DNA of 64,000 bases from Haloarcula mannanilytica (GTDB taxonomy: Archaea; Halobacteriota; Halobacteria; Halobacteriales; Haloarculaceae): assembly GCF_005406125.1 (NCBI RefSeq), contig NZ_BIXZ01000002.1, positions 496,001 through 560,000 on the forward strand, written 5' to 3'. The notes under the pieces were generated by a model, which did not search any database, was not told the DNA's origin, and was given only the letters and a program-made list of their open reading frames with translations. A program made the translations under genes and the position numbers. The number at the start of each line of letters is the position of its first letter. The first letter of the stretch is position 1. Positions 1-64,000 of this stretch are shown here, in pieces.

Positions 1-288
1 CTGGTGGGGGAACTTCCGCAGCGTCATCTTGTAGTCGCCCTCTTCGCCGAGTTCCTTGATCATGTGGCGGTTGGCCGACAGGCGGGAGGCCTCCAGCGAG
101 CCGTGCCGGAGCTGGACGGTCTCCTCGACGATGAGGCTGATCTGGACGGGGTAGTCGTCGGCGTCCTTCTGCTTGCGGCCCATCTTGTGCTGTGCGATCT
201 TCGAGCCGGGAATGCCCGTAATGTATTCGCGTCGGGTGTACGCGGGCTTGTCGATATCCCGGTACATTGAGGCTGGTTTGTCCGACAT
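1..288 (-). CDS. rpl10e: 50S ribosomal protein L10e (partial, C-terminus outside window)
   Basis: This is the first 96 codons of the archaeal/eukaryal L10e (uL16) ribosomal protein of the large subunit. The N-terminus [20 protein letters not shown] and the following [11 protein letters not shown] segment are typical of haloarchaeal L10e and match the Haloarcula marismortui protein from memory. The ATG lies at 286-288 and the gene runs off the left edge, so the remaining roughly 80 residues are not seen. A TATA-like box lies about 35-40 bases upstream. Identification is very secure. Confidence 0.97.
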
Positions 289-320
289 AGGTACTCTTGG
301 AGAATACGTCGCCGAGCGGC

Positions 321-337
321 CCAATAAGGGCTTCGAA
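321..337 (-). promoter_or_regulatory. Probable core promoter of rpl10e
   Basis: On the minus strand this reads as a BRE-like purine stretch followed by CCCTTATTGG, centred roughly 37 bases before the L10e ATG. That spacing predicts a transcription start about 10 bases before the start codon. It is a pattern match only. Confidence 0.4.
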
Positions 338-463
338 CCCGCCCGGCGGCGTGCCGGAGTGTCGCATGCGGCTGTGGCACGGCAGTAGAGCGGTCACCTA
401 ACGGGCTTGAGACGCTGTTGAATGGGCAAGCAGCAGGCCGCGGGACGACAATCCCCGCTCTCC

Positions 464-493
464 GGTGACGTTGCCGTCACCACGCTCTTTTAC
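464..493 (+). promoter_or_regulatory. Palindrome plus TATA-like box before the GST-like gene
   Basis: GGTGACG (464-470), a four-base spacer and CGTCACC (475-481) form a perfect 7-bp inverted repeat. It is followed directly by a T-rich TATA-like element at 488-493, which is about 27 bases upstream of the ATG at 519. The position, just upstream of the core promoter of a leaderless gene, suits an operator. No regulator can be named. Confidence 0.4.
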
Positions 494-518
494 CCCTTGC
501 GCGCATACGTGTGACCCC

Positions 519-1517
519 ATGAACATGCTCGTCGACGGCGAGTGGCGGACCGACGCGTACGAAACAACGAACGAGGACGGGGCCTTCGACCGGCAGGACA
601 CAACTTTCCGCGACCGGGTCGAGGACGACCCCGACGCGCGGTTCCAGCCCGAGGCCGGCCGGTATCACATCTACGCCTGCCGTGCCTGTCCGTGGGCCCA
701 CCGGGTTCTGGTCGCCCGGAAGCTACTGGGACTCGAAGACGCCATCACCGTCGACTACGTCGACCCGTTCCGCGCCGAGGACGGCTGGCAGTTCACGCCC
801 GAGAAGGAGGGGTGTACGCCGGATACGGTCAACGGATCGGACTACCTCCGCGAGGTCTACGTCGCGGCCGACCCCGACGCGACCTGTCGCGTGACGGTCC
901 CGGTGCTGTGGGACAAGCAGGAAGACACCATCGTCAACAACGAGTCCAAGGAGATTCTCCGGATGCTCGACACGGAGTTTGACGACGTGTCGACCAACGA
1001 CGTTGACCTCTACCCCGAAGGCTACCAGGACGAGGTCGACCGAATCATCGACGACATCTACGAGCCCATCAACAACGGCGTTTATCGGTGTGGCTTCGCC
1101 AACAGCCAGTCGGCCTACGACGAGGCCGTTGAGGAGCTGTTCGACGCCCTTGACCACTGGGACAGCGTGCTCGAAGACCAGCGGTTCCTCGCCGGCGACC
1201 GCCTGACCGAGGCGGACATCTGCATGTTCACGACGCTCGTGCGCTTCGACGAAGTGTATCACACCCACTTCATGTGCAACCACAAGCTCATCCGCGAGTA
1301 CGACAACCTCTGGCCGTACCTGCGTGACCTGTACCAGCTCCCCGGCGTCGCCGAGACGGTCAATATGGACCACATCACGGAGCACTACTACACCACCCAC
1401 CCCGACGTGAGCCCGAAGCGCATCGTTCCGATGGGTCCCGACCCTGACTTCGAGGCCGACCACGACCGCGACGCGCTGCCGGGTGCCCTCCCCGAGACGC
1501 TGCTCCCGACGGCCTAA
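519..1517 (+). CDS. Glutathione S-transferase family protein, glutathionyl-hydroquinone reductase type
   Basis: This 332-aa protein belongs to the omega-like YqjG/ECM4 branch of glutathione transferases, which reduce glutathionyl-hydroquinones through an N-terminal cysteine. The redox centre is CPWAHR at about residue 60, within an ACRACPWAHRV context, and the all-helical C-terminal GST domain follows (LAGDRLTEADICMF). Haloarchaea use gamma-glutamylcysteine rather than glutathione, so the thiol partner is probably different; that is inference. An in-frame start 18 codons upstream exists, but ATG 519 fits the TATA spacing and the family N-terminus. Confidence 0.85.
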   Translation: MNMLVDGEWRTDAYETTNEDGAFDRQDTTFRDRVEDDPDARFQPEAGRYHIYACRACPWAHRVLVARKLLGLEDAITVDYVDPFRAEDGWQFTPEKEGCTPDTVNGSDYLREVYVAADPDATCRVTVPVLWDKQEDTIVNNESKEILRMLDTEFDDVSTNDVDLYPEGYQDEVDRIIDDIYEPINNGVYRCGFANSQSAYDEAVEELFDALDHWDSVLEDQRFLAGDRLTEADICMFTTLVRFDEVYHTHFMCNHKLIREYDNLWPYLRDLYQLPGVAETVNMDHITEHYYTTHPDVSPKRIVPMGPDPDFEADHDRDALPGALPETLLPTA

Positions 1518-1594
1518 CCGGACGGTGCCGCGGTCGGATATCGAGCACTGAGTCGACGCTGTGCCTTTTCTATACCCGGTTCCCAGTGTGGACA

Positions 1595-2095
1595 ATGAGT
1601 CGGGTGTGGGAGCGAACTCGGGGTGTCAGCCCAGTCATCGGTGTCGTCATTCTGGTCGGAATCGTCGCGATTCTCGCCGCCACCATCGGCGTGTTTGCGC
1701 TCGGTTTCAGCGAGCAACAGCCCACGCAGGCCCCGCAGGTCGCTATCGTGGCCGACTACAGCGAGCGAACCACCGGCAACGGGGAGTATCTGAATCTCAG
1801 CTTCAGCAGCGGCGAGACCGTTTATAAGGACACCCTCTCCGTCGTCATGGCCGATGTGAAACGCTCCGACGGCAGCGACGTGACGCTGGACGCCGATCCG
1901 ATACAGACACAGGCGTCGACGCGGATTACGTCGGGAACCCGGATCACGATCCATCAGGACCATTTTACCGGGGCCGAGAGCGAGCATCTGGACCTGAGCG
2001 ACGCGACGCTTCGCCTCGTCTGGAATCCCGCGGACGAACCGGAATCGGAGACGTACGTCATCTACCGGTGGCCAGACCCGAGCCAGCGCAACTGA
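1595..2095 (+). CDS. Archaeal type IV pilin-like protein
   Basis: This 166-aa protein begins with a short basic segment (RTRG), then the SPVIGVV motif and about 20 hydrophobic residues. That is the class III signal and assembly helix of haloarchaeal type IV pilins (Pilin_N/DUF1628). PibD-type peptidase is expected to cut before the hydrophobic helix. The remaining 130 residues are a polar, beta-rich head as in other adhesion pilins. The start at 1595 gives a normal short leader; a GTG lies three codons upstream. No other pilus gene is nearby. Confidence 0.8.
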   Translation: MSRVWERTRGVSPVIGVVILVGIVAILAATIGVFALGFSEQQPTQAPQVAIVADYSERTTGNGEYLNLSFSSGETVYKDTLSVVMADVKRSDGSDVTLDADPIQTQASTRITSGTRITIHQDHFTGAESEHLDLSDATLRLVWNPADEPESETYVIYRWPDPSQRN

Positions 2096-2135
2096 GCGGC
2101 CGTTTCGGCTCCGGGAGACACTGCGGCCGCTCTCG

Positions 2136-3188
2136 CTACTCGGCCAGCGAGAGTGTGACCTCGTCGGTCTCGTAGTCCTCGATGAACGACCCGGAGCCGC
2201 CCAGCGAGACGGTCCGGTCGCCGATGTCAACGAGCAGCGTGTGTTCGATGGGATAGGAGTTGGTCTGTGGCTCGACTACCCCCTGTTTCGTCTCAACGAC
2301 GGCCCCTTCGATGTGGGTGGTGTCGTCCTCGGCCTGTACCGGCCGCACTTCCGCGGAGACCCGCACGTCGTGGCCGGCACGCAGGTGGAGCGTCGCCTGG
2401 AAGACGGCGTGGCGGAAGTCGTGGTACGTCGCCGGGAGCGGGGCCGGGTCGGTGACGGTCACCTCGGTGGCCATCAGCCAGTAGTTCCCGAGGAACGACC
2501 CCGACAGCACCGGGACGAGCTGTTGCTGGACGAAGGCGATGGCCTGCTGGTCGGAGTTGGTTCGTGTCACCATCTCCGCCGGGGAGACGAGCCCGAACTG
2601 GGCGTCGACGGTGAGCATGATCGGCATCGGGCGGTCCCACGACCGGGTGACTGAGGCCAGCCCACTCACGTCGTCGGCATGCAGGTCGTCGGCGCTGCTG
2701 ACGACCAGCAGTACGAGCACGCCGCGGTCGATGGCCGCCGCCAGTTCCTCCGAAATCTCCGGGAGATACTGCTGCGGGACCGACAGCATGATTTCGCGCT
2801 CCGCGTTCCTGATATACTCCGTGAGCCGCTTGATGACCGTCACCCGTGATTTGATGACATCGAACTGCTGGGGTTCCCGCGCGCTCGCCGAGTACCGGGA
2901 ATCGAGCGCCCCGCTCATCTCTTCGAGTCGGTCGGTCAGCGCGTCGATGACTTCCTCGGGCGGTCGCGCGCGTATCGTCGTCGGCACGACGTGGTCGTTG
3001 ACCTCGACGAACCCGCGGTCTTCGAGCGACTCACTGATGCTGTAGACGTACCGTTTGGAGACGCCGGTGTCGTCGGCGATCTCGCTCGCTGTGGCCTCGC
3101 CGCTGCCGAGGATCGACAGGTACGTGTCGACTTCTTTCTCCGACAGGCCCAGTTGCCCCAGCCTGTCCCTGAGAGTCGAATCGTCCAT
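2136..3188 (-). CDS. TrmB-family sugar-sensing transcriptional regulator
   Basis: The 350-aa protein has an N-terminal winged helix (about residues 10-75, LSEKEVDTYLSILGSGEATA and a VSKRYVYSISESLEDRG recognition region). A central TrmB-type effector domain follows, then a C-terminal sugar-binding-like beta domain. TrmB regulators bind sugars and control ABC sugar importers and glycan enzymes, which is what surrounds this gene (glucoamylase, amylase, ABC importer). It is therefore the likely regulator of the module, by inference from context. The ATG at 3188 is preferred over an in-frame upstream start at 3296 because the family N-terminus begins there. Confidence 0.88.
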   Translation of the reverse strand: MDDSTLRDRLGQLGLSEKEVDTYLSILGSGEATASEIADDTGVSKRYVYSISESLEDRGFVEVNDHVVPTTIRARPPEEVIDALTDRLEEMSGALDSRYSASAREPQQFDVIKSRVTVIKRLTEYIRNAEREIMLSVPQQYLPEISEELAAAIDRGVLVLLVVSSADDLHADDVSGLASVTRSWDRPMPIMLTVDAQFGLVSPAEMVTRTNSDQQAIAFVQQQLVPVLSGSFLGNYWLMATEVTVTDPAPLPATYHDFRHAVFQATLHLRAGHDVRVSAEVRPVQAEDDTTHIEGAVVETKQGVVEPQTNSYPIEHTLLVDIGDRTVSLGGSGSFIEDYETDEVTLSLAE

Positions 3189-3330
3189 CTGTTCACATCT
3201 GGCATCGGCGGCGGATAACTGTGTTTCGGTGCTGTGTAGCCCGGCAACGCACGCACAGCCCCATCGAGTGTTCTCGATGTCGGACCGACCGGGCATCTCT
3301 CAGTTACAAGAGTGAAAAACTATTACACCA

Positions 3331-3340
3331 TATTTTATAT
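3331..3340 (+). promoter_or_regulatory. TATA box of the glucoamylase gene
   Basis: TATTTTATAT is the best TATA-like element in the intergenic region. It lies 25-34 bases before the ATG at 3365, so the mRNA is predicted to be leaderless or nearly so. The region between it and the divergent regulator gene is about 140 bp. Confidence 0.55.
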
Positions 3341-3364
3341 CCCCTGCGATGGTGACTTCCTCCA

Positions 3365-5383
3365 ATGACGCTCCGGACGGCGCTTACCGATTTCAAGCGA
3401 ACGCGGGACCGTAGCCGTCAGTTCCCGGGTGAACTACGCTCTACGACGGGCTTTTTCTCCGGACTCGACAGCAGACTGGTTCACGTAGAGAACGACGGCT
3501 CGTTGCGGGACTACTCCTATCCGCTGTGTGGGCTCACGGGCATCGACCGCTCGCGATTCGGTGTCGAAACGGATTCGACAACGTGGTTCAGTGCCGACGC
3601 CGACCAGCGGTATCGCGGCGACGCCGGCGTCGTTGAGACCATTCATGACTGTGGCGACTGGGCCGTCGTCCAGACGGACTGTACCATCGAACGCGCACAC
3701 GTCACCCGGTTCGAACTCCGCGGTGACGCACCCACGGACGTGTCGCTGCGGGCGTTCGTCGACTTCGCACCCGACGGGCGCGACAGCCAGCAGAGCCTGT
3801 TGATGCACGGTACCACTGTCGAGGCCTACCACCGGTCCGAACACGATTTCGTTGGTGTCTCAACCGCCCTCGACGCCGTTCAGGGCCAGATACCCGAGCG
3901 GTTCCCCGAACTCATCGACGAGGACCCGGTTTCGTTCCCCCGGACAACCGGTGAGCGACGGTACGAGGACACGACGCTGACCGGTGGCGTCGTGCTAGCA
4001 GCGCCGTTCGTCGACGGTGGCGTCACGCTGACGACGCTGCTGACGGACACGGACGACACCGGCCGCGACGCGGCACTGTCGACTATTAGCCGTCTGGTGA
4101 GCGACCACTACACCGCCGAGACGCTACTGGAAGCGGGAAAAGCACAGCGACAGTGGACTGTGCCCGCTGAGACGCCGAACCGCGAGAGCGTCGTCGCCGA
4201 CCTCCGCGTCCTCTCGCTGCTTTCGGCCACGAACGGGGCCAGAATCGCCGCGCCCGACTTCGACCCGTACTACGTCACCTCGGGCGGCTACGGCTACACG
4301 TGGTTCCGCGACGACGCCGAGATATCGGCGTTCCTGCTCGAAGCCGACGGAACGTTCGACCTCGGACTGGACTCGTGGCACCAGCGCTCCGCCGAATTCT
4401 ACTGTCGCACCCAGCAACCGGATGGTAGCTGGCCCCATCGAGTTTGGCCCGGCGACGAGACGCTCGCGCCGGGCTGGGCGAACGCCCGGCTCGAAAGCGG
4501 CTCGGACGCCGACTATCAGGCCGACCAGACCGCGAGTGTCACCTCTTTCCTGGCGACGTACCTCCACACGGGCGAGCCAGCCGACCCGGAGCGCATCGAA
4601 GCCACGCTCGGGCGCGCCGTCGAGAGCATCGACGACACGCTGGCCGACGACGGGCTCCCCGTCGCCTGCCAGAACGCCTGGGAGAACATGCAAGGCCGGT
4701 TTACCCACACCGCCGCGACCTTCCTACACGCCTACGCGGCCGTCGCCCGCGCACCCGTCTCGGCCGCGCTCCGGGACCACGCCCGGTCACAGGCAGAGAC
4801 GGTACTGTCCGCGCTTGACGCCCTGTGGACTGGTGACCGCTATGCCCTCCGCGAACACAACGGGACCATTGACGACCGTCTGGACTCCGCGACGCTGGCC
4901 CTCCCTGCCGCCTGCCGAGTCGCCGGCGAAGTGGTCGATCTTCCGGCGGAAGCCCGAGAACGGCTCTGTACCCACGTCGAGACGACACTCGACGGGCTGG
5001 AACGGGACACCGGCGACATCCGCGGCCTCATCCGCTTCGAGGGCGACGACTGGCGGCGCGGCTCGCAGGACCACGAGAAGATCTGGACCGTCTCGACTGC
5101 GTGGGGGGCAAACAGCGCCGCCCAGCTGGGTGCACTCCTGCGTGACGCCGACGACAGCCGAGCGGCGGCGGCCTACGCTCGGTCCCGGGACCTCCTCCGT
5201 GAAATCCTCCCCGGCGGCTCGCTCGTCCAGTCCAGTGGCTACCTCCCCGAACAGCTATTCGACGACGGCACGCCGGACTGTGGCACGCCGCTTGGCTGGC
5301 CCCACGCGCTGCGGCTTGCGACGGTTGCCAATCTCTCCGATGCCGGAGAGCTCACTGCTGAGCCGGCGAGTGTCCGCGAATAA
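3365..5383 (+). CDS. Glycoside hydrolase family 15 glucoamylase-like protein
   Basis: A 672-aa GH15 enzyme, expected to release glucose from the non-reducing ends of alpha-1,4-glucans. The N-terminal third is the beta-sandwich typical of prokaryotic GH15. The (alpha/alpha)6 barrel contains YTWFRDD near residue 312, a W-E pair in AWENMQG near residue 438 (equivalent to the general acid), and LPEQLF near residue 629 (equivalent to the general base). No signal peptide is visible, so it is probably cytoplasmic and acts on oligosaccharides brought in by the neighbouring ABC importer. It has its own promoter and is divergent from the TrmB-like gene. Confidence 0.9.
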   Translation: MTLRTALTDFKRTRDRSRQFPGELRSTTGFFSGLDSRLVHVENDGSLRDYSYPLCGLTGIDRSRFGVETDSTTWFSADADQRYRGDAGVVETIHDCGDWAVVQTDCTIERAHVTRFELRGDAPTDVSLRAFVDFAPDGRDSQQSLLMHGTTVEAYHRSEHDFVGVSTALDAVQGQIPERFPELIDEDPVSFPRTTGERRYEDTTLTGGVVLAAPFVDGGVTLTTLLTDTDDTGRDAALSTISRLVSDHYTAETLLEAGKAQRQWTVPAETPNRESVVADLRVLSLLSATNGARIAAPDFDPYYVTSGGYGYTWFRDDAEISAFLLEADGTFDLGLDSWHQRSAEFYCRTQQPDGSWPHRVWPGDETLAPGWANARLESGSDADYQADQTASVTSFLATYLHTGEPADPERIEATLGRAVESIDDTLADDGLPVACQNAWENMQGRFTHTAATFLHAYAAVARAPVSAALRDHARSQAETVLSALDALWTGDRYALREHNGTIDDRLDSATLALPAACRVAGEVVDLPAEARERLCTHVETTLDGLERDTGDIRGLIRFEGDDWRRGSQDHEKIWTVSTAWGANSAAQLGALLRDADDSRAAAAYARSRDLLREILPGGSLVQSSGYLPEQLFDDGTPDCGTPLGWPHALRLATVANLSDAGELTAEPASVRE

Positions 5384-5524
5384 ACCGTTGCGGAACTGAG
5401 TGCCGGGGTACTCCTTGTAGTCGGACCGCGCTACTCGACGCTCGAAGACGCCGCGGATTGCTGGTTGGTGTGTAGAACTTCGAAAACAGCGACTACGTCC
5501 GGGAACGGATCACTGACGGCTGCC

Positions 5525-6691
5525 CTACTGCGGTGTTGCGACGGCCGCGTCCTCATCGGCCGTGACCGCCTGTCCGGTCTCCGGGTCGAACAGATGGACG
5601 GCGGATTCGTCGAACGATACCTGCACGCGGTCGCCGACGGCCGGCTCCACGTCAGTGCTCACCCTGGCAATGAAATCCGGCGCGCCGTCGCCCTCGAACC
5701 CGGTCTTCGAATCGCCCAGGTCGAGATACAGGTAGTTGTCGCTGCCGACGGGTTCGAGTACGTCGACCGTTGCCGGGACGGCGTTCTGGTCGCCGCCGTC
5801 GCTGACGGAGACGTGTTCCGGCCGAACGCCCAGCACGTACGACCCGCGCTGGATGTCGCCAAAGGCACTGGCACGGCCGCCCGTGAGGTCATAAGAGAAG
5901 TCATCGTTCGCGCCGGTGAGTCGCACACCACTGCCGAGTGGCTCCGCGGTCACGTCGAGGAAGTTCATCGAGGGGGAGCCGACGAAGCCGCCGACGAACT
6001 GGTTCGTCGGGTTCTCGTACACCGTCTTCGGCCGACCGGACTGCTGGAGCTTCCCGTCGTTGAGGATGACGATGCGGTCGCCCATCGTCATGGCTTCCTC
6101 CTGGTCGTGGGTAACGTAGACGGCCGTGATGCCGAGTTCTTCCTGCAGGCGCTGGATCTCCGTCCGCATCGTCGTCCGGAGCTTCGCATCGAGATTCGAT
6201 AGCGGCTCGTCGAAGAGGAACACGTCTGGTTCGCGGACGATAGCGCGCCCGAGCGCGACTCGCTGTTTCTGGCCGCCCGAGAGCTGGTCTGGTGTATCAT
6301 CGAGCAGGTCGCCGATACCCATCATCTCGGCCGTCTCGGTGACCCGTTGGTCACGCTCTTCCTTCGAGAGGTCGGTGCTCATCCGGAGGCCAAAGGCCAT
6401 GTTCTGCCGGATGGACTTGTGTGGGTACAGCGCGTAGTTCTGGAACACCATCGCCACGTCGCGCTTGCGGGCGTGAACGTCTGTCACGTCCTCGCCACCG
6501 ACACGGATGCGCCCGCTCGTCGGCCGCTCAAGACCAGCAATCATCCGCAGCGTCGTCGATTTCCCACACCCCGACGGGCCGACCACCGTTACGAACTCCC
6601 CATCGTCGATGGACAGGTCGATGTCGTCGACCGCCACGATGGAGCCACCGTCGAACTCTTTGCGCAGACCGTCTAGTTCGAGACTCGCCAT
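5525..6691 (-). CDS. Sugar ABC transporter ATP-binding protein (MalK/UgpC type)
   Basis: This 388-aa ATPase has Walker A GPSGCGKST, signature LSGGQKQR, Walker B VFLFDEPLSNLDAKLR and the H-loop VYVTHDQEEA. A C-terminal MOP/TOBE-type regulatory domain follows, as in MalK. It would energise the importer formed by the binding protein and two permeases at 9.1-12.4 kb, although it is encoded on the opposite strand next to the amylase gene. The start at ATG 6691 (MASLELDGL) fits the family; a TTATTAT element about 25-30 bases upstream suggests its own promoter downstream of the amylase gene. Confidence 0.93.
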   Translation of the reverse strand: MASLELDGLRKEFDGGSIVAVDDIDLSIDDGEFVTVVGPSGCGKSTTLRMIAGLERPTSGRIRVGGEDVTDVHARKRDVAMVFQNYALYPHKSIRQNMAFGLRMSTDLSKEERDQRVTETAEMMGIGDLLDDTPDQLSGGQKQRVALGRAIVREPDVFLFDEPLSNLDAKLRTTMRTEIQRLQEELGITAVYVTHDQEEAMTMGDRIVILNDGKLQQSGRPKTVYENPTNQFVGGFVGSPSMNFLDVTAEPLGSGVRLTGANDDFSYDLTGGRASAFGDIQRGSYVLGVRPEHVSVSDGGDQNAVPATVDVLEPVGSDNYLYLDLGDSKTGFEGDGAPDFIARVSTDVEPAVGDRVQVSFDESAVHLFDPETGQAVTADEDAAVATPQ

Positions 6692-6791
6692 TACACAGAG
6701 TCTCACACCCCCGGATAATAAGTTTGATGGGATTTTTCATAGAAGTTCTAGCCGGCTGTAGACTAACGCTGTGTCCGTGAGGGCTGCCGGC

Positions 6792-8876
6792 TTAGCTGTC
6801 GGTCGTTGCCGACACCACAGCGATGTTGTCGACCGCTACTGTCCCATCGCTTCCGACTGGGTCGCCGCTGAGCAGGTCAGTGTCCCCGACTGCGGTATCG
6901 AGCGAGACTTCTGCCGTTCCGTCACCGAAGTGCAGGAGGACGACCAGCGTCTCGTCGCCGTCCGTGCGTTCGTAGGCGACAACGCTGTCCGCAGCGCCCG
7001 TCTCGACGGTGTGGGGAACCGGATGGACCGCTGGCGAGCGCAGCGGGGCGTGATCCGCGCGCAGCGCCACCAGTCGTCGGTGAAAGTCGGTCAGCGCGTT
7101 GTCGCCGTCGTGCCAGCGCATCGTTCCCCGCTGTTGCTCGACGCCGCGCTCTTGACCGGCGTATATCATCGGCGTTCCGGGGAGCGTGAACGTGGCCCCG
7201 ACCGCCGCCCGCAGCGGCGCAGCCCCGCACTCATCGATGTAGCGGTCCTCGTCGTGATTGTCGACGTACCGCATGTGACCCGTACGGTCGGGGTAGCCGC
7301 GTTCGACCGACGTGTCGAGGGCGTCGAACAGCGCCGACGCTGGCGTCTCGCCGGTCCCGATGTCCCGGAGCGTATCGAACAGGTCCGTGTCGTAGTGGAT
7401 GTCGAACTCGTTTTCGGCAAAGGCGGCGTCACGCGGAACCGTTTCGTCGAGCAGCAGGAACTCTGGATCGTCGGCTTTCACCCGCTCACGGACCTCCTTC
7501 CAGAACCCGTGTGGCACGCCCCAGGCCACGTCACAGCGGAACCCGTCGACCACGTCGCGCCACTCATCGACCACGTCGAGCATCCAGCGCCGGACGGCCA
7601 GCGAGTCGTAGTTGAGGTTCGGAATCCGCGTCCAGTTGAAGTAGTGGCCCGGCGCGTCCTCGCCTGCCCAGTCGACATCTGAGATGTCCTGCGACGCTGG
7701 TATCCGCTCGTAGTAGTCGGCGTACTCGGGGACGCCGGCCCGGTGGAGCTGGAAGGCCGGATGGTCCCGCGAGCTGTGGTTGATGACCAGGTCGAAGACC
7801 ACGCGGATACCGGCCTCATGGAGGCGGTCGACCAGCGATTCGAACTCCGCGCGCGTCCCCAGGTCTTCGGCGGTGTCGAAGAAATCTGTGATGTGATACC
7901 CGTGCCGGGTCGGACTCGCTTGGATGGGCGTAAGCCACACCACGTCGACGCCCAGCGACTCGATGTAGGGGACCCGCCGCTCGATGGCCTCGAAGGTCGT
8001 GTCGACGGTCTCACCGGCGAACGACCGGACGAATATCTCGTAGATGGTGGCGTCGCTGGCCCAGGTCGGCGGGTCGGCGGGTCGCGAGACAGTCGCCGGG
8101 CGATTCGTGGTCTCGCCACCCTTCTCCACGACCAGCGTGTCCGCGACGCTGTGGCGCTCGGCGACGGCGACCGCGTGAATCCGGGCCGTCTCGGGCAGGG
8201 CCTCGCGCGGTACCCGGAGTTCGTCGCAGTCGATGGTCACCGCGGACTCCTCCAGTGCGTCGCGGTCGTCGAGGTAGAACTCAACTGCCGGTTCGCTTCC
8301 GGATGGGGCCGCGCGGGCGTCTGCCGAGACGACAAGGTCGCCGTCCACCGTCTCACTGATGAGTTCGACCCGCGGCCGACCGGGGCCCTCGACGGTGACC
8401 TCGTCGGTCGCGGTCGCTTCGAAGGAGCCGTCGAAGCTGAAAATGGCGTGGTGGGTCCCCGGCGGTAGGTCCGTCTCGATGACCCACTCATCGCCGTCGC
8501 GCTCGGCCCAGTGTGTGCCCATCGTGAAGTCGTTGAACTTCCCGATGACGATAGCGCGGTCGGCCACGGCGAGGTCGTCGGTATCGTCGACCTCGAAGTC
8601 GTCCGCTGTGACACTGAATCGGACCGTCTCGGTGACTGCCGGGAACGCTCGGATGCCCTGCTCGTGCGTTCCGTCCGGTGCGGTCAGTTCGGCTCGGTAG
8701 ACGCCCGGTGCGTCGGGTTCGAGATGACAGACCGGGCCGTCGCCAAGCGCCGCCGTACTCGCTGCTGGTCGTTCGACTAGCCGCCACTCGGCAGCCATGT
8801 CGGGCTCGGGCTGCCGCGGGGCCAGTTCGACCGATTCGCCGACGGCGACGAACCGCGGCGGTCCTGGATGGTGCAT
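6792..8876 (-). CDS. GH13 alpha-amylase family enzyme (cyclomaltodextrinase/neopullulanase type)
   Basis: This is a 694-aa enzyme with two N-terminal beta-sandwich regions (roughly residues 1-260), followed by the GH13 barrel. The four conserved regions are visible: DLVINH near residue 360, GFRCDVAWG near 445 (nucleophile Asp), LLDETVP near 475 (acid/base Glu) and VDNHDEDR near 539. There is no signal peptide, so a cytoplasmic role on imported maltodextrins or cyclodextrins is likely. Starch-type versus cyclodextrin specificity cannot be decided by eye. ATG 8876 is preferred to a TTG at 8930. It is divergent from the sugar-binding protein gene. Confidence 0.9.
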   Translation of the reverse strand: MHHPGPPRFVAVGESVELAPRQPEPDMAAEWRLVERPAASTAALGDGPVCHLEPDAPGVYRAELTAPDGTHEQGIRAFPAVTETVRFSVTADDFEVDDTDDLAVADRAIVIGKFNDFTMGTHWAERDGDEWVIETDLPPGTHHAIFSFDGSFEATATDEVTVEGPGRPRVELISETVDGDLVVSADARAAPSGSEPAVEFYLDDRDALEESAVTIDCDELRVPREALPETARIHAVAVAERHSVADTLVVEKGGETTNRPATVSRPADPPTWASDATIYEIFVRSFAGETVDTTFEAIERRVPYIESLGVDVVWLTPIQASPTRHGYHITDFFDTAEDLGTRAEFESLVDRLHEAGIRVVFDLVINHSSRDHPAFQLHRAGVPEYADYYERIPASQDISDVDWAGEDAPGHYFNWTRIPNLNYDSLAVRRWMLDVVDEWRDVVDGFRCDVAWGVPHGFWKEVRERVKADDPEFLLLDETVPRDAAFAENEFDIHYDTDLFDTLRDIGTGETPASALFDALDTSVERGYPDRTGHMRYVDNHDEDRYIDECGAAPLRAAVGATFTLPGTPMIYAGQERGVEQQRGTMRWHDGDNALTDFHRRLVALRADHAPLRSPAVHPVPHTVETGAADSVVAYERTDGDETLVVLLHFGDGTAEVSLDTAVGDTDLLSGDPVGSDGTVAVDNIAVVSATTDS

Positions 8877-9003
8877 ACGCCTACGGTGCGGGGTCGGTAC
8901 CGTGAGTGTTACGCTTCTGTATGAATTCAAGAATGATTATTACCTCATACATAATCTACTCTCCGGTGTCGCTGAAACCGCCATGCATCGGGGCCATTCC
9001 AGG

Positions 9004-9060
9004 TCGATTTCCGGAATCTATCATCATTGTCTCCTTCGATTTCCGAATGATTTAAGTTAT
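9004..9060 (+). promoter_or_regulatory. Direct-repeat operator candidate and promoter of the sugar importer operon
   Basis: TCGATTTCCGGAAT (9004-9017) and TCGATTTCCGAAT (9036-9048) are near-identical direct repeats 32 bp apart, about three helical turns. The second lies just before TTTAAGTTAT (9051-9060), a TATA-like box about 30-38 bases before the binding-protein start. This is a natural place for the TrmB-like regulator to bind, although the motif is not the published Halobacterium TrmB consensus as I recall it. Confidence 0.45.
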
Positions 9061-9088
9061 GAAGGACTATTTCATCCAATATCTATCC

Positions 9089-10369
9089 ATGACAATGGAA
9101 CGACGGGCGGTGCTCAAGCGGATCGGTGGCGTTGGTGCGGCTGCGGCCGTGGCTGGCTGTAGCGTGCAAGAGCAGGGCAGTGACGGCTCGGATGGGGGAA
9201 CGGCATCCGGCGACGGTTCGGGCGACGGGGCAAGCAGCGGTACCCAGCAGTCCGGCGGGACCGCGACGGCGTGGTACCAGCTCCAGGACTCGGAGCAGCC
9301 CGCCCGCCAGGACGCAATCGGGACCTTCGAGAGCGAGACGGAGTTCGGCATCGAAGGGTCGGACATCTCTGACATGGAAAAGAAGACCACGAGCGCGATT
9401 CCGGCCGGGCAGGGGCCGGAGATCTTCGAGTGGGCACACGACTGGGTGGGCGACTACTATCAGCGGGAGTTCGTCGTCGACCAGTCCGACGAGCTCTCCG
9501 TGAGCCTCGACCAGTTCACGGACGCCGCCGCCTCTGCCGTCCAGTTCGACGACGCTGTCGTCGGACTCCCGCACTCTGCGGAGACGGTGACGCTCATCTA
9601 CAACGCGGATATCGTCGACGAAGCGCCCGAGACCATCGATGACATGGTGTCGGTGATGGAGGAGTACCACGACCCCGACAAGAGCCAGTATGGGATCGCT
9701 GCGCCGTTCAACCCGTACTTCACGAGCGGCTGGATTCAGGCGTTCGGTGGCTACTATTTCGACCCGGAACAGGACCCGGCGCTCGGACTGGATGCCGACG
9801 AAGCTATCGAGGGACTCCAGTTCGCTCTCGACACCCTCCGTCCGTATATGCCGGACGACCCGACCTATGAACCACAGGCTGCGACGTTCTCCGAGGGGAA
9901 CGCCGCCTTCGCGGTCAACGGCCCGTGGTATCTCGCGACGCTGAACCAGAACGACGTAAACTACGAGGTGGCGACGTTCCCTGCCATCGACGGCGGCGAG
10001 GTGACGCCATACACCGGCATCTCGATGTGGTACTTCGCGGACACGATGAGCGAAGGTGGGGACAATGCCACGGCCGCCCGGAATTTCGTCGAGTGGTTCG
10101 CCACCAACGAAGACCACGCCACGCGACTCGCCGAGGAGCAGGGTGCGATCCCGGTGCTCGATAGCCTCGTCGGCAGCGACGAACTCCCCGCCCACGTCCA
10201 GACGTATTCACAGACCGTCAGCCAGGGGATTCCGATGCCAACCGACCCGCGCATGAACAAGGTGTGGGCACCGCTTGAAAACGCCCTGATCGAGGCGTTC
10301 AACGGCGACGCGAGCGCTGAAGACGCGCTGACGACCGCCGCTGAGGAAATCCGTAGCAACTGGGAGTGA
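9089..10369 (+). CDS. Sugar ABC transporter substrate-binding lipoprotein
   Basis: This 426-aa extracellular solute-binding protein (family 1, MalE-like) begins with a twin-arginine signal (ERRAVLKRIGG) and a lipobox AVAGC, followed by a Ser/Gly-rich linker. It is therefore exported folded by Tat and anchored by a lipid. The mature part has typical features of the maltose-binding family, such as AWYQLQDSEQPAR and GNAAFAVNGPWYLATL. It probably binds maltodextrins, given the flanking GH13 and GH15 genes. ATG 9089 or 9095 can start it; an earlier in-frame ATG at 9059 overlaps the TATA box and is unlikely. Confidence 0.92.
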   Translation: MTMERRAVLKRIGGVGAAAAVAGCSVQEQGSDGSDGGTASGDGSGDGASSGTQQSGGTATAWYQLQDSEQPARQDAIGTFESETEFGIEGSDISDMEKKTTSAIPAGQGPEIFEWAHDWVGDYYQREFVVDQSDELSVSLDQFTDAAASAVQFDDAVVGLPHSAETVTLIYNADIVDEAPETIDDMVSVMEEYHDPDKSQYGIAAPFNPYFTSGWIQAFGGYYFDPEQDPALGLDADEAIEGLQFALDTLRPYMPDDPTYEPQAATFSEGNAAFAVNGPWYLATLNQNDVNYEVATFPAIDGGEVTPYTGISMWYFADTMSEGGDNATAARNFVEWFATNEDHATRLAEEQGAIPVLDSLVGSDELPAHVQTYSQTVSQGIPMPTDPRMNKVWAPLENALIEAFNGDASAEDALTTAAEEIRSNWE

Positions 10370-10379
10370 CCACTGGCCC

Positions 10380-11342
10380 ATGAGTACGGTTTCACGAGCG
10401 GCGGACCGGATCGAGTCGGTCCCGTTTCTGACGCGGGACGACGCGTCGTTACTGTTAGTGCTCCCGGGACTGTTCGTGTTCTCGGCGTTCATGCTGTTCC
10501 CGGTCCTCTACCTGCTGGGTATCTCCTTTACCAACGCCGAACCGGCGAACCTGTTCGCTGGCGAGGGCGTCGTCGCCGTGCTCACGTTCGGTGACGCGCT
10601 GTTCGTCGGCCTGGAGAACTACGCCGACGTGCTGACCGACGGCCAGTTCTGGAACTCCTTCGGGGTCACCTGGCTGTTCGTCGCCACGAGCGTCACGCTC
10701 AAAATCGGGGCGAGCCTGGCTATTGCGCTCACCGTGACCAGCGACCTCGTCCGCGGCAAGCGCGTCCTGCGCTCGCTCATCATCTTCCCGATGGGACTGC
10801 CGCCGATTTTCACTATCACGGTTTGGCGCGGCATCTTCAGCTCCGCCGAGTTCGGGCTGATGAACCAACTGCTGACCGCCTTCGGGGCGAGTTCGGTCGC
10901 GTGGCTGTCGGGCCGCTGGACTGCCTTCGTTGCGTACAACGTCACGGAGGCGTGGCTGGCGTACCCGTTCATGGTCATTATCACCGTCAGCGCGCTCCAA
11001 GATGTGCCCGAGGAACTCCACGAGGCGGCTGTCGTCGACGGCGCGGGCTTTCTCGCACGCTTTGCCCACATCACGCTCCCGTCGATCAAACGTCCCGTGC
11101 TGTTCGCGTCTATCCTGACCTCGGCGGCGTCGTTCCAGCAGTTCCTCATCCCGTTCGTGTTCAACCAGGGCGGCCCGGCGCGGGCGAACGAACTCATCGT
11201 CGTCTACGGCTACCGTGAGGCGCTGTCGTTCCAGCAGTACGGCCGCGGCGCGGCCATCAGCATCATCGCGCTCGTGTTCATCGGCGCGTTCATGTGGCTC
11301 AACGTCAAGAAAGGCCGACTCGCTGACGGGGTGAACGAATAA
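10380..11342 (+). CDS. Sugar ABC transporter permease (MalF type)
   Basis: This 320-aa permease has about six membrane segments and the EAA loop that contacts the ATPase (DVPEELHEAAVVDGAGFLARF). It starts 10 bases after the binding-protein stop, and its stop overlaps the next permease start by one base (TAATG), so the three genes form one operon. It would form half of the membrane channel for alpha-glucan oligosaccharides. Confidence 0.93.
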   Translation: MSTVSRAADRIESVPFLTRDDASLLLVLPGLFVFSAFMLFPVLYLLGISFTNAEPANLFAGEGVVAVLTFGDALFVGLENYADVLTDGQFWNSFGVTWLFVATSVTLKIGASLAIALTVTSDLVRGKRVLRSLIIFPMGLPPIFTITVWRGIFSSAEFGLMNQLLTAFGASSVAWLSGRWTAFVAYNVTEAWLAYPFMVIITVSALQDVPEELHEAAVVDGAGFLARFAHITLPSIKRPVLFASILTSAASFQQFLIPFVFNQGGPARANELIVVYGYREALSFQQYGRGAAISIIALVFIGAFMWLNVKKGRLADGVNE

Positions 11343-12421
11343 TGCTGCTTGGCGCAATCGCACGGAAGCTTTCCGAGGACGTGAAGACGGTCGCTACGAT
11401 GCCCGCCCGGACGATCCGGAAGTGGTCCTACACCGTCCAGGCGGTCCGTCGGGGCGAACTGCCAGCCTCGGAAGTCCTGAAGGTAATCCTCTCGACTATC
11501 GGGGCGACGCTGGTGGTGCTGGCACTCCTCTTCCCAATCTACTGGATTCTGATGGCGGCCCTCTCCGGTTCCGGAAGCTCGCTATACACCTCTGAGAGCT
11601 TCTCTCTGCTGCCCTCAGACCCGACGATACAGCCGTTCATCTGGGTTATCGGTGATCTCATCGTGCCGGCGTACTCGATCTCTGTCGGGATTCCGTTCAC
11701 CGATCTCGCCTTCGTGTTCCAGACGCCAGGGATAGAGATTCTGGATGCCTCCGACTACGGCGTCGACCGCCCGTCGGAGTTCAAGCGCTTCCTCTGGAAC
11801 AGTCTCATGGTGGCGATTCCGACCGTCCTGATAGCGATGTCGCTCATTATTCCGGCGGCCTATGCCCTCTCACGCCGGAAGTTCCTCTTCCGCCGGAAAA
11901 TCCTGTTCCTCTACGTCCTGATGACGCAGGTCGGTGGTGGCCTGGGGGTCGCCCTACTCATCGGGATGTACGCACTGTACGTCCAGTTCGGCATTAACGA
12001 CAGCAAGCTGGCGCTAGCAGTGTACTACGCTGCGACCGCCGTGCCGTTCAACACGTGGCTGCTGAAGACCTACATGGACGGCATTCCCGTCTCCTACGAG
12101 GAGGCCGCGGTCGTCGACGGTGCGCCGCCGTGGCGGGTCGTCACGGAGGTCATCATCCCGATGTCGACGGCCGGGCTGGCGACGGTGTTCATCTTCGTCT
12201 TCCTCACCGGGTGGACGGAGTTCGTTGTCGCCCAGACGCTACTCGGGACGGAGAACTACACACTGCCGGTCGGCCTCTACGCGATGGTCGACGAGTACTC
12301 CATCCCGTGGGCGCGCTTCTCCGCGTTCGCGCTTACTTTCGCCTCGCCGATCATGCTGGCGTACCTGTTCGCCCAGCGCTACATCGAGGGGGGACTCTCC
12401 TTCAGCGGGATGGAGGGCTAG
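11342..12421 (+). CDS. Sugar ABC transporter permease (MalG type)
   Basis: This 359-aa second permease pairs with the preceding MalF-like protein. It has an N-terminal cytoplasmic extension of about 55 residues, a periplasmic-type insert, and the EAA loop GIPVSYEEAAVVDGAPPWRV near residue 255. ATG 11342 overlaps the previous stop, which implies translational coupling. The stop overlaps the convergent lipoprotein gene by four bases. Confidence 0.93.
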   Translation: MLLGAIARKLSEDVKTVATMPARTIRKWSYTVQAVRRGELPASEVLKVILSTIGATLVVLALLFPIYWILMAALSGSGSSLYTSESFSLLPSDPTIQPFIWVIGDLIVPAYSISVGIPFTDLAFVFQTPGIEILDASDYGVDRPSEFKRFLWNSLMVAIPTVLIAMSLIIPAAYALSRRKFLFRRKILFLYVLMTQVGGGLGVALLIGMYALYVQFGINDSKLALAVYYAATAVPFNTWLLKTYMDGIPVSYEEAAVVDGAPPWRVVTEVIIPMSTAGLATVFIFVFLTGWTEFVVAQTLLGTENYTLPVGLYAMVDEYSIPWARFSAFALTFASPIMLAYLFAQRYIEGGLSFSGMEG

Positions 12422-13020
12422 GCCGGCGCGACGCCGGCCGTCATCCAGCAGCCCTCGTAGGGCGATTGGGTCTGCTTTTCGACCGTCCACCGGTAGCTCG
12501 TCGTCGTTCCGTTCCCGTCGACGACCGTCACCGGCTGTGACGCGGTGTCGCCGTCGCGTTCCAGCGGCCCGTACCGCACGCCGGTCGCGTTCAACAGCGG
12601 CTCGAACCCGTCCGTTATCGTCCGGACGAAGTTCGAGTACGGCCCTGTCAGGTCCCGGTTCGACGGCGACGCGAACCGCCAGGTCGTGTTGATGCCTTCG
12701 TTCGTCGTCGGGTCGTTGTTCTGGAGCGCTAGCACCTGGATGTGGACGACCAGCCCCGGCGGCCGCTCGCAGTTCGGCCGCAGTTCGAGGACCCGCGGCT
12801 GTGTCACCACCGACCGGTTGGCGTCAACGGAGACGTTGCCCCAGTACTCCCGCTCGGCCCCTGCCGGTTCGACCGCTTGCGCGTCCTCCGTCGGCACGTT
12901 GGCAGGCGTAATCGTCACTTCTGACCCCGTCGAGTCGCCACTACCGAAAAACGCGCCACAGCCTGCCAGTGTGACGAGCGCGGCAAGTGCGACGAGAACG
13001 AGGGGGCGAACGGCTGTCAT
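12418..13020 (-). CDS. Secreted lipoprotein of unknown function
   Basis: A 200-aa protein with a short basic N-terminus, a hydrophobic stretch and the lipobox LAGC, so it is predicted to be a Sec-exported lipoprotein. The mature domain is rich in Asn, Thr and Pro and contains several NxS/T sequons (for example NVSVD, NATG, NGTT) that archaea may glycosylate. I do not recognise a family. The ATG at 13020 is chosen; a GTG lies two codons earlier. The gene is convergent with the sugar permease and overlaps it by four bases. Confidence 0.75.
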   Translation of the reverse strand: MTAVRPLVLVALAALVTLAGCGAFFGSGDSTGSEVTITPANVPTEDAQAVEPAGAEREYWGNVSVDANRSVVTQPRVLELRPNCERPPGLVVHIQVLALQNNDPTTNEGINTTWRFASPSNRDLTGPYSNFVRTITDGFEPLLNATGVRYGPLERDGDTASQPVTVVDGNGTTTSYRWTVEKQTQSPYEGCWMTAGVAPA

Positions 13021-13083
13021 ACCCACGTATTGGCGCGCATCGCCTTCGGTGTTCTGTCGCCGGTGCCGGACGTGCGTTCGCTC

Positions 13084-13806
13084 TCAGCGGTCCACGCCAT
13101 CGCCAAGTCGCTCCTTGACCGCGTCGATGTCGCTCGGTTCGTTGACGTTGTGACACCAGCCGTCGAGTTCGACCGCCTCGACGCGGTGACCGGCACTCAG
13201 CAACAGGTCGATTGCGTCGGGGAGTTCGTACTCGCCCCGCTCGGAGGGCTGGGTCAGCGCGCAGGCGTGGCCGATGGCCGATTCGAACACGAAAAAGCCC
13301 CGCGTGACCAGCGTCGACGGCGGGTCCGACGGCTTCTCGACGAGGCCGGTCACCCGCCCCTCGTCGTCCGTCATGACGACGCCGGTGGTCCTGGCCTCGG
13401 CCCGCGACACGTCCTCGACGAGCAGCGTCGCGCTGGCGTCGGTCTCGCGGTGGCGCTCGACCGCATCGCCCAGGTTCGCCCGGCAGACGTTGTCGCCGTT
13501 CAGGACGACGAAGGTCCCGTCGACGGCCGACTGGGCCTGTTCGAGTGCGTGGGCAAGCCCCAGCTGTTCGTCCTGCCGAACGTACACTATCGGGGTATCA
13601 CGGTACTGTTCGCCGTAGTGGGCCACGATGTCGTCGCCGCGGTAGCCGATGATGACGACCAAGCGGTCGACGCCGACGGACAGCAGCGCCTCGAAACAGT
13701 GTGTCAGTAGCGGGTGCCCCGCTACTTCGACTAACCCTTTCGGCGTGTCCGCAGTGAGCGGTCGCATCCGCGTCCCTTCGCCAGCAGCGAGTACGACGCC
13801 GTCCAT
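13084..13806 (-). CDS. Sugar-phosphate nucleotidyltransferase
   Basis: This 240-aa protein is of the glucose-1-phosphate uridylyl/thymidylyltransferase superfamily. It starts with VVLAAGEGTRMRPLT, the nucleotide-binding signature, and carries TPKGLVEVAGHPLL, FVVLNGDNVC with the metal-binding Asp, and GLVEKPSDPP. It would activate a hexose phosphate as an NDP-sugar for surface glycans or glycoprotein synthesis. The exact sugar and nucleotide cannot be told from sequence. It lacks the left-handed beta-helix tail found in longer bifunctional relatives. The start at 13806 places the signature at the N-terminus. Confidence 0.88.
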   Translation of the reverse strand: MDGVVLAAGEGTRMRPLTADTPKGLVEVAGHPLLTHCFEALLSVGVDRLVVIIGYRGDDIVAHYGEQYRDTPIVYVRQDEQLGLAHALEQAQSAVDGTFVVLNGDNVCRANLGDAVERHRETDASATLLVEDVSRAEARTTGVVMTDDEGRVTGLVEKPSDPPSTLVTRGFFVFESAIGHACALTQPSERGEYELPDAIDLLLSAGHRVEAVELDGWCHNVNEPSDIDAVKERLGDGVDR

Positions 13807-13881
13807 AGCTGGCCCCACACTCGCACCGGCTAAATGCCTGTGGGCGAGCGGGTTTTGGCCGTGGCCTGCCAACCTCGACCT

Positions 13882-14040
13882 ATGGCTGAGGAGTGTGATA
13901 CCTGCGGCCGGTCAGTCACCGTCGACGAAGCGATCCGCCGGGAGACGGTCGGCGACCTCGATAGCGACCGCTGGCAGACGCTGTGCTGTCCGGACTGCGG
14001 TGCCCGACTCCGGACTGTCTTCGTCGGCCCGGACTCCTGA
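13882..14040 (+). CDS. Small zinc-finger protein
   Basis: This 52-aa protein has two CxxC knuckles, CDTCG at the N-terminus and CCPDCG near residue 39, separated by a charged helix-like segment. That is typical of the numerous haloarchaeal zinc-finger microproteins, some of which affect stress or biofilm phenotypes. The function is unknown. The preferred start (MAEECDTCG) is internal to a longer open frame and lies directly before the first knuckle. Confidence 0.75.
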   Translation: MAEECDTCGRSVTVDEAIRRETVGDLDSDRWQTLCCPDCGARLRTVFVGPDS

Positions 14041-14081
14041 CGGGGAAAGAGACAGGTGGCTCTGGCGTGTGTTGTCGTAGC

Positions 14082-14267
14082 ATGGAAGACGAAGCGTGGC
14101 GCTCGGTCGAAATCATCCGGGACAACGACGGCGTGCCCCACGTCCTCCAGCAGAAGCTGCTGGTGTTCACAAGCGGCGTCTCCGAGGAGTCGGCCGGCTA
14201 CACCAAACCGGCGATGGAACACCGGCTGGTACCGCTCAAGGACCTCACGAAGTTCGGGGGGACGTAG
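14082..14267 (+). CDS. Small conserved-looking hypothetical protein
   Basis: A 61-aa acidic/basic mixed protein starting MEDEAWRSVEIIRDN. It has no membrane segment, zinc knuckle or other motif that I recognise. It lies 41 bases after the zinc-finger gene on the same strand and may be co-transcribed with it. Its stop abuts the convergent DsrE-like gene at 14268. Codon composition is like that of the neighbouring genes, which supports it being real. Confidence 0.6.
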   Translation: MEDEAWRSVEIIRDNDGVPHVLQQKLLVFTSGVSEESAGYTKPAMEHRLVPLKDLTKFGGT

Positions 14268-14624
14268 TCAGACCGTGATGATCTCGTACTCGTCGTCGAC
14301 CAGCGACCGGATACTGGGATGCCCGTCGTATTCGGCGAGCGTTGCGAGACCGGCCTCGTCGACGGCTTCGGACACGTCATAGGCGCTCGCACAGTAATCA
14401 CACACTGAAACGGTGTCCCGAACGGCCGCGTAGAGGTCGTGGTAGTCGTGGTCCTCGTCTTCGAGTTCGGGAATCCACTGCGTCCCGCCGCCGTCGAAGA
14501 TGACTTCGACGTTGTCTCCCTCCGTCTCGGCGAACTCCTTTGCGCCTTCGAGTGCGTTGACGACGCGACCGAGGTCAGACGGCGATTCCGTTCCGGCGAA
14601 GATGATGAACGCAGCGTTTGCCAT
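14268..14624 (-). CDS. DsrE-like family protein
   Basis: This 118-aa protein has the DsrE/DsrF fold pattern: an N-terminal beta strand (AAFIIFAGTESPSD), an acidic middle, and a C-terminal segment with a CDYC pair near residue 75. DsrE-like proteins handle persulfide sulfur or act as small regulators. The cysteines here are not in the classical DsrE position, so the biochemical role is open. ATG 14624 is preferred over an in-frame upstream start because the first strand begins directly after it. Confidence 0.7.
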   Translation of the reverse strand: MANAAFIIFAGTESPSDLGRVVNALEGAKEFAETEGDNVEVIFDGGGTQWIPELEDEDHDYHDLYAAVRDTVSVCDYCASAYDVSEAVDEAGLATLAEYDGHPSIRSLVDDEYEIITV

Positions 14625-14744
14625 TACATCTCGGACTATGTGGGCCACACATAGGAACCTCGGGCGGCAGTGCGCTGGGCGCGACTATTCGCTCAGGAGA
14701 CATCTCGGGATACACTTTTGCGCCCGTCCGACCGAGTATCGGTA

Positions 14745-15488
14745 ATGGCCGAACCGCTGTACGTCGGCGTCGACTGGAGCGACGGGGGCTGGGTCGCTGT
14801 CGCGTTCACCGACGACGGTTTTGACCACGCGTCGGTGTTCGACGGCATCGGCGAGTGCTGGTCAGCCTACGACGAGCGCGCCCGCCGGATACTCGTTGGC
14901 GTCCCAATCGGACTTGTGGAGTCGGGAGACCCGGTTCGCCGGTGTGACGACCTCGCTCGGTCGGTGCTCGGTGAGCGCAGCGCGACGGTTCGCACGCCAC
15001 CGGTGCGGGAGGCGACCCGGAAACAGCGTTACTCGACGGCCAAGCGCGTCCACAAGCGCAAGAGCGGCCGGGAACTCACCGAACACGCGTTCGCGCTCAG
15101 TGACAGTCTCGCACGGGTCGACGAACTCCTGCAGGAACTGCCCGAGGCCGCCGCCGTCATCCGTGAGTCCCACCCGGAAGTCTGCTTTCGGGCCTTCGCC
15201 GGGGAGCCGCTCAGCTACTCGAAGCGAACTGCGGGCGGGTACGCCGAGCGGATGCGGATTCTCGCACACTACGACCGCGACGCCGCACCCACGGTCCAGA
15301 AAGCCGCCGAAGCGATGGGTGATACGGGTGTCACTGTCGACGATGTACTGGACGCCGTTGCCCTCGCCTATACGGCTCAGCCCGGCGACGGAGAGCTGTA
15401 CACGCTCCCGTCGGAGCCGCCCCGAGACGCGACGGGGCTGCCCATGGAGATCGTCTATCGGGCGGCGTCGCCACTGGTCGCGCCCTGA
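14745..15488 (+). CDS. DUF429 family protein (predicted RNase H-like nuclease fold)
   Basis: This 247-aa protein opens with YVGVDWSDGGW, the first strand and acidic residue of the RNase H-like DUF429 fold. It continues with ILVGVPIGL, then the family pattern R-x-P-P-x-R-x-A (RTPPVREATRKQRYS) and a late DDVLDAVALA helix carrying acidic residues. DUF429 proteins are predicted nucleases of unknown substrate. The ATG at 14745 starts immediately before the first strand; upstream in-frame codons are probably not translated. Confidence 0.82.
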   Translation: MAEPLYVGVDWSDGGWVAVAFTDDGFDHASVFDGIGECWSAYDERARRILVGVPIGLVESGDPVRRCDDLARSVLGERSATVRTPPVREATRKQRYSTAKRVHKRKSGRELTEHAFALSDSLARVDELLQELPEAAAVIRESHPEVCFRAFAGEPLSYSKRTAGGYAERMRILAHYDRDAAPTVQKAAEAMGDTGVTVDDVLDAVALAYTAQPGDGELYTLPSEPPRDATGLPMEIVYRAASPLVAP

Positions 15489-15539
15489 GCCAGCCGTACC
15501 AGTAGCTCACAGTACGTTAGTTGCGTGCCAGCAACGCTG

Positions 15540-15557
15540 CCGTGTATGCGTACACGG
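15540..15557. terminator. Hairpin between convergent genes
   Basis: CCGTGTA (15540-15546), a TGCG loop and TACACGG (15551-15557) form a perfect 7-bp stem. It lies 52 bases past the DUF429 stop and 48 bases past the cold-shock stop on the other strand, so it could end either transcript. Confidence 0.4.
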
Positions 15558-15605
15558 CGGTCGCTGACAAGTGATTATAGTGCTGGACTGTAGACAGAAG
15601 CCGTC

Positions 15606-15800
15606 TTACAGTCGCGTGAGATTGGTCGCTCGCGGACCCTTGTCCGCTTGCTCGATGTCGAACTCGACTTCCTGCCCCTCTTCGAGGTCAGGGCCGCCGA
15701 CGTCTTCCATGTGGAAGAAAACGTCTTCGTCCGCATCGTCAGTCTCGATGAAGCCGTACCCGCCGGTGTCATTGAAGAAGTCGACAGTGCCTTCCGCCAT
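15606..15800 (-). CDS. cspA: Cold-shock domain protein
   Basis: This 64-aa CspA-type OB-fold protein carries RNP1 GGYGFI and RNP2 VFFHM, which bind single-stranded RNA or DNA. Haloarchaeal Csp proteins are thought to act as RNA chaperones. It starts two bases after the stop of the paralogous gene upstream, so the two form a tandem pair in one operon. The proteins differ at only a few positions, for example an ATNLTRL versus an ANNVERL C-terminus. Confidence 0.95.
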   Translation of the reverse strand: MAEGTVDFFNDTGGYGFIETDDADEDVFFHMEDVGGPDLEEGQEVEFDIEQADKGPRATNLTRL

Positions 15801-15802
15801 CG

Positions 15803-15997
15803 TTAGAGCCGCTCCACGTTGTTGGCTCGCGGACCCTTGTCCGCCTGCTCGATGTCGAATTCGAGCTCCTGTCCTTCCTCGAGGTCCGGGCCGCCGATGT
15901 CTTCCATGTGGAAGAAGACGTCCTCGTCCGCGTCCTCAGTATCGATGAAACCGTAACCGCCAGTGTCGTTGAAGAAATCAACCGTTCCTTTCGCCAT
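15803..15997 (-). CDS. cspA: Cold-shock domain protein, tandem paralogue
   Basis: This 64-aa protein begins MAKGTVDFFND and contains the same RNP1 and RNP2 motifs as the gene downstream of it. The near-identity and the two-base gap indicate a recent tandem duplication. ATG 15997 is chosen because it matches the paralogue's N-terminus; an in-frame start three codons earlier exists. Confidence 0.95.
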   Translation of the reverse strand: MAKGTVDFFNDTGGYGFIDTEDADEDVFFHMEDIGGPDLEEGQELEFDIEQADKGPRANNVERL

Positions 15998-16221
15998 TGC
16001 AACCAAAGAGAAGCCAGCACCACGGATAACAGTGTCGGTACGACTATCGGGTAGCTACCGGACCGAATCGGCTGCAGTCTGGCGATTATGCAGTGTGTAA
16101 TACTGGCATGCCACACACGACGGCGGATTCTGAGCAAGCCATCGTCTCCACCCAATGTGGCGTTCGGTCTTACCGTCTGACTAACCAAATGGAATTAGGC
16201 GTGTGCCCTCGAATCGAAACT

Positions 16222-17418
16222 ATGGACAGTGGCGTGCGGGCCCGTCTCGCGCCGTGGTTGCTTGCCGGCTTCGGTCTCGCTCTTGCAGCCGTGGCCGTCG
16301 TCTGGCACCTCGGTATCGAGACACAGCGCATCGGCCAGCTCGGCGGCCCCACGCTCGCACTGGCCCTCGACGGCTTGCTCCCGCTGGTGCTCGTGTATGG
16401 CAGTTACCGGCTCGTGTCATCGTCGACCCCGAGAGAGCAAATCTGGACAGTGTTTGTCTGGAGTGTCGTCGGAGGCCTCGCGGTCGGGACTCTCATCGGC
16501 CTGAGCGTTCTCATTCGCACGATAGAGGGGCGGGTGATCGCCGAGTCGGTGTTCGTCACGCTCCTGGCGATTGAGACGGGCGCTGTCACGGGCCTCACCG
16601 CGGGTACGTTCGCCATCCGGGCTCGCCAGGATGCGCGTCGTGCGACCCGAACCACGAACACGCTGTCGTTCGTCAACGACCTACTTCGACACGATATCGC
16701 AAACGGGCTGGTCGTCATCGACGGTCGGGCGACGATCCTCCAGCGCAACGCCGAGTCTGAAACAGTCGAAGCCGCGGCGGACGCGATCCGCGATCAGGTG
16801 ACCGAACTCGATAGCTTAGTCGACAACGCTGGGGCCGTCGCGGAAACGCTCAGTTCGGACCCGGAGTTCGAGCCGATTGACATCGTCACTGTCGCCGAGA
16901 CGGTGATTCAGGGAATCGAGCAAACACATACCGTCGCTATCGAACTCCGCGGCCCGGACAGCGCGATGGTGTACGCCAATGAGGCCACCCGGCCGATACT
17001 CCGGAACCTCCTCGAAAACGCCATCGAACACGGAACGCCGGCAGCCGCACTCCCTGCCGAGGGGACCGCGACAGACGGGTCCGCGGTACAGGGCGACGGG
17101 CAACAGATGGACACGACCCGACCGACGGCAGACGAGTCCGGCCACCCGTCGGTACTCGTCGTGATCCGTGAAACCGACGCTGTCGTCGAAACCCACATCG
17201 TTGACGACGGCCCGGGCATCCCCGACGATCAACGCGACAACATCTTCGACCCGCGGGCGGGCGACACCCACGGCGGCGGCCTCCACCTCGTCCAGACGCT
17301 CGTCGAGAGCTACGGCGGCGACATCTACCTCGCCGACGCCGTTACCGGAGTCAACGCGGCTTACCCCGGCAGCGACCTCGATGGCGCGCATTTCGTCGTC
17401 GAACTCCCGCGGGCGTGA
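16222..17418 (+). CDS. Membrane-bound sensor histidine kinase
   Basis: This 398-aa kinase has four hydrophobic segments in its first 135 residues, suggesting a membrane sensor of the type seen in other haloarchaeal kinases. The phosphoacceptor segment is LLRHDIANGL near residue 154, the N-box is NLLENAIEHG near residue 262, and ATP-lid motifs DDGPGI and GDTHGGGLHL follow. There is no PAS or HAMP domain and no response regulator next to it, so the output is unknown. Residues around 270-300 form a low-complexity insert between the N and G1 boxes. The start at 16222 precedes the first membrane segment. Confidence 0.88.
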   Translation: MDSGVRARLAPWLLAGFGLALAAVAVVWHLGIETQRIGQLGGPTLALALDGLLPLVLVYGSYRLVSSSTPREQIWTVFVWSVVGGLAVGTLIGLSVLIRTIEGRVIAESVFVTLLAIETGAVTGLTAGTFAIRARQDARRATRTTNTLSFVNDLLRHDIANGLVVIDGRATILQRNAESETVEAAADAIRDQVTELDSLVDNAGAVAETLSSDPEFEPIDIVTVAETVIQGIEQTHTVAIELRGPDSAMVYANEATRPILRNLLENAIEHGTPAAALPAEGTATDGSAVQGDGQQMDTTRPTADESGHPSVLVVIRETDAVVETHIVDDGPGIPDDQRDNIFDPRAGDTHGGGLHLVQTLVESYGGDIYLADAVTGVNAAYPGSDLDGAHFVVELPRA

Positions 17419-17470
17419 GAGGGGTCCGCACGACCGACGTTTCTTGACTGTGGGGGGCACAGTGAGTGGT

Positions 17471-17998
17471 ATGTTCCCTCGCCTGCGTGCCCAGGGGCCG
17501 GCCGTACTTGTCCCGCTCGCGTGGACGGTCGTGGGACTGGCCCACCGCGACGTGGTATCCGACCGAGCCGTTCTGATTTTCCACGTCGTCGCTGCCGTCC
17601 TCATCGCTGCCTTCGCCGCTCTCTCGTGGGACGAAATGGAAACAGGCGTCCTCCGGGTCTGGCGCGATATTCTGCTTGTCGGACTGCTGCTGACGGTCGG
17701 CGGCATCGTCGGCCTGCTCCATTCCCCGCTTCGGGACCCGTTCCTGACGACGACGATACTGGGGTGGATGGTCGTCCCGGGAATCGGCCTCTACTACACC
17801 GGCAAGCACGTTTCGGCAGGCCAGCGGGCGTACACGGTCGGGGCTGCGCTGAGCGTCATCGGTGCGGCGGTCTACGCCGGCGCGCTGTTTCCGGCGTCAG
17901 AATCTGCGTTACTCACCGGCATCGCGCTCGCGCTGGTCGGCCAGACGGCCGGCATTGTCCAGGCGGTTCGCCAGCCGGGTGAAACGCCGTCAGGCTAG
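17471..17998 (+). CDS. Polytopic membrane protein of unknown function
   Basis: This 175-aa protein has about six hydrophobic segments and a few short charged loops, with no motif I recognise. It lies 52 bases after the histidine kinase on the same strand and could be transcribed with it. Its last nine bases overlap the convergent oxidoreductase gene. Confidence 0.72.
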   Translation: MFPRLRAQGPAVLVPLAWTVVGLAHRDVVSDRAVLIFHVVAAVLIAAFAALSWDEMETGVLRVWRDILLVGLLLTVGGIVGLLHSPLRDPFLTTTILGWMVVPGIGLYYTGKHVSAGQRAYTVGAALSVIGAAVYAGALFPASESALLTGIALALVGQTAGIVQAVRQPGETPSG

Positions 17999-20900
17999 AG
18001 CCGCGTCGAGTTTCTCTACCGGATGGGGCGGCTCGCCGTCGCTTGCCTCCCAGTCCTCTAGCTGGGTGCGACAGGACGCGCCGGGCGCGACGACGGTGTC
18101 TCCGCGGCTGTCGCCGATTTGGTCGAACAGTATCTCACCGATGGCCTTGCTCATCGAGAAGTGTTCGGCCTCGTAGCCAAACGAGCCGGCCATGCCACAG
18201 CAGCCCGAATCTAGCGGGTCGACCTCGTAGCCGGCCCGCCGGAGGACCCCGACGGCGTGGTGGTCTTTCTTCGTCGCCTTCTGGTGGCAGTGGCCGTGGT
18301 AGGTCAGCGTCTCGCCCGGCGCGTCCCAGTCGGCCCCCTCGTCAAGCCGGAAGGTGTCGAGGTACTCACAGACGCCGTAGGCGTTGGCCGCAAGCGTCTC
18401 CACGTCCTCGCCGGCGAGCAGGTCCAGATAGTCCGACTGGAACATCACGGCATCAGAGGGTTCGACCAGCACCACGTCCCAGTCCTCCTCGACTGCGGGG
18501 ACGAGCGCGTCGACGTTGTCCCGCGCGGTCGCTCGGGACTGGTCCAGAAACCCCTTCGAGTGGGCCGGTCGCCCGCTGTCGGTCCGGTTAGCTAGCTGGA
18601 CGTGGACGCCCGCGGCTTCGAGCACGCGGACGGCCGCTTTCCCGACCTCGGGGTGGCTGTAGTTCGTGTACGTGTCGGGGAACAACAGTGCTCGGCGCTC
18701 GGCCTCGTCGGCCGGGACCTGCGGGCCGCGCTCGTCGAACCAGTCCTGTAGCGTCGTCCGCCGGAAGCTCGGCAGCGTGCGGTCCGGGGCAATGCCCACC
18801 GCCTTCTCCAGCACTGTTCGAGCGCCCGGAACTTTGGTCGCGAGGTTCGACAGCGGCGCGAATGTGCTGCCGAGACCGGCCAGTGCGTCGACGTTGGCGA
18901 AGATTTTGTCTCGGAAACTGGAGCCGTGTTCCTGGTGGTGGGCATGGGTTACCTCCGCTTTGAGCTTCGCCATGTCGACCTCGCTCGGGCAGTCCTTCGC
19001 ACAGCCCTTGCAGCCGATACAGAGGTCGAGCACCTCGTGCATGAACTCCTCGTCGGTGGGATCCTCGGGGAGGTCGCCGCTCATGGCCTGCCGGAGCATG
19101 TTCGCCCGGCCGCGGGTCGCGGTAATCTCTTCCTCGGACGCGCGGTAGGTCGGACACATGACGCCACCAGTGGTTTCCTGCGGGCCGCGACAGCCGCCAC
19201 AGCCGTGACAGAGTTCGACCATCCCCTGCATCCCGTTGTCGTTGTCCCACTCCAGCGCAGTGTCGAAGCCGGCGTTGAACTCGTACTCCGGATCGAATCG
19301 GAGGTTCTCGGTCATGTCGACGGTGCGCGCCCGCTCAGGTTTCGCGCCGGACTCGACCTCGCCTGCGTCGACGCCGACGACTTGCCCGGGGTTGAGCAGC
19401 CAGTCCGGGTCGAACGTCGATTTCAGCCCCTGGAACGTCTCCCAGAGGTCCGGGCCGTAGAGCTTCTCGTTCCACTGCGTGCGGGCGCGGCCGTCGCCGT
19501 GTTCGCCAGAGACGCTGCCCCCGTATTTTACCACGAGGTCGGTCACCGCGTCGGCGATGGACTCCATCGTCTCGACGCCCTCGACCGTCTTGGTGTTGAT
19601 GAGCGGGCGGATGTGGAGCACGCCGGGGCCGGCGTGGGCGTAGAAGGAGGCAAAGGTGTCGTGTTCCTCCAGAATCGCCTGAAAGTCCGCGACGTACTCC
19701 GGGAGATTTTCCGGCGGGATGGCGGTGTCTTCGATGAACGACCCGTGTTTCTCGTCGGTCGTCCGCGAGAGCAGTATTGGGAGGCCGGACTTTCGCATCT
19801 TCCAGAACTTCTCGCGTTTCGCCTCGTCGTGGGCCTCCATGGCGTCGAAGGCTCGCACTGGCGCGTCGACGGTAGTCCGGTCGTTGGTCGGCTCGGCGAC
19901 CGAACCGACGCCTTCGGTTCGGTCCGCCAGCAGGTCGGCGACCTTCCGCCGGCCGCTCTCCTCGTCGTCGGCGTAGAACTCCACGATGAGGACCGCCCGG
20001 GTCCCGTTGGGGAGCATCCCGACTACGTCTTCGAATTCAGCGGTGTCCCGGGCCAGGTCGATGAGCACGTCGTCGAGCACTTCGACGGCCGCCGGGTCGT
20101 GTTCGAGGATGTCCGCAACGTCCTCCATCGCTTCGATGAGCCCCTCGTAGGCGAGCAGGGCCATCGACTTGGTCTCGGGAATCGGCTCCAGTGAGACTTC
20201 GGCCTCCGTGACGATGGCCAGCGTCCCTTCGCTGCCGGCCAGTAGCGAGGCGACGTTGACGGTGCCGTCCGCTGCGTCTTCCAGAACCCAGTCCAGATTG
20301 TACCCCGAGACATTACGCTTCAGGTCCGGGTAGTGGCTCTCGATTTCCTCGCCTTCCTCGGTGAGTATCCGCTCGATTTCGGCGTAGATGCGGGCTTCGA
20401 GGTCACCGTCTGGGTCCGCTCGGTCACGCAGTTCCTCGCGGGTGACCTCGCCGAAGGTGGTGACGGTGCCGTCCGCGAGGACGACCTCACATTCCTCGAT
20501 GTAGGCGTCGGTCTTCCCGTACTGCAGGGAGTGGGCACCGGTGGAGTTGTTGCCGATAGCGCCGCCGAGCACGCTCTTGTCGCCCCACGCAGGGTCCGGC
20601 GCGAACTTCAGCCCGTGGTCGGCCAGTGCCCCGTTCAGGTCGCCGAGTTTGATGCCCGGCTGCGCTCGCGCTCGTCGGTCGTCCGGCCGAGTTTCGACGA
20701 GATCGTTCATGTACCGGGAGAAATCCAGCACGACCGCCTCGTTGACGGTCTGGCCGGCGAGGCTCGTCCCGCCGCCCCGTGGCAGGACTGGAATCTCCCG
20801 CTGGGCGCAGTAGGACATGACGGCGGCCACGTCCTCGGTCGAGCGCGGATAGACGACGCCGATGGGCAGCACCTCGTAGAGACTGGCGTCGGTCGCGTAC

Positions 20901-21055
20901 AACTGCCGCGAGTACTCGTCGAACCGAACCTCGCCGTCGATCCGTGTCTGTAAATCGTCGACGAGGCCCGACCGGGCGACGCTGTCGTTCTGGTAGTCGT
21001 AGTTCGATACCTCGTCGGCCGACGGGTCTATCCGGGTGCCGGAATCGGTTGCCAT
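17990..21055 (-). CDS. FAD-linked oxidase fused to Fe-S and cysteine-rich domain (GlcD/GlpC-type dehydrogenase)
   Basis: This 1021-aa fusion has an N-terminal FAD-binding (PCMH) domain with PVLPRGGGTSLAGQ and a FAD-oxidase C-terminal domain. An Fe-S region follows with CHGCGGCRG near residue 618 and CIGCKGCAKDCP near 680. The C-terminal CCG domain has HGHCHQKATKK and DSGCCGMAGSFG near residue 950. This is the layout of D-lactate, glycolate or D-2-hydroxyglutarate dehydrogenases that pass electrons to the quinone pool. The substrate cannot be fixed from sequence. ATG 21055 is used; the longer open frame upstream does not look like this family. Confidence 0.92.
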   Translation of the reverse strand: MATDSGTRIDPSADEVSNYDYQNDSVARSGLVDDLQTRIDGEVRFDEYSRQLYATDASLYEVLPIGVVYPRSTEDVAAVMSYCAQREIPVLPRGGGTSLAGQTVNEAVVLDFSRYMNDLVETRPDDRRARAQPGIKLGDLNGALADHGLKFAPDPAWGDKSVLGGAIGNNSTGAHSLQYGKTDAYIEECEVVLADGTVTTFGEVTREELRDRADPDGDLEARIYAEIERILTEEGEEIESHYPDLKRNVSGYNLDWVLEDAADGTVNVASLLAGSEGTLAIVTEAEVSLEPIPETKSMALLAYEGLIEAMEDVADILEHDPAAVEVLDDVLIDLARDTAEFEDVVGMLPNGTRAVLIVEFYADDEESGRRKVADLLADRTEGVGSVAEPTNDRTTVDAPVRAFDAMEAHDEAKREKFWKMRKSGLPILLSRTTDEKHGSFIEDTAIPPENLPEYVADFQAILEEHDTFASFYAHAGPGVLHIRPLINTKTVEGVETMESIADAVTDLVVKYGGSVSGEHGDGRARTQWNEKLYGPDLWETFQGLKSTFDPDWLLNPGQVVGVDAGEVESGAKPERARTVDMTENLRFDPEYEFNAGFDTALEWDNDNGMQGMVELCHGCGGCRGPQETTGGVMCPTYRASEEEITATRGRANMLRQAMSGDLPEDPTDEEFMHEVLDLCIGCKGCAKDCPSEVDMAKLKAEVTHAHHQEHGSSFRDKIFANVDALAGLGSTFAPLSNLATKVPGARTVLEKAVGIAPDRTLPSFRRTTLQDWFDERGPQVPADEAERRALLFPDTYTNYSHPEVGKAAVRVLEAAGVHVQLANRTDSGRPAHSKGFLDQSRATARDNVDALVPAVEEDWDVVLVEPSDAVMFQSDYLDLLAGEDVETLAANAYGVCEYLDTFRLDEGADWDAPGETLTYHGHCHQKATKKDHHAVGVLRRAGYEVDPLDSGCCGMAGSFGYEAEHFSMSKAIGEILFDQIGDSRGDTVVAPGASCRTQLEDWEASDGEPPHPVEKLDAALA

Positions 21056-21243
21056 GGTGTGTTTTCGTGTCCAGTCGCCCGGCCACCGACGGACCGGGCA
21101 CTCGGCGGTTATCTGTGGCTGTTCTAGCTCTACGCCTGTCAAAATAGTTCCGTTACGGTATCCCATCACGCACTCTCGGTCCAGCCCAATGCCGACCGAG
21201 TACGGCGGTTCCGCATCCCCGTGATAGCACGTGTTACGCAACT

Positions 21244-21270
21244 GTTAATATCAGTACTAGCCTATATAAG
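21244..21270 (+). promoter_or_regulatory. Promoter region of the Hsp20 gene with two TATA-like elements
   Basis: A strong CTATATAA element lies at 21262-21269, only eight bases before the ATG used here (21277); a weaker TTAATATC lies at 21244-21251. If the strong box drives transcription, the start site would fall near 21292 and translation would have to begin at the in-frame ATG 21307. If the weak box does, the ATG 21277 gives a leaderless mRNA. Confidence 0.4.
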
Positions 21271-21276
21271 GTGATT

Positions 21277-21786
21277 ATGACACACAGCAACGACCCGTTC
21301 GAGACGATGCTCCGACTCTTCGCCCAGACGCGACGGACGATGATGGACGACAGGATAGCCGGTGAGCCGGGACGCCGGACGAGTGACAGTTCGAGACACC
21401 AGCTGAACGACAGCCCCGGACGCCGCGCCGACCGACCGACAGACACTGTCCGAAGCGGCCACGGCCGACACGGCATCGACACGAACCTTCACGTCGACGA
21501 GACCGACGACGAGTACGCCGTGATGGTCGACCTCCCGGGGTTCGAACGGGACGACCTCGTCGTTCGCTTCGAGGACGGCGTTCTCACTATTCAGGGTGAA
21601 ACCGCGGTCACAGAAGACACCGACGGCGGCGCTCGCCGACACAGCCGACGGGTCGCCGAACGGGTTGCCGTTCCCGACCCCGTGGTCGACGACGACATCA
21701 CCGCCACCTACCACAACGGCGTTCTCGAAATAACACTCCCGCGTGCGGACGACGCTGACGACTCGCACCGAATCGAGATCGAATAG
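21277..21786 (+). CDS. Hsp20/alpha-crystallin small heat-shock protein
   Basis: This is a 169-aa chaperone. The alpha-crystallin domain covers about residues 75-165, with YAVMVDLPGFERDDLVVRFE, GVLTIQGE and the signature strand NGVLEITLPRA. The N-terminal DPFETMLRLFAQTRR segment is the usual aromatic arm, followed by a polar Arg/Asp/Ser linker of about 40 residues that is longer than in most relatives. A start at 21307 would remove ten residues of the arm; homology to other family members favours 21277. Confidence 0.92.
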   Translation: MTHSNDPFETMLRLFAQTRRTMMDDRIAGEPGRRTSDSSRHQLNDSPGRRADRPTDTVRSGHGRHGIDTNLHVDETDDEYAVMVDLPGFERDDLVVRFEDGVLTIQGETAVTEDTDGGARRHSRRVAERVAVPDPVVDDDITATYHNGVLEITLPRADDADDSHRIEIE

Positions 21787-21902
21787 GTCTCTCGGGTGCC
21801 TATCTGCCGTTTTTAATCCGCTATTTTCCGTTTTTACCACCTCTATAGTCCTCTTTACCGGCTCAATAGTCTCATACGGGCGCTGTCCACTGTGTGCTGT
21901 GA

Positions 21903-22586
<684 letters not shown>

Positions 22587-22832
22587 CTACAGGTCGACAG
22601 CCACACGCAGTTCGCTGTCAGTTATCGTCTCGATGCTGTCGGCAGCGACCTCGATATCGTCCTCGTCGGCGTCACCGAATCCGAGCCCCTGCACCCAGGC
22701 TTCGGTGAGGTCCGGCTCCGGTTCGATGTACGCGACCTGCTCTTCCGGGTCGACCTCGGTCACGATGCCGATCTGCTCGCCCTGTGCGTCCATGAGGAAC
22801 TTCCCCTCGTCTTCTGTCGATAAAACTGCCAT
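22587..22832 (-). CDS. Small PRC-barrel-like acidic protein of unknown function
   Basis: This 81-aa acidic protein contains a DAQGEQIGIVTEVDPEEQVAYIEPEPD stretch that reads like a PRC-barrel strand pattern, followed by a WVQGLGFGDADEDDIEVAADSIETI tail common in small haloarchaeal proteins. I infer the fold and cannot name a function. ATG 22832 is used, as the upstream 30 codons lack conserved character. The stop abuts the methyltransferase stop. Confidence 0.65.
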   Translation of the reverse strand: MAVLSTEDEGKFLMDAQGEQIGIVTEVDPEEQVAYIEPEPDLTEAWVQGLGFGDADEDDIEVAADSIETITDSELRVAVDL

Positions 22833-22934
22833 TTCATCTGACAGCACAGACCGCACAAAGTAATAAACGTCGGTTACGCTGACTCGGGTTGCCTGTGTCC
22901 GCCAGTTGCCGTCGGCCGACACTCGCTCTGCCCG

Positions 22935-23498
22935 CTAGTACCGCGAGAAGTTCTCGTCAGGGTAGACTCCGTCTTCGGTGATATCGACAACATCCAGCGT
23001 CGCCAGTCGGCTGAGGCGGTCCGCCGCGTCATCCTCGTCGACGCCCAGTTCGACCGCCCGCGCCAGCACTCGGTCTCGGCTCGGCACGGATTCGATGAAA
23101 CCGTCGCTGTCCGTCTCCGTCTCCTCGGCGATGATGGCTTTCAGGATGGCTCCGTGTTCCCGCTTCGACGGCGTGGTGTTGTCGCCGGTCCAGTCCACGC
23201 TCAGCGTCCTGTCCTCGTTGACGTGGGAGACGACAAAGCCGTCCGGCAACGTCTCCGTCACCGCCGCCACCAGCGCCGCCCGGTCGAGTCGCGCCTCGAA
23301 CCGAAATCGTTTGCCGTCTGTCGACTGTCCGAGGCTCCCGATGTTCGCGCCCGCGTCGACTGTCGCTTCCGCAATGGCATCTGCGAGGCGGTCCCGCACC
23401 GACGCCGCGACCGCGTCCTGCTCCTCGCTGAGGGCTGTGAGTTCGTCGGTCAGTGCCGCGTGGCGCTCCATCTGCTCGTGTGCTGGCTCCTCCGGCAT
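22935..23498 (-). CDS. Hypothetical haloarchaeal protein with coiled N-terminus and winged-helix-like C-terminus
   Basis: This 187-aa protein starts MPEEPAHEQMERHAALTDEL, which is heptad-like. The centre resembles a small alpha/beta domain, and the C-terminal SRDRVLARAVELGVDEDDAADRLSRLATLDVV resembles a helix-turn-helix module often attached to haloarchaeal replication/minichromosome-type proteins. No function is claimed. An alternative ATG lies two codons upstream at 23504. Confidence 0.65.
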   Translation of the reverse strand: MPEEPAHEQMERHAALTDELTALSEEQDAVAASVRDRLADAIAEATVDAGANIGSLGQSTDGKRFRFEARLDRAALVAAVTETLPDGFVVSHVNEDRTLSVDWTGDNTTPSKREHGAILKAIIAEETETDSDGFIESVPSRDRVLARAVELGVDEDDAADRLSRLATLDVVDITEDGVYPDENFSRY

Positions 23499-23585
23499 AC
23501 CCATGGCACGTGTCGCCACCGAATTACCTGTTCCGGCGACTGTGTCGAATCGACTCGTCGGCACTGCACGTATCGCAAGTGTCGC

Positions 23586-24227
23586 TCAGTCGTTCGGCGT
23601 TGCCGTCCCGCGAACGAACTCCCGAATCGGCCAGATGCCGATTGTCGGTGTCGTACACTCGGTTATCTGGAGGTGGCGTGAGGCTGCAATTGTTGGCTGG
23701 AGCCGCCGGTTGAGGTGACAGTTGCCGCCGATTCTGCGCCACAGCGGCGTCAGCAGGTCCTGACTCCGGCCGACTACCCCATCTGACCGAACGTGGTCCA
23801 GAAACCGGAACTCACCGCCGGGTCGAAGCACCCGAGCGACTTCCGCCAACATCGGCTCAATGGCCGGGACTGAACAGCAGACGCCACACTCGATGACGTA
23901 ATCGAAGGTGTCGTCACTGTAGGGTAGTGTCTCCCCACGCCCACTGATCAGTGCCATCTCGACTGTACTGTCCGCGATTCGGTCCTGTGCCCGCTGCCAC
24001 ATTCCCGGGTCCGGTTCGACGCCGTGAAACGACGCCGTCGTCGCGGCCTCTGACTCGTAGTACGGAACCATCGGCCCAGTTCCGACACCAATTTCGAGGA
24101 CCTCTCCATCCAGCCCCGCCGCCAGATACTCTCGATGCTCTGGCGCCTGATACCGCTCGAAGACCGTCTGAACGGGGTCGTACAGCGCTGCGACGACCGG
24201 ATGGAATCTGATGTCATCCCCCGCCAT
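23586..24227 (-). CDS. Class I SAM-dependent methyltransferase
   Basis: This 213-aa enzyme has motif I VLEIGVGTGPMVP, motif II-like GVEPDPGMW, and [16 protein letters not shown]. This pattern is typical of METTL7/UbiE-like small-molecule methyltransferases, with cysteine-rich ECGVCCSVPAIEP in between. Lipid or quinone substrates are possible but unproven. The start at 24227 (MAGDDIRFHP) is preferred to an upstream in-frame ATG at 24278. Confidence 0.85.
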   Translation of the reverse strand: MAGDDIRFHPVVAALYDPVQTVFERYQAPEHREYLAAGLDGEVLEIGVGTGPMVPYYESEAATTASFHGVEPDPGMWQRAQDRIADSTVEMALISGRGETLPYSDDTFDYVIECGVCCSVPAIEPMLAEVARVLRPGGEFRFLDHVRSDGVVGRSQDLLTPLWRRIGGNCHLNRRLQPTIAASRHLQITECTTPTIGIWPIREFVRGTATPND

Positions 24228-24348
24228 GATCTTGTTCCGTAACTCATAGGGCTGAATAAATATGTTCGGGAACCCCACAGTTAGGTGACGCCTGGACGGA
24301 GCCAGCGAGAAGTAGGGAGTTACTACGCTTGCCGTCAGTTTGCAGGAG

Positions 24349-24463
24349 AAATACTGCCTCCCGGGTTGTGAACCAGAGGAAGACTTACTCCGTTCGTCTT
24401 CCAGGGTTCAAATCCGCTCGGAGCAGACTTTCCGCTCGGCGTGCTTGCCTCGCGGAAAAGATA
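24349..24463. repeat. tRNA-Phe trailer module: decayed tRNA 3'-end copy with hairpins
   Basis: Immediately 3' of tRNA-Phe (on its strand) lies a hairpin with arms TTTCCGC/GCGGAAA near 24429-24458. Beyond it is an inverted copy of the T-arm half (GGTTCAAATCCGC, 24404-24416 on the plus strand), then a GGAAGAC/GTCTTCC hairpin (24378-24401), then a degraded direct copy of the tRNA 3' end (GCCTCCCGG at 24356-24364, against 24468-24476 in the tRNA, spacing 112 bp). The same plan is found at tRNA-Val and tRNA-Arg. Confidence 0.6.
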
Positions 24464-24537
24464 TGCCGCCTCCCGGATTTGAACCGGGGACAGCTCGATC
24501 TTCAGTCGAGTGCTCTCCCAGTCTGAGCTAAGGCGGC
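24464..24537 (-). tRNA. tRNA-Phe (GAA)
   Basis: The minus strand folds as a complete tRNA of 74 bases. The acceptor GCCGCCT pairs with AGGCGGC, with discriminator A at 24464; the D arm is AGCTCAGACTGGGAGAGC; the anticodon stem GACTC-like arm carries the loop CTGAAGA with anticodon GAA; the T arm is CCCGG-TTCAAATC-CCGGG. No intron is seen and CCA is not encoded. Confidence 0.96.
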
Positions 24538-24626
24538 GCGCACTCCAAGCGACGACGAGGGTAGAAAAAAGGATTTCGAAAGCCGGCGGAGGTTGCGGTG
24601 ATGCTAACTGTGAGGGCTACTTCCGG

Positions 24627-24746
24627 CTACGGAAGAAACAAATCCGCGCTGTCGAACGTCTTGCCACAGTCCTCGCATTCGTATTCCGTCCCGTTAGCCG
24701 TCGAGACGGTCCCGCTGCAGGCCGGACACGTCGAGCCATCTATCAT
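24627..24746 (-). CDS. Zinc-ribbon microprotein, 39 aa
   Basis: This small gene encodes MIDGSTCPACSGTV... and ends ...DSADLFLP. Two knuckles, CPAC at residues 7-10 and CEDCG-type C-x-x-C at residues 24-27, are spaced as in zinc ribbons. ATG is at 24744-24746 and TAG at 24627-24629. Composition and the intact knuckles argue that it is real; haloarchaea encode many such microproteins. It lies alone between tRNA-Phe and tRNA-Val with no clear operon partner. Function unknown. Confidence 0.75.
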   Translation of the reverse strand: MIDGSTCPACSGTVSTANGTEYECEDCGKTFDSADLFLP

Positions 24747-24930
24747 GGCCTGCGGTAACACAACACTCAATAAATGTCTTTCGGGACCTGTCGGTAGAGC
24801 GTGATTATTTGCTAGATGAACCCGTGGCGCTCAGTCTCGACGCCGCGAGAAGCACAGCGGGTCCGGTTTCGTGTCCGAAGCGAAACGAGGGCTCAGGAGC
24901 GCGGTGCTCTCTCTGCGGATTCGAACCACG
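24747..24930. other. Intergenic stretch without a recognised gene
   Basis: No credible reading frame was found here. Near 24915-24928 there is a further partial tRNA-Val T-arm-like segment (GCGGATTCGAACCA), which suggests that an older copy of the trailer module preceded the one at 24931. Confidence 0.4.
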
Positions 24931-25059
24931 TCAGAAGTGGGTCCGGGCGGATTCGAACCGAAGGAAGACTCACTGCGTTCGTCTTCCAGAGTTCGAATCC
25001 GCTGTTCCACACAGACACCGCTGGCTCCTCACTTCGTTCGTCGCAGTCGGTGTCAGAAG
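24931..25059. repeat. tRNA-Val trailer module: tRNA 3'-end copy with hairpins
   Basis: A 29-bp segment at 24931-24959 is identical to 25053-25081, the 3' end of tRNA-Val and its flank, exactly 122 bp apart. Between them lie GGAAGAC/GTCTTCC (24963-24990), an inverted T-arm half TTCGAATCCGC (24993-25003), and a GACACCG/CGGTGTC hairpin next to the tRNA. On the tRNA strand the trailer therefore contains GCGGATTCGAA, the complement of the tRNA's own T-arm half. Confidence 0.75.
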
Positions 25060-25133
25060 TGGGTCCGGGCGGATTCGAACCACCGGCCTCGGCCTTGTAA
25101 AGGCCACGTCATAACCAACTAGACCACGGACCC
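25060..25133 (-). tRNA. tRNA-Val (TAC)
   Basis: The minus strand folds into a 74-base tRNA. The acceptor GGGTCCG pairs with CGGACCC, with discriminator A; the D arm is GGTCTAGTTGGTTATGACG-like; the anticodon stem GGCC encloses TTTACAA with anticodon TAC (UAC); the T arm contains GGTTCGAATCC. CCA is not encoded. Confidence 0.96.
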
Positions 25134-25230
25134 GTATGCCACCGTTTTCCATCGGCAGGAATAACCCTTTCTCTCTCGGTCGGCAGTGGGCACCGACAGT
25201 ATTACCCACGGTCTGCCCTTCACACGGAGT

Positions 25231-25800
25231 ATGCAGCGCCCTGCCGTGATTGTTCTCGGACTCGTTGGCCTGCTCGTCGCTGCTGCTGTGGTCCTCCAGA
25301 CCGGGCTCTGGGTTGAGGTGCTGGGGACCGGCGAGTACGAACAGGGCACAGTGACCATCCACGACAATACCACACCCGAGACGGCGACCCCGCTGTCATG
25401 TGATCGCTCGCCCGACGCGACGGAGGTGGTCGCCTGTTCTGACTCCCGGCAACTGGCGACTGTCTCGGTCAATATATCGTTTACCCGGAGTCAGCGGTAC
25501 GTCGGACTAAGCGAGACGGAATCACTTGGCCCCGACGAGGGAATGCTGTTCGTCCATGAGGAGGAGAGCCAACACACCTACGTCATGCGGAACATGTCGT
25601 TCCCACTCGATATCATCTTCATCGACGCCAACGGGACCATCACGACCATTCACCACGCGCCGACGCCTCCAGAGGGCGAGCAGTACAGCGAGGAGTATCC
25701 GGGCTATGGCAAGTACGTCCTCGAAGTGAACCGCGGGTGGACCAACCGGACCGGCGTCGAGGTCGGTGACCGGGTCGAACTCCCGCCCGAAGTCACGTAG
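25231..25800 (+). CDS. DUF192 family protein, membrane-anchored or secreted
   Basis: This 189-aa protein has an N-terminal hydrophobic segment (residues 4-22) that is either a signal or an anchor. The DUF192 domain has RYVGLSETESLGPDEGMLF, MRNMSFPLDIIFIDANGTI and a closing NRTGVEVGDRVELP. DUF192 proteins form a small beta-barrel of unknown role, usually exported. The ATG at 25231 begins right before the hydrophobic segment. The next gene starts 39 bases later on the same strand. Confidence 0.85.
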   Translation: MQRPAVIVLGLVGLLVAAAVVLQTGLWVEVLGTGEYEQGTVTIHDNTTPETATPLSCDRSPDATEVVACSDSRQLATVSVNISFTRSQRYVGLSETESLGPDEGMLFVHEEESQHTYVMRNMSFPLDIIFIDANGTITTIHHAPTPPEGEQYSEEYPGYGKYVLEVNRGWTNRTGVEVGDRVELPPEVT

Positions 25801-25839
25801 CCCGACGGCCTTTTGCGGATTCGGCTCCTGGGTCCGACA

Positions 25840-27762
<1,923 letters not shown>

Positions 27763-27900
27763 ATCGGCGAGGACTTCGTGTCCGAGCCGTTAGTTGTCGG
27801 CAGTTGCTGATGACTGAACCGGTGAGGACGCTATGTCAGCGCCGCTTTCTGGTCGGGCGGGCACAAACGATTATTACGCATTGTCTTGTAATGCTATCAC

Positions 27901-28341
27901 ATGACAACCGCGTACCTCGCTAGCATGGCACTGATGAGCGTGCTGGTGATAGCGGTAGTAGCATGGATGGTCCGCGGGCGCGCCTGGTATCAGTACAGTC
28001 CACGAGCATCGGGGAGTAACAGATCTGCAGCGGTCGAGCGCGAGAGCAAGTCCGAAGCGCTCGCTGACCAGCCGATGGTCTGGGTCGGTGCGTTCGCCGT
28101 GCTGGTCGTCGGCCTGCTGGTCGGGGTTGTCGCGTCTATCTCCGGTCCCGTGGAGACGCAGGCGATAGCCGGACTTGCGGTCGCCGTCGCCGGCGGCGCG
28201 GTCCTCTGTGGCTACCTCCTGTTTGGCGTGTATCTGTCGGCGACTCGTCGGGGCCACCCCCGCTCGCTGGCCGTCGCCGAATCCGCGACTGTCGCCGGCA
28301 TGCTCTTTCTCATCGCTGTCAGCCTCCAACTGCTGGCCTGA
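27901..28341 (+). CDS. Small membrane protein near the cytochrome oxidase operon
   Basis: This 146-aa protein has four predicted membrane segments (residues about 5-24, 61-81, 87-110, 125-145) and a polar loop of about 35 residues after the first. I recognise no motif. It is convergent with the cox operon. An assembly or accessory role in respiration would be guesswork based only on position. Confidence 0.65.
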   Translation: MTTAYLASMALMSVLVIAVVAWMVRGRAWYQYSPRASGSNRSAAVERESKSEALADQPMVWVGAFAVLVVGLLVGVVASISGPVETQAIAGLAVAVAGGAVLCGYLLFGVYLSATRRGHPRSLAVAESATVAGMLFLIAVSLQLLA

Positions 28342-28373
28342 TTTTCCCGTTGCACGCAGTTCTGTCCCGCCGG

Positions 28374-28640
28374 TCACAGTATCGAGTACGCCGCCGCACC
28401 AGTCAGCGCGAGCGCGGCGACGGTGCCGCCGAGGACGAGATACGTGACGGCCCGCGGTTCCCAGCGCAGGTGCTGGTAGTATGCGGCGACGCCGACGGCC
28501 TTGACCACCGACAGCACCATGATGAGCGCGAAGGCGACCCAGTAGGCGCTGTCGACGAGGCCGGCGAACTCGACGACGGCCTGGGCGGTTGCGAACGCGA
28601 ACAACACGACGTATATCGCGGTGTAGCCTTTCCAGTCCAT
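28374..28640 (-). CDS. coxD: Cytochrome c oxidase subunit IV-like (CyoD type)
   Basis: This 88-aa protein has three membrane helices, the size and layout of the prokaryotic cytochrome c oxidase subunit IV family (COX4_pro). It begins four bases after the stop of the subunit I-III fusion, so it closes the cox operon. Such subunits stabilise the oxidase in the membrane. Low complexity prevents certainty from sequence alone, but context supports it strongly. Confidence 0.85.
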   Translation of the reverse strand: MDWKGYTAIYVVLFAFATAQAVVEFAGLVDSAYWVAFALIMVLSVVKAVGVAAYYQHLRWEPRAVTYLVLGGTVAALALTGAAAYSIL

Positions 28641-28644
28641 TGTT

Positions 28645-31215
28645 CTAGAGGATGTAAAACAGCGGGAACAGGAACAGCCAGACGATGTCGACGAAGTGCC
28701 AGTACAGGCCGAAGTACTCGATGGCCCTGTCATCGCCCTGGTAGGCCCCGTTCCAGGCCCTGACGGTCATGTACGCACAGATGATGAGCCCGATGGTGAC
28801 GTGAGCGCCGTGCAGTCCCGTCGTCAGGTAGAACGTCGACGACGCGATGTTCGTCGAGAGGGTCCACCCGTTCGGGAACGACTCCGTGCTGATGTGGAAC
28901 AGGTGCTGCCACTCCAGGCCCTTGTTGATGAGGAAGCCGACACCGAGCGCGAACGTTCCGACCAGTGCGGCGACGGTCCCCCGCTTGCTCTCGCGTTCGG
29001 CAGCGACCATCGCAATCACGACGAGGAAACTCGACGTGAGCAGCAGGTACGTGTTGATGAGGCCGGGCATCGTCACGTGCTCGGCGGGGATGAGGTCGTG
29101 ATGCCAGGCCGTCCAGCCGTAGGCGACCCGAACGAAGGCATACGAGCCAATGAACGCGCCAAAGAGGACGATGTCGCTGGCGAGGAACGTCCACATCCCG
29201 AGTTTCATCTTCTCGACGCGCTCGAAGGGCCACCGCTCGGCGATGGCCATCTCCGGTGCGTGGAACAGCTCACGAGTCATCCCCAGCAGCGAGCCGAACG
29301 TCCCCAGACCGCCGACGGCCGCCAACGACAGGTAGAACACGCTCCCCGTCCGCACGCCCGACAGGCCGAGGAACGTGATGAACCCGGCGAGGCTGATGAG
29401 GAACGGCCAGAAGCTGGCGTGGCTGGCGTGTTCCTCGCCGCCGACCTCGTGGGCCGGTTCCATCTCGGTGGCCGTCACCGCGGCCCTCGCTGTTACCGCG
29501 CCCCCGTCCGTGGCGGTCCCGCCGTCCGTCGCGGCGTGGCCGTGCGCTGCGGCCCCGGGAGTGCTCTCGGTCCGCTCGGCAACTGTCTCGTCGTCGAGGA
29601 ACTCCAGTTTGCCGGTGGCGTAGCTCGGGATGCCGGGGAAGTTCTCAAGCGGCGGCGGCGAGGACACCGCCCACTCGGCGGAGGTGGCGTACTCCCAGGG
29701 GTTCGGGCCGACATCCTCACCGCGCCAGAGACTCACGAAGAGGTTGTAGAACATGATGAGGAAACTGGCCCCGAGGATGAACCCGCCGACGGTCGCCATT
29801 GAGTGCCAGATCTGCAGGCCCTCGGGGTAGACGAACACGCGCCGGGGCGTCTCCCAGGCGATGAACATCGGGAAGTACAGCAGATTGAACCCGAGGAAGT
29901 AGACGCCGAAGTGGATCTTCCCCAGGCGCTCGTTGTACATTTTCCCCGTTATCTTCGGGTACCAGTAGTAGAGGCCGCCAAACAGCGCCGTCGCGCCCGA
30001 CACCATCACGTAGTGGAAATGCGCGACGACCCAGTAGGTGCCCCGGAACTGGTAGTCCAGCACGATTGCGCCGAGGAACACGCCGGTGATGCCGCCGATG
30101 ATGAACAGGATGAGCGCGCCAAGCGAGAACAGGAACGGCGTCGTGAACCGGACCCGCCCCTTCGCCATCGTGTAGATGAGCGAGAACACCATCAGGTCGA
30201 AGGGCAGCGAGATACCGATGGTCGTCGCCATGAAGATGGTCTTGATGGGGAGGTTGATGCCGGTCAGGAACATGTGGTGCATCCAGACGACGAAGCTCTG
30301 GAGCGCCACCAGCACCATCGAGATGATGAACCACTTGCGGCCGACCAGCCGGCGGCCGGTGAAGGTCTGGAAGCACTCGGCCATCACACCGAGTGCGGGG
30401 AAGAAGACGATGTACACCTCCGGATGGCCGAAGAACCAGAACAGGTGGGCCCACAACAGCGACGCCCCCGGGTTGTCGGCGTCGGTCGCCATCGTCGTCC
30501 CGTCAATGGAGTACTGGAAGTAGGTCGTCCCGAGGATGTGGTCGGAGGCGAGTATCATCAGCGCCGCGAGCAGCGCCGCGAAGGCAAACAGCATCATCCA
30601 GACGGTGAGATTGATCGACAGCGAGAAGATGGGGATGTCCCGCATCCGGAGTCCCTCGGCGCGCATGCGGTACATCGTCGTCAGGAAGTTCACTGACCCC
30701 AGCGTCACCGCGGCGGTGAACATGATGAGCGCGAGCACGACGGAGGTGGCACCCAGCCCCTCGCCGGGGATGTACGCCGGCGTGTTCAGCGGAGCGTACA
30801 TCGTCCACCCGCCCGCGAAGGTGGTGCCCTGGAAGAAGGAGACGCCCATCAGGATGCCCGAGAACAGGTAGAGCCAATAGGACAGGGCGTTCAGCCGCGG
30901 GAAAGCGAGGTCGTCCGCGCCGATCTGCAGCGGGACGACATAGTTCGCGAAGCCGAAGGCGAACGGCGAGATGAACCAAAACACCATCAGCAGCCCGTGG
31001 GTCGACACCGCCTGGTTGTACCCCATCGAGCCAAGGAGATCAGCGCCCGATGATATCAGTTCGAGACGGAACAGCAGCGCCAGCACGCCGCCGAAAAGCA
31101 GGAAGAACAGCGCGGTGATGAGATACAGGACGCCGATGTCCTTGTGGTTGGTCGTGAGGAACCACCGACTGACCGACGATTTCGGCGGCAGGCCGTGTTC
31201 GTGGTCCTGACTCAT
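28645..31215 (-). CDS. coxAC: Cytochrome c oxidase subunit I-III fusion
   Basis: This 856-aa fusion carries subunit I in residues about 1-560 and subunit III in about 610-856, joined by an Ala/Thr/Gly-rich linker. Subunit I shows NHKDIG near the N-terminus, HPEVYIVFFPALG near 267 (CuB His and the Tyr cross-link region) and WMHHMF near 312, plus the haem-ligand region HFHYVMV. Subunit III contributes seven-helix-type segments such as WHFVDIVWLFLFPLFY. The enzyme reduces O2 at the membrane and pumps protons. Its start overlaps the coxB stop by four bases. Confidence 0.96.
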   Translation of the reverse strand: MSQDHEHGLPPKSSVSRWFLTTNHKDIGVLYLITALFFLLFGGVLALLFRLELISSGADLLGSMGYNQAVSTHGLLMVFWFISPFAFGFANYVVPLQIGADDLAFPRLNALSYWLYLFSGILMGVSFFQGTTFAGGWTMYAPLNTPAYIPGEGLGATSVVLALIMFTAAVTLGSVNFLTTMYRMRAEGLRMRDIPIFSLSINLTVWMMLFAFAALLAALMILASDHILGTTYFQYSIDGTTMATDADNPGASLLWAHLFWFFGHPEVYIVFFPALGVMAECFQTFTGRRLVGRKWFIISMVLVALQSFVVWMHHMFLTGINLPIKTIFMATTIGISLPFDLMVFSLIYTMAKGRVRFTTPFLFSLGALILFIIGGITGVFLGAIVLDYQFRGTYWVVAHFHYVMVSGATALFGGLYYWYPKITGKMYNERLGKIHFGVYFLGFNLLYFPMFIAWETPRRVFVYPEGLQIWHSMATVGGFILGASFLIMFYNLFVSLWRGEDVGPNPWEYATSAEWAVSSPPPLENFPGIPSYATGKLEFLDDETVAERTESTPGAAAHGHAATDGGTATDGGAVTARAAVTATEMEPAHEVGGEEHASHASFWPFLISLAGFITFLGLSGVRTGSVFYLSLAAVGGLGTFGSLLGMTRELFHAPEMAIAERWPFERVEKMKLGMWTFLASDIVLFGAFIGSYAFVRVAYGWTAWHHDLIPAEHVTMPGLINTYLLLTSSFLVVIAMVAAERESKRGTVAALVGTFALGVGFLINKGLEWQHLFHISTESFPNGWTLSTNIASSTFYLTTGLHGAHVTIGLIICAYMTVRAWNGAYQGDDRAIEYFGLYWHFVDIVWLFLFPLFYIL

Positions 31216-32027
31216 GCCGGGGCACCTCCGAGGGCGGGCGCGTCAGCCGCGATTCGCTGGTCCGTTTCGGTAGCGGTCGCCGTCTCGTTGCTGCCCTCGA
31301 CCGTCTCGTTCGTTCCCTCGGTTTGTGCGTACCAGTCCTCGTACTCGTCCTGTGGCATCACGGTCACCTCAGTCGTCATCAGCGAGTGGCCGCTGCCACA
31401 CAGTTCGTAGCACTTGGCGGTGTAGGTCCCCGTCTCGTTGGCCGTGAACCAGGCTGAGGTGTACTGGCCCGGGACGGCGTCAGTTTTGACCCGTAATTCC
31501 GGTATCCCGAAGTTGTGGAACACGTCCGTCGAGGTCACCTGTAATCTGACCACCCGGTCCTGTGGCACGTAGAGCGTGTTGGTCGTGTGCCCGTTCGGGT
31601 AGATGAAATCCCAGCCGAAGCGGTACCCCTCCACGTCGATTTCGAGCGCGTCAGTCTGTGCTGGGTCCGGTCCCTGCTCGATGTACAGCAACTGCGAGTA
31701 CGTCCAGGCGATCAGCGACACGACGATGACGGCACTGATGCTAAAGGAGTAGAACACCTTCCGCCCGCCGGAGCCGCCGGTCGGCTTCTCGCCCATCTGT
31801 GGGCGCTCGACCTTGTCCGCGTACGGGTCCGACTCGCCGCCGTCGTCGCGGTACTTGAGCGCGTGGTACATCGTGTACGCCACGACGACAACTCCGACTG
31901 CCGTCCCCAGCAGGAGAAACACCTCGAATATCTGGTCGAATACCGCGCTGGGTGCCCTAACATCCCCGCCATGCAAGGGGAACACAGCCACGGTAAGTGC
32001 CAACATGTTTCCCGCCATTTCCTTCAT
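31212..32027 (-). CDS. coxB: Cytochrome c oxidase subunit II
   Basis: This 271-aa subunit has an N-terminal signal or membrane segment, a two-helix hairpin (FEVFLLLGTAVGVVVVAYT and a second helix), and a cupredoxin domain. The binuclear CuA motif is CYELCGSGHSLM near residues 206-217. It takes electrons from halocyanin or another donor and passes them to subunit I. ATG 32027 is used; ATG 32018 fits the upstream TATTA element (32043-32050) somewhat better for a leaderless mRNA, and 32006 is also possible. Confidence 0.93.
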   Translation of the reverse strand: MKEMAGNMLALTVAVFPLHGGDVRAPSAVFDQIFEVFLLLGTAVGVVVVAYTMYHALKYRDDGGESDPYADKVERPQMGEKPTGGSGGRKVFYSFSISAVIVVSLIAWTYSQLLYIEQGPDPAQTDALEIDVEGYRFGWDFIYPNGHTTNTLYVPQDRVVRLQVTSTDVFHNFGIPELRVKTDAVPGQYTSAWFTANETGTYTAKCYELCGSGHSLMTTEVTVMPQDEYEDWYAQTEGTNETVEGSNETATATETDQRIAADAPALGGAPA

Positions 32028-32136
32028 GATTCTTTCCACCCTGTAATAGGTATTGCGGACAGATTTCTGACATACTACCTTCTCGTCCCTAACGTGTGCG
32101 GGAACCTTTTTACCCACTGGTATGTTATAACACAGC

Positions 32137-32661
32137 ATGGAAGATACATCATCCGGCGTCGAGGATCCCCCGATCAACGACGAGGGCCTCACCGATGTCG
32201 AGGAGTTCGACAGTCTCGCAGGCATCTTGGCCGACGGCGTCGTCGGCGCGGCCGGCGGCCTGGTTGGGACAGCGATGATGACCGTCGTCTTCCTCATCGC
32301 GCAATCGCTGGGCGCGTTCAACCTCGATGACTTCGCCATCCTCACCGAACTCGTCGGCCTGACCGGCTACGTTCCCGAGGTGCTGTTTGGTTTCTTCATC
32401 TTCCTCGGGGGCGGGATGTTCCCGTGGCCGTTGCTGTTCGCTTCGCTGAAGGCGTATCTCCCGGGCCAGTCGGACCACATTAGCGGGGCTTTCTTCGGTG
32501 GCGCGATGTGGACCGGGTTCGTGTTGGCCTTCTACACCGGCCAGTCCGGGCTGACGCTGGTGTTGTACGTGGTGCTGACGCTCGTGGCTCACGTCGTCTA
32601 CGGGATCGGCCTCGGAGCGGTCTTCAACTACTTCTCGACGCGCCCGGACTCAATCGTCTGA
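32137..32661 (+). CDS. Membrane protein divergent from the cox operon
   Basis: This 174-aa protein has an acidic N-terminal tail of about 30 residues and four hydrophobic segments with Gly-rich helices (GVVGAAGGLVGTAMM, GGGMFPWPLLF). I recognise no named domain. It shares an intergenic region of 109 bp with coxB, which suggests joint control and perhaps an oxidase-related role. TTATAA at about 32125 is a TATA-like element. Confidence 0.7.
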   Translation: MEDTSSGVEDPPINDEGLTDVEEFDSLAGILADGVVGAAGGLVGTAMMTVVFLIAQSLGAFNLDDFAILTELVGLTGYVPEVLFGFFIFLGGGMFPWPLLFASLKAYLPGQSDHISGAFFGGAMWTGFVLAFYTGQSGLTLVLYVVLTLVAHVVYGIGLGAVFNYFSTRPDSIV

Positions 32662-32860
32662 GACGGACTGTCGTATGCGAGCGAACCGGCTCACAGTCGC
32701 CTTTCGAGAGATTGTCACTTGGTCAGAAGTCAGACGCTATCCTGTCCTGTTTCTGCAGCCTTTCACAACAGAACCGATAGGCTCGCGGAACGAACGCCGC
32801 TGGACGACGCGAGCGACGCGCTGGCGGCGGTACTTCGGGTACGTACCGACCGACGAGCGA

Positions 32861-33307
32861 TCAGGCCTCGGCTTCCGCGTCGGCGTCGCCGTCCGCTTCG
32901 GCGTCCGCGCCGTCTTCGCCCTCGAACGCTTCGAGTGTGCTGCGCAGTTGCGGAATCGTCGACGTGAGGTCACCGACCTGCTCACGGGCGTCCTCGACAT
33001 CTTCGATGAGGTCCGCGATGGTCTCGATCTCCTCGGCGAGGTCGTCGGCGTCCTCGAAGGCGTCGGCGCGTTCGCCCATCGTGTACCACTTCTTCGCGTC
33101 CCGCAGGTGCTCCTCGGCGTCCCCGACATCAAGCGCCGTTTTGAGTGCGTTCAGGACACCGAGCGTGTTGTCGGCCTCCACGTCCCAGACCGAATCGGCT
33201 TCGGGGAGCGCGTCGCGGGCCTTCGCGAGCGAGTCCTCGACATCCGTTCGCATCTCGTTTGCGGCCTCGCCGAACAGTTCGTCGTCGTCCAGACTTGACT
33301 GACTCAT
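32861..33307 (-). CDS. DUF5790-like acidic coiled-coil protein
   Basis: This 148-aa very acidic protein begins MSQSSLDDDELFGEAANEM and has helical, heptad-like stretches through residue 125, then an Ala/Asp/Glu/Gly-rich tail. From memory it resembles the haloarchaeal DUF5790 family. No enzymatic motif is present. Function unknown. Confidence 0.65.
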   Translation of the reverse strand: MSQSSLDDDELFGEAANEMRTDVEDSLAKARDALPEADSVWDVEADNTLGVLNALKTALDVGDAEEHLRDAKKWYTMGERADAFEDADDLAEEIETIADLIEDVEDAREQVGDLTSTIPQLRSTLEAFEGEDGADAEADGDADAEAEA

Positions 33308-33412
33308 ACGGAACCGTTGGCGCGGTGAGGGATTAAAAGCCCGCCTGAAAGTGAAAGTAAAACCGCAGGACGTGACGGGGTGGCAATTCTCGAAACCGAA
33401 AAGCCGTTGTCG

Positions 33413-34510
33413 TTACTCGGCCCGGATGTCCGAGCGGACTTCGGGAATCGGGTCCATGTCAGCGTCGATGTCACCCAGCACGAGCATCGCATAGTACCGC
33501 AGGAACGTCGCCAGCGGGACCTGGATCAGCGCACTGGCGACCATCAGGACCAGCAGTCCCAGCAGCCCGACAATGCCGGCCAAGACCACGCCGACAGTGT
33601 TCTGGAGCGCGAGATACAGCGCAACCGCAACGAGACCGAACGGGATTAGAACGGCTATGAATGCGATGATACCGAGGATCGCGCTGACGATACCGACACC
33701 GATCTGGAGGACGATGGAAAAAAACAGGTAGGCGAGGTACTGTTTCGGCGCGCTTTTCATCGACCCCCAGAGCCGCGACCAGCCGGCGAGGACGCCGTCC
33801 TCGTCCGCCGTCATCAGCGGGACGACGAAAACCGTCGTAAAGCCGTAGACAATACCGTAGCTTATCGCGAGCACTGCGAACACGGCGATGAACAGGCCCG
33901 ACAGCGCGAAGAGGCTCGACGTGCCGATGTTCGCGGCCTCGCCGCCGAGCGCCAGGAAGAACACGGCCGCACCGATCACGAACGCAACGCCGAGCCAGAT
34001 AACGCCGAGTGCGAGTCGGAACAGGAACAGCCGGAGTCCGTTCCCGACGTGGTCGCTGAAATACCGACGGACGTGGATCTCGCGGTCGATGAGCGCCTGG
34101 GTCAACACGAACTCCATGAAATTACTCAGGATACCGTAGGCGAGCGCGAGCAGGATGAATAGGCCAATAACGGCGAACAGGAGGAGTCCGGCTCCGGCGA
34201 GCACTTCCTCTGGAGCGCCGGCTGGGACATTGGGGCCGGAGACTTGCGAGGCGAGGTCTCCTGGCAGGGAGGCCACCGTTTCGAGTGGGGCGGCCAGCTG
34301 GAACTCGCTTCCAGGGCCGCTGGGACCGCCGTCGCCAGTGAAATCCCCGAAGTTGCTGAACGACTGGACGTTGTTCAGTCCGACACCACCGCCACCGATG
34401 AAGAACACGACAAACGCCATTCGGAGCCACGTTCCCTTCTCGAAGGGGAACAGGAACGACTTCGTCGCGTCGATAGCGTCGTCTATGTCGTCGACTGCGT
34501 GGAGGGCCAT
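33413..34510 (-). CDS. Haloarchaeal polytopic membrane protein
   Basis: This 365-aa protein has a conserved-looking cytoplasmic start (AVDDIDDAIDATKSFLFPFEKGTWLRMAF) and six or seven membrane segments, with a Gly/Ser/Pro-rich loop at about 45-110. The pattern is that of a widespread haloarchaeal membrane family with no known function. An amphipathic W-S-RLWGSMK loop near residue 245 separates the last helix pairs. Confidence 0.72.
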   Translation of the reverse strand: MALHAVDDIDDAIDATKSFLFPFEKGTWLRMAFVVFFIGGGGVGLNNVQSFSNFGDFTGDGGPSGPGSEFQLAAPLETVASLPGDLASQVSGPNVPAGAPEEVLAGAGLLLFAVIGLFILLALAYGILSNFMEFVLTQALIDREIHVRRYFSDHVGNGLRLFLFRLALGVIWLGVAFVIGAAVFFLALGGEAANIGTSSLFALSGLFIAVFAVLAISYGIVYGFTTVFVVPLMTADEDGVLAGWSRLWGSMKSAPKQYLAYLFFSIVLQIGVGIVSAILGIIAFIAVLIPFGLVAVALYLALQNTVGVVLAGIVGLLGLLVLMVASALIQVPLATFLRYYAMLVLGDIDADMDPIPEVRSDIRAE

Positions 34511-34583
34511 GTCGGAAGCCTCACAGCCACCTCTGGTAAAATTTTCGGGGCTGTGGCAGAGATTCAGGCTGCCCTCCAGCCAT

Positions 34584-34931
34584 TCACTCCTGCACCGCGT
34601 CGACTTGCATCAGCGGGTAACCGTCGTCCATCGCCATGCTCGTCTCGACCGTGACGCCCTCGTACTCGATGACCATCTCGACCTCGATGAGCCGGCCGGT
34701 CAGCTCCGTGTAGTCCGCGCCCGCTTCGGCGATAGCGGCTTCCAGCGCCTCCGTCCGGACGCTGACGGTCACGTCCTCACAGAAGGGCTGGTTCTCGATG
34801 GCCTCCTCCATTGCCGCCGCGAGCGAGTCGGCACTGGCCGGGCTAATCGGCGTCCCGGCGAACTGGTGATACAGCGATCCGAACTTGATGCCCGCCTCGA
34901 AACACGCCTGCTGTGGGGTTGTGGGGTCCAT
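34584..34931 (-). CDS. mptD: Archaeal dihydroneopterin aldolase (MptD family)
   Basis: This 115-aa protein matches the archaeal-specific aldolase that cleaves 7,8-dihydroneopterin to 6-hydroxymethyl-dihydropterin and glycolaldehyde in methanopterin/folate biosynthesis. The family pattern QQACFEAGIKFGSLYHQFAGTPIS is clear, and VEMVIEYEGVTVETSMAMDDGYPLMQV forms the C-terminal strands. ATG 34931 is preferred over an upstream in-frame codon. The neighbouring genes are not pterin genes. Confidence 0.85.
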   Translation of the reverse strand: MDPTTPQQACFEAGIKFGSLYHQFAGTPISPASADSLAAAMEEAIENQPFCEDVTVSVRTEALEAAIAEAGADYTELTGRLIEVEMVIEYEGVTVETSMAMDDGYPLMQVDAVQE

Positions 34932-35005
34932 ACAATCGGCTCGGCTGGGCGACAGAAAAGCGAACCGCAAGCTACCTATTGGGGGCGACGTATCCTCTCA
35001 TACGA

Positions 35006-35779
35006 ATGGACGACCCGGTTCTACTCACCGGCGCTGGCGGCGCTGTCGGGGCGGCCATCCTCGAAGGCCTCGAGGACGCCTACGAGTGGAAGCTTATGTT
35101 CCACAGCCCACCCGCCGAGGAGCCCGACCACGAGTACCTCATCGGGGACGTATCAAGCGAGGGCGACGTGGCTGCGGCGATGGACGGCGTCGGCGCTGTC
35201 ATCCACCTGGCCGGCGACCCTCGGCCGGAGGCCCCCTGGGACTCCGTCCTCACGAACAACATCGACGGCACGCAGAAGATGTACGAGGCCGCCATCGACG
35301 AGGGCGTCGAGAAGTTCGTCTTCGCCTCCTCGAACCACGCCGTCGGTGCCTTCGAAACGGACGAGCGCACGCCCGAGATGTATCGCCCGGACGACCAGTA
35401 CCGCCTCGACGGGTCGGAACTCCCCCGCCCTGGCAACCTCTACGGCGTCTCGAAAGCCACCGGTGAAGTGCTGGGCCGCTACTACCACGACCAGCACGGG
35501 CTCTCCGTCTGCAACATCCGCATTGGCAACCTCACGCGGGGTCACCCACCCATCGACTACGAGCGCGGCCAGGCGATGTGGCTCTCCTACCGTGACTGCG
35601 CCCACATCCACGACTGCGCGCTCCAGGCCGACTACGAATACGAGATCGTCTACGGCATCTCCGACAACGACCGCAAGTACTACTCCATCGAGCGCGCCAA
35701 GGAAGTGCTTGGCTACGAGCCAATGGACAACTCCGCGCACTTCGAGGGCGAGGAGCGGGTCGCGGAACCGGACGCGTAA
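35006..35779 (+). CDS. azf: Extended SDR dehydrogenase, probable azf-type glucose-6-phosphate dehydrogenase
   Basis: This 257-aa protein has the NAD-binding motif TGAGGAVG at residues 7-14, then VIHLAGDPRPEAPWDSVL, and the SDR catalytic pair Y-x3-K in NLYGVSKATGE. It strongly recalls the haloarchaeal 'zwischenferment' Azf, an NAD-dependent glucose-6-phosphate dehydrogenase of the oxidative pentose phosphate pathway. A nearby azf-rpa2-histone-deacetylase order is also present in Haloferax volcanii as I remember. Uronate dehydrogenase or another sugar SDR is the alternative. Confidence 0.72.
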   Translation: MDDPVLLTGAGGAVGAAILEGLEDAYEWKLMFHSPPAEEPDHEYLIGDVSSEGDVAAAMDGVGAVIHLAGDPRPEAPWDSVLTNNIDGTQKMYEAAIDEGVEKFVFASSNHAVGAFETDERTPEMYRPDDQYRLDGSELPRPGNLYGVSKATGEVLGRYYHDQHGLSVCNIRIGNLTRGHPPIDYERGQAMWLSYRDCAHIHDCALQADYEYEIVYGISDNDRKYYSIERAKEVLGYEPMDNSAHFEGEERVAEPDA

Positions 35780-35791
35780 CCTGAGCTGGTC

Positions 35792-36412
35792 TTAGTCAGA
35801 AGCGTCGAATAGGCCCCGCACGTCGTCGTCTTTCTGCTGTTCCAGTTCGACGTGGTCCCGGAGCCGCTGATACACGACCGGGCGCTGGTCGCGCTCGCGC
35901 ACGAACGAAAACAGCATCCCGACGAACTGCGACCCGCCGGCGGTGTCGATCTCTTTGCGTGCGTACCCGACAGCAGCGTCGATGACGGACTCGTCGTAGC
36001 GGCCGTCTTCTGCCAGCACCTCGGCGGCGACCGCTGTCGCATCGAGGTCGAGGTCGTCGTACCCAACGGCCTCTCCTCCGTGGGTCAGTGTTGGTGGGTC
36101 GCCCTCCGCTGCACGGTGCGGGTCAGCCGCCGTCGCCGCGAGGAACGACCGCACCTCGGCCAGGGCCACGCCGCGGTAGGGGTCAGACAGGCCATCGAGG
36201 TACTCCGTCGCGCTCTCGGCCAACCCCTGCGCGCCCGACCAGTTCTCCTCGCTGGCGTGGTGAACGACCGCTGTGAACTGGATGAGGCCGTGCAGGAACC
36301 GCTCGTCGTCGCCAGAATCGAGATCCAGCCAGTATTCCTCCCACGCGTCGTGGGCGGCGTGGTAGCGCCCCGCGTTGTACACTGCGATACCGGCACGGAG
36401 ATAGTCGCGCAC
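35792..36412 (-). CDS. DUF309 family protein
   Basis: This 206-aa protein has the DUF309 signature in RAGIAVYNAGRYHAAHDAWEE near the N-terminus and GLIQFTAVVHHASEENWSGA. That is an all-helical metal-binding-like bundle of unknown function. The GTG at 36412 is taken as start because the upstream frame runs into the decayed tRNA-Arg region and loses the family pattern. The gene is convergent with azf, 12 bases apart. Confidence 0.78.
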   Translation of the reverse strand: MRDYLRAGIAVYNAGRYHAAHDAWEEYWLDLDSGDDERFLHGLIQFTAVVHHASEENWSGAQGLAESATEYLDGLSDPYRGVALAEVRSFLAATAADPHRAAEGDPPTLTHGGEAVGYDDLDLDATAVAAEVLAEDGRYDESVIDAAVGYARKEIDTAGGSQFVGMLFSFVRERDQRPVVYQRLRDHVELEQQKDDDVRGLFDASD

Positions 36413-36537
36413 ACGGTGGGTTGGGTACGGTATCGGAAAACCACATCGGCGTTTCGCCTTGTCCGCGTTCAGTGTCGGTAGATACGGCTCCCAGCCCTGA
36501 CTGCTCGCTGTCGCTCGCGGGGTCGCTTCGAGAGAAT

Positions 36538-36725
36538 TACGTCCGGACGGAGTTCCACGCGAGCAAAGCGAGCGTGGAGCTCGCCGGTCGTGAACGAAGT
36601 GAACGTCCGGACGGCGATTTGAACGCGCCGAGAAATGCTCGCTTCGCTGCGCGTTCCTCGTCTGCTCAAATCTCCGCGTCGAGTTTCGCCGACACCTGTC
36701 GCTCGCGGTTTGGTGTCGGCAGAAA
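36538..36725. repeat. tRNA-Arg trailer module: two extra tRNA 3'-end copies with hairpins
   Basis: CGTCCGGACGG occurs at 36540-36550, 36604-36614 and in the tRNA at 36726-36736, so there are two decayed copies plus the real end. The nearer copy is exactly 122 bp from the tRNA, the same spacing as at tRNA-Val. Between it and the tRNA lie an inverted T-arm half (CTCAAATCTCCGC, 36665-36677) and a GCCGACACC/GGTGTCGGC hairpin. The outer copy carries a TCCACGC/GCGTGGA hairpin. No gene was found in 36413-36725. Confidence 0.7.
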
Positions 36726-36798
36726 CGTCCGGACGGAGATTTGAACTCCGGTCCCTGGCTCCGCAAGCCAAGAGGATAGTCCACTACCCTATCCGGAC
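36726..36798 (-). tRNA. tRNA-Arg (GCG)
   Basis: The minus strand folds as a 73-base tRNA. The acceptor GTCCGGA pairs with TCCGGAC, with discriminator G; the anticodon stem TTGGC/GCCAG-type encloses TTGCGGA with anticodon GCG; the T arm contains GAGTTCAAATCTC. No CCA is encoded and no intron is seen. Confidence 0.95.
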
Positions 36799-36933
36799 TC
36801 ATCTCCAGAGAGGGTGGTGCTTCTAAAAAGGGTGACGGTTCGCGTGCCGTCACGCGGTGGGTCGACATACCTCGCTGCAAGGCGCGTTTGAGTCATCGCA
36901 ACTGCCATGCAAGTGGCCGACAGCAGGTCGGGT

Positions 36934-37404
36934 ATGAAGCGCCGACGGTTCCTGCAGTGTGGCGGTTTCGCCGGAGCAGCAGCCGTCGCCGGCTGTCTCG
37001 GTACCGGCCCCGGCAACGAGGAATCGCCCACGGACGGCGCGGGCGAGGCTCCGGGTGTCACCGAGACCGCATTCAGCGTCACTAAGCGGACCGCCGGCAC
37101 CCAGGCGAATACGGCGACCGTCTCGTTCGACGGAGCGCGGGTCGTTGTCGAGGGCACCATCTGGGGCGCGAACGGGTGTAAGACGGCCGAACTGACCGAT
37201 GCAGTGTACGATGCCGACGCCGACGAACTGACTGTTGCCGTCGGGACCACGGACATGCCGGACGCCGGCGACATGTGCACGCAGGCGGTTATGGAAATCA
37301 ACTATCGGGCCGTCGTAACTCTTGCAAACGGACGCCCGGGCACTGTGGTCGTTACTCACGACAGCGGTGACGGCCCGACGGACGTGGCGACGGCGACGCG
37401 CTGA
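36934..37404 (+). CDS. Tat-exported lipoprotein of unknown function
   Basis: This 156-aa protein has a twin-arginine signal (MKRRRFLQCGG) and lipobox VAGC, so it should be exported folded and lipid-anchored. The mature part has a polar linker and a beta-rich domain with three cysteines (lipidated Cys plus GCKTAE and DMCTQA), the latter two probably forming a disulfide. I do not recognise the domain. ATG 36934 directly precedes the signal; an upstream ATG at 36907 adds nine residues. Confidence 0.8.
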   Translation: MKRRRFLQCGGFAGAAAVAGCLGTGPGNEESPTDGAGEAPGVTETAFSVTKRTAGTQANTATVSFDGARVVVEGTIWGANGCKTAELTDAVYDADADELTVAVGTTDMPDAGDMCTQAVMEINYRAVVTLANGRPGTVVVTHDSGDGPTDVATATR

Positions 37405-37597
37405 CGGGTCGTCCGGCCGTGACTGCCGCGGTAGGTCGACACGACGAACCGGCACCTCCTGTGGACGAGGATTTATAACCGATCCCGGGACCATTGCGAA
37501 TCGATGGACGAAACGACACCGAAATCACCAGACAGCGCCCGCTCGTCCGCACAACGACAACGCTTAAGCGCGCCACAGCCCAGCATCCCATAGATAG

Positions 37598-39058
37598 ATG
37601 GGTGCGATAGAGGACATTTACGAGGACTTAGAGACGGACGTCTCCGAGGAGGAGTTCCGCGAGGCCGTCGAGGAGAAGGTCGAGCAGATGGGTGGGCTCG
37701 CCGACGAGGAGACGGCCGCGATGCTGTTGGCCCACGAACTCAACGAGAACGAGGTCAACGCCATCGCCGATATCGAACCCGGGATGAACGAGGTGAAGTT
37801 CCTCGCCAAAGTGATGGCCATCGGCGACCTGAAGACCTTCGAACGCGATGACGAGGACGAGGATGGTCGGGTCATCAACGTCGAGGCCGCCGACGAGAGC
37901 GGCAGCGTCAGGCTCGCCTTCTGGGACGGTCAGGCCGTCGACATCGACGAGGGGCAACTGGAGGTCGGCGACGTGCTCCGGGTGAAGGGTCGGCCCAAAG
38001 ACGGCTACAACGGGCTGGAGGTATCCGTCGACAAGGCGGAGCCGGACGAGGACGCCACAATCGACGTGGAGCCGGGCGCCGGCTCCTCTATCGACGCGCT
38101 GACGATGGGCCAGTCCGACGTATCGTTGCGCGGGCTCGTCCTCGACACCGACTCGATACGGACCTTCGACCGCGACGACGGCAGCGAGGGCCGCGTTTCG
38201 AACCTGACGCTTGGCGACGAGACAGGACGTATCCGAGTGACGCTGTGGGACGACCGGGCCGACCGCGCGGAGGAACTCGACGCGGGCGCGGCCGTCGAGA
38301 TCGTCGACGGCTACGTCCGGGAGCGGGACGGCTCGCTGGAACTCCACGTCGGCGATCAGGGGGCCGTCGACGAAGTCGAGGACGACGTGGCCTTCGAGCC
38401 CGACGCCGACCCCATCGCGGAGGTCGAGATCGACGAGACGGTCGACATCGCCGGCGTCGTCCGCTCGGCCGACCCCAAGCGGACGTTCGACCGCGACGAC
38501 GGCAGCGAGGGACAGGTCCGGAACGTCCGCATTCAGGACGCGACGGGCGACATCCGGGTGGCGCTGTGGGGCGACAAGGCGGACAAGGACATCGCGCCGG
38601 GCGACGAAGTGCTTGCGGCCGATGTCGAAATCCAGGACGGCTGGCAGGACGATCTGGAGGCCTCAGCCAGTTGGAACTCCACCATCGTCGTGCTTGACGA
38701 CGGCGCGGACCTGGCGACTGGTGGCGTAGGCGGGGGAGCCAGCGCCGAGTCGACCGACGCCGAACACGCCGGCCTGTCCTCCTTCGGTGATGGTGCAGAT
38801 AACACTGACAGCAGCGGCGACGAGGCGGCCGCTGTCAGCGCTGGCAGCGACGATACTTCTTCGGAGGGGAGCGCACAGAGCGCCGGCCAGCAGGTAGAGT
38901 TCACGGGCACCGTCGTCCAGACCGGTGATCCTGTGGTGCTTGACGACGGCGAGCAGACGATGAGCGTCGAGACCGGCGAGCGCGTCCAGTTAGGCCAGGA
39001 GATCACGGTCCGCGGTGAGCTCCGCGAGGACCGGCTTCACGCTGAGGACGTGTTCTGA
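37598..39058 (+). CDS. rpa2: Replication protein A-like ssDNA-binding protein with several OB folds
   Basis: This 486-aa protein has a short helical N-terminus, then three similar OB-fold repeats. Each is marked by K/R-TF-RDD, a G-R/Q-V-x-N motif and an R-V/L-A/T-LW/FWD strand (near residues 85-115, 185-215 and 285-330). A Ser/Asp/Ala-rich linker (about 375-425) precedes a smaller fourth OB-like C-terminal domain. It should coat single-stranded DNA in replication and repair. Its place upstream of histone and deacetylase genes resembles the Haloferax rpa2 locus; the symbol is assigned by that resemblance. Confidence 0.85.
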   Translation: MGAIEDIYEDLETDVSEEEFREAVEEKVEQMGGLADEETAAMLLAHELNENEVNAIADIEPGMNEVKFLAKVMAIGDLKTFERDDEDEDGRVINVEAADESGSVRLAFWDGQAVDIDEGQLEVGDVLRVKGRPKDGYNGLEVSVDKAEPDEDATIDVEPGAGSSIDALTMGQSDVSLRGLVLDTDSIRTFDRDDGSEGRVSNLTLGDETGRIRVTLWDDRADRAEELDAGAAVEIVDGYVRERDGSLELHVGDQGAVDEVEDDVAFEPDADPIAEVEIDETVDIAGVVRSADPKRTFDRDDGSEGQVRNVRIQDATGDIRVALWGDKADKDIAPGDEVLAADVEIQDGWQDDLEASASWNSTIVVLDDGADLATGGVGGGASAESTDAEHAGLSSFGDGADNTDSSGDEAAAVSAGSDDTSSEGSAQSAGQQVEFTGTVVQTGDPVVLDDGEQTMSVETGERVQLGQEITVRGELREDRLHAEDVF

Positions 39059-39113
39059 GTCGGCGAGCGACGCTACGGAAACTCTTAAGACCGCAACACT
39101 CCCGGGTTTGGGT

Positions 39114-39551
39114 ATGAGTGTCGAGCTACCGTTCGCACCGGTGGATGCTGTCATTCGGCGGAACGCGGACGGACTCCGGGTGAGTGCCGACGCTGCGGAG
39201 GAACTGGCTCGTCGAATACAGGACCACGGCGCCTCCCTGGCCGTCACGGCAGCCACGGAGGCCACCACCGATGGACGGAAGACGCTGATGCCGGCTGATT
39301 TCGGCATCGAGCAGGTCCCGGAAAAGGACGGCCTCGAACTCCCCGTCGCCCCCGTCGACCGGATCGCGCGGCTCGACATCGACGACGACTACCGCGTCGC
39401 GATGGACGCCCGCGTCGCCCTCGCGTCTATCCTCGAAACGTACGCCGACGAGACGGCCGCCGCGGCCGCCACGTTGGCTCGTCACGCTGACCGCCGGACG
39501 ATCAAGGCAGCTGACGTAGAAACGTACTTCGAACTCGAACAGTACTACTGA
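39114..39551 (+). CDS. hstA: Archaeal histone, two histone folds in one chain
   Basis: This 145-aa protein contains two histone folds in tandem: residues about 2-70 (LPFAPVDAVIRRNADGLRVS...GRKTLMPADF) and 78-143 (LPVAPVDRIARLDIDDDYRV...DRRTIKAADVETY). Haloarchaeal histones are of this fused form and are less abundant than DNA-wrapping histones elsewhere, acting more like global regulators. The stop TGA is followed immediately by the ATG of the deacetylase-family gene, so the two are surely co-transcribed. Confidence 0.93.
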   Translation: MSVELPFAPVDAVIRRNADGLRVSADAAEELARRIQDHGASLAVTAATEATTDGRKTLMPADFGIEQVPEKDGLELPVAPVDRIARLDIDDDYRVAMDARVALASILETYADETAAAAATLARHADRRTIKAADVETYFELEQYY

Positions 39552-40559
39552 ATGAACTTCGGCTACCGCGAGGTCTGTCTGGACCACGACACCGGGCCGC
39601 GACATCCGGAGAGTCCTGACAGACTTCGAGCGATACGGCGCGCGCTCAAGGAACACCACAGCGTCGAGTACGTTGCCGCCAACGACGCCGACATCGACCT
39701 CGTGCGCGAGGTCCACGACACCGACTACATCGACGAGTTCCGGGAATTCTGTGATGACGGGGGCGGGAACTGGGATGCTGACACCGTCGCTGTCGAGGAA
39801 ACGTGGGACGCCGCGCTCGCGTCGGCCGGCCTCTCGGTCTGGGCGGCGGAAGCCGCGCTTGATGGCAACGCCGGCCGCGATACGCCGTTCGCCCTCGGAC
39901 GGCCGCCGGGCCATCACGCTGTCGGTGACGACGCCATGGGCTTTTGCTTCATCAACAACGCGGCTGTCGCCGCACAGGCCGCCCTCGACGCTGACGCCGA
40001 GCGCGTCGCGATCTTCGACTGGGATGTCCACCACGGGAACGGCACACAGGACATCTTCTATGATCGATCGGACGTGTTCTACGCCTCGATACACGAAGAC
40101 GGGCTGTACCCCGGCACCGGCGACATTTCGGAGACCGGCACGGGCGATGCCGACGGCACGACCCTCAACGTGAAGTACAAACCGGGGGCTGACACCGCCG
40201 ACTATCTCGCCGCCATCGACGAGTGCATCGCGCCGGCGATCCGCGACTACGCCCCCGATCTGCTGCTTGTCAGTGCCGGGTTCGACGCCCACGAACACGA
40301 TCCGATCTCACGAATGCGCGTCTCGACGGAGGGGTACGGGGCGATGACCGACCGCATGCGCTCGCTCGCGGACGCCTGTGGCGCTGCGCTCGGATTCGTG
40401 CTCGAAGGTGGCTACGGATTGGACACGCTCGCGGATTCGATTACGACCGTCCACGAGGTGTTCGACGGCTACCAGCCCATGGAGCCGGACGACGATGTCA
40501 GCGACGACGCCCGCGATGTCCTCGATGAACTCGCCGCTCAGGGCTTCGGGTCGAAATAG
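39552..40559 (+). CDS. Histone deacetylase family (zinc-dependent deacetylase)
   Basis: This 335-aa arginase-fold deacetylase has RPPGHHA near residue 118 (catalytic His pair), GFCFINNAAVAA, and FDWDVHHGNGTQ near residue 156 with the zinc-binding Asp and His. It is close to class II/acetoin-utilisation type enzymes. Possible substrates are acetyl-lysine proteins or acetylpolyamines. The gene starts on the base after the histone stop, a striking functional pairing. Its 3' end overlaps the convergent CCA-enzyme gene by 22 bp. Confidence 0.93.
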   Translation: MNFGYREVCLDHDTGPRHPESPDRLRAIRRALKEHHSVEYVAANDADIDLVREVHDTDYIDEFREFCDDGGGNWDADTVAVEETWDAALASAGLSVWAAEAALDGNAGRDTPFALGRPPGHHAVGDDAMGFCFINNAAVAAQAALDADAERVAIFDWDVHHGNGTQDIFYDRSDVFYASIHEDGLYPGTGDISETGTGDADGTTLNVKYKPGADTADYLAAIDECIAPAIRDYAPDLLLVSAGFDAHEHDPISRMRVSTEGYGAMTDRMRSLADACGAALGFVLEGGYGLDTLADSITTVHEVFDGYQPMEPDDDVSDDARDVLDELAAQGFGSK

Positions 40560-41968
40560 TCGGCCAAGTCGCCGCCGAAGCCGGTAGCAAGTGCCGCAAG
40601 CTCTGTCCCGACCAGCACCTCGTAGCCATTTTCCAGTGCCGATTCGATCCGCGGCCCCAGTCCCACGTCGAAGACAGCGTCGCTGGACAGAAACTCGACG
40701 GCTGTGGTGACTGTCCGGGGCCGCTCGACGACGTAGCGGTCCCCGTCGATGAAGGGGCCGGCCACCTCGGGGTTGTCGTCGTACTTCTCGAAAAACCCGC
40801 TCGCGTGTTCGCGGACGTGGACCGGCGGCCCTTCGTGACGCTCGATGGCCGGTCGCTCGGCGACGGCGAATTCGAGCAGGAGGACGGCGTCGCGCTGTGC
40901 CGGCAGTTCGCCGTCGCCACCGGCCGGTACACCGTCGATATTCCGGCTCTTGCGTTCTATGCCGCTGTCCTCGACGAACGCAGCCGACCGTAGCACCTCG
41001 AAGCCACGACGGTCGAGTTCACTGCAAAGCCCATCGAGGGACTTCCGGAGCTGGGGCCAGAGCTGGTCGTCAACGATGTCCGGAGCCGCGAAGCGAAGTG
41101 CAACTGGCGTCGTGTTCCGCTGGGACACCGCGGCTTCGATGTCCGCCGGCGAGAACGGGTCCGGCTCGCGCTCGGTGAACAGCGACGCCCGCGGCTCGGC
41201 GAGCAGGTCCCGTGCGTAGTGCTGGAGCGTGGCGACGTTCGCGGCGGACAACACCGCCGCGACATTGCGCTCGGGGTCCGTCGGGTCGATGACGACCAGC
41301 GGGTCGTCGAACGTCTCGGTCCCGTGATCTTCGGGGTCCAGCCGAACCGGCGGGTGCCAGTCCGCGACCGCCTCAACGAACGCCTGGAAGCCGCTGTACT
41401 CCAGCACCAGCAGCTCCGTCAGGTAGCCGGAGAATCCGCGGGTCCGGAGGTCGCTCCCGTAGACACCGATACCCTTCAAGAACTGCTTTGCCACCCGCAC
41501 CTCGCCCGCGCTGTCGTCGTCCAGCCGCTCCTGCAGATATCTTGTGTGAAACGGCGTCCGGTCGACTGCAGACTGGATCTCGGTAGCGTCCGTGACGGCG
41601 TAACAGGGCACTAGATCCACGGCGTACCCCTCGCGCTCGCCGACGACGTATGGGTGTTCGGCGTACTCCTCACGCCCCTCGGGCAAGACCTCGTGACCGA
41701 CTGTCAGGCCGTACTCCTCCAATGCTTCGCGGTCGAGTGACGGCGGAAAACAGACGAACACGTCCACGTCCCGGTCACCGGCGGTCCACGTGCCTCTGGC
41801 TGTGGACCCGACCTGGATGACTTCGGCGTCGACCGGCAGATCGGCGACAGCCGCTTCGGCGTCGGCAATCACCGCGTCGGCGACCCGTTGTAACTGCGCT
41901 CGCTCGTCGTCAGTGGGCGAGACCCGCGCTCGCACTTCGTCGACGACGGCATCGAACTCCTCGCTCAT
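40538..41968 (-). CDS. cca: CCA tRNA nucleotidyltransferase, archaeal class I
   Basis: This 476-aa enzyme adds or repairs the 3' CCA end of tRNAs. The nucleotidyltransferase core has QVGSTARGTWTAGDRDVDVFV near residue 50, with the catalytic carboxylates, and the archaeal tRNA-binding regions follow. None of the five tRNA genes in the window encodes CCA, consistent with the need for it. ATG 41968 begins the family N-terminus (MSEEFDAVVDEVRARVSP). Confidence 0.95.
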   Translation of the reverse strand: MSEEFDAVVDEVRARVSPTDDERAQLQRVADAVIADAEAAVADLPVDAEVIQVGSTARGTWTAGDRDVDVFVCFPPSLDREALEEYGLTVGHEVLPEGREEYAEHPYVVGEREGYAVDLVPCYAVTDATEIQSAVDRTPFHTRYLQERLDDDSAGEVRVAKQFLKGIGVYGSDLRTRGFSGYLTELLVLEYSGFQAFVEAVADWHPPVRLDPEDHGTETFDDPLVVIDPTDPERNVAAVLSAANVATLQHYARDLLAEPRASLFTEREPDPFSPADIEAAVSQRNTTPVALRFAAPDIVDDQLWPQLRKSLDGLCSELDRRGFEVLRSAAFVEDSGIERKSRNIDGVPAGGDGELPAQRDAVLLLEFAVAERPAIERHEGPPVHVREHASGFFEKYDDNPEVAGPFIDGDRYVVERPRTVTTAVEFLSSDAVFDVGLGPRIESALENGYEVLVGTELAALATGFGGDLADYFDPKP

Positions 41969-42063
41969 ACCGCCGATTATGCACAAGTGCGTGAAAGCGT
42001 GTCGATGCCGACTGGAAACGAAAGCCCTAATTACCAACTCTGGCAATCCATAGATGCGTTCGC

Positions 42064-42136
42064 GCCGCCGTAGCTCAGTTGGTAGAGCACCTGGTTGTTA
42101 CCCAGGTTGTCCCAGGTTCGAGCCCTGGCGGTGGCG
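42064..42136 (+). tRNA. tRNA-Asn (GTT)
   Basis: The plus strand folds as a 73-base tRNA. The acceptor GCCGCCG pairs with CGGTGGC (one G-U), with discriminator G; the D arm is AGCTCAGTTGGTAGAGC; the anticodon stem CCTGG/CCAGG encloses TTGTTAC with anticodon GTT; the T arm is CCAGG-TTCGAGC-CCTGG. Unlike the other chromosomal tRNAs here it lacks the trailer module. Confidence 0.96.
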
Positions 42137-42263
42137 TCATTCTTTCATTCCGAAATTGACGAGCGCTGTGAGTACTCGTCCTGGTTCTTGTCGACTTGCG
42201 TTTCGAAATCACACCACTCCAACCCGACAGGCTAAAGATGCGGACTCATCAACACTATTCTGA

Positions 42264-42338
42264 GGGCCCTTAGCTTAGTCTGGTTAAAGCGATCGGCTCA
42301 TAACCGATTGAGCGCTGGTTCAAATCCGGCAGGGCCCA
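42264..42338 (+). tRNA. tRNA with CAT anticodon (tRNA-Met; tRNA-Ile2 not excluded), provirus target
   Basis: A 75-base tRNA with acceptor GGGCCCT/AGGGCCC and discriminator A, anticodon stem CGGTT-type enclosing CTCATAA (anticodon CAT), and T arm GCTGG-TTCAAATC-CGGC-like. The initiator form is unlikely because of the G1-C72 pair and D arm. Elongator Met is preferred, but an Ile tRNA with modified C34 also reads CAT in DNA. The last 13 bases plus one flanking base are repeated at 55780, marking it as the integration target, and its 3' end was regenerated by the virus. Confidence 0.9.
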
Positions 42339-42339
42339 T
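42326..42339 (+). repeat. Left attachment site (attL core, 14 bp)
   Basis: CCGGCAGGGCCCAT covers the 3' end of the CAT tRNA and one flanking base. The identical 14 bases occur at 55780-55793 with different flanks, so they delimit the integrated element. Confidence 0.85.
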
Positions 42340-42448
42340 CCCGTTTCTGCCCGTTCCGTGACCGAAACAGTTCGACAGCATCAGGTATACGAGCGTGCGG
42401 TAATCCATGTTTCCGCCGCTTTCGAACACCCCCGCTGAAACCTGAGTT

Positions 42449-42465
42449 CAACAAGCCTCTTGTTG
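42449..42465. promoter_or_regulatory. Inverted repeat upstream of the early operon
   Basis: CAACAAG (42449-42455), CCT and CTTGTTG (42459-42465) form a perfect 7-bp dyad, about 46 bp before the first early gene. It may be an operator for one of the provirus repressors. The area 42340-42510 holds no other gene. Confidence 0.45.
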
Positions 42466-42510
42466 GGGGTCGCCGCTGTCTGGCGGTTTTGCGATTCGGA
42501 GGTGCGAACG

Positions 42511-42741
42511 ATGAGTAAGGCGTCAGCGCCCACTACGATCCCTGAGAAGGGCGTACGGAACCGTTCGCAGTACGCGGACACGCTGCATCGCCTCGATCCG
42601 GACGCTGACGAGCCACAACCCGCCTGTCCCGAAGCCGAGTACCGAAGTGACGCTGAGTTCACGGACGTTCCTATCGCCGCGTATCGACCCCACTACAAGC
42701 TCTGTGGGAACCCGGAGTGTTTCGGAGGTGACTGGCGGTGA
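42511..42741 (+). CDS. Provirus early protein 1, unknown function
   Basis: This 76-aa protein begins MSKASAPTTIPEKGV and contains three cysteines (PACPEAEY and KLCGNPECFGG), possibly a degenerate zinc knuckle. A strong Shine-Dalgarno sequence GGAGGTG lies at 42498-42504, seven bases before the ATG, which is unusual for the leaderless style of the host genes. Its stop TGA overlaps the GTG start of the next gene (GTGA), which implies coupled translation. Confidence 0.72.
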   Translation: MSKASAPTTIPEKGVRNRSQYADTLHRLDPDADEPQPACPEAEYRSDAEFTDVPIAAYRPHYKLCGNPECFGGDWR

Positions 42742-42935
42742 GTCCCCAGTCCTCGCTTTTCGACTACGAGCCCGACCTGTCGCCGCTCACTGACGCCGAA
42801 CGCGAGGTGTACGAGGCTGTGGGCATGGGCCAGTATGGGCCCCGTGAGTACGCCCGAAAGACCGACCGCGCACCCGGTACTGTCGGGAATCTGCTCCGGC
42901 GAGCCCGCGAGAAAACCGAGGTGACCAGCGCGTGA
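42738..42935 (+). CDS. Provirus early protein 2, helix-turn-helix
   Basis: This 65-aa protein starts with GTG and has PLTDAEREVYEAVGMGQYGPREYARKTDRAPGTVGNLLRRARE. It reads as a compact helix-turn-helix like sigma-70 region 4 or a winged-helix DNA-binding domain. A Shine-Dalgarno GGAGGTG lies at 42724-42730. It overlaps its neighbours on both sides by four bases. A role as early regulator or replication accessory is inferred. Confidence 0.72.
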   Translation: MSPQSSLFDYEPDLSPLTDAEREVYEAVGMGQYGPREYARKTDRAPGTVGNLLRRAREKTEVTSA

Positions 42936-43075
42936 AGGGGTTCGTCAGGGCCTCAGAACTGTACGACGTAGAAGCGGGCGAGCCCCTTCATTTCGACTGG
43001 ACAAACTTCCAACCTCTTTCAAAGAGTCAAGCTGAGGTTGAGCAGGCCGTCGCGGAGATTGAGGGCGGGAGGTAG
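42932..43075 (+). CDS. Provirus early protein 3, 47 aa
   Basis: A short gene of GTG start at 42932 and TAG stop at 43073-43075, encoding MKGFVRASELYDVEAGEPLH and ending EIEGGR. The start overlaps the previous stop as GTGA, a GAGGTG Shine-Dalgarno lies about 11 bases upstream, and its 3' end carries GGGAGG, the ribosome-binding site for the next gene. The tight packing supports real translation. No motif is recognised. Confidence 0.65.
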   Translation: MKGFVRASELYDVEAGEPLHFDWTNFQPLSKSQAEVEQAVAEIEGGR

Positions 43076-43077
43076 GG

Positions 43078-44841
43078 ATGTCGCGGCATCTCAAATGTGC
43101 CCCTCATGAGGGCGACGTGCGCTTTACGATTGGTGTGCATCCCGACCCCAGCGTGCCAGACTACGGACTGAAGCCCTACTACGCGATGGATTCGCTCATC
43201 AAGGAGTGGGGCGACCGCTGGGAAACCGAAGGGAAGCCGACCAGAGACATCGAGTTCAACGGTGAGACGTGGGCCACCTGCTTCGACTACTCCGAGAGCG
43301 GGCTGGATGCGTGGGACAACCCGGAGTTCCAGATCCAGACGGTTCGAGAGTTCCAGTTCTACTTCGTCGCGAAGGACTCCCCGACCTACGAGGGGAAACG
43401 GGCAGATCGGGACAAGCGCGTGAAGGGTGGAACGATCACCGTCCGCCCACGGTGGCCGAATCTCACTTCTGACGGCGAACCAGTATCGGTGCCGGACTAC
43501 GGCGCGCCATATATCGACGTGCAGGTGCAGGCTTCGAACTTGCCCCACGAGGAGTATCTAACCCTCGTCAAGCGCGTGATGGACGCCTACGGGATTGCCG
43601 CGCGGTACTTCGACCAGCCGCACCCGGACAGCCACATCAGTGACCTCGCGTACTACGTCCGGCTGTACCGGGCAGACAGTGGGCCGCTGTACGCGCCAGA
43701 TGGACCGATAGCGCGGTGTCACACGCTGATTCAGGGCGACCGGTCGGGCTACCGCAAGCACGTCGAAGACAACACGAAAGTTCCGGGCTACTACGTCACT
43801 GCCACCGTTGAAGACGAGAAGGCCGACCAGTTGGTCCGTGGGCATGGGCTGGGGAAGGAACTCAAGCACTACTACCCGAACCACCCGGAGAACTACGAGC
43901 CGGATCATGCGCTGTATCACCCGAAGTTCGAAGTCGCCTACCAGACCAGCCGAACTGAGGAGACCGTGCGGTGGGACGACCTCGACGACGCGCGGCGCGA
44001 ACTGGAAGAGACGATCTTGAACTGTCTGGACTGGTGTGGGCTTGCGACCAGCGCCGACAGCAGTGTGTTCGTCGACTTCGACCCGTTCTGGGACGTGCGA
44101 GATACGACGGAAGCCCGGAAGTTCGTGCAGTGTCCGCTGCCGAAGATCGAAGATGACCAGGAACACCGCGTGATGCAACTGTGGGGCAACATGACCACCG
44201 CAGACCGGGACGTGACAGAATTGTTGCTAACCGACGGCGGGAAGGTCTCGCCCCAGGCGGCAGCTGAGCAAACGGGCTATACGTACCGAACGATCAGGAC
44301 AGTGATCGACCGGATGGAAGGGCTGATCGAACACACCTACGGCGAACTGGAGCTGTCGTCGAAGAAGATCCAGCAGGAACTCTTGAAGCGAGTTCGCGCC
44401 GCCGGTGATCGGTTCGAGCAGGAGATCGGCAGCGCCGCGATGGAACTGGCCGACGCCGCGGAGGAACGTGCGCGGTCACGATGGGCACAGGTTCGTCGCG
44501 AGTACGCCATTACGGAGACGGATGCTGACGACTGCCGGAAGCTGTTGAAGGTTGGATACACGCCGGCTGACTTCGAGGAAGCGCGGAACATCCTGCGTGA
44601 GATCCAGACGGCGTACACGCAGTGTGTCGAAGACAACACCTACGGCGTCCACGTGATCGTTGAGACGGCCGACGGCGGCCGTGAGCGGTTCCGTGACCTG
44701 TCGAAGGCGTTCCAGACGGCCTACCGGTCAGGTGACTACCGACGGGAAGAACGCGCCGCTGAGAGTGCCCGCGACGGGTTCGACTTCGAGGCGTGGAAAG
44801 CGGCCGGCTGTCCGCCGGCTGATGAGTGGCGCGGCGGGTAG
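43078..44841 (+). CDS. Large provirus early protein with winged-helix segment, putative replication protein
   Basis: This 587-aa protein is the last gene of the coupled early operon and starts three bases after the previous stop, behind a GGGAGG ribosome-binding site. Residues about 1-320 are alpha/beta and rich in Tyr, His and Asp with no motif I can assign. Residues about 385-440 (NMTTADRDVTELLLTDGGKVSPQAAAEQTGYTYRTIRT) form a winged helix with an adjoining long helix. I infer a replication-initiation role from size, position and the adjacent inverted repeats. The recognised superfamily is unknown to me. Confidence 0.6.
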   Translation: MSRHLKCAPHEGDVRFTIGVHPDPSVPDYGLKPYYAMDSLIKEWGDRWETEGKPTRDIEFNGETWATCFDYSESGLDAWDNPEFQIQTVREFQFYFVAKDSPTYEGKRADRDKRVKGGTITVRPRWPNLTSDGEPVSVPDYGAPYIDVQVQASNLPHEEYLTLVKRVMDAYGIAARYFDQPHPDSHISDLAYYVRLYRADSGPLYAPDGPIARCHTLIQGDRSGYRKHVEDNTKVPGYYVTATVEDEKADQLVRGHGLGKELKHYYPNHPENYEPDHALYHPKFEVAYQTSRTEETVRWDDLDDARRELEETILNCLDWCGLATSADSSVFVDFDPFWDVRDTTEARKFVQCPLPKIEDDQEHRVMQLWGNMTTADRDVTELLLTDGGKVSPQAAAEQTGYTYRTIRTVIDRMEGLIEHTYGELELSSKKIQQELLKRVRAAGDRFEQEIGSAAMELADAAEERARSRWAQVRREYAITETDADDCRKLLKVGYTPADFEEARNILREIQTAYTQCVEDNTYGVHVIVETADGGRERFRDLSKAFQTAYRSGDYRREERAAESARDGFDFEAWKAAGCPPADEWRGG

Positions 44842-45118
44842 CCACACCCCCGGATAGAGGCATCACTATCTCTCACACTGTTTTAGCGGCAATACTGTGC
44901 GTTTTCTCCCGAAAATCGCGTGTCGCGCGGCTGGGTTCGTTCCCGCTGGTCACGTCACCCAGCCGCGCGACCAGGGGGAACCCGGAAAGCGAGTTTCCGG
45001 GTTCCCCTTAGTCGTGTGGCTAAGGCCACTTCTCCAAAATACACCGCATAGCATTACACTACCCGCCGATACAGAATTCTGACACAGGGATGCGAACCTC
45101 TCTCAATTTCTTCTGCCA
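44842..45118. other. Non-coding provirus segment with two large inverted repeats
   Basis: The segment holds two perfect 14-bp dyads: TCGCGCGGCTGGGT (44923-44936) with ACCCAGCCGCGCGA (44957-44970), and GGGGAACCCGGAAA (44975-44988) with TTTCCGGGTTCCCC (44994-45007), separated by four bases. A smaller GTGGC/GCCAC stem follows near 45015. The site lies between the putative replication gene and the AT-rich cargo gene, so it could be the viral origin or a double terminator. No reading frame is credible here. Confidence 0.7.
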
Positions 45119-46462
45119 ATGAGGGCTAAAGTTACTTACTCGATCCCACTTATATGCTTAGTTGTGAATTCAAATTTAGATCTCTGGGTAGAGGAAGCGG
45201 TAGACTGTTTTGAAACTGATGGGTCATTGAGTGGACAAAATATATCAAAATTCAATAAACTCCTTCAATTGATTGTAGAAGAGTGGTCTATTGATAACGA
45301 TCTGTTTCGAGTCTCTGATAAAACAATTAGTCGAAAAGCCCGAGAAGTGCTGAGGAAAGCCCGGAGATACAAGAATCCAGTCCAATACTTCCATAATAGC
45401 AAAGGAGATGTTCAAAAAAGCCTCCATTCCGAACCTCATCTAAAATATACTATCGTTTTTCCTTTGAATATAAAATTCACAGCAATGGGTGATAGGCCAG
45501 ATAGTTTCACTATTCAGGAAGAAAACCTCATTAGGATTGCTAATAGCACATGGAAAACGCAGTATTGGCCGTCAATTAAAAATAAAAGAAATATAAAACG
45601 AGTTTTAGAAAAATCACCTAATAGTATCAACTCAAATAACTTCTCTTACTGGAAATATCAAGTGGAGGCTGTTGATCAACGATACGCTATGAATCGAATT
45701 TCTGAACTTGTTGAATTATTGTGTGCTAAAATCAACTTTTCTCTCCATCAAGGAAGAGCTCCAGATTTTCACGCATCTACTGGTCCATGGCCATATCGGT
45801 GGTCACAATTACGACCACCATTCATCTACTTTGTATTTAAAGAAGGCATTCACTTAGGATACTACAAAAGAGAGAAATACAATTCCTATTTTTATAGTAC
45901 TGATCCTGAACCCAGAAAGACTGTCCGAGTGTCGTCAAACAAACAGGAGCGATATGTGTTTGGAATGGAATATTTACCAGATATCCCGCGAGAATTAGAT
46001 GACGTTGATCAAGTGCTAGTTGACGGTTTATATCTATATCAATCTGGGATTGCGGAGTCAGATCAACAAGATGCATTCTTGAATTATTGGCGTGGAATTG
46101 AAAATATGACACTTACAAATGAACAAGAAAGGATGACTGAGATACCTTCTAGAACAGCCTCTCTATTCGAGCCAGAAAACAAAGAAATATTCAAATATCG
46201 ACTTCAACGAGTACGATTAATCCGAAATAACTTGGTTCATGAGGGTCGCCAGACAAAAGTTGAGGATGATGACCTGAAATTATTGAAAACGGTGCTTGAA
46301 GCTCTCATCATGTTATTTGTGGAATTTCGACAAAAATGGGATATTACCGACTTTGAATTTGTTTTGAATACTGGGCGTAATGATGAAACAAAATTGAAGG
46401 AAATGAAGAACTCCCGCCACCGAGAAATATACTTGATTCAACAAATGTTGAATGATAAATAG
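45119..46462 (+). CDS. AT-rich HEPN-domain-like protein, candidate defence or toxin cargo
   Basis: This 447-aa protein is encoded in clearly AT-rich DNA with A/T-ending codons, unlike its neighbours. The C-terminal region has YWRGIENMTL near residue 323 and R-N-N-L-V-H at 369-374, the R-x4-H motif of HEPN (Apea-like) RNases, framed by long helices. The N-terminal 300 residues match nothing I know. HEPN proteins often act as ribonuclease toxins in abortive defence. Transfer from a low-GC archaeon is likely. The function is inferred, and no antitoxin partner is adjacent. Confidence 0.6.
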   Translation: MRAKVTYSIPLICLVVNSNLDLWVEEAVDCFETDGSLSGQNISKFNKLLQLIVEEWSIDNDLFRVSDKTISRKAREVLRKARRYKNPVQYFHNSKGDVQKSLHSEPHLKYTIVFPLNIKFTAMGDRPDSFTIQEENLIRIANSTWKTQYWPSIKNKRNIKRVLEKSPNSINSNNFSYWKYQVEAVDQRYAMNRISELVELLCAKINFSLHQGRAPDFHASTGPWPYRWSQLRPPFIYFVFKEGIHLGYYKREKYNSYFYSTDPEPRKTVRVSSNKQERYVFGMEYLPDIPRELDDVDQVLVDGLYLYQSGIAESDQQDAFLNYWRGIENMTLTNEQERMTEIPSRTASLFEPENKEIFKYRLQRVRLIRNNLVHEGRQTKVEDDDLKLLKTVLEALIMLFVEFRQKWDITDFEFVLNTGRNDETKLKEMKNSRHREIYLIQQMLNDK

Positions 46463-46489
46463 TCATTCAATTTATTACAAGAGATGGGT

Positions 46490-46873
46490 CTATCCGAATA
46501 TGTCTGTAATATCCAACTTTGCTTGCCGTGCATCTCTATGCTCTCCCCCGCCATGCCAGTCCAACTGAGGTAGCCGCGACGAGTGACGCATCTCCCATTC
46601 TAACAGTTCTACGCCTTTCCCACGGACCCGATACACGCCGAAGACATACCACCCGTTCGCAGCACGTAGCCGCTCGTGATACCGGTCGTAGAGTTTGAAC
46701 GTCCCCGGCTGGCCGTCGGCGTGCCGATGCATCGCCGATTTGATCTCGACCGGCGTTCCGTCCGCTCGCTTCGCGTCGTGCCAGCTGCACCTATCGAGAT
46801 CGAGGTTGTACCGCTCGGCGGCTTTTCGCTCGACGAGCGTGCCGTAGTGATTGGCTTTGTGGCTTCGACTCAT
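46490..46873 (-). CDS. PD-(D/E)XK nuclease, Holliday-junction-resolvase-like
   Basis: This 127-aa protein has the nuclease pattern: an early Glu helix (GTLVERKAAERYNLDL), then Asp followed by GTPVEIKSAM, the ExK element of PD-(D/E)XK enzymes. It resembles small archaeal Holliday junction resolvases and would process branched DNA during viral replication or recombination. It has its own TATA element and is transcribed leftward after the VP8-like gene. The C-terminal 40 residues are His-rich. Confidence 0.72.
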   Translation of the reverse strand: MSRSHKANHYGTLVERKAAERYNLDLDRCSWHDAKRADGTPVEIKSAMHRHADGQPGTFKLYDRYHERLRAANGWYVFGVYRVRGKGVELLEWEMRHSSRLPQLDWHGGGEHRDARQAKLDITDIFG

Positions 46874-46875
46874 TC

Positions 46876-46901
46876 ACGCACCTCGCGTGCGTCATATATA
46901 G
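46876..46901 (-). promoter_or_regulatory. Promoter and small dyad of the nuclease gene
   Basis: CTATATATG on the minus strand (46893-46901) lies about 24 bases before the nuclease ATG, so the message should be leaderless. ACGCAC/GTGCGT arms (46876-46881 and 46887-46892) overlap the expected start point and could be an operator. Confidence 0.5.
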
Positions 46902-46929
46902 ATACTCCTCCGGCCTGTTCGCCGCCGTT

Positions 46930-46974
46930 GCCCATGGCTCTCGAAGCGAGCGATAGCGAGCGCCGGCTATGGGC
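46930..46974. terminator. Hairpin after the structural operon
   Basis: GCCCATGGCT (46930-46939) and GGCTATGGGC (46965-46974) pair at eight of ten positions. Inner repeats of AGCGAGCG add structure. It lies about 60 bp past the VP8-like stop, on the leftward side, where the structural operon would end. Confidence 0.4.
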
Positions 46975-47033
46975 CAATAGGGAGGGTACGCCGGGGGGTT
47001 GGTTGTTGTTGGTTTCCGTGTATCCCGTCGCTG

Positions 47034-48209
47034 TCATGCGGTTAGCTCCGTCACTTCACCAACCACGTTGCGGTGGTCACCGTCGTGTTCGTACTCGTTC
47101 CAGCGTTGTCTGACCCATTCGGCGCTGTACGGGACGAAATCGGCAATTTCGTGGTTTGGTCTGTCCGGGTCAGCCTCCTTGGCCGTGATGACCGTGTAGA
47201 TCGCGAGTTTCCGCGAGAGGTCCGCCGGGTCCACTTCATCGCCGTCTTCCTCGCCGCTGGACCAGGACCACGTAGTCGGTTCCTTATCGTCGTAGCGCCA
47301 GTCCGTCTCGGGGATTCCCGACACCGAGAAAATCGGGTTCACGCCCTTCCGTCCCTTCACATCCTCGTAGAAGGTGGCTTCTTTCAGGCCTTCCTTGTGG
47401 ACGCAGACGGCGAGTTCCCGAACCAGCGGATGCACGTCGCGGCCGTCGTGCCCGATGACGATGAGTGAGCCGCCGTACTTGCGGATCTTGTACGTGAGCG
47501 GACCGAGTTTCTGTTTCGTATCGTAGCCGTCCTTGCCTCCGCCACCGGCGTTACTGCTGGCCTCGTCGAAGATGAACAGCTTCGGAGACTGTTCGTTGTG
47601 CATGGGATCGCCGTCCTGTTTGAGCCATTCATTCAGTTCGCCGTAGTTGGCGAGCCAGCCGTCGCGACGATCTCCCTGCTTGTCCGTCCACTCGTCAGTC
47701 TCTTCGAGCGTGCGGATGTTCGAAGCCACCAGCGCGTCCGAACCCTGCTGTTCTTTCCAGAGTTGGCCGAGCAAACAGGCAAAGTTCGATTTCCCCGTGC
47801 CGGGTTCGGCCCACTGGTAGAACATCGGCGCGGGGCCGGTCATCTGTGCCCGGAGCTGGTCGATGGCTTTGATACCGGAGATATCGGCCCGCTGGCCGGC
47901 GTCACCGGTGAATTGCTTGAGCGATTGCATATCGCCGTTGGCCATCGCCCGACGTGCGGTTTCGGTCCCTTCGATACGGATGATGTCACGGACGTGCCGG
48001 AGGTCTTTGGCCTCGCCAGGCATTTTCTCCGGGCGGTCACAGCGCTGCGGATCGTAGTGTGTTTCCAGAATCGAGAGGTAGCGAGATAGCTTCTCGTCGC
48101 GGACGATACCGGCGTGTGCGTGTACCTCGTCCGGGTCGCGCTGTCCGTAGCCATCCTGATACTCGCGGAACTGTGCGGGCGTGTAGAGGTCGGTGCTGTC
48201 GTCAGTCAT
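47034..48209 (-). CDS. Pleolipovirus VP8-like P-loop NTPase
   Basis: This 391-aa protein has Walker A EPGTGKSN near residue 137 and Walker B KLFIFDEASS near residue 211, in the pattern of FtsK/HerA-like packaging or assembly ATPases. It sits at the downstream end of the structural operon, exactly where the pleolipovirus VP8 NTPase is found. It overlaps the upstream gene by eight bases. The biological role of VP8-type proteins is not established; assembly or genome handling is inferred. Confidence 0.82.
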   Translation of the reverse strand: MTDDSTDLYTPAQFREYQDGYGQRDPDEVHAHAGIVRDEKLSRYLSILETHYDPQRCDRPEKMPGEAKDLRHVRDIIRIEGTETARRAMANGDMQSLKQFTGDAGQRADISGIKAIDQLRAQMTGPAPMFYQWAEPGTGKSNFACLLGQLWKEQQGSDALVASNIRTLEETDEWTDKQGDRRDGWLANYGELNEWLKQDGDPMHNEQSPKLFIFDEASSNAGGGGKDGYDTKQKLGPLTYKIRKYGGSLIVIGHDGRDVHPLVRELAVCVHKEGLKEATFYEDVKGRKGVNPIFSVSGIPETDWRYDDKEPTTWSWSSGEEDGDEVDPADLSRKLAIYTVITAKEADPDRPNHEIADFVPYSAEWVRQRWNEYEHDGDHRNVVGEVTELTA

Positions 48210-48993
48210 CGTTCATCTGCGGGTCTTGGTTGTGATTGGTCGGGACTGCCGGCCCATCGCCCACAGCGGCGTCTGCTGTGGGGTCGGGTGCGTCGGTGAG
48301 GTCGTGGATCGTCGGGGCGTCTTCGAAGTCTTCGCCGTCTTCGATGAGGTCGCCGAAAGTGTCCTTCGCGGCGGTCTTCTGGATCATCTGGCCACGCTCG
48401 TTCGCCTCGGCTTCGGCCGTGACGAGTTTCTGCTGCAACTCTACGGAGCCACGGGACCAGCGGCCGCGAATGGCGGCGAGTTCCTCGGCGCGGTCGATGA
48501 GCCAGCCGTGGATGTCCTGCATTTGCTTCTTGCTGGTCATGAGCTGCGTATCCTGACAGCCTTCGAGCCAGACGCCCTCGACGCGGAGTTGGTCGATGTC
48601 TTCGAGATACTCGTACTCGCGGACCGCCCATGCACTGCCGCCGTTAACGGGGTACGGGTCCGGGCCATCGATTTCTTTCTCACGCCAGAGTGCCGGCGGG
48701 ACGTAGTACTTCTCGGTGGTGTCCTCGACGGCGTTGACGTGATGGACTTCAACCCAGTTCCGGCGGCGGAGCCAGCGGGCGATTTTCGCGCCAACAAGAT
48801 AGCAGGGAATCGCCAAGACAAGCCAGCCGACGGCAATAGCGGGAATCCATGTCGGCAGCGTGGGCAGTTGTGGCTGGTAGTAAGCGAACAACACGGCCGC
48901 ACCGATGAACATCCCGCCGATTAGTAGCTTGTACTCAGCCAGTAGGTAGACAAGCCGGTCGCGGTTGTTCTGGAAGGTTGGTGCGGGATTCAT
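48202..48993 (-). CDS. Pleolipovirus ORF7-like membrane-anchored protein
   Basis: This 263-aa protein has two N-terminal membrane helices (about residues 25-45 and 50-70) and a large soluble domain with charged helices. A Pro/Asp-rich tail follows. It corresponds in position and type to the conserved ORF7 of pleolipoviruses, between the ORF6-like and VP8-like genes. ATG 48993 overlaps the previous stop (ATGA). A virion or assembly role is inferred. Confidence 0.75.
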   Translation of the reverse strand: MNPAPTFQNNRDRLVYLLAEYKLLIGGMFIGAAVLFAYYQPQLPTLPTWIPAIAVGWLVLAIPCYLVGAKIARWLRRRNWVEVHHVNAVEDTTEKYYVPPALWREKEIDGPDPYPVNGGSAWAVREYEYLEDIDQLRVEGVWLEGCQDTQLMTSKKQMQDIHGWLIDRAEELAAIRGRWSRGSVELQQKLVTAEAEANERGQMIQKTAAKDTFGDLIEDGEDFEDAPTIHDLTDAPDPTADAAVGDGPAVPTNHNQDPQMNDD

Positions 48994-49562
48994 GCTACCT
49001 CCGGGCGGCCGTTCTCGCCACGAATCACGTTGTAGCCGGCTACGATCATCCAGATGAACGCGACAGTTGCCCCGGCGAGCCACGCCTGCAGGGACGACAG
49101 CGCGCGTAGGATGTCCAGGCCACCACCAGAGGGCTGCTGTACGATTTCGGCGTACAGTGGGGTGTTGTCAGTAGAAATGGCGACACCCACGTAGCCGTCT
49201 TTCTCGGTGACGGGAATCTCGATAGTGGCAGTATCATCTGAGCGCAGGGCGACGGTGCGGACGGGAATCTTTCCACCTTCCTGGAAGCGGCCGGCGTCGG
49301 AGATCGTCACCGTCTGGACCGCGCTCGACCGGAGGGTGATGCGGGCCACTCCCTCATCCGGTCGGTATTCCGAGGCGACAATCTCGGTGTTCCCGTCAAT
49401 GCGGGTGGTTTCGGTGGCGTTGGCTGTCTGTTCCGAGTTTTGGGCCGTGGGCTGTGGGCTGGGAACTTCGGCCGGCTGATTGCCGGCGGACTGTGCGACG
49501 GACGGGGCGCTGACGCAGCCGAGGCTGACCACGAGCAGCGCGGCGAAAAGAATGGAGCGCAT
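48990..49562 (-). CDS. Pleolipovirus ORF6-like membrane protein
   Basis: This 190-aa protein has a Sec-type signal sequence (MRSILFAALLVVSLGCV), an exported beta-rich domain and a C-terminal membrane helix (about residues 155-178), so it is a type I membrane protein. The VSLGC segment could also be a lipobox. It lies directly after the spike gene, five bases apart, as ORF6 does in pleolipoviruses. Confidence 0.75.
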   Translation of the reverse strand: MRSILFAALLVVSLGCVSAPSVAQSAGNQPAEVPSPQPTAQNSEQTANATETTRIDGNTEIVASEYRPDEGVARITLRSSAVQTVTISDAGRFQEGGKIPVRTVALRSDDTATIEIPVTEKDGYVGVAISTDNTPLYAEIVQQPSGGGLDILRALSSLQAWLAGATVAFIWMIVAGYNVIRGENGRPEVA

Positions 49563-49567
49563 AGGTG

Positions 49568-51348
49568 TTAGTTCTGAAGCACGACGATAGCCAGCAGCGT
49601 GCCGATGATTGCGAATGCCACAACAGGTGAGACACTGCTGCCACCGAGGAAGCCACCGCCTGCAGACTGCTTCATGGCCTGTTCGCGGGCCTCAATCTGT
49701 GCGCGCCTGTAAGCGAGGTCTTCGTACTGCTGTTTCAGTTCGGTGACGTTCGTTGTCTCGTAGGTGGTTTTCTGGATAGTGACATTCTCGGTCGTCTCAC
49801 CGCTGGTGGTGGTGATTCTGTCGATGGTGAACTCACCGTCCAGTTCGACGATGTGGTCGCTGGTGACGACGTACTGTGTGCCGCCGATGTTGGATGTGTT
49901 GTAGGTCGTGCCGTTCTCAAACTGGCCGCTGGCCGGGTTTTCTTGAGAGAACAGGACCCCCTCGTACTGCGTGCCGTCACCGGTGGTTACGTTGAAGCTC
50001 CCGATCTGGTCGAAGTTCTCCGGAGAGTTCGTGCCGAGCAGGGTGAGCTGGGCGGCGGTCCAGCCCTGGAAGTCCTCGCCTGCGGACTGCTGGTTTGCCA
50101 GCACGTAGGGGTCAACAAGGTCGCTATTGTTGATTTCGCCGGACTGATATGCGCTGTACGTGTTCTCTGCTAGCGTGTCCATGTCGTTTTGGACGGAGGT
50201 ACTCTGGGATTCGATTTCGTCCCAGTGGGTCTTGTACTCGGTGACCGTTCCGTAGGTGAGTGGGGAATGGTCACTGGTCGGGCCCTGCATTTTGAGACCG
50301 TGTATTGTGTCAGAGTAGCCGTTGTTGCTGTACTCAATGGGTCCGTGAGTTGGGCCGAGCCACTGGGCACGGTTGGCGTCCTCGGCACTGTAGCCGCCGG
50401 TAGATACGTCGATAGTGGTGACTTCGGTCGTCGTGCCGTTGGTCAGGGTCACCGTCCGCTGAGTGGTTCCATCGGGCGGGTTTGCGTCTTCGGGGTAATC
50501 GCCAGTGACATCAAGTTCAGCATAGTCATTGGCAATCCCGGATTCGTTCTGTGACACCTCAACGTAGTACATATGGCTGTTAGCGACAGCTTCCCAGGTG
50601 TTCAGGAGTTGGACCTGCTTGACCGCGTAGTAGTCGTCAACTGCTGTTTTGGCCTTGGACTTGGCCGCGGATTTGCTGTCTCCGTTGTTGAGAGCCTTGA
50701 TATAGGCATTTTTCCCGATAATACGAGCCTGTGTTTTTGTATCTGAGAGGTAGTTGTCCAACGTCGTACGGTGGTTCTGAGCGCTGGACTGCTGGTTTTG
50801 CGCGGCGTAGTACAGGTCGAGCTTGGTTTGTGAGGCGTCAGTGCCGTCAGTATCGACGGTCGTACTGTCTGGAAGCCCGGTCCTGTCGAGTTGGACAATC
50901 TGAGGCATCACAGACTCGCCGATACGCTCACTCATGTCATAGGTGAAATCGGCGTCACCACCCGTGTCACCGAGGAATTTGCCAGAGTCACCCGGCGTCC
51001 ACGCGGCGGTCGGGCCGCCTTTCGAGAAGCTGGGTTTCGCGTCGGCTCCCTCGACTTGAATAGTGAACTCTTGATACGCGCCAGCGTTGCGGAAATGTGC
51101 CGATGGCGTAGTCCCGGAGATTGTCTTTCGCATGATTGTTGCGTTGTCTCCCGCCGGAGATTCCGAGGTAATCACCGAGATCGTCGTTTCGGTAGTGACG
51201 TTCGAGAGGTCAATTTTGACCTTATGCGGGCCGGTGGTGAACTCTTGTGCGTACGTGTCTGTTTGAGCGGTGGCGAGTCCCGGTCCAAAGCCCACGGCGA
51301 CTGTGGACACCAGGATGACCGCGGCGAGCAAGACTGAGCGAGCGCGGG

Positions 51349-51352
<4 letters not shown>
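49568..51352 (-). CDS. Pleolipovirus VP4-like spike protein
   Basis: This 594-aa protein starts at GTG 51352 (TRARSVLLAAVILVSTVAV, a Sec signal cut near ATAQ). The large mature region is rich in Thr, Ser and Asn with many NxS/T sequons, and helical stretches near the C-terminus precede a membrane anchor of about 20 residues ending ...AIVVLQN. Pleolipovirus spikes have this build and mediate host attachment and membrane fusion. The GTG overlaps the previous stop (GTGA). Spike sequences vary with host, so homology would be expected to be low. Confidence 0.85.
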
Positions 51353-52130
<778 letters not shown>

Positions 52131-52649
52131 TTATGCTTCAGGACCGGTATCAGATCCGAGCGTTGCGGAGGAATCGCCTTCTGGCGGTTCGTAGATTACA
52201 CGGACATCATAATCACTGTAGACACCTACATCAATACTCTGTCCAGCCGAGACCTCACTGTCGGTGGCACCGTAAGCCCCAGTATCAGACCAAGCACCAT
52301 CGTCAGCGTCGTAATCTGCAGTCTCCGAATCGCTTGGAGATATACCTTCATTGCTCAGGTCACCATCTGCAACCATTCGATTTCCTCTCATGTAGAGGCT
52401 ACCTGCCTCGATAGTATCGCCACCATCATGTGTGACCGTTAGGAGGCCAGAGTCAGACTCATCGCCTGCGCTAGCGTCGTATTCGAATGAGAAACTGGCC
52501 TGCGGAGTTGCCTGTTGGGCCTGATCGCCGAGACCAAGCACGAACGATGCGATGACAGCCGCAAGAATCACTGTAATTGCGACCATCAGAATAACGCCGA
52601 TAACCGGAGAGACGGCGTCATCATCATGGAACAGCTGTTTCAAATCCAT
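52131..52649 (-). CDS. Provirus-encoded type IV pilin-like protein
   Basis: This 172-aa protein has a short charged leader (KQLFHDDDA), the SPVIGVI motif and a 22-residue hydrophobic helix, exactly like host archaeal pilins (compare the gene at 1595). The 130-residue head is very acidic. A host-like PibD peptidase could process it. It lies just upstream of the VP3-like gene on the same strand. Whether it is a virion component, an adhesin or a pilus decoy is unknown. Confidence 0.8.
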   Translation of the reverse strand: MDLKQLFHDDDAVSPVIGVILMVAITVILAAVIASFVLGLGDQAQQATPQASFSFEYDASAGDESDSGLLTVTHDGGDTIEAGSLYMRGNRMVADGDLSNEGISPSDSETADYDADDGAWSDTGAYGATDSEVSAGQSIDVGVYSDYDVRVIYEPPEGDSSATLGSDTGPEA

Positions 52650-53166
52650 TGCAACTATTCAGTAACGAGAGACTACATTAAAACCAATTCAATGTTAAGT
52701 TAACATTTTATCCTTCAAACTTGACTTGAAACCGGTATAGACCGAATTGAAAGTGTGCGCCAAAAGGGGGGCCTGGATTTGACCCCCTGGTCTGGAGACC
52801 AGTATTATCCTTTAGATTTCAGCGGGAACCAACCCGCATACGTTTCCTCGACAGATTCTCTAATATTAATTCCGATTTCAAAATGCTACAAGGTGGCCTT
52901 GAACTCGATTTCGACGCTACAAATTCGATTTTTGCGTGCAACCATGGGGTCGCAACTCGAAGATCGCACTCGACGCGATATGCACACGAGGTGGATCTAA
53001 CCGTGTGCATATTCGGTGAGTGTCATGGGCTGAGTGGAAGCTATCGGCGAGCGATTGCCATGGTCCGCGGCAATATTTATCAGTAATCGGCTTCGAGTTA
53101 GTCGAGAGTATCTCTCTTTTGACCTCGTGTTCACGAGCGGTCAATAATAACAGAACAAAAATTGAA
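52650..53166. other. AT-rich intergenic region of the provirus with tRNA-like inverted repeats
   Basis: No convincing gene was seen in these 517 bases. A cluster of dyads lies at 52766-52837: GGGGG/CCCCC (52766-52770, 52783-52787), CTGGTCT-GG-AGACCAG (52787-52802) and GCGGG/CCCGC (52822-52826, 52833-52837). On the minus strand the part around GGTCAAATCC resembles a tRNA T arm next to an anticodon-like stem containing CCA, but a whole tRNA cannot be folded. The upstream part should contain the promoter of the pilin-like gene. Confidence 0.5.
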
Positions 53167-53439
53167 CTAACTTTCATCAGACCGAGAAAATAACCAGCTA
53201 ACGATAGGGGGTATTACAACCCAGCAAATATATCCAATAGTAATAAATGGTAAAAAAGAGAGAACTAAGATCTGTTTAAACAAGAATGTAATACCGAGCA
53301 TCTTGCCACGATAGTTAATAAAACTCATCAAACGCGTTTCCTGACCATCTTTTATGATGAAATAAAGGCAAATTAGAATAAATGACACATAAACAAACAC
53401 CAACATTTCTAAAAACATATGCTCGGTCATTCTATTCAC
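53167..53439 (-). CDS. Small AT-rich membrane protein of the provirus
   Basis: This 90-aa protein is encoded in AT-rich DNA and has two or three membrane helices (about residues 8-28, 52-82) with short charged ends, starting MNRMTEHMFLEM. No homologue is recognised. Small membrane proteins in lysogens often block superinfection, so that is one guess. The start could also be the ATG at 53430. Confidence 0.55.
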   Translation of the reverse strand: MNRMTEHMFLEMLVFVYVSFILICLYFIIKDGQETRLMSFINYRGKMLGITFLFKQILVLSFLPFITIGYICWVVIPPIVSWLFSRSDES

Positions 53440-53639
53440 TACCGATGTGTACTATCATTTCCTTCATGCTCTTTTGCTTCTGGGTGATATGCACCATGGG
53501 TATCTGACCAGATATACTTATATTAAAGCTCACATCTAACAAAACAATAACGAATAAAATATTTGCTTATTATTGGTTGATAAATAGTTAGTACCCTTAT
53601 TTCGGGTTGATAATAGAGATTATATAGGCTTCCGTGGCA
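53440..53639. promoter_or_regulatory. AT-rich region with direct repeats
   Basis: GGTTGATAA occurs at 53575-53583 and 53605-53613, 30 bp apart (three helical turns), in very AT-rich DNA downstream of the second repressor-like gene. A TATCT/AGATA dyad lies at 53503-53516. These could be operators or iterons. No gene was found. Confidence 0.4.
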
Positions 53640-53933
53640 CTAACCTCTCAGAACTTTCTTCGCCGACGGCCTCGGCTGGTTATTGGCATCTAACCGTCCT
53701 TCCAGGTACCGCAGTCCATAGCCCGTGATGTCGTAGTTCTGGAACTGTTGAGTCAAGGGTTCGATCATCTGTGCGTAGGTGAGCATCTTGCAGCGCTCAC
53801 GCACGCGGCCCACAGAGGCACGGAGCGATACTTTCTGTGCGATGTATCGCGGTGATGACCAGCCTTCGGCTTTCAGTATTTCGAGGATTCGTTCATCGAG
53901 CGGGACCATCCATTTGGCGGGCTTACGTGACAT
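53640..53933 (-). CDS. Winged-helix repressor-like protein (PhiH1 type), copy 2
   Basis: This 97-aa protein has the haloarchaeal phage-repressor pattern: MVPLDERILEILKAEGWSSPRYIAQKVSL, a recognition helix in SVGRVRERCKML, and a wing ITGYGLRYLEGRL. It parallels the upstream paralogue residue for residue in the first 30 positions (KWMVPLDERILE against SWMTIWDDRILE). PhiH1-type repressors maintain lysogeny. It is 17 bases after the first copy, in one operon. Confidence 0.8.
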   Translation of the reverse strand: MSRKPAKWMVPLDERILEILKAEGWSSPRYIAQKVSLRASVGRVRERCKMLTYAQMIEPLTQQFQNYDITGYGLRYLEGRLDANNQPRPSAKKVLRG

Positions 53934-53950
53934 GATTCAGGGCAACGTCG

Positions 53951-54277
53951 TCAACTGTTGATACCGGGACCGTCATGGGCGTCAGTTCCATTCTCCTCAT
54001 CAGCGGAATTTCCACGGTTGATGTACCGCTCTTTACCTGCGTCGTACTCTCCGTTTAGATATGCCTCCCCTTCCTCAGTGATTATGTACACTCCATTCGC
54101 TAAGGGTTGGAGTAGGTCGTGATCGGCGAGTTTCTTCAGTCTTCGAGAGACTGACGACTTCGAGATCCGTACCTCGTCGCGATCTTCCAGTTCCTTCGGC
54201 GAGCCGTTTCCTTCCTCGTGGATGATTTCAAGGATTCTATCATCCCAAATGGTCATCCACGAGCCAGACTGTCTCAT
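53951..54277 (-). CDS. Winged-helix repressor-like protein (PhiH1 type), copy 1
   Basis: This 108-aa protein begins MRQSGSWMTIWDDRILEIIH and has a winged helix (SKSSVSRRLKKLADHDLLQPL, then the wing GVYIITEEGEAYLNGEYD) and an acidic tail. It is divergent from the integrase operon with a 216-bp shared region, the usual place for a lysogeny regulator. The start at 54277 is supported by alignment with the second copy's N-terminus. Confidence 0.8.
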   Translation of the reverse strand: MRQSGSWMTIWDDRILEIIHEEGNGSPKELEDRDEVRISKSSVSRRLKKLADHDLLQPLANGVYIITEEGEAYLNGEYDAGKERYINRGNSADEENGTDAHDGPGINS

Positions 54278-54356
54278 TGGTTTCCCGTATGGGATAGCAT
54301 ATTGTTTGTGCTGGCAATGTTACGATTCTACCATAAAATACTGTTCTTGAGACAGC

Positions 54357-54372
54357 GTTGCATTTATGCAAC
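54357..54372. promoter_or_regulatory. Dyad operator candidate between repressor and integrase operons
   Basis: GTTGCAT (54357-54363), TT and ATGCAAC (54366-54372) form a perfect 7-bp inverted repeat in the divergent promoter region, about 80 bp from the repressor start and before the integrase-side leader. It is a likely binding site for one of the repressor-like proteins. Confidence 0.5.
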
Positions 54373-54442
54373 AGTAGCTAATTGGTAAGTATGCGAAGCA
54401 CCCGATTCGGTCGAAGATGACTCTCCTTGGTTTGTGACGAAC

Positions 54443-54464
54443 GGGCGGTGCTGGAACACCGCCC
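54443..54464 (+). terminator. Strong hairpin in the leader of the integrase operon
   Basis: GGGCGGTG (54443-54450), loop CTGGAA and CACCGCCC (54457-54464) form a perfect 8-bp GC-rich stem 30 bases before the ATG of the small zinc-finger gene. It could act as attenuator or RNA-level control of integrase, or protect the transcript. Confidence 0.45.
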
Positions 54465-54493
54465 GAAAAGGTGGCTTCGCGCTCTATGGGAAG

Positions 54494-54700
54494 ATGAGCG
54501 AATCCACCATTACGGGGCTACAGCCCCGCACAAACACCGAAGCATCGCAATCGAATAGTTCTGACGACGGCAGTTGTGCCACCTGTCGAGGTGATGCTGA
54601 CGGGATCGATGCACGAACCCGCGAGCCGAGTTGCGCGGAGTGCGCGACCCGCCGCTCTGACGGTGGCCGGTCGGAGCGTGGGGTGAGAAAGCGTGAGTGA
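54494..54700 (+). CDS. Small zinc-finger protein upstream of integrase
   Basis: This 68-aa protein has two CxxC pairs (SCATCRGD and SCAECATRR) about 22 residues apart, set in a Ser/Asp/Arg-rich chain. It overlaps the integrase GTG by eight bases, so the two are coupled. From memory, SNJ2-type integrases are made together with small proteins that stimulate integration and excision, and this could be such a partner. A GTG start at 54434 would add 20 residues but would place the hairpin inside the gene. Confidence 0.68.
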   Translation: MSESTITGLQPRTNTEASQSNSSDDGSCATCRGDADGIDARTREPSCAECATRRSDGGRSERGVRKRE

Positions 54701-55730
54701 TAGTCTCCAACCGCTGGAACCGGGCAGAGCCATCGATATGTACCTCAAGGCCCGGCAAGACGAACTGACCGAATCGACGATACAGTCACAGGAGTATCGT
54801 CTGGAAGCTTTCGAACAGTTCTGCCGCGAAGAAGGGATTGAGAACCTGAATGACCTATCGGGGCGGGATCTGTACGCCTATCGCGTCTGGCGACGAGAGG
54901 GGAACGGGAAGGAACGCGAGAGTATCGAGCCCATCACTCTTCGAGGCCAGCTGGCGACAGTCCGCTCGTTCCTTCGCTTCGCTGCCGAAGTGGATGCAGT
55001 TCCGGAAGATCTTCGGACTAAAGTCCCGCTGCCGACTATCAACGGCGCTGGCGAGGTGAGTGCGTCTACGCTCGACCCGGAGCGTGCCGATACGATTCTC
55101 GACTACCTTCAGCTGTACCAGTACGCGTCAAGAACGCATGTCATCGTCCTTCTGTTGTGGCATACCGGGGCGCGCATGGGCGCGATCCGTGGGCTGGATA
55201 TCGATGATTGCAAACTCGAAGGGAGCGATCCGGGTATCGAGTTCGTCCATCGTCCACAGTCAGATACGCCGCTGAAGAACGGCGAGAAGGGGCAACGCTG
55301 GAACGCTATCAGCGAACACGTTGCCAACGTCGTACAGGACTACATCAACGGCCCCCGTGAGTCGGTTTTCGACGAACACGGCCGCCGTCCACTCATCACG
55401 ACTCAACAGGGTCGTGCCTCCACGTCGACGTTCCGAACGACAATGTACAGGGTTTCCCGCCCATGTTGGCGGGGAGCGGAGTGCCCGCATGACCGTGATC
55501 CGGAAGAGTGCGAAGCAACGGAGACGGTGAAGGCTTCGACGTGTCCATCCGCTCGGTCACCACACGACGTTCGGAGTGGCAGAGTGACGGCGTATCGGCG
55601 GGAGGATGTCCCACGCCGTGTGGTGTCAGACCGGCTGGACGCGAGCGACCAGATTCTCGACAAGCACTACGACCGACGCGGCGAGCGTGAGAAGTCCGAA
55701 CAGCGCCGTGATTATCTCCCAGAGGTGTAA
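54693..55730 (+). CDS. int: Tyrosine recombinase (provirus integrase, SNJ2-like)
   Basis: This 345-aa integrase starts with GTG. An N-terminal SAM-like core-binding domain (TESTIQSQEYRLEAFEQFC) is followed by the catalytic domain. The first Arg lies in GARMGAIRGLD near residue 160, H-x-x-R in SPHDVRSG near residue 290, and the nucleophile Tyr in LDKHYDRRGE near 325. A small Cys cluster (CWRGAECPHDRDPEEC) just before the HxxR box may bind zinc. The gene ends 49 bases from the right att site, as expected for a virus that integrates at a tRNA. Confidence 0.92.
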   Translation: MSDSLQPLEPGRAIDMYLKARQDELTESTIQSQEYRLEAFEQFCREEGIENLNDLSGRDLYAYRVWRREGNGKERESIEPITLRGQLATVRSFLRFAAEVDAVPEDLRTKVPLPTINGAGEVSASTLDPERADTILDYLQLYQYASRTHVIVLLLWHTGARMGAIRGLDIDDCKLEGSDPGIEFVHRPQSDTPLKNGEKGQRWNAISEHVANVVQDYINGPRESVFDEHGRRPLITTQQGRASTSTFRTTMYRVSRPCWRGAECPHDRDPEECEATETVKASTCPSARSPHDVRSGRVTAYRREDVPRRVVSDRLDASDQILDKHYDRRGEREKSEQRRDYLPEV

Positions 55731-55779
55731 CAATGACTTACCGACTTACTTTTAGTAACCGCAAGACAGTACCGCGAAA

Positions 55780-55793
55780 CCGGCAGGGCCCAT
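55780..55793 (+). repeat. Right attachment site (attR core, 14 bp)
   Basis: CCGGCAGGGCCCAT is identical to the tRNA 3' end at 42326-42339; the flanking bases differ on both sides. The distance between the two cores is 13,454 bp, which is the size of the excised circle. Confidence 0.85.
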
Positions 55794-55861
55794 TTCTAAC
55801 ACAGAGAACCCATCTCTGAGAGAACCGTCTGCCGTGCTGTCGGATTTCATACCACTGTTGC

Positions 55862-56272
55862 TCATTCATCGACAACGACGACCTTGACCTGCTGAACACC
55901 ACCAATTGCGCGAAGCCGATTGGCCAGTTCCGTGATCTTGCCGCCTGCGCCCTCGACGACCAGGGTCTCCATACAGGTGTCGTGGGAGAGGTGGATATGC
56001 TGGACGGACGTGATGATGTCGGCCATCTCGTGTTGGACGGTCTGGAGGTCATCGGCGATGCCGGAGACGTGGTGGTCATGGACGATGACGATGGTTCCGT
56101 GGTGGTGTTGCTCGCCGCCGGACTCCCACTCATAGGTCGCAAAGAAGTCACGCAGCGAGTCGCGTATCGCCTCCGACCGGCTCGCGTACTCCCAGTCGTC
56201 GACGATACTGTCGAGTCGGTCGACCATCGACGACGGGAGTGTCAGGCTGATCCGGTCGAGATCCTCACTCAT
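55862..56272 (-). CDS. nikR: Nickel-responsive regulator NikR
   Basis: This 136-aa protein has an N-terminal ribbon-helix-helix DNA-binding domain (RISLTLPSSMVDRLDSIV, YASRSEAIRDSLRDF) and a C-terminal ACT domain with the nickel ligands: His in HDHH, HIH around VQHIHLSHDTC, and the Cys of DTCMETLVV. When nickel is present NikR represses nickel uptake genes, here the divergent ECF transporter. It is chromosomal DNA just outside attR. Confidence 0.93.
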   Translation of the reverse strand: MSEDLDRISLTLPSSMVDRLDSIVDDWEYASRSEAIRDSLRDFFATYEWESGGEQHHHGTIVIVHDHHVSGIADDLQTVQHEMADIITSVQHIHLSHDTCMETLVVEGAGGKITELANRLRAIGGVQQVKVVVVDE

Positions 56273-56317
56273 GTGTGTCGATAGGAACTGGCCGGCATAT
56301 GGATACCCGGGCTTCGG

Positions 56318-56367
56318 TAATACTCACCCGCTAGCGATAATACTGTTCGATGAAAAAGTATTATTAC
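56318..56367 (+). promoter_or_regulatory. Probable NikR operator over the nickel transporter promoter
   Basis: ATAATACT (56337-56344), 12 bases and AGTATTAT (56357-56364) form a perfect 8-bp dyad, with an extra TAATACT half-site at 56318-56324. The right arm overlaps the TATA-like position about 30 bases before the transporter ATG at 56393. This fits repression by the NikR encoded next door, although the spacing is shorter than the bacterial NikR site. Confidence 0.6.
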
Positions 56368-56392
56368 GGCGGCGGGGCCAGACCCGAGTAGT

Positions 56393-57031
56393 ATGCACAT
56401 TCCGGACGGATATATCGATCTGCCGCTTGCGCTGCTGTTTGGCGCGCTTGCGGTCGTGATTTTGAGCGTCGCCGCGAGGCGAGTCAATGGCGAGATATCC
56501 GACGCGCGCGCGCCGCTACTTGGCGTCGTCGCGGCGAGCATCTTCGCCGCACAGATGCTCGACTGGCCGATTCCGGGCGGCACCAGCGCTCACTTCGTCG
56601 GGGGTGCATTCGCGGCGATTCTCCTCGGTCCGCATTTGGGCGCACTCTGTGTCGCGACCGTCGTCACGATTCAGGCGCTTATTTTCGGCGACGGCGGGCT
56701 CGTGGTGCTTGGCGCGAACGTGTTCAACATGGCTATCGTTGAGGTGTACGTCGGCTACGCCATCTATCGCCTGCTCGTCCCCTACGGCGAGTTCCAGGCT
56801 GCCTTCGCCGCCGGATGGCTGGGAATCACCGCGGGAGCGTTGACCGCCGCGCTCCAACTCGGGCTCTCCTCGGCGTTCCAGTACCAGTTGCTGACGACGC
56901 TGTCGATCATGGGCGTCGGGCATCTCGCGCTCGGACTGATCGAGGGAGCGATCACCGCCGCGGTCTATCGCTATCTGGCCCGCGCTCGCCCCGACCTCCG
57001 GCCGAACACCGCTCCGGAGGTGAGCGCGTGA
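56393..57031 (+). CDS. nikM: Nickel ECF transporter substrate-binding membrane protein (CbiM/NikM)
   Basis: This 212-aa protein begins MHIPDGYIDLP, the conserved N-terminus whose first His and backbone form the Ni/Co site in CbiM/NikM. About six membrane helices follow. It is the specificity component of an energy-coupling-factor importer. NikR next to it makes nickel the likely metal. Its stop overlaps the next start (TGATG). Confidence 0.93.
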   Translation: MHIPDGYIDLPLALLFGALAVVILSVAARRVNGEISDARAPLLGVVAASIFAAQMLDWPIPGGTSAHFVGGAFAAILLGPHLGALCVATVVTIQALIFGDGGLVVLGANVFNMAIVEVYVGYAIYRLLVPYGEFQAAFAAGWLGITAGALTAALQLGLSSAFQYQLLTTLSIMGVGHLALGLIEGAITAAVYRYLARARPDLRPNTAPEVSA

Positions 57032-57345
57032 TGACCTGGGACTACCCCGACTGGCTGCCCCGTGCGCTGGCCGCACTGCTGGTCCTGACGCTGCTCGCGC
57101 CGGTGTTTGGCTGGGCGGCCGGTCAGGTCGGCTACGCCGAACCGCTTGAGAACGCCGCCGAGGCAACGGGTGCGACGGAACATGCTACTGCGGTCGGCAC
57201 CGCACTGTTTCCCGACTACGGCGTTCCCGGACTCGGTGGCGCACCCGGAACGTTTGTGTCGGCTGTCGTCGGGACCGCGCTAACGCTCCTCGTCGGTGCC
57301 GCCATCGGTCGCGTACTCGGGGCGGATACCGACAGGCGGCAGTAG
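57031..57345 (+). CDS. nikN: Nickel ECF transporter accessory protein (PDGLE/CbiN-like)
   Basis: This 104-aa protein has an N-terminal and a C-terminal membrane helix separated by an extracellular loop (AEPLENAAEATGATEHATAVGTALFPDYGVPGL), the build of CbiN/NikN and PDGLE domains, which assist metal loading of CbiM/NikM. It is coupled to the gene before by a one-base overlap. Confidence 0.85.
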   Translation: MTWDYPDWLPRALAALLVLTLLAPVFGWAAGQVGYAEPLENAAEATGATEHATAVGTALFPDYGVPGLGGAPGTFVSAVVGTALTLLVGAAIGRVLGADTDRRQ

Positions 57346-57348
57346 CGC

Positions 57349-58140
57349 ATGGCCGGCAGCGACCTGCTCGACCGGACCGTCGCAGCCATCGCGGCCAGCG
57401 CACAGTGGTTCCTGCTCGCAGAGGAGCTACCGGACCGCGACGGGTTTCTCCAGGCTGTTACGCCGACGGTCAAGCTCGTCGGCATCGCCGCGCTCGTCGC
57501 CCTGACCGTGACACAGCGGACGCTGTCGACAGTCGTCGCGCTCGCGCTTCTCGCCGCGGCACTCGCGGTGCTGTCGCGGGTCCCTGCTCGTACTTTCCTG
57601 GGCCGCCTGACCGGGCCGCCGGCGTTCGCGCTGGTCGTCGTTGCCCCTCAAGCATTCCTGATGGGCGGTCCCTCGCTGGGTTCGCTCCCGCTCTCGGCCG
57701 CCGGCGTCGACTACGTACTCACGTTCGTCGTCCGCGTGACAGCATGTGTCGGTTTCCTGTCGGTGTTACTGGTGACGACGCGGTTTGCGGATCTGCTCGG
57801 GGCGTTCCGTCGTCTCCGAGCCCCTGCCATCGCCGTCTCGCTCCTGGCGATAACCTATCGGTATCTCCTCCTGTTTTTCGCCGAACTCGAACGGATGGTC
57901 CGTGCCCGCCGGAGTCGGACCATCGCCGAGCCGAGCCTCCGCCGGAACTGGCGCGACTCGGGGCACTTCGTCGGCTCGTTTCTCGTTCGGAGCCTGGAAC
58001 GCGGCGAGCGGGTCCAGCGGGCCGCTCGCGCCCGCGGCGGGACCGGCCCGACGCCGGCACAGCCCCGGCAACCGCTCGGTCGTGCTGACCTCGCGTTCGG
58101 ACTGGTCGTCACGCTCGCCGTCGTGGTGGTGGTCGCGTGA
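57349..58140 (+). CDS. nikQ: ECF transporter T component (CbiQ/NikQ)
   Basis: This 263-aa protein has five or six membrane helices and the coupling helices typical of EcfT (FFAELERMVRARRSRT and LVRSLERGERVQRAARARG, with the Ala-Arg-Gly/Ser motifs that contact the ATPase). It starts three bases after the preceding stop and overlaps the ATPase gene by four bases (GTGA). Confidence 0.92.
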   Translation: MAGSDLLDRTVAAIAASAQWFLLAEELPDRDGFLQAVTPTVKLVGIAALVALTVTQRTLSTVVALALLAAALAVLSRVPARTFLGRLTGPPAFALVVVAPQAFLMGGPSLGSLPLSAAGVDYVLTFVVRVTACVGFLSVLLVTTRFADLLGAFRRLRAPAIAVSLLAITYRYLLLFFAELERMVRARRSRTIAEPSLRRNWRDSGHFVGSFLVRSLERGERVQRAARARGGTGPTPAQPRQPLGRADLAFGLVVTLAVVVVVA

Positions 58141-58949
58141 CTGCAATCGAAGCCACCGACCTCCGGTATGCTTACCCCGACGGGACGCTGGCTGTCGACG
58201 GCGTCGACGTGTCCGTCGACCGCGGTGAGCGGGTGGCGCTACTGGGCCCGAACGGGGCCGGCAAGTCGACGCTGCTAGAGTTGCTTGGCGGCCTGGTCGA
58301 CCCCGACAGCGGCCAGGTCCGATATTTCGGGGAGACGACCGACGCTGACACTGTCCGCAGTCGTCTGAGCGTCCTCACGCAGAACCCTGCCGACTACCTG
58401 TTCAATCCGACCGTCCGGGAGGACCTCGCCTACGGGCCGGCCCAGCTCGACTGCGACCGCGAAGAAGTCGGCCGTCGTGTCGAGCGGGTCGCGGACCGGC
58501 TGGACCTCGACGGTCTCCTGTCGAAACCGCCGTTCCGGCTCAGTGGCGGCGAACAGCGCCGGGCGGCCCTCGCTAGCGCCCTCACCGTCGGGCCGGACGT
58601 ACTCCTCCTCGATGAGCCGGTGAGCAACGTCGACGCCGCGAACCGAGAAACGATTCTCGACCTGCTGGACGAACTCGCGGCCGACGGCGTCACGCTCGTC
58701 GTCTCGACGCCTGACACCGAACTCGTCCCACACGTCGCGGACCGGGTGCTGTTGCTCGACGACACCGGGATGATTACCGCGAGGGGGCCCACCCGAAACA
58801 TCCTGACTGACACCGACCTGCTGCGGGACTGTGACCTGCGGCCGCCACAGGTCGTCAGGCTGTTCGAGGGGCGCACGGCGGACGTACCACTGACCGTCGA
58901 CGATGCTGCCGAGCGGCTGGATACGGGCGAGCCGGAGTCTGTGGAGTAG
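58137..58949 (+). CDS. nikO: ECF transporter ATP-binding protein (CbiO/NikO)
   Basis: This 270-aa ATPase has Walker A GPNGAGKST near residue 37, the Q-loop LTQNPADYLF, signature LSGGEQRR near 135 and Walker B VLLLDEPVSNVD near 155. It energises nickel import by the nikMNQ products. It starts with GTG inside the stop codon of the T component. No further transport gene follows. Confidence 0.93.
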   Translation: MTAIEATDLRYAYPDGTLAVDGVDVSVDRGERVALLGPNGAGKSTLLELLGGLVDPDSGQVRYFGETTDADTVRSRLSVLTQNPADYLFNPTVREDLAYGPAQLDCDREEVGRRVERVADRLDLDGLLSKPPFRLSGGEQRRAALASALTVGPDVLLLDEPVSNVDAANRETILDLLDELAADGVTLVVSTPDTELVPHVADRVLLLDDTGMITARGPTRNILTDTDLLRDCDLRPPQVVRLFEGRTADVPLTVDDAAERLDTGEPESVE

Positions 58950-58981
58950 TTCGGATTGGGAAAGTAGACCACCGGCCGCTG

Positions 58982-59509
58982 TCACTTCGACCCGTCGAGC
59001 AGGCGGCCGTGTACGTCGATCTCGCCGTTCCGAATCCGGGTGCTGCTGATTCGCGTCCCGTCTTCGGCAACGACGAACGGCGGCGTATGTATTTCCAGCG
59101 GCCCGAGCCCAGCCTCCCGCCGCCGCTGATTGAGTTGGTGAGCACGGCGCTGTGCCTTCGACTCCGGCGAGGCGACGAGCGCGTCAACGTCCGCCCGCGT
59201 CGCGGCCGGTCCCTGCGTATCCAGCAGCCGGACAATTTCGTAGGTGGCAGTGTAGGCTTCGCTTAGATCGCGCAGTTCGGTATCGAGCGCGTTTCGGCGG
59301 TCGTCGTAGGCACCCAACTGTTCGGCGTGTGAGGAATCGCTACGCGTTTCCGTTGCCAAATCGGAACTCGTGAGGCCGACGATGACGTGGCCATCGCCGG
59401 AGCCGTCGTGGCTCGCGGTCTGGAACGCTTTGTGGAGGAGCGCACGGTGGCCGTTGTGGATTGGTGTGAAGGTCCCGCCGAGAATTGCGGTTCGGTCCGC
59501 GTCAGCCAT
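58982..59509 (-). CDS. coaD: Phosphopantetheine adenylyltransferase, archaeal type
   Basis: This 175-aa nucleotidyltransferase has the T/HxGH signature in GGTFTPIHNGHRALLHKAF and the C-terminal ISSTRIRNGEID motif. The size and motifs match archaeal pantetheine-phosphate adenylyltransferase, the fourth step of coenzyme A synthesis. ATG 59509 lies about 25 bases from a CTATATATG-type TATA box (59531-59540), so the message is probably leaderless. Confidence 0.88.
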   Translation of the reverse strand: MADADRTAILGGTFTPIHNGHRALLHKAFQTASHDGSGDGHVIVGLTSSDLATETRSDSSHAEQLGAYDDRRNALDTELRDLSEAYTATYEIVRLLDTQGPAATRADVDALVASPESKAQRRAHQLNQRRREAGLGPLEIHTPPFVVAEDGTRISSTRIRNGEIDVHGRLLDGSK

Positions 59510-59647
59510 ACGCGAATGTGCTGCCAGTGTCATATATAGGTACTGTCCACGAGATGGCACCGTCAGTGACAACGGCACGCACTGAGCATGCTCCGGTAAC
59601 ACTCGCGTCAGCAGTAACTCAAGTACCTCCGGTACGTATCTGTAGTA

Positions 59648-60637
59648 ATGACAGACGTTACTCCCACACCGGGCATTCACCACGTCACGTGTATCGCGAG
59701 CGATCCACAGCAGAACATGGACTTCTGGGTCGAGACGCTCGGGCTCAGGCTCGTCAAGCGCTCGATCAACCAGGACGACCCGAGTACGTACCACTTCTTC
59801 TTCGCCGATGCCGAGGGGAATCCGGGCACGAGCATGACGTTCTTCCCCTGGGAAGACCACTCACAGGGGAAGGTCGGCTCCGGACAGGTCTCACGCACCG
59901 CGTTCCGTGTGCCTGAGGGAAGCTTCGACTACTGGGAGGACCGCTTCGACGAGTACGGTGTCGACTACGACGACCGCGTCGAACGGTTCGGCGAAACCGT
60001 CCTCCCGTTCCGCGACCCCGACGGGCTGCCGGTCGAGCTGGTCGAGGTCGAGATTCCCGACGACGACCCGACCGAGCCGTGGACGGAGTTCGTCCCCGAA
60101 GACGCTGCCATCCGTGGTTTCCACTCCGTGACGCTCTGGCTCGCTGACCCCGAACCGACGGAGGACCTGCTTCAGAAGATGGGACTGGAGGAAGTCGGCA
60201 CCGAACAGGCACAAGGCGACACCCCCGGCGACGAGCGAACCCGCTTTGCCGCGCCCGGCTCCGTCGGGAAGTACGTCGACGTGTTGCCGACAATCGAGGG
60301 CGGTCGTCAGGGCCACGGCACGGTCCACCACGTCGCCTTCCAGACGCCGACCGACGAGGACCAGCAGGCGATGCGTGAGGCCGTCCGCGGCGCGGGCCTG
60401 CGTCCCACCTCACAGATCGACCGCCACTGGTTCCGGTCGGTCTACTTCCGGGAGTTCGGCGGCGTCCTGTTCGAACTCGCCACGAGCGACCCCGGCTACG
60501 ACAGCGACGAACCGCTTGACGACCTCGGCGGCCGACTGGTGCTGCCCGGAAAGTTCGAGGACCGGCGCGAGGAGATCGAAGCGGGCCTTACGGACGTGAC
60601 GATTCCCCGAGCGGAGCCGGCCGAAGCCGACGACTAA
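59648..60637 (+). CDS. VOC-family ring-cleaving dioxygenase/glyoxalase (MhqO/LinE-like)
   Basis: This 329-aa protein has two vicinal-oxygen-chelate modules. The first begins GIHHVTCIASDPQQNMDFWVETLGLRLVKRS and the second IRGFHSVTLWLADPEPTEDLL. The metal ligands are His (IHHVT), His (TVHHVAFQ) and Glu (GGVLFELATS). Relatives are hydroquinone dioxygenases or stress-induced glyoxalases. The substrate is uncertain. With the GST-like hydroquinone reductase at the left edge it may belong to quinone detoxification, but the genes are far apart. Confidence 0.85.
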   Translation: MTDVTPTPGIHHVTCIASDPQQNMDFWVETLGLRLVKRSINQDDPSTYHFFFADAEGNPGTSMTFFPWEDHSQGKVGSGQVSRTAFRVPEGSFDYWEDRFDEYGVDYDDRVERFGETVLPFRDPDGLPVELVEVEIPDDDPTEPWTEFVPEDAAIRGFHSVTLWLADPEPTEDLLQKMGLEEVGTEQAQGDTPGDERTRFAAPGSVGKYVDVLPTIEGGRQGHGTVHHVAFQTPTDEDQQAMREAVRGAGLRPTSQIDRHWFRSVYFREFGGVLFELATSDPGYDSDEPLDDLGGRLVLPGKFEDRREEIEAGLTDVTIPRAEPAEADD

Positions 60638-60692
60638 CGCCGACAAGCGATTCGGTATATGCTTCATTCTTCCTGTTAGCCTGTGAGTAAAT

Positions 60693-61091
60693 ATGAGTGC
60701 CCAGGCTGTCCTGTGGCACATGTCTACCGAGGGGCAGGAGTACGTTATCGCGCCGTGGGGAGAGGGCGACTGTGAGACGACTGTGGTCACAGTTGACCTG
60801 CCGTCCCGGGACCTCGCGGCCCAACTGGAAGTCCCGACGGACGTGCTGGACCGCATGGCACAGCTGAGTGACGAATACGATATTCCGGTGACGGAGGCGC
60901 TCGCGGAGCGACTGGAAATCAATCGGGCGCGAATTTCGCTGTCCGCCGCGAAATCAGTCGATGACGTGGCCGCCGTCCAGCAGCACCTCACGGACGCCCG
61001 GGAGTACCTGTCCGGCGTCGAGACGCTCGACACGGCCGACCTCGAAGACGACATCGAACATATCTGGACGAACGAACTCGGGAGCGCATAG
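60693..61091 (+). CDS. Hypothetical acidic helical protein
   Basis: This 132-aa protein begins MSAQAVLWHMSTEGQEYVI and is mainly helical from residue 40 on (DVLDRMAQLSDEYDIPVTEALAERLEI). No motif or membrane segment is seen. It is convergent with the nitric oxide reductase gene, 31 bases apart. Confidence 0.6.
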   Translation: MSAQAVLWHMSTEGQEYVIAPWGEGDCETTVVTVDLPSRDLAAQLEVPTDVLDRMAQLSDEYDIPVTEALAERLEINRARISLSAAKSVDDVAAVQQHLTDAREYLSGVETLDTADLEDDIEHIWTNELGSA

Positions 61092-61122
61092 CGCCCCGAC
61101 TGTCTTCTGGCTGACGCCTCCC

Positions 61123-63417
61123 TCAGTCGTCGCTCATCACACCCTCCGCGACGGCCATGTCCTCGACCGTGGGGTCGTCCTCGGACGCCCGGAGGACGAA
61201 CCGCTTGCGGATCAGGTCGGCGGCGTAGATGGCCGTCCCGAGGATGATGAGCGTGTCGCCGGGCAGGCGCGCCCAGAACAGGGTCTGGACGATCGGCTGG
61301 TTGTAGAACGCGAGGCTTCGGCCGGCGGCGTAACTACCGGTGAACACTGCCTCCAGCTGGAGGAAGCCCACGGGCAGCACGGAGACGAACACCATCAGCA
61401 CCAGGCCGACGTTCCAGCACCAGAACGCCGCCCGGAGCCAGGACTCGTCCCAGCGCTCGGGCTTGATGGCGAGCTGGAGCATGTACGTGACCATCCCCAG
61501 CGCGAGGAAGCCAAAGGCCCCGAACATCGCGGCGTGGGCGTGGCCGACCGTGAGGTAGGTGCCGTGCTCGTAGTAGTTGATCAGCGGGAGGTTGATGAAG
61601 AAGCCGAGCACGCCGGCCCCGACGAAGTTCCAGATCCCGCTGGCGATGATGAACATGAACGGGAGCTTGTAGGGGAACCCGCCGGTCTCGGACATCGCCC
61701 GGTACTGGCCCAGCGCCTCGTAGAGGATGAACACCAGCGGGAGCAGCTCAAGCGTCGAGAACACGCTTCCGATTGGGACCCACATGTCCGGCATGCCGAC
61801 CCACCAGTAGTGGTGGGAGACGCCGATGACGCCCGTGCTCATCACCAGCAAGGCCTGGAGCATGACTGCCTTCTCGGCGCTGCGGCGGCTGAGCAGGTTC
61901 ATCGACACCAGCGTCAGCCCGACGATGGCGACGATGAAGAACTCGAAGGCCCCTTCGACCCACATGTGGACGACCCACCAGCGCCAGAACTCCGTGACGG
62001 CGATGTTGGTCTCGGGGGTGAAGAAGAACCCGGCGGTAAACAGCAGGGCGATGGAACCGCCGGCGTAGAGGATCATGTGCGCGAGACCGAACACCGGCTC
62101 GCGGTCAAGCAGTGGCTTCAGGCCCCGGATGGAGAGGACGGCCCACAGGCCAAAGCCAACGAGTAGTCCGAACTGCCAGACCTTCCCGACTTCGAGGTAC
62201 TCCAGCCCTTCGTTGCCGAACAGCCACCAGAGGTCGCCGAAGTAGCCGTGTGAACCGAGCCAGATGCCGCCGAGGCCGCCGACGGTGACGACGACGATGG
62301 CCCCCAGCAACACGTCGATGTACGTCGACTGCCGCTTTGGCTCGTGGCCGGTCAGCAGCGGCGGGAGGAACAGTCCGGCTCCGAGCCAGGTCGCGGCGAT
62401 CCAGAGGATGCCAAGGTCGATGTGCCAGGTCTTCGCCATGGCAAAGGGCAGTAGCTGGAGGATGTGGACGCCGAAGATTTCCTCGATGCCGAAGAAGCCG
62501 GCCCGCTCGATGTAGAAGTGGGCGAGCAATCCACCGAGTAACACTTGCGCGAGGAACAGCCCGGCGGCGACCGGGATGAACCGCAGGGCGGCCCGCTGGC
62601 TGGGGAAGATGCTCACGTCGCCGGGTTCGGGAACTGAGAGGTCGTCGGCGGAGGGTTCCGGGAGCCTGACGGACTGGTACAGCCAGATGCCGCCACCGGC
62701 GGCGGCGACGAGCAGCACCATCGCGATGACGCTCCAGGTCATCGCCGCGCCGGTCGCGTCGTTCCCGGCGGCTGGCTCGTATGGCCAGTCGTTCGTGTAA
62801 GAGTGCTCGCCGCCCGGACGGTCGGTGTGGGAGAACCACGCCGTCCACATGGCGAAGTCAGCGAACTGCCGGGCGTCGGCCTCGGAGTCGATCATCCCCT
62901 CGGGGACGCCCCGTTCGTGGCTCCCCTCGTGGTACCGCTCGACGTACTCCTGGCGGACCTGCTCGTGGGCGTACAGCTCCGCGGCGGAGTACTCGATGTT
63001 CCCGCCGGTGTACTCCCCACTGAGGTCCTGTTTCACGTCGTCATTGACGGCGGCCTGTTCGGCCGTCGACAGCGACTCGTACTCGGTCCCGTAGCGCTCC
63101 TCGGCGTAGTACGTCCGCATGTGCTGGGTTTTCAACTCCAGCGAATCGGCGGTGTAGTCCGCGCCGTAGTACGCGCCGTTACCGAGAATCGAGCCGTGGT
63201 TCATCAGCCCGTTCCTCTGGAACGCCTTCTTGCCGTCGCGGATGTCCTCACCCGCGACGACCGTCTCGCCGTCGGGTCCGACGACCTGCTCCGGGATGGG
63301 CGGCGCTTCCTGATACGCGATCCACGCGCCGGCCCCCATGACAACGAGGTTGAAGACGAATGCGGCGGCGATCACCTTCGCGATCGTTTTGCGTTTGAGC
63401 TCCATGTAGTTCGACAT
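61123..63417 (-). CDS. norB: Quinol-dependent nitric oxide reductase (qNOR), single subunit
   Basis: This 764-aa enzyme reduces 2 NO to N2O with electrons from quinol. The N-terminal extension (residues about 35-230) is the cytochrome-c-like fold without haem-binding CxxCH, characteristic of qNOR. The 12-helix haem-copper oxidase-like core has WRWWVVHMWVEGAFEFF, HHYWWVGMPD and GHAHAAMFGAFGFL with the haem and FeB histidines. No other denitrification gene is in the window, so a detoxification role is possible. ATG 63417 precedes the first membrane segment. Confidence 0.94.
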   Translation of the reverse strand: MSNYMELKRKTIAKVIAAAFVFNLVVMGAGAWIAYQEAPPIPEQVVGPDGETVVAGEDIRDGKKAFQRNGLMNHGSILGNGAYYGADYTADSLELKTQHMRTYYAEERYGTEYESLSTAEQAAVNDDVKQDLSGEYTGGNIEYSAAELYAHEQVRQEYVERYHEGSHERGVPEGMIDSEADARQFADFAMWTAWFSHTDRPGGEHSYTNDWPYEPAAGNDATGAAMTWSVIAMVLLVAAAGGGIWLYQSVRLPEPSADDLSVPEPGDVSIFPSQRAALRFIPVAAGLFLAQVLLGGLLAHFYIERAGFFGIEEIFGVHILQLLPFAMAKTWHIDLGILWIAATWLGAGLFLPPLLTGHEPKRQSTYIDVLLGAIVVVTVGGLGGIWLGSHGYFGDLWWLFGNEGLEYLEVGKVWQFGLLVGFGLWAVLSIRGLKPLLDREPVFGLAHMILYAGGSIALLFTAGFFFTPETNIAVTEFWRWWVVHMWVEGAFEFFIVAIVGLTLVSMNLLSRRSAEKAVMLQALLVMSTGVIGVSHHYWWVGMPDMWVPIGSVFSTLELLPLVFILYEALGQYRAMSETGGFPYKLPFMFIIASGIWNFVGAGVLGFFINLPLINYYEHGTYLTVGHAHAAMFGAFGFLALGMVTYMLQLAIKPERWDESWLRAAFWCWNVGLVLMVFVSVLPVGFLQLEAVFTGSYAAGRSLAFYNQPIVQTLFWARLPGDTLIILGTAIYAADLIRKRFVLRASEDDPTVEDMAVAEGVMSDD

Positions 63418-63576
63418 TTAATTCCCCCCGGTAAGAAGGGGCGACGCCGTTCCCAGTCGCTGGCGACGGGGGGAACATGTTCGCCCTGATTGCGAAGCGA
63501 TTGTTGCCGATCCGATTTGGGACGACTGTAGTAGGAGTATCACAAGGCAGATACCGGCCGCTCTCCCAAATTCGGT

Positions 63577-64000
63577 ATGCGCCGTCGCCGCTTCGTCCAG
63601 TTGCTTGGGACGGCTGTTCTGGCGGGTAGCGGGGGTTGTCTCGGACAGTCGAGTCGAACAGCACCGACGCTCGCCGCATCGAGTCCCGCGTTCGAATCCG
63701 GCGACGAGCTTCCGGCGCGGTTCACCTGCGACGGCGACGGCGTTTCGCCACCGTTCGTCATCGAGAGTGTCCCCGAGCCGACGGCAGCGCTCGCCGTCAC
63801 CGCCGAGTACGACGGCGGCGTGTTCAGCCAGCCGGTGTTCTGGACGCTGTGGAACGTCCCGCCGGAGACGGACCGGATTCCGGCCGGACTTCCGCGCGAA
63901 CCGACCCTTGATACGCTGGGCGGCGCACGGCAGGGCAAACAGGCCGGCAGCGAACCGGGGTACGAACCGCCGTGTCCGCCGGCCGGACAGCCGTACGAAC
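63577..64000 (+). CDS. Tat-exported lipoprotein of the PEBP/YbhB family (partial)
   Basis: The first 141 codons are present, and the gene runs off the right edge. A twin-arginine signal (MRRRRFVQLLG) ends in a lipobox-like AGSGGC. The mature domain has the phosphatidylethanolamine-binding-protein/YbhB pattern: LPARFTCDGDGVSPPFVIESVPEP, then FWTLWNVPPETDRIPAGLP and EPPCPPAGQP. Function in archaea is unknown. It is divergent from the nitric oxide reductase gene across 159 bp. Confidence 0.85.
   Translation, partial: MRRRRFVQLLGTAVLAGSGGCLGQSSRTAPTLAASSPAFESGDELPARFTCDGDGVSPPFVIESVPEPTAALAVTAEYDGGVFSQPVFWTLWNVPPETDRIPAGLPREPTLDTLGGARQGKQAGSEPGYEPPCPPAGQPYE

What the first reader, a model, noticed from the sequence alone, without database searches (positions are those of the whole stretch)
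24340..25133. Shared hairpin module built from tRNA 3' ends, downstream of tRNA-Phe and tRNA-Val
On the transcribed strand each tRNA is followed by the same series of parts. First comes a strong hairpin, then a segment complementary to the tRNA's own T-arm half (GCGGATTCGAA at Val, GCGGATTTGAACC at Phe), then a GGAAGAC/GTCTTCC hairpin, then a second copy of the tRNA 3' end. At Val the copy is 29 bp, identical and 122 bp away; at Phe it is decayed and 112 bp away. The sequences differ but the plan is the same, so this is not a simple dispersed repeat. The trailer could pair with the T arm and influence tRNA maturation. It could instead be the scar of a very small integrating element that uses tRNA 3' ends.
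Basis: seen in the sequence. Interest (0 to 1): 0.68.

Follow-up and report, generated by a model that had tools for sequence, protein, structure and literature searches.

The report
Hairpin cassettes at haloarchaeal tRNA ends
Salt-loving archaea carry, right behind up to about half of their tRNA genes, small (about 120-base) non-coding hairpin cassettes that come and go precisely and duplicate the tRNA's own tail each time, an apparently undescribed kind of mobile DNA array whose enzyme is not yet known.

Summary
Behind tRNA-Val and tRNA-Phe lies one unit each of a family of ~100-145-bp non-coding cassettes: hairpin A, an inverted copy of the tRNA's T-arm half, hairpin B, then a direct copy of tRNA nucleotides 53-73. 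In this genome 18 of 43 tRNA genes carry a unit by a strict test; none does upstream. The pattern occurs in 79 of 81 haloarchaeal genomes and near chance level elsewhere in the phylum. Orthologous tRNA genes in sister species are precisely empty, or filled by different units with the same flank behind, and tandem units decay with distance from the tRNA. Hairpin-B cores 28-48 nt long recur nearly unchanged at tRNAs for different amino acids, while the inverted segment matches the local tRNA. Hairpins show compensatory changes and strand-specific GA/GNA caps. I conclude these are small mobile or recombining cassettes inserted at tRNA 3' ends, probably non-autonomous and mobilised by a site-specific recombinase on a folded single strand (inferred; no enzyme identified). 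A role in tRNA maturation is not supported. I found no description in the literature library, Rfam, or phage and plasmid records.

The parts
25059..25133 (-). tRNA-Val(UAC) gene; its nt 53-73 (25080-25060) are the proximal repeat
   Evidence: ARAGORN and Rfam RF00005; repeat D2
25014..25054 (-). Val unit, hairpin A (GACACCG...CGGTGTC with GA/GA cap and C-GAA-G triloop)
   Evidence: fold; compensatory changes in 15 relatives
24991..25002 (-). Val unit, inverted T-arm half GCGGATTCGAAC
   Evidence: inverted repeat, 12/12; covaries with own tRNA across 237 units
24963..24987 (-). Val unit, inner hairpin B GGAAGAC-GAACGCAGTGA-GTCTTCC
   Evidence: GA..GNA..GA cap motif
24938..24958 (-). Val unit, distal direct copy of tRNA nt 53-73, paired in the fold with the inverted half
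   Evidence: 100% direct repeat at 122 bp
24830..24937 (-). Remains of an older, decayed unit behind the first one (second GTTCGAATCCGC at 24926-24915)
   Evidence: D3 copy; resembles the GGGAGAGC.. units of sister species
24464..24537 (-). tRNA-Phe(GAA) gene
24428..24459 (-). Phe unit, hairpin A TTTTCCGC-GA-GGC..GCC-GA-GCGGAAAG
24405..24417 (-). Phe unit, inverted T-arm half GCGGATTTGAACC
   Evidence: 12/12
24378..24402 (-). Phe unit, inner hairpin B GGAAGAC-GAACGGAGTAA-GTCTTCC
   Evidence: homologous to the Val hairpin B, D1
24352..24374 (-). Phe unit, decayed distal copy GGTTCACAACCCGGGAGGCAG (one inserted base in the T loop)
   Evidence: the same insertion recurs at Phe in sister species
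36604..36725 (-). A further unit of the family, behind tRNA-Arg(GCG) 36726-36798 (copy 20/22, inverted half 10/12)
   Evidence: locus L055

Best explanation
[quoted passage not shown] Insertion leaves an intact tRNA in front and pushes an extra copy of tRNA nt 53-73 (T loop to discriminator base) behind it. Repeated insertion builds tandem arrays whose outer units decay, and recombination between copies removes units cleanly. Shown: the exact empty and filled sites, the sharp duplication boundaries, the tandem arrays with polarised decay, reuse of the same cores at different tRNAs, matching of the inverted segment to the local tRNA, and conserved strand-specific hairpins. Inferred: the cassettes are non-autonomous; a site-specific recombinase (most likely a tyrosine integrase, which uses the same tRNA sites) acts in trans; and the tRNA-sense strand folds so that inverted half plus T-arm copy form a double-stranded recombination site, the way attC sites of integron cassettes work. 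They most likely do nothing for the tRNA.
For: Clean empty/filled pairs: tRNA-Tyr is empty in 7 relatives, filled by one unit in G000/G020 and by a different one in G006, with the same kind of flank behind. tRNA-Arg(CCT) is empty in G000, G017 and G009, and filled by different 100-121-bp units in at least 7 others; G019 carries a G005-type and a G003-type unit in tandem. Sister genomes at 4-5% flank divergence differ. The duplication is sharply bounded in 199 first units: 95-100% identity from nt 53 to nt 73, falling towards background on either side. Polarised decay: first copy better than second in 42 arrays, the reverse in 7. Near-identical cores sit at tRNAs for different amino acids (68 pairs), while the inverted half covaries with the local tRNA (up to z 19). 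An Asp-type unit sits behind tRNA-Thr in G027. GA-capped hairpins: 119 units sense strand, 4 antisense, 3 shuffled; triloop GNA in 65 of 77, a loop class known for very stable DNA mini-hairpins (PMC4686876). Compensatory change in hairpin A: 21 cells against 7.9 expected. No A-C avoidance in strict stems (10 G-T, 11 A-C; tRNA control 31 and 0), as expected if resident copies decay freely. A 3.66-kb element with a tyrosine integrase occupies the same Tyr site and duplicates the same tRNA end.
Against: No recombinase is tied to the units: integrase gene number and cassette number are uncorrelated over 80 genomes (Spearman 0.004). No virus, phage or plasmid record carries a unit. Haloarchaea recombine readily, so gain by transfer plus homologous recombination could mimic insertion. 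A free or circular form was not seen and cannot be looked for here. G-T exceeds A-C in the inverted-half helix and at the cap-proximal pairs, so RNA-level selection is not excluded.
Confidence: 0.55

Rival explanations
1. Host-functional trailer RNA: the unit is transcribed with the tRNA, and its hairpins (with the inverted half either pairing the T-arm copy or competing for the real T arm) tune 3' processing, termination or a trailer-derived small RNA.
For: Fixed order and orientation behind tRNAs, sense-strand-specific caps, compensatory changes, order-wide distribution, boundary exactly at the mature tRNA 3' end, some G-T excess over A-C in part of the helices.
Against: Present at only part of the tRNAs (18/43, 8/23, 2/21, 3/20, 14/21 in five genomes) and absent from orthologues in sister species. 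Distal units decay. Where the copy has changed, the inverted half still matches the tRNA (48 positions) rather than its pairing partner (7). Strictly defined stems show no G-U preference.
Confidence: 0.2
2. No dedicated mobility: hairpin-prone tandem repeats that expand and shrink by replication slippage, template switching and homologous recombination, and spread between strains by ordinary gene transfer; hairpin correction keeps the inverted half matched.
For: Units are flanked by >=21-bp direct repeats and are strongly palindromic, both recombinogenic; hairpin-A and hairpin-B types are shuffled in the Val array of 28 relatives; direct-repeat-mediated deletions are documented in Haloquadratum (PMC3119063).
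Against: Does not explain why nearly identical 28-48-nt cores sit at tRNAs for different amino acids, why the caps are strand-specific, or why only tRNA 3' ends are used (79 of 86 scan hits). Hairpin correction would match the inverted half to its neighbour copy, yet it matches the tRNA.
Confidence: 0.18
3. Scars or attachment-site remnants left by larger integrative elements or proviruses after internal deletion.
For: Integrase-bearing elements use the same sites and leave the same duplication (G012 tRNA-Tyr); tRNA 3'-end duplications at proviruses are known in haloarchaea (PMC3119063, PMC8371274).
Against: Uniform size and internal anatomy in hundreds of units at 37 isoacceptors; the ends of the 3.66-kb element show no hairpin A or B; 0 hits of the full motif in 2.9 million viral contigs.
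Confidence: 0.05

Closest known systems
Gene cassettes and attC sites of integrons
   Same: Tandem arrays of discrete cassettes at a fixed chromosomal site; each unit ends in a hairpin that, from one DNA strand, could rebuild a double-stranded recombination site; discrete units are reshuffled between strains.
   Different: No integron integrase neighbour, no gene in the unit, the site is a tRNA 3' end and the repeat is tRNA nt 53-73, and many different sites per genome are used. Strand transfer was not shown.
Integrative elements and proviruses at tRNA 3' ends (archaeal tyrosine recombinases such as IntSNJ2)
   Same: Same target, intact tRNA restored in front, 3'-end copy left behind (PMC8371274); an integrase element sits at the very same Tyr site in G012.
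   Different: Far smaller, no genes, arrays at up to about half of the tRNAs, internal inverted copy of the target, not found in viral contigs.
REPINs / REP elements and MITEs
   Same: Short non-coding palindromic elements, non-autonomous, with conserved hairpins.
   Different: Bound to tRNA 3' ends, 21-bp duplication of the target, tandem arrays, target-matched inverted segment; no RAYT or transposase ends recognised.
CRISPR arrays
   Same: A ~21-30-bp repeat alternating with ~100-bp units, the oldest and most decayed at the far end.
   Different: The repeat is a tRNA end, the units are homologous hairpins rather than captured foreign DNA, no cas genes, different repeat at every tRNA.

Membership tests
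Integron cassette array | Integron-integrase gene next to the primary site | tested here: not met
   ORFs around the two tRNAs were read by eye and show no integrase near the site; many sites per genome lack room for one
Integron cassette array | Folded single-strand attC-like site at the end of each unit | tested here: inconclusive
   The hairpin and strand-specific caps are present, but recombination of a folded strand was not tested
Integron cassette array | Discrete units gained, lost and reordered at a fixed site | tested here: met
tRNA-targeting integrative element | Duplication of the tRNA 3' end around the insert with an intact tRNA kept | tested here: met
tRNA-targeting integrative element | Insert encodes its integrase | tested here: not met
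   Units are 76-190 bp, too short for an integrase gene
MITE/REPIN | Terminal inverted repeats or REP tags matching a transposase family | not tested
   No transposase-linked full-length relative was sought; ends are tRNA sequence, not terminal inverted repeats
CRISPR array | Identical repeats with unrelated spacers and cas genes | tested here: not met
   Units share a common fold and homologous cores; repeats differ for every tRNA
Known RNA family (Rfam 15) | Match to a curated covariance model | tested here: not met
   Only the two tRNAs match above the gathering score
Stable structured trailer RNA | Expression as RNA | not testable with these tools
   No transcript data available

The most novel reading that the evidence does not exclude
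A haloarchaea-wide, integron-like system in which tRNA genes serve as the integration platforms. Gene-less cassettes travel as folded single strands; in the fold, a target-matched inverted segment turns the tRNA T-arm copy into the double-stranded site that a recombinase joins to the chromosomal tRNA, building arrays behind most tRNA species.
Probability: 0.28. Interest if true: 0.92.

Novelty: categorically new. Interest (0 to 1): 0.8.

Why it matters
If right, nearly every haloarchaeal genome carries around ten copies of a mobile or recombining array next to its tRNA genes, and no description was found with the means available here. It would be among the smallest site-specific mobile DNAs, would show how one hairpin core adapts to many different tRNA targets, and would make a single-strand, hairpin-based recombination route testable in genetically tractable archaea such as Haloferax volcanii. 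It also changes annotation practice: partial tRNA copies behind tRNAs should not be read as provirus ends by default.

Tried and rejected
Chance or local duplication: rejected by the upstream controls and by distribution. A dispersed repeat independent of tRNAs: rejected, 79 of 86 scan hits lie behind a same-strand tRNA. Rfam family: none. Larger units with genes between the same ends: far copies in 8-kb loci were mostly second tRNA genes or ordinary tandem units. Integrase gene dosage explains unit number: no correlation. k-turn/k-loop reading of the GA/GA cap: considered and dropped, because the two inner pairs covary as Watson-Crick pairs (AC/GT, GC/GC, GT/AC) and there is no 3-nt bulge. 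My first pattern for the cap was mistyped and found nothing. Literature searches found no description; subscription journals are largely missing from that library.

Full report
OBSERVATION. The Val trailer has a 30-nt identical direct repeat of the tRNA end at 122 bp, and the inverted segment GCGGATTCGAAC is fully complementary to the T-arm half of both copies. The Phe copy is decayed (81% over 21 nt, 112 bp away). The two hairpin-B segments are homologous (88% over 49 nt). Both trailers fold significantly better than shuffled sequence.

GENOME-WIDE. I located 43 tRNA genes in the window's genome, fetched their surroundings and compared each tRNA 3' end with its own downstream and upstream DNA. 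A direct copy (>=16/22) lies downstream of 18 genes and upstream of none; the inverted T-arm half (>=10/12) lies downstream of 18 and upstream of none. tRNA-Phe and one tRNA-Met have more decayed copies, and a tRNA-Pro missed by the RNA search has a perfect one. The anatomy is constant: mature tRNA end, T-rich bases, hairpin A, inverted T-arm half, hairpin B, direct copy of the tRNA end. Some arrays hold two or more units (Leu-UAA, Lys-UUU, Asp, Ser-UGA; also Glu-UUC with a decayed second one).

DISTRIBUTION. The motif 'inverted T half - spacer - T half' occurs in 79 of 81 haloarchaeal genomes sampled, with median 10 hits over the 80 tabulated (palindromic hits count on both strands). It occurs in only 13 of 312 other genomes of the phylum, mostly as single hits; the reversed control pattern hit 4 genomes. 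There were no hits in 2.9 million viral contigs and none in phage or plasmid records. The fraction of tRNAs with a unit varies: 18/43, 8/23, 14/21, 3/20, 2/21 in five genomes (for four of these only about half of the tRNA genes were fetched).

UNIT BOUNDARIES. In 199 first units the copy matches the tRNA at 95-100% from nt 53 (last base of the T-stem 5' strand) to nt 73 (discriminator base) and falls towards background on both sides. The finder used a 22-nt window over these positions, so the high values inside are partly by construction, but the immediate drop outside it is not.

THE INVERTED SEGMENT FOLLOWS THE TRNA. In 237 units the inverted segment covaries with its own tRNA over the T loop and the 3' strand of the T stem (the purine of the T loop: 97% complementary against 55% shuffled; other positions up to z 19) and not with the acceptor end. 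Where tRNA and distal copy differ, the inverted segment matches the tRNA at 48 positions and the copy at 7. A good part of this comes from a recurrent one-base insertion in the copy, and since tRNAs are constrained while copies drift, the result mainly shows that pairing with the copy is not maintained after insertion.

GAIN AND LOSS. Orthologous sites in the genus show clean empty and filled states. At tRNA-Tyr seven genomes are empty (..GGGCGGAC|TTGGTTTTC..), G000 and G020 carry one unit, G006 a different one, and G012 a 3.66-kb element with a tyrosine integrase (PF00589, E 2e-16), each with the tRNA end duplicated and the same kind of flank behind. At tRNA-Arg(CCT) three genomes are empty and at least seven carry different units in front of the same flank; G019 has in tandem the unit types found singly in G005 and G003. 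Close pairs at 4-5% flank divergence differ. In the Val array of 28 relatives hairpin-A and hairpin-B types occur in many combinations. In arrays the first copy is better kept than the second in 42 cases against 7. I cannot say for each case whether a unit was gained or lost; different units at one site with the same flank make several gains (by insertion or recombination) necessary.

SAME CORE, DIFFERENT TRNAS. Sixty-eight pairs of nearly identical cores (28-48 nt, at most 3 differences) sit at tRNAs for different amino acids. For example CTGCCAGTCGCGCGCAACGCAGTGAGCACGTCTGGCTYC occurs at Val(UAC) with GGATTCGA in front and at Lys(UUU) with GGAGTTGA in front, each fitting its own tRNA. One pair in the list comes from a single module counted for two adjacent tRNAs in L029. 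In G027 an Asp-type unit lies behind tRNA-Thr.

HAIRPIN CHEMISTRY. Both hairpins share a cap: C-G closing pair, GA opposite GA, two pairs (GC/GC, AC/GT, rarely GT/AC), then a loop; in hairpin B a GNA triloop (65 of 77). It is present on the sense strand in 119 of 259 units by a strict test, on the antisense strand in 4, and in 3 after shuffling. Hairpin A of the Val array shows compensatory change on both sides (21 cells, 7.9 expected by shuffling, at most 4 when slid). C-GNA-G is the class of exceptionally stable DNA mini-hairpins (PMC4686876). In strictly defined stems G-T and A-C mismatches are equally rare (10 and 11), whereas tRNA stems in the same data show 31 and 0; but G-T exceeds A-C in the T-arm helix and at the pairs next to the cap. 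The chemistry therefore favours a single strand of DNA folding on the tRNA-sense side without excluding RNA.

MECHANISM. The data require units that are inserted or exchanged as discrete blocks exactly at tRNA 3' ends, that reuse a few hairpin cores, and that decay when displaced. The likeliest reading is a non-autonomous mobile cassette. A tyrosine recombinase is the obvious candidate because integrase elements use the same site, but integrase gene number does not track cassette number and no enzyme is linked. Folding would turn the T-arm copy into a double-stranded site, which gives a reason for the target-matched inverted half; this step is inference, and the comparison with integron attC sites rests on my own knowledge of integrons.

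KNOWN KINDS. It resembles integron cassettes in logic and tRNA-integrating elements in target (PMC8371274), but fails defining features of each. I found no description in Rfam or in the open-access library; subscription literature could hold one. 'Categorically new' is a judgement about the whole combination; the individual ingredients (tRNA target, hairpin site, tandem array) are known.

Noticed in passing
L037, L383-L402 (tRNA-Arg CCT); L003, L023, L025 (tRNA-Val): A second class of unit repeats the acceptor end instead: an inverted acceptor half, a hairpin (GCGAAACCTTCGGTTTCGC or GGGAGAGC..GCTCTCCC) and a copy of the acceptor end.
   Followed up: partly
window 24352-24374; L011, L018, L020, L025, L059, L042: Distal copies at Phe, Ile and Val(GAC) share a one-base insertion in the T loop (GGTTCA-C-AATCC), in several species; it would be an extrahelical base in hairpin B.
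   Followed up: no
L381 (G000:C5:59700-60600), L382 (G000:C1:681700-682400): GA-capped GNA hairpins also occur in clusters downstream of protein genes, away from tRNAs; the cap motif is about twice as frequent as its reversed control in the genome (76 against 35).
   Followed up: partly
L367 (G012:C3:2428400-2432900): A 3.66-kb integrative element with a tyrosine integrase at tRNA-Tyr, exactly where relatives carry small cassettes.
   Followed up: partly
L233 (G027 tRNA-Thr GGT): An Asp-type cassette with the tRNA-Asp 3' end lies behind tRNA-Thr, apparently moved from another tRNA.
   Followed up: no
L107, L113, L115 (tRNA-Gly GCC), L240 (G027 tRNA-Asp): Whole tRNA genes duplicated in tandem at short distance (about 120 to 450 bases) within such arrays.
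   Followed up: no
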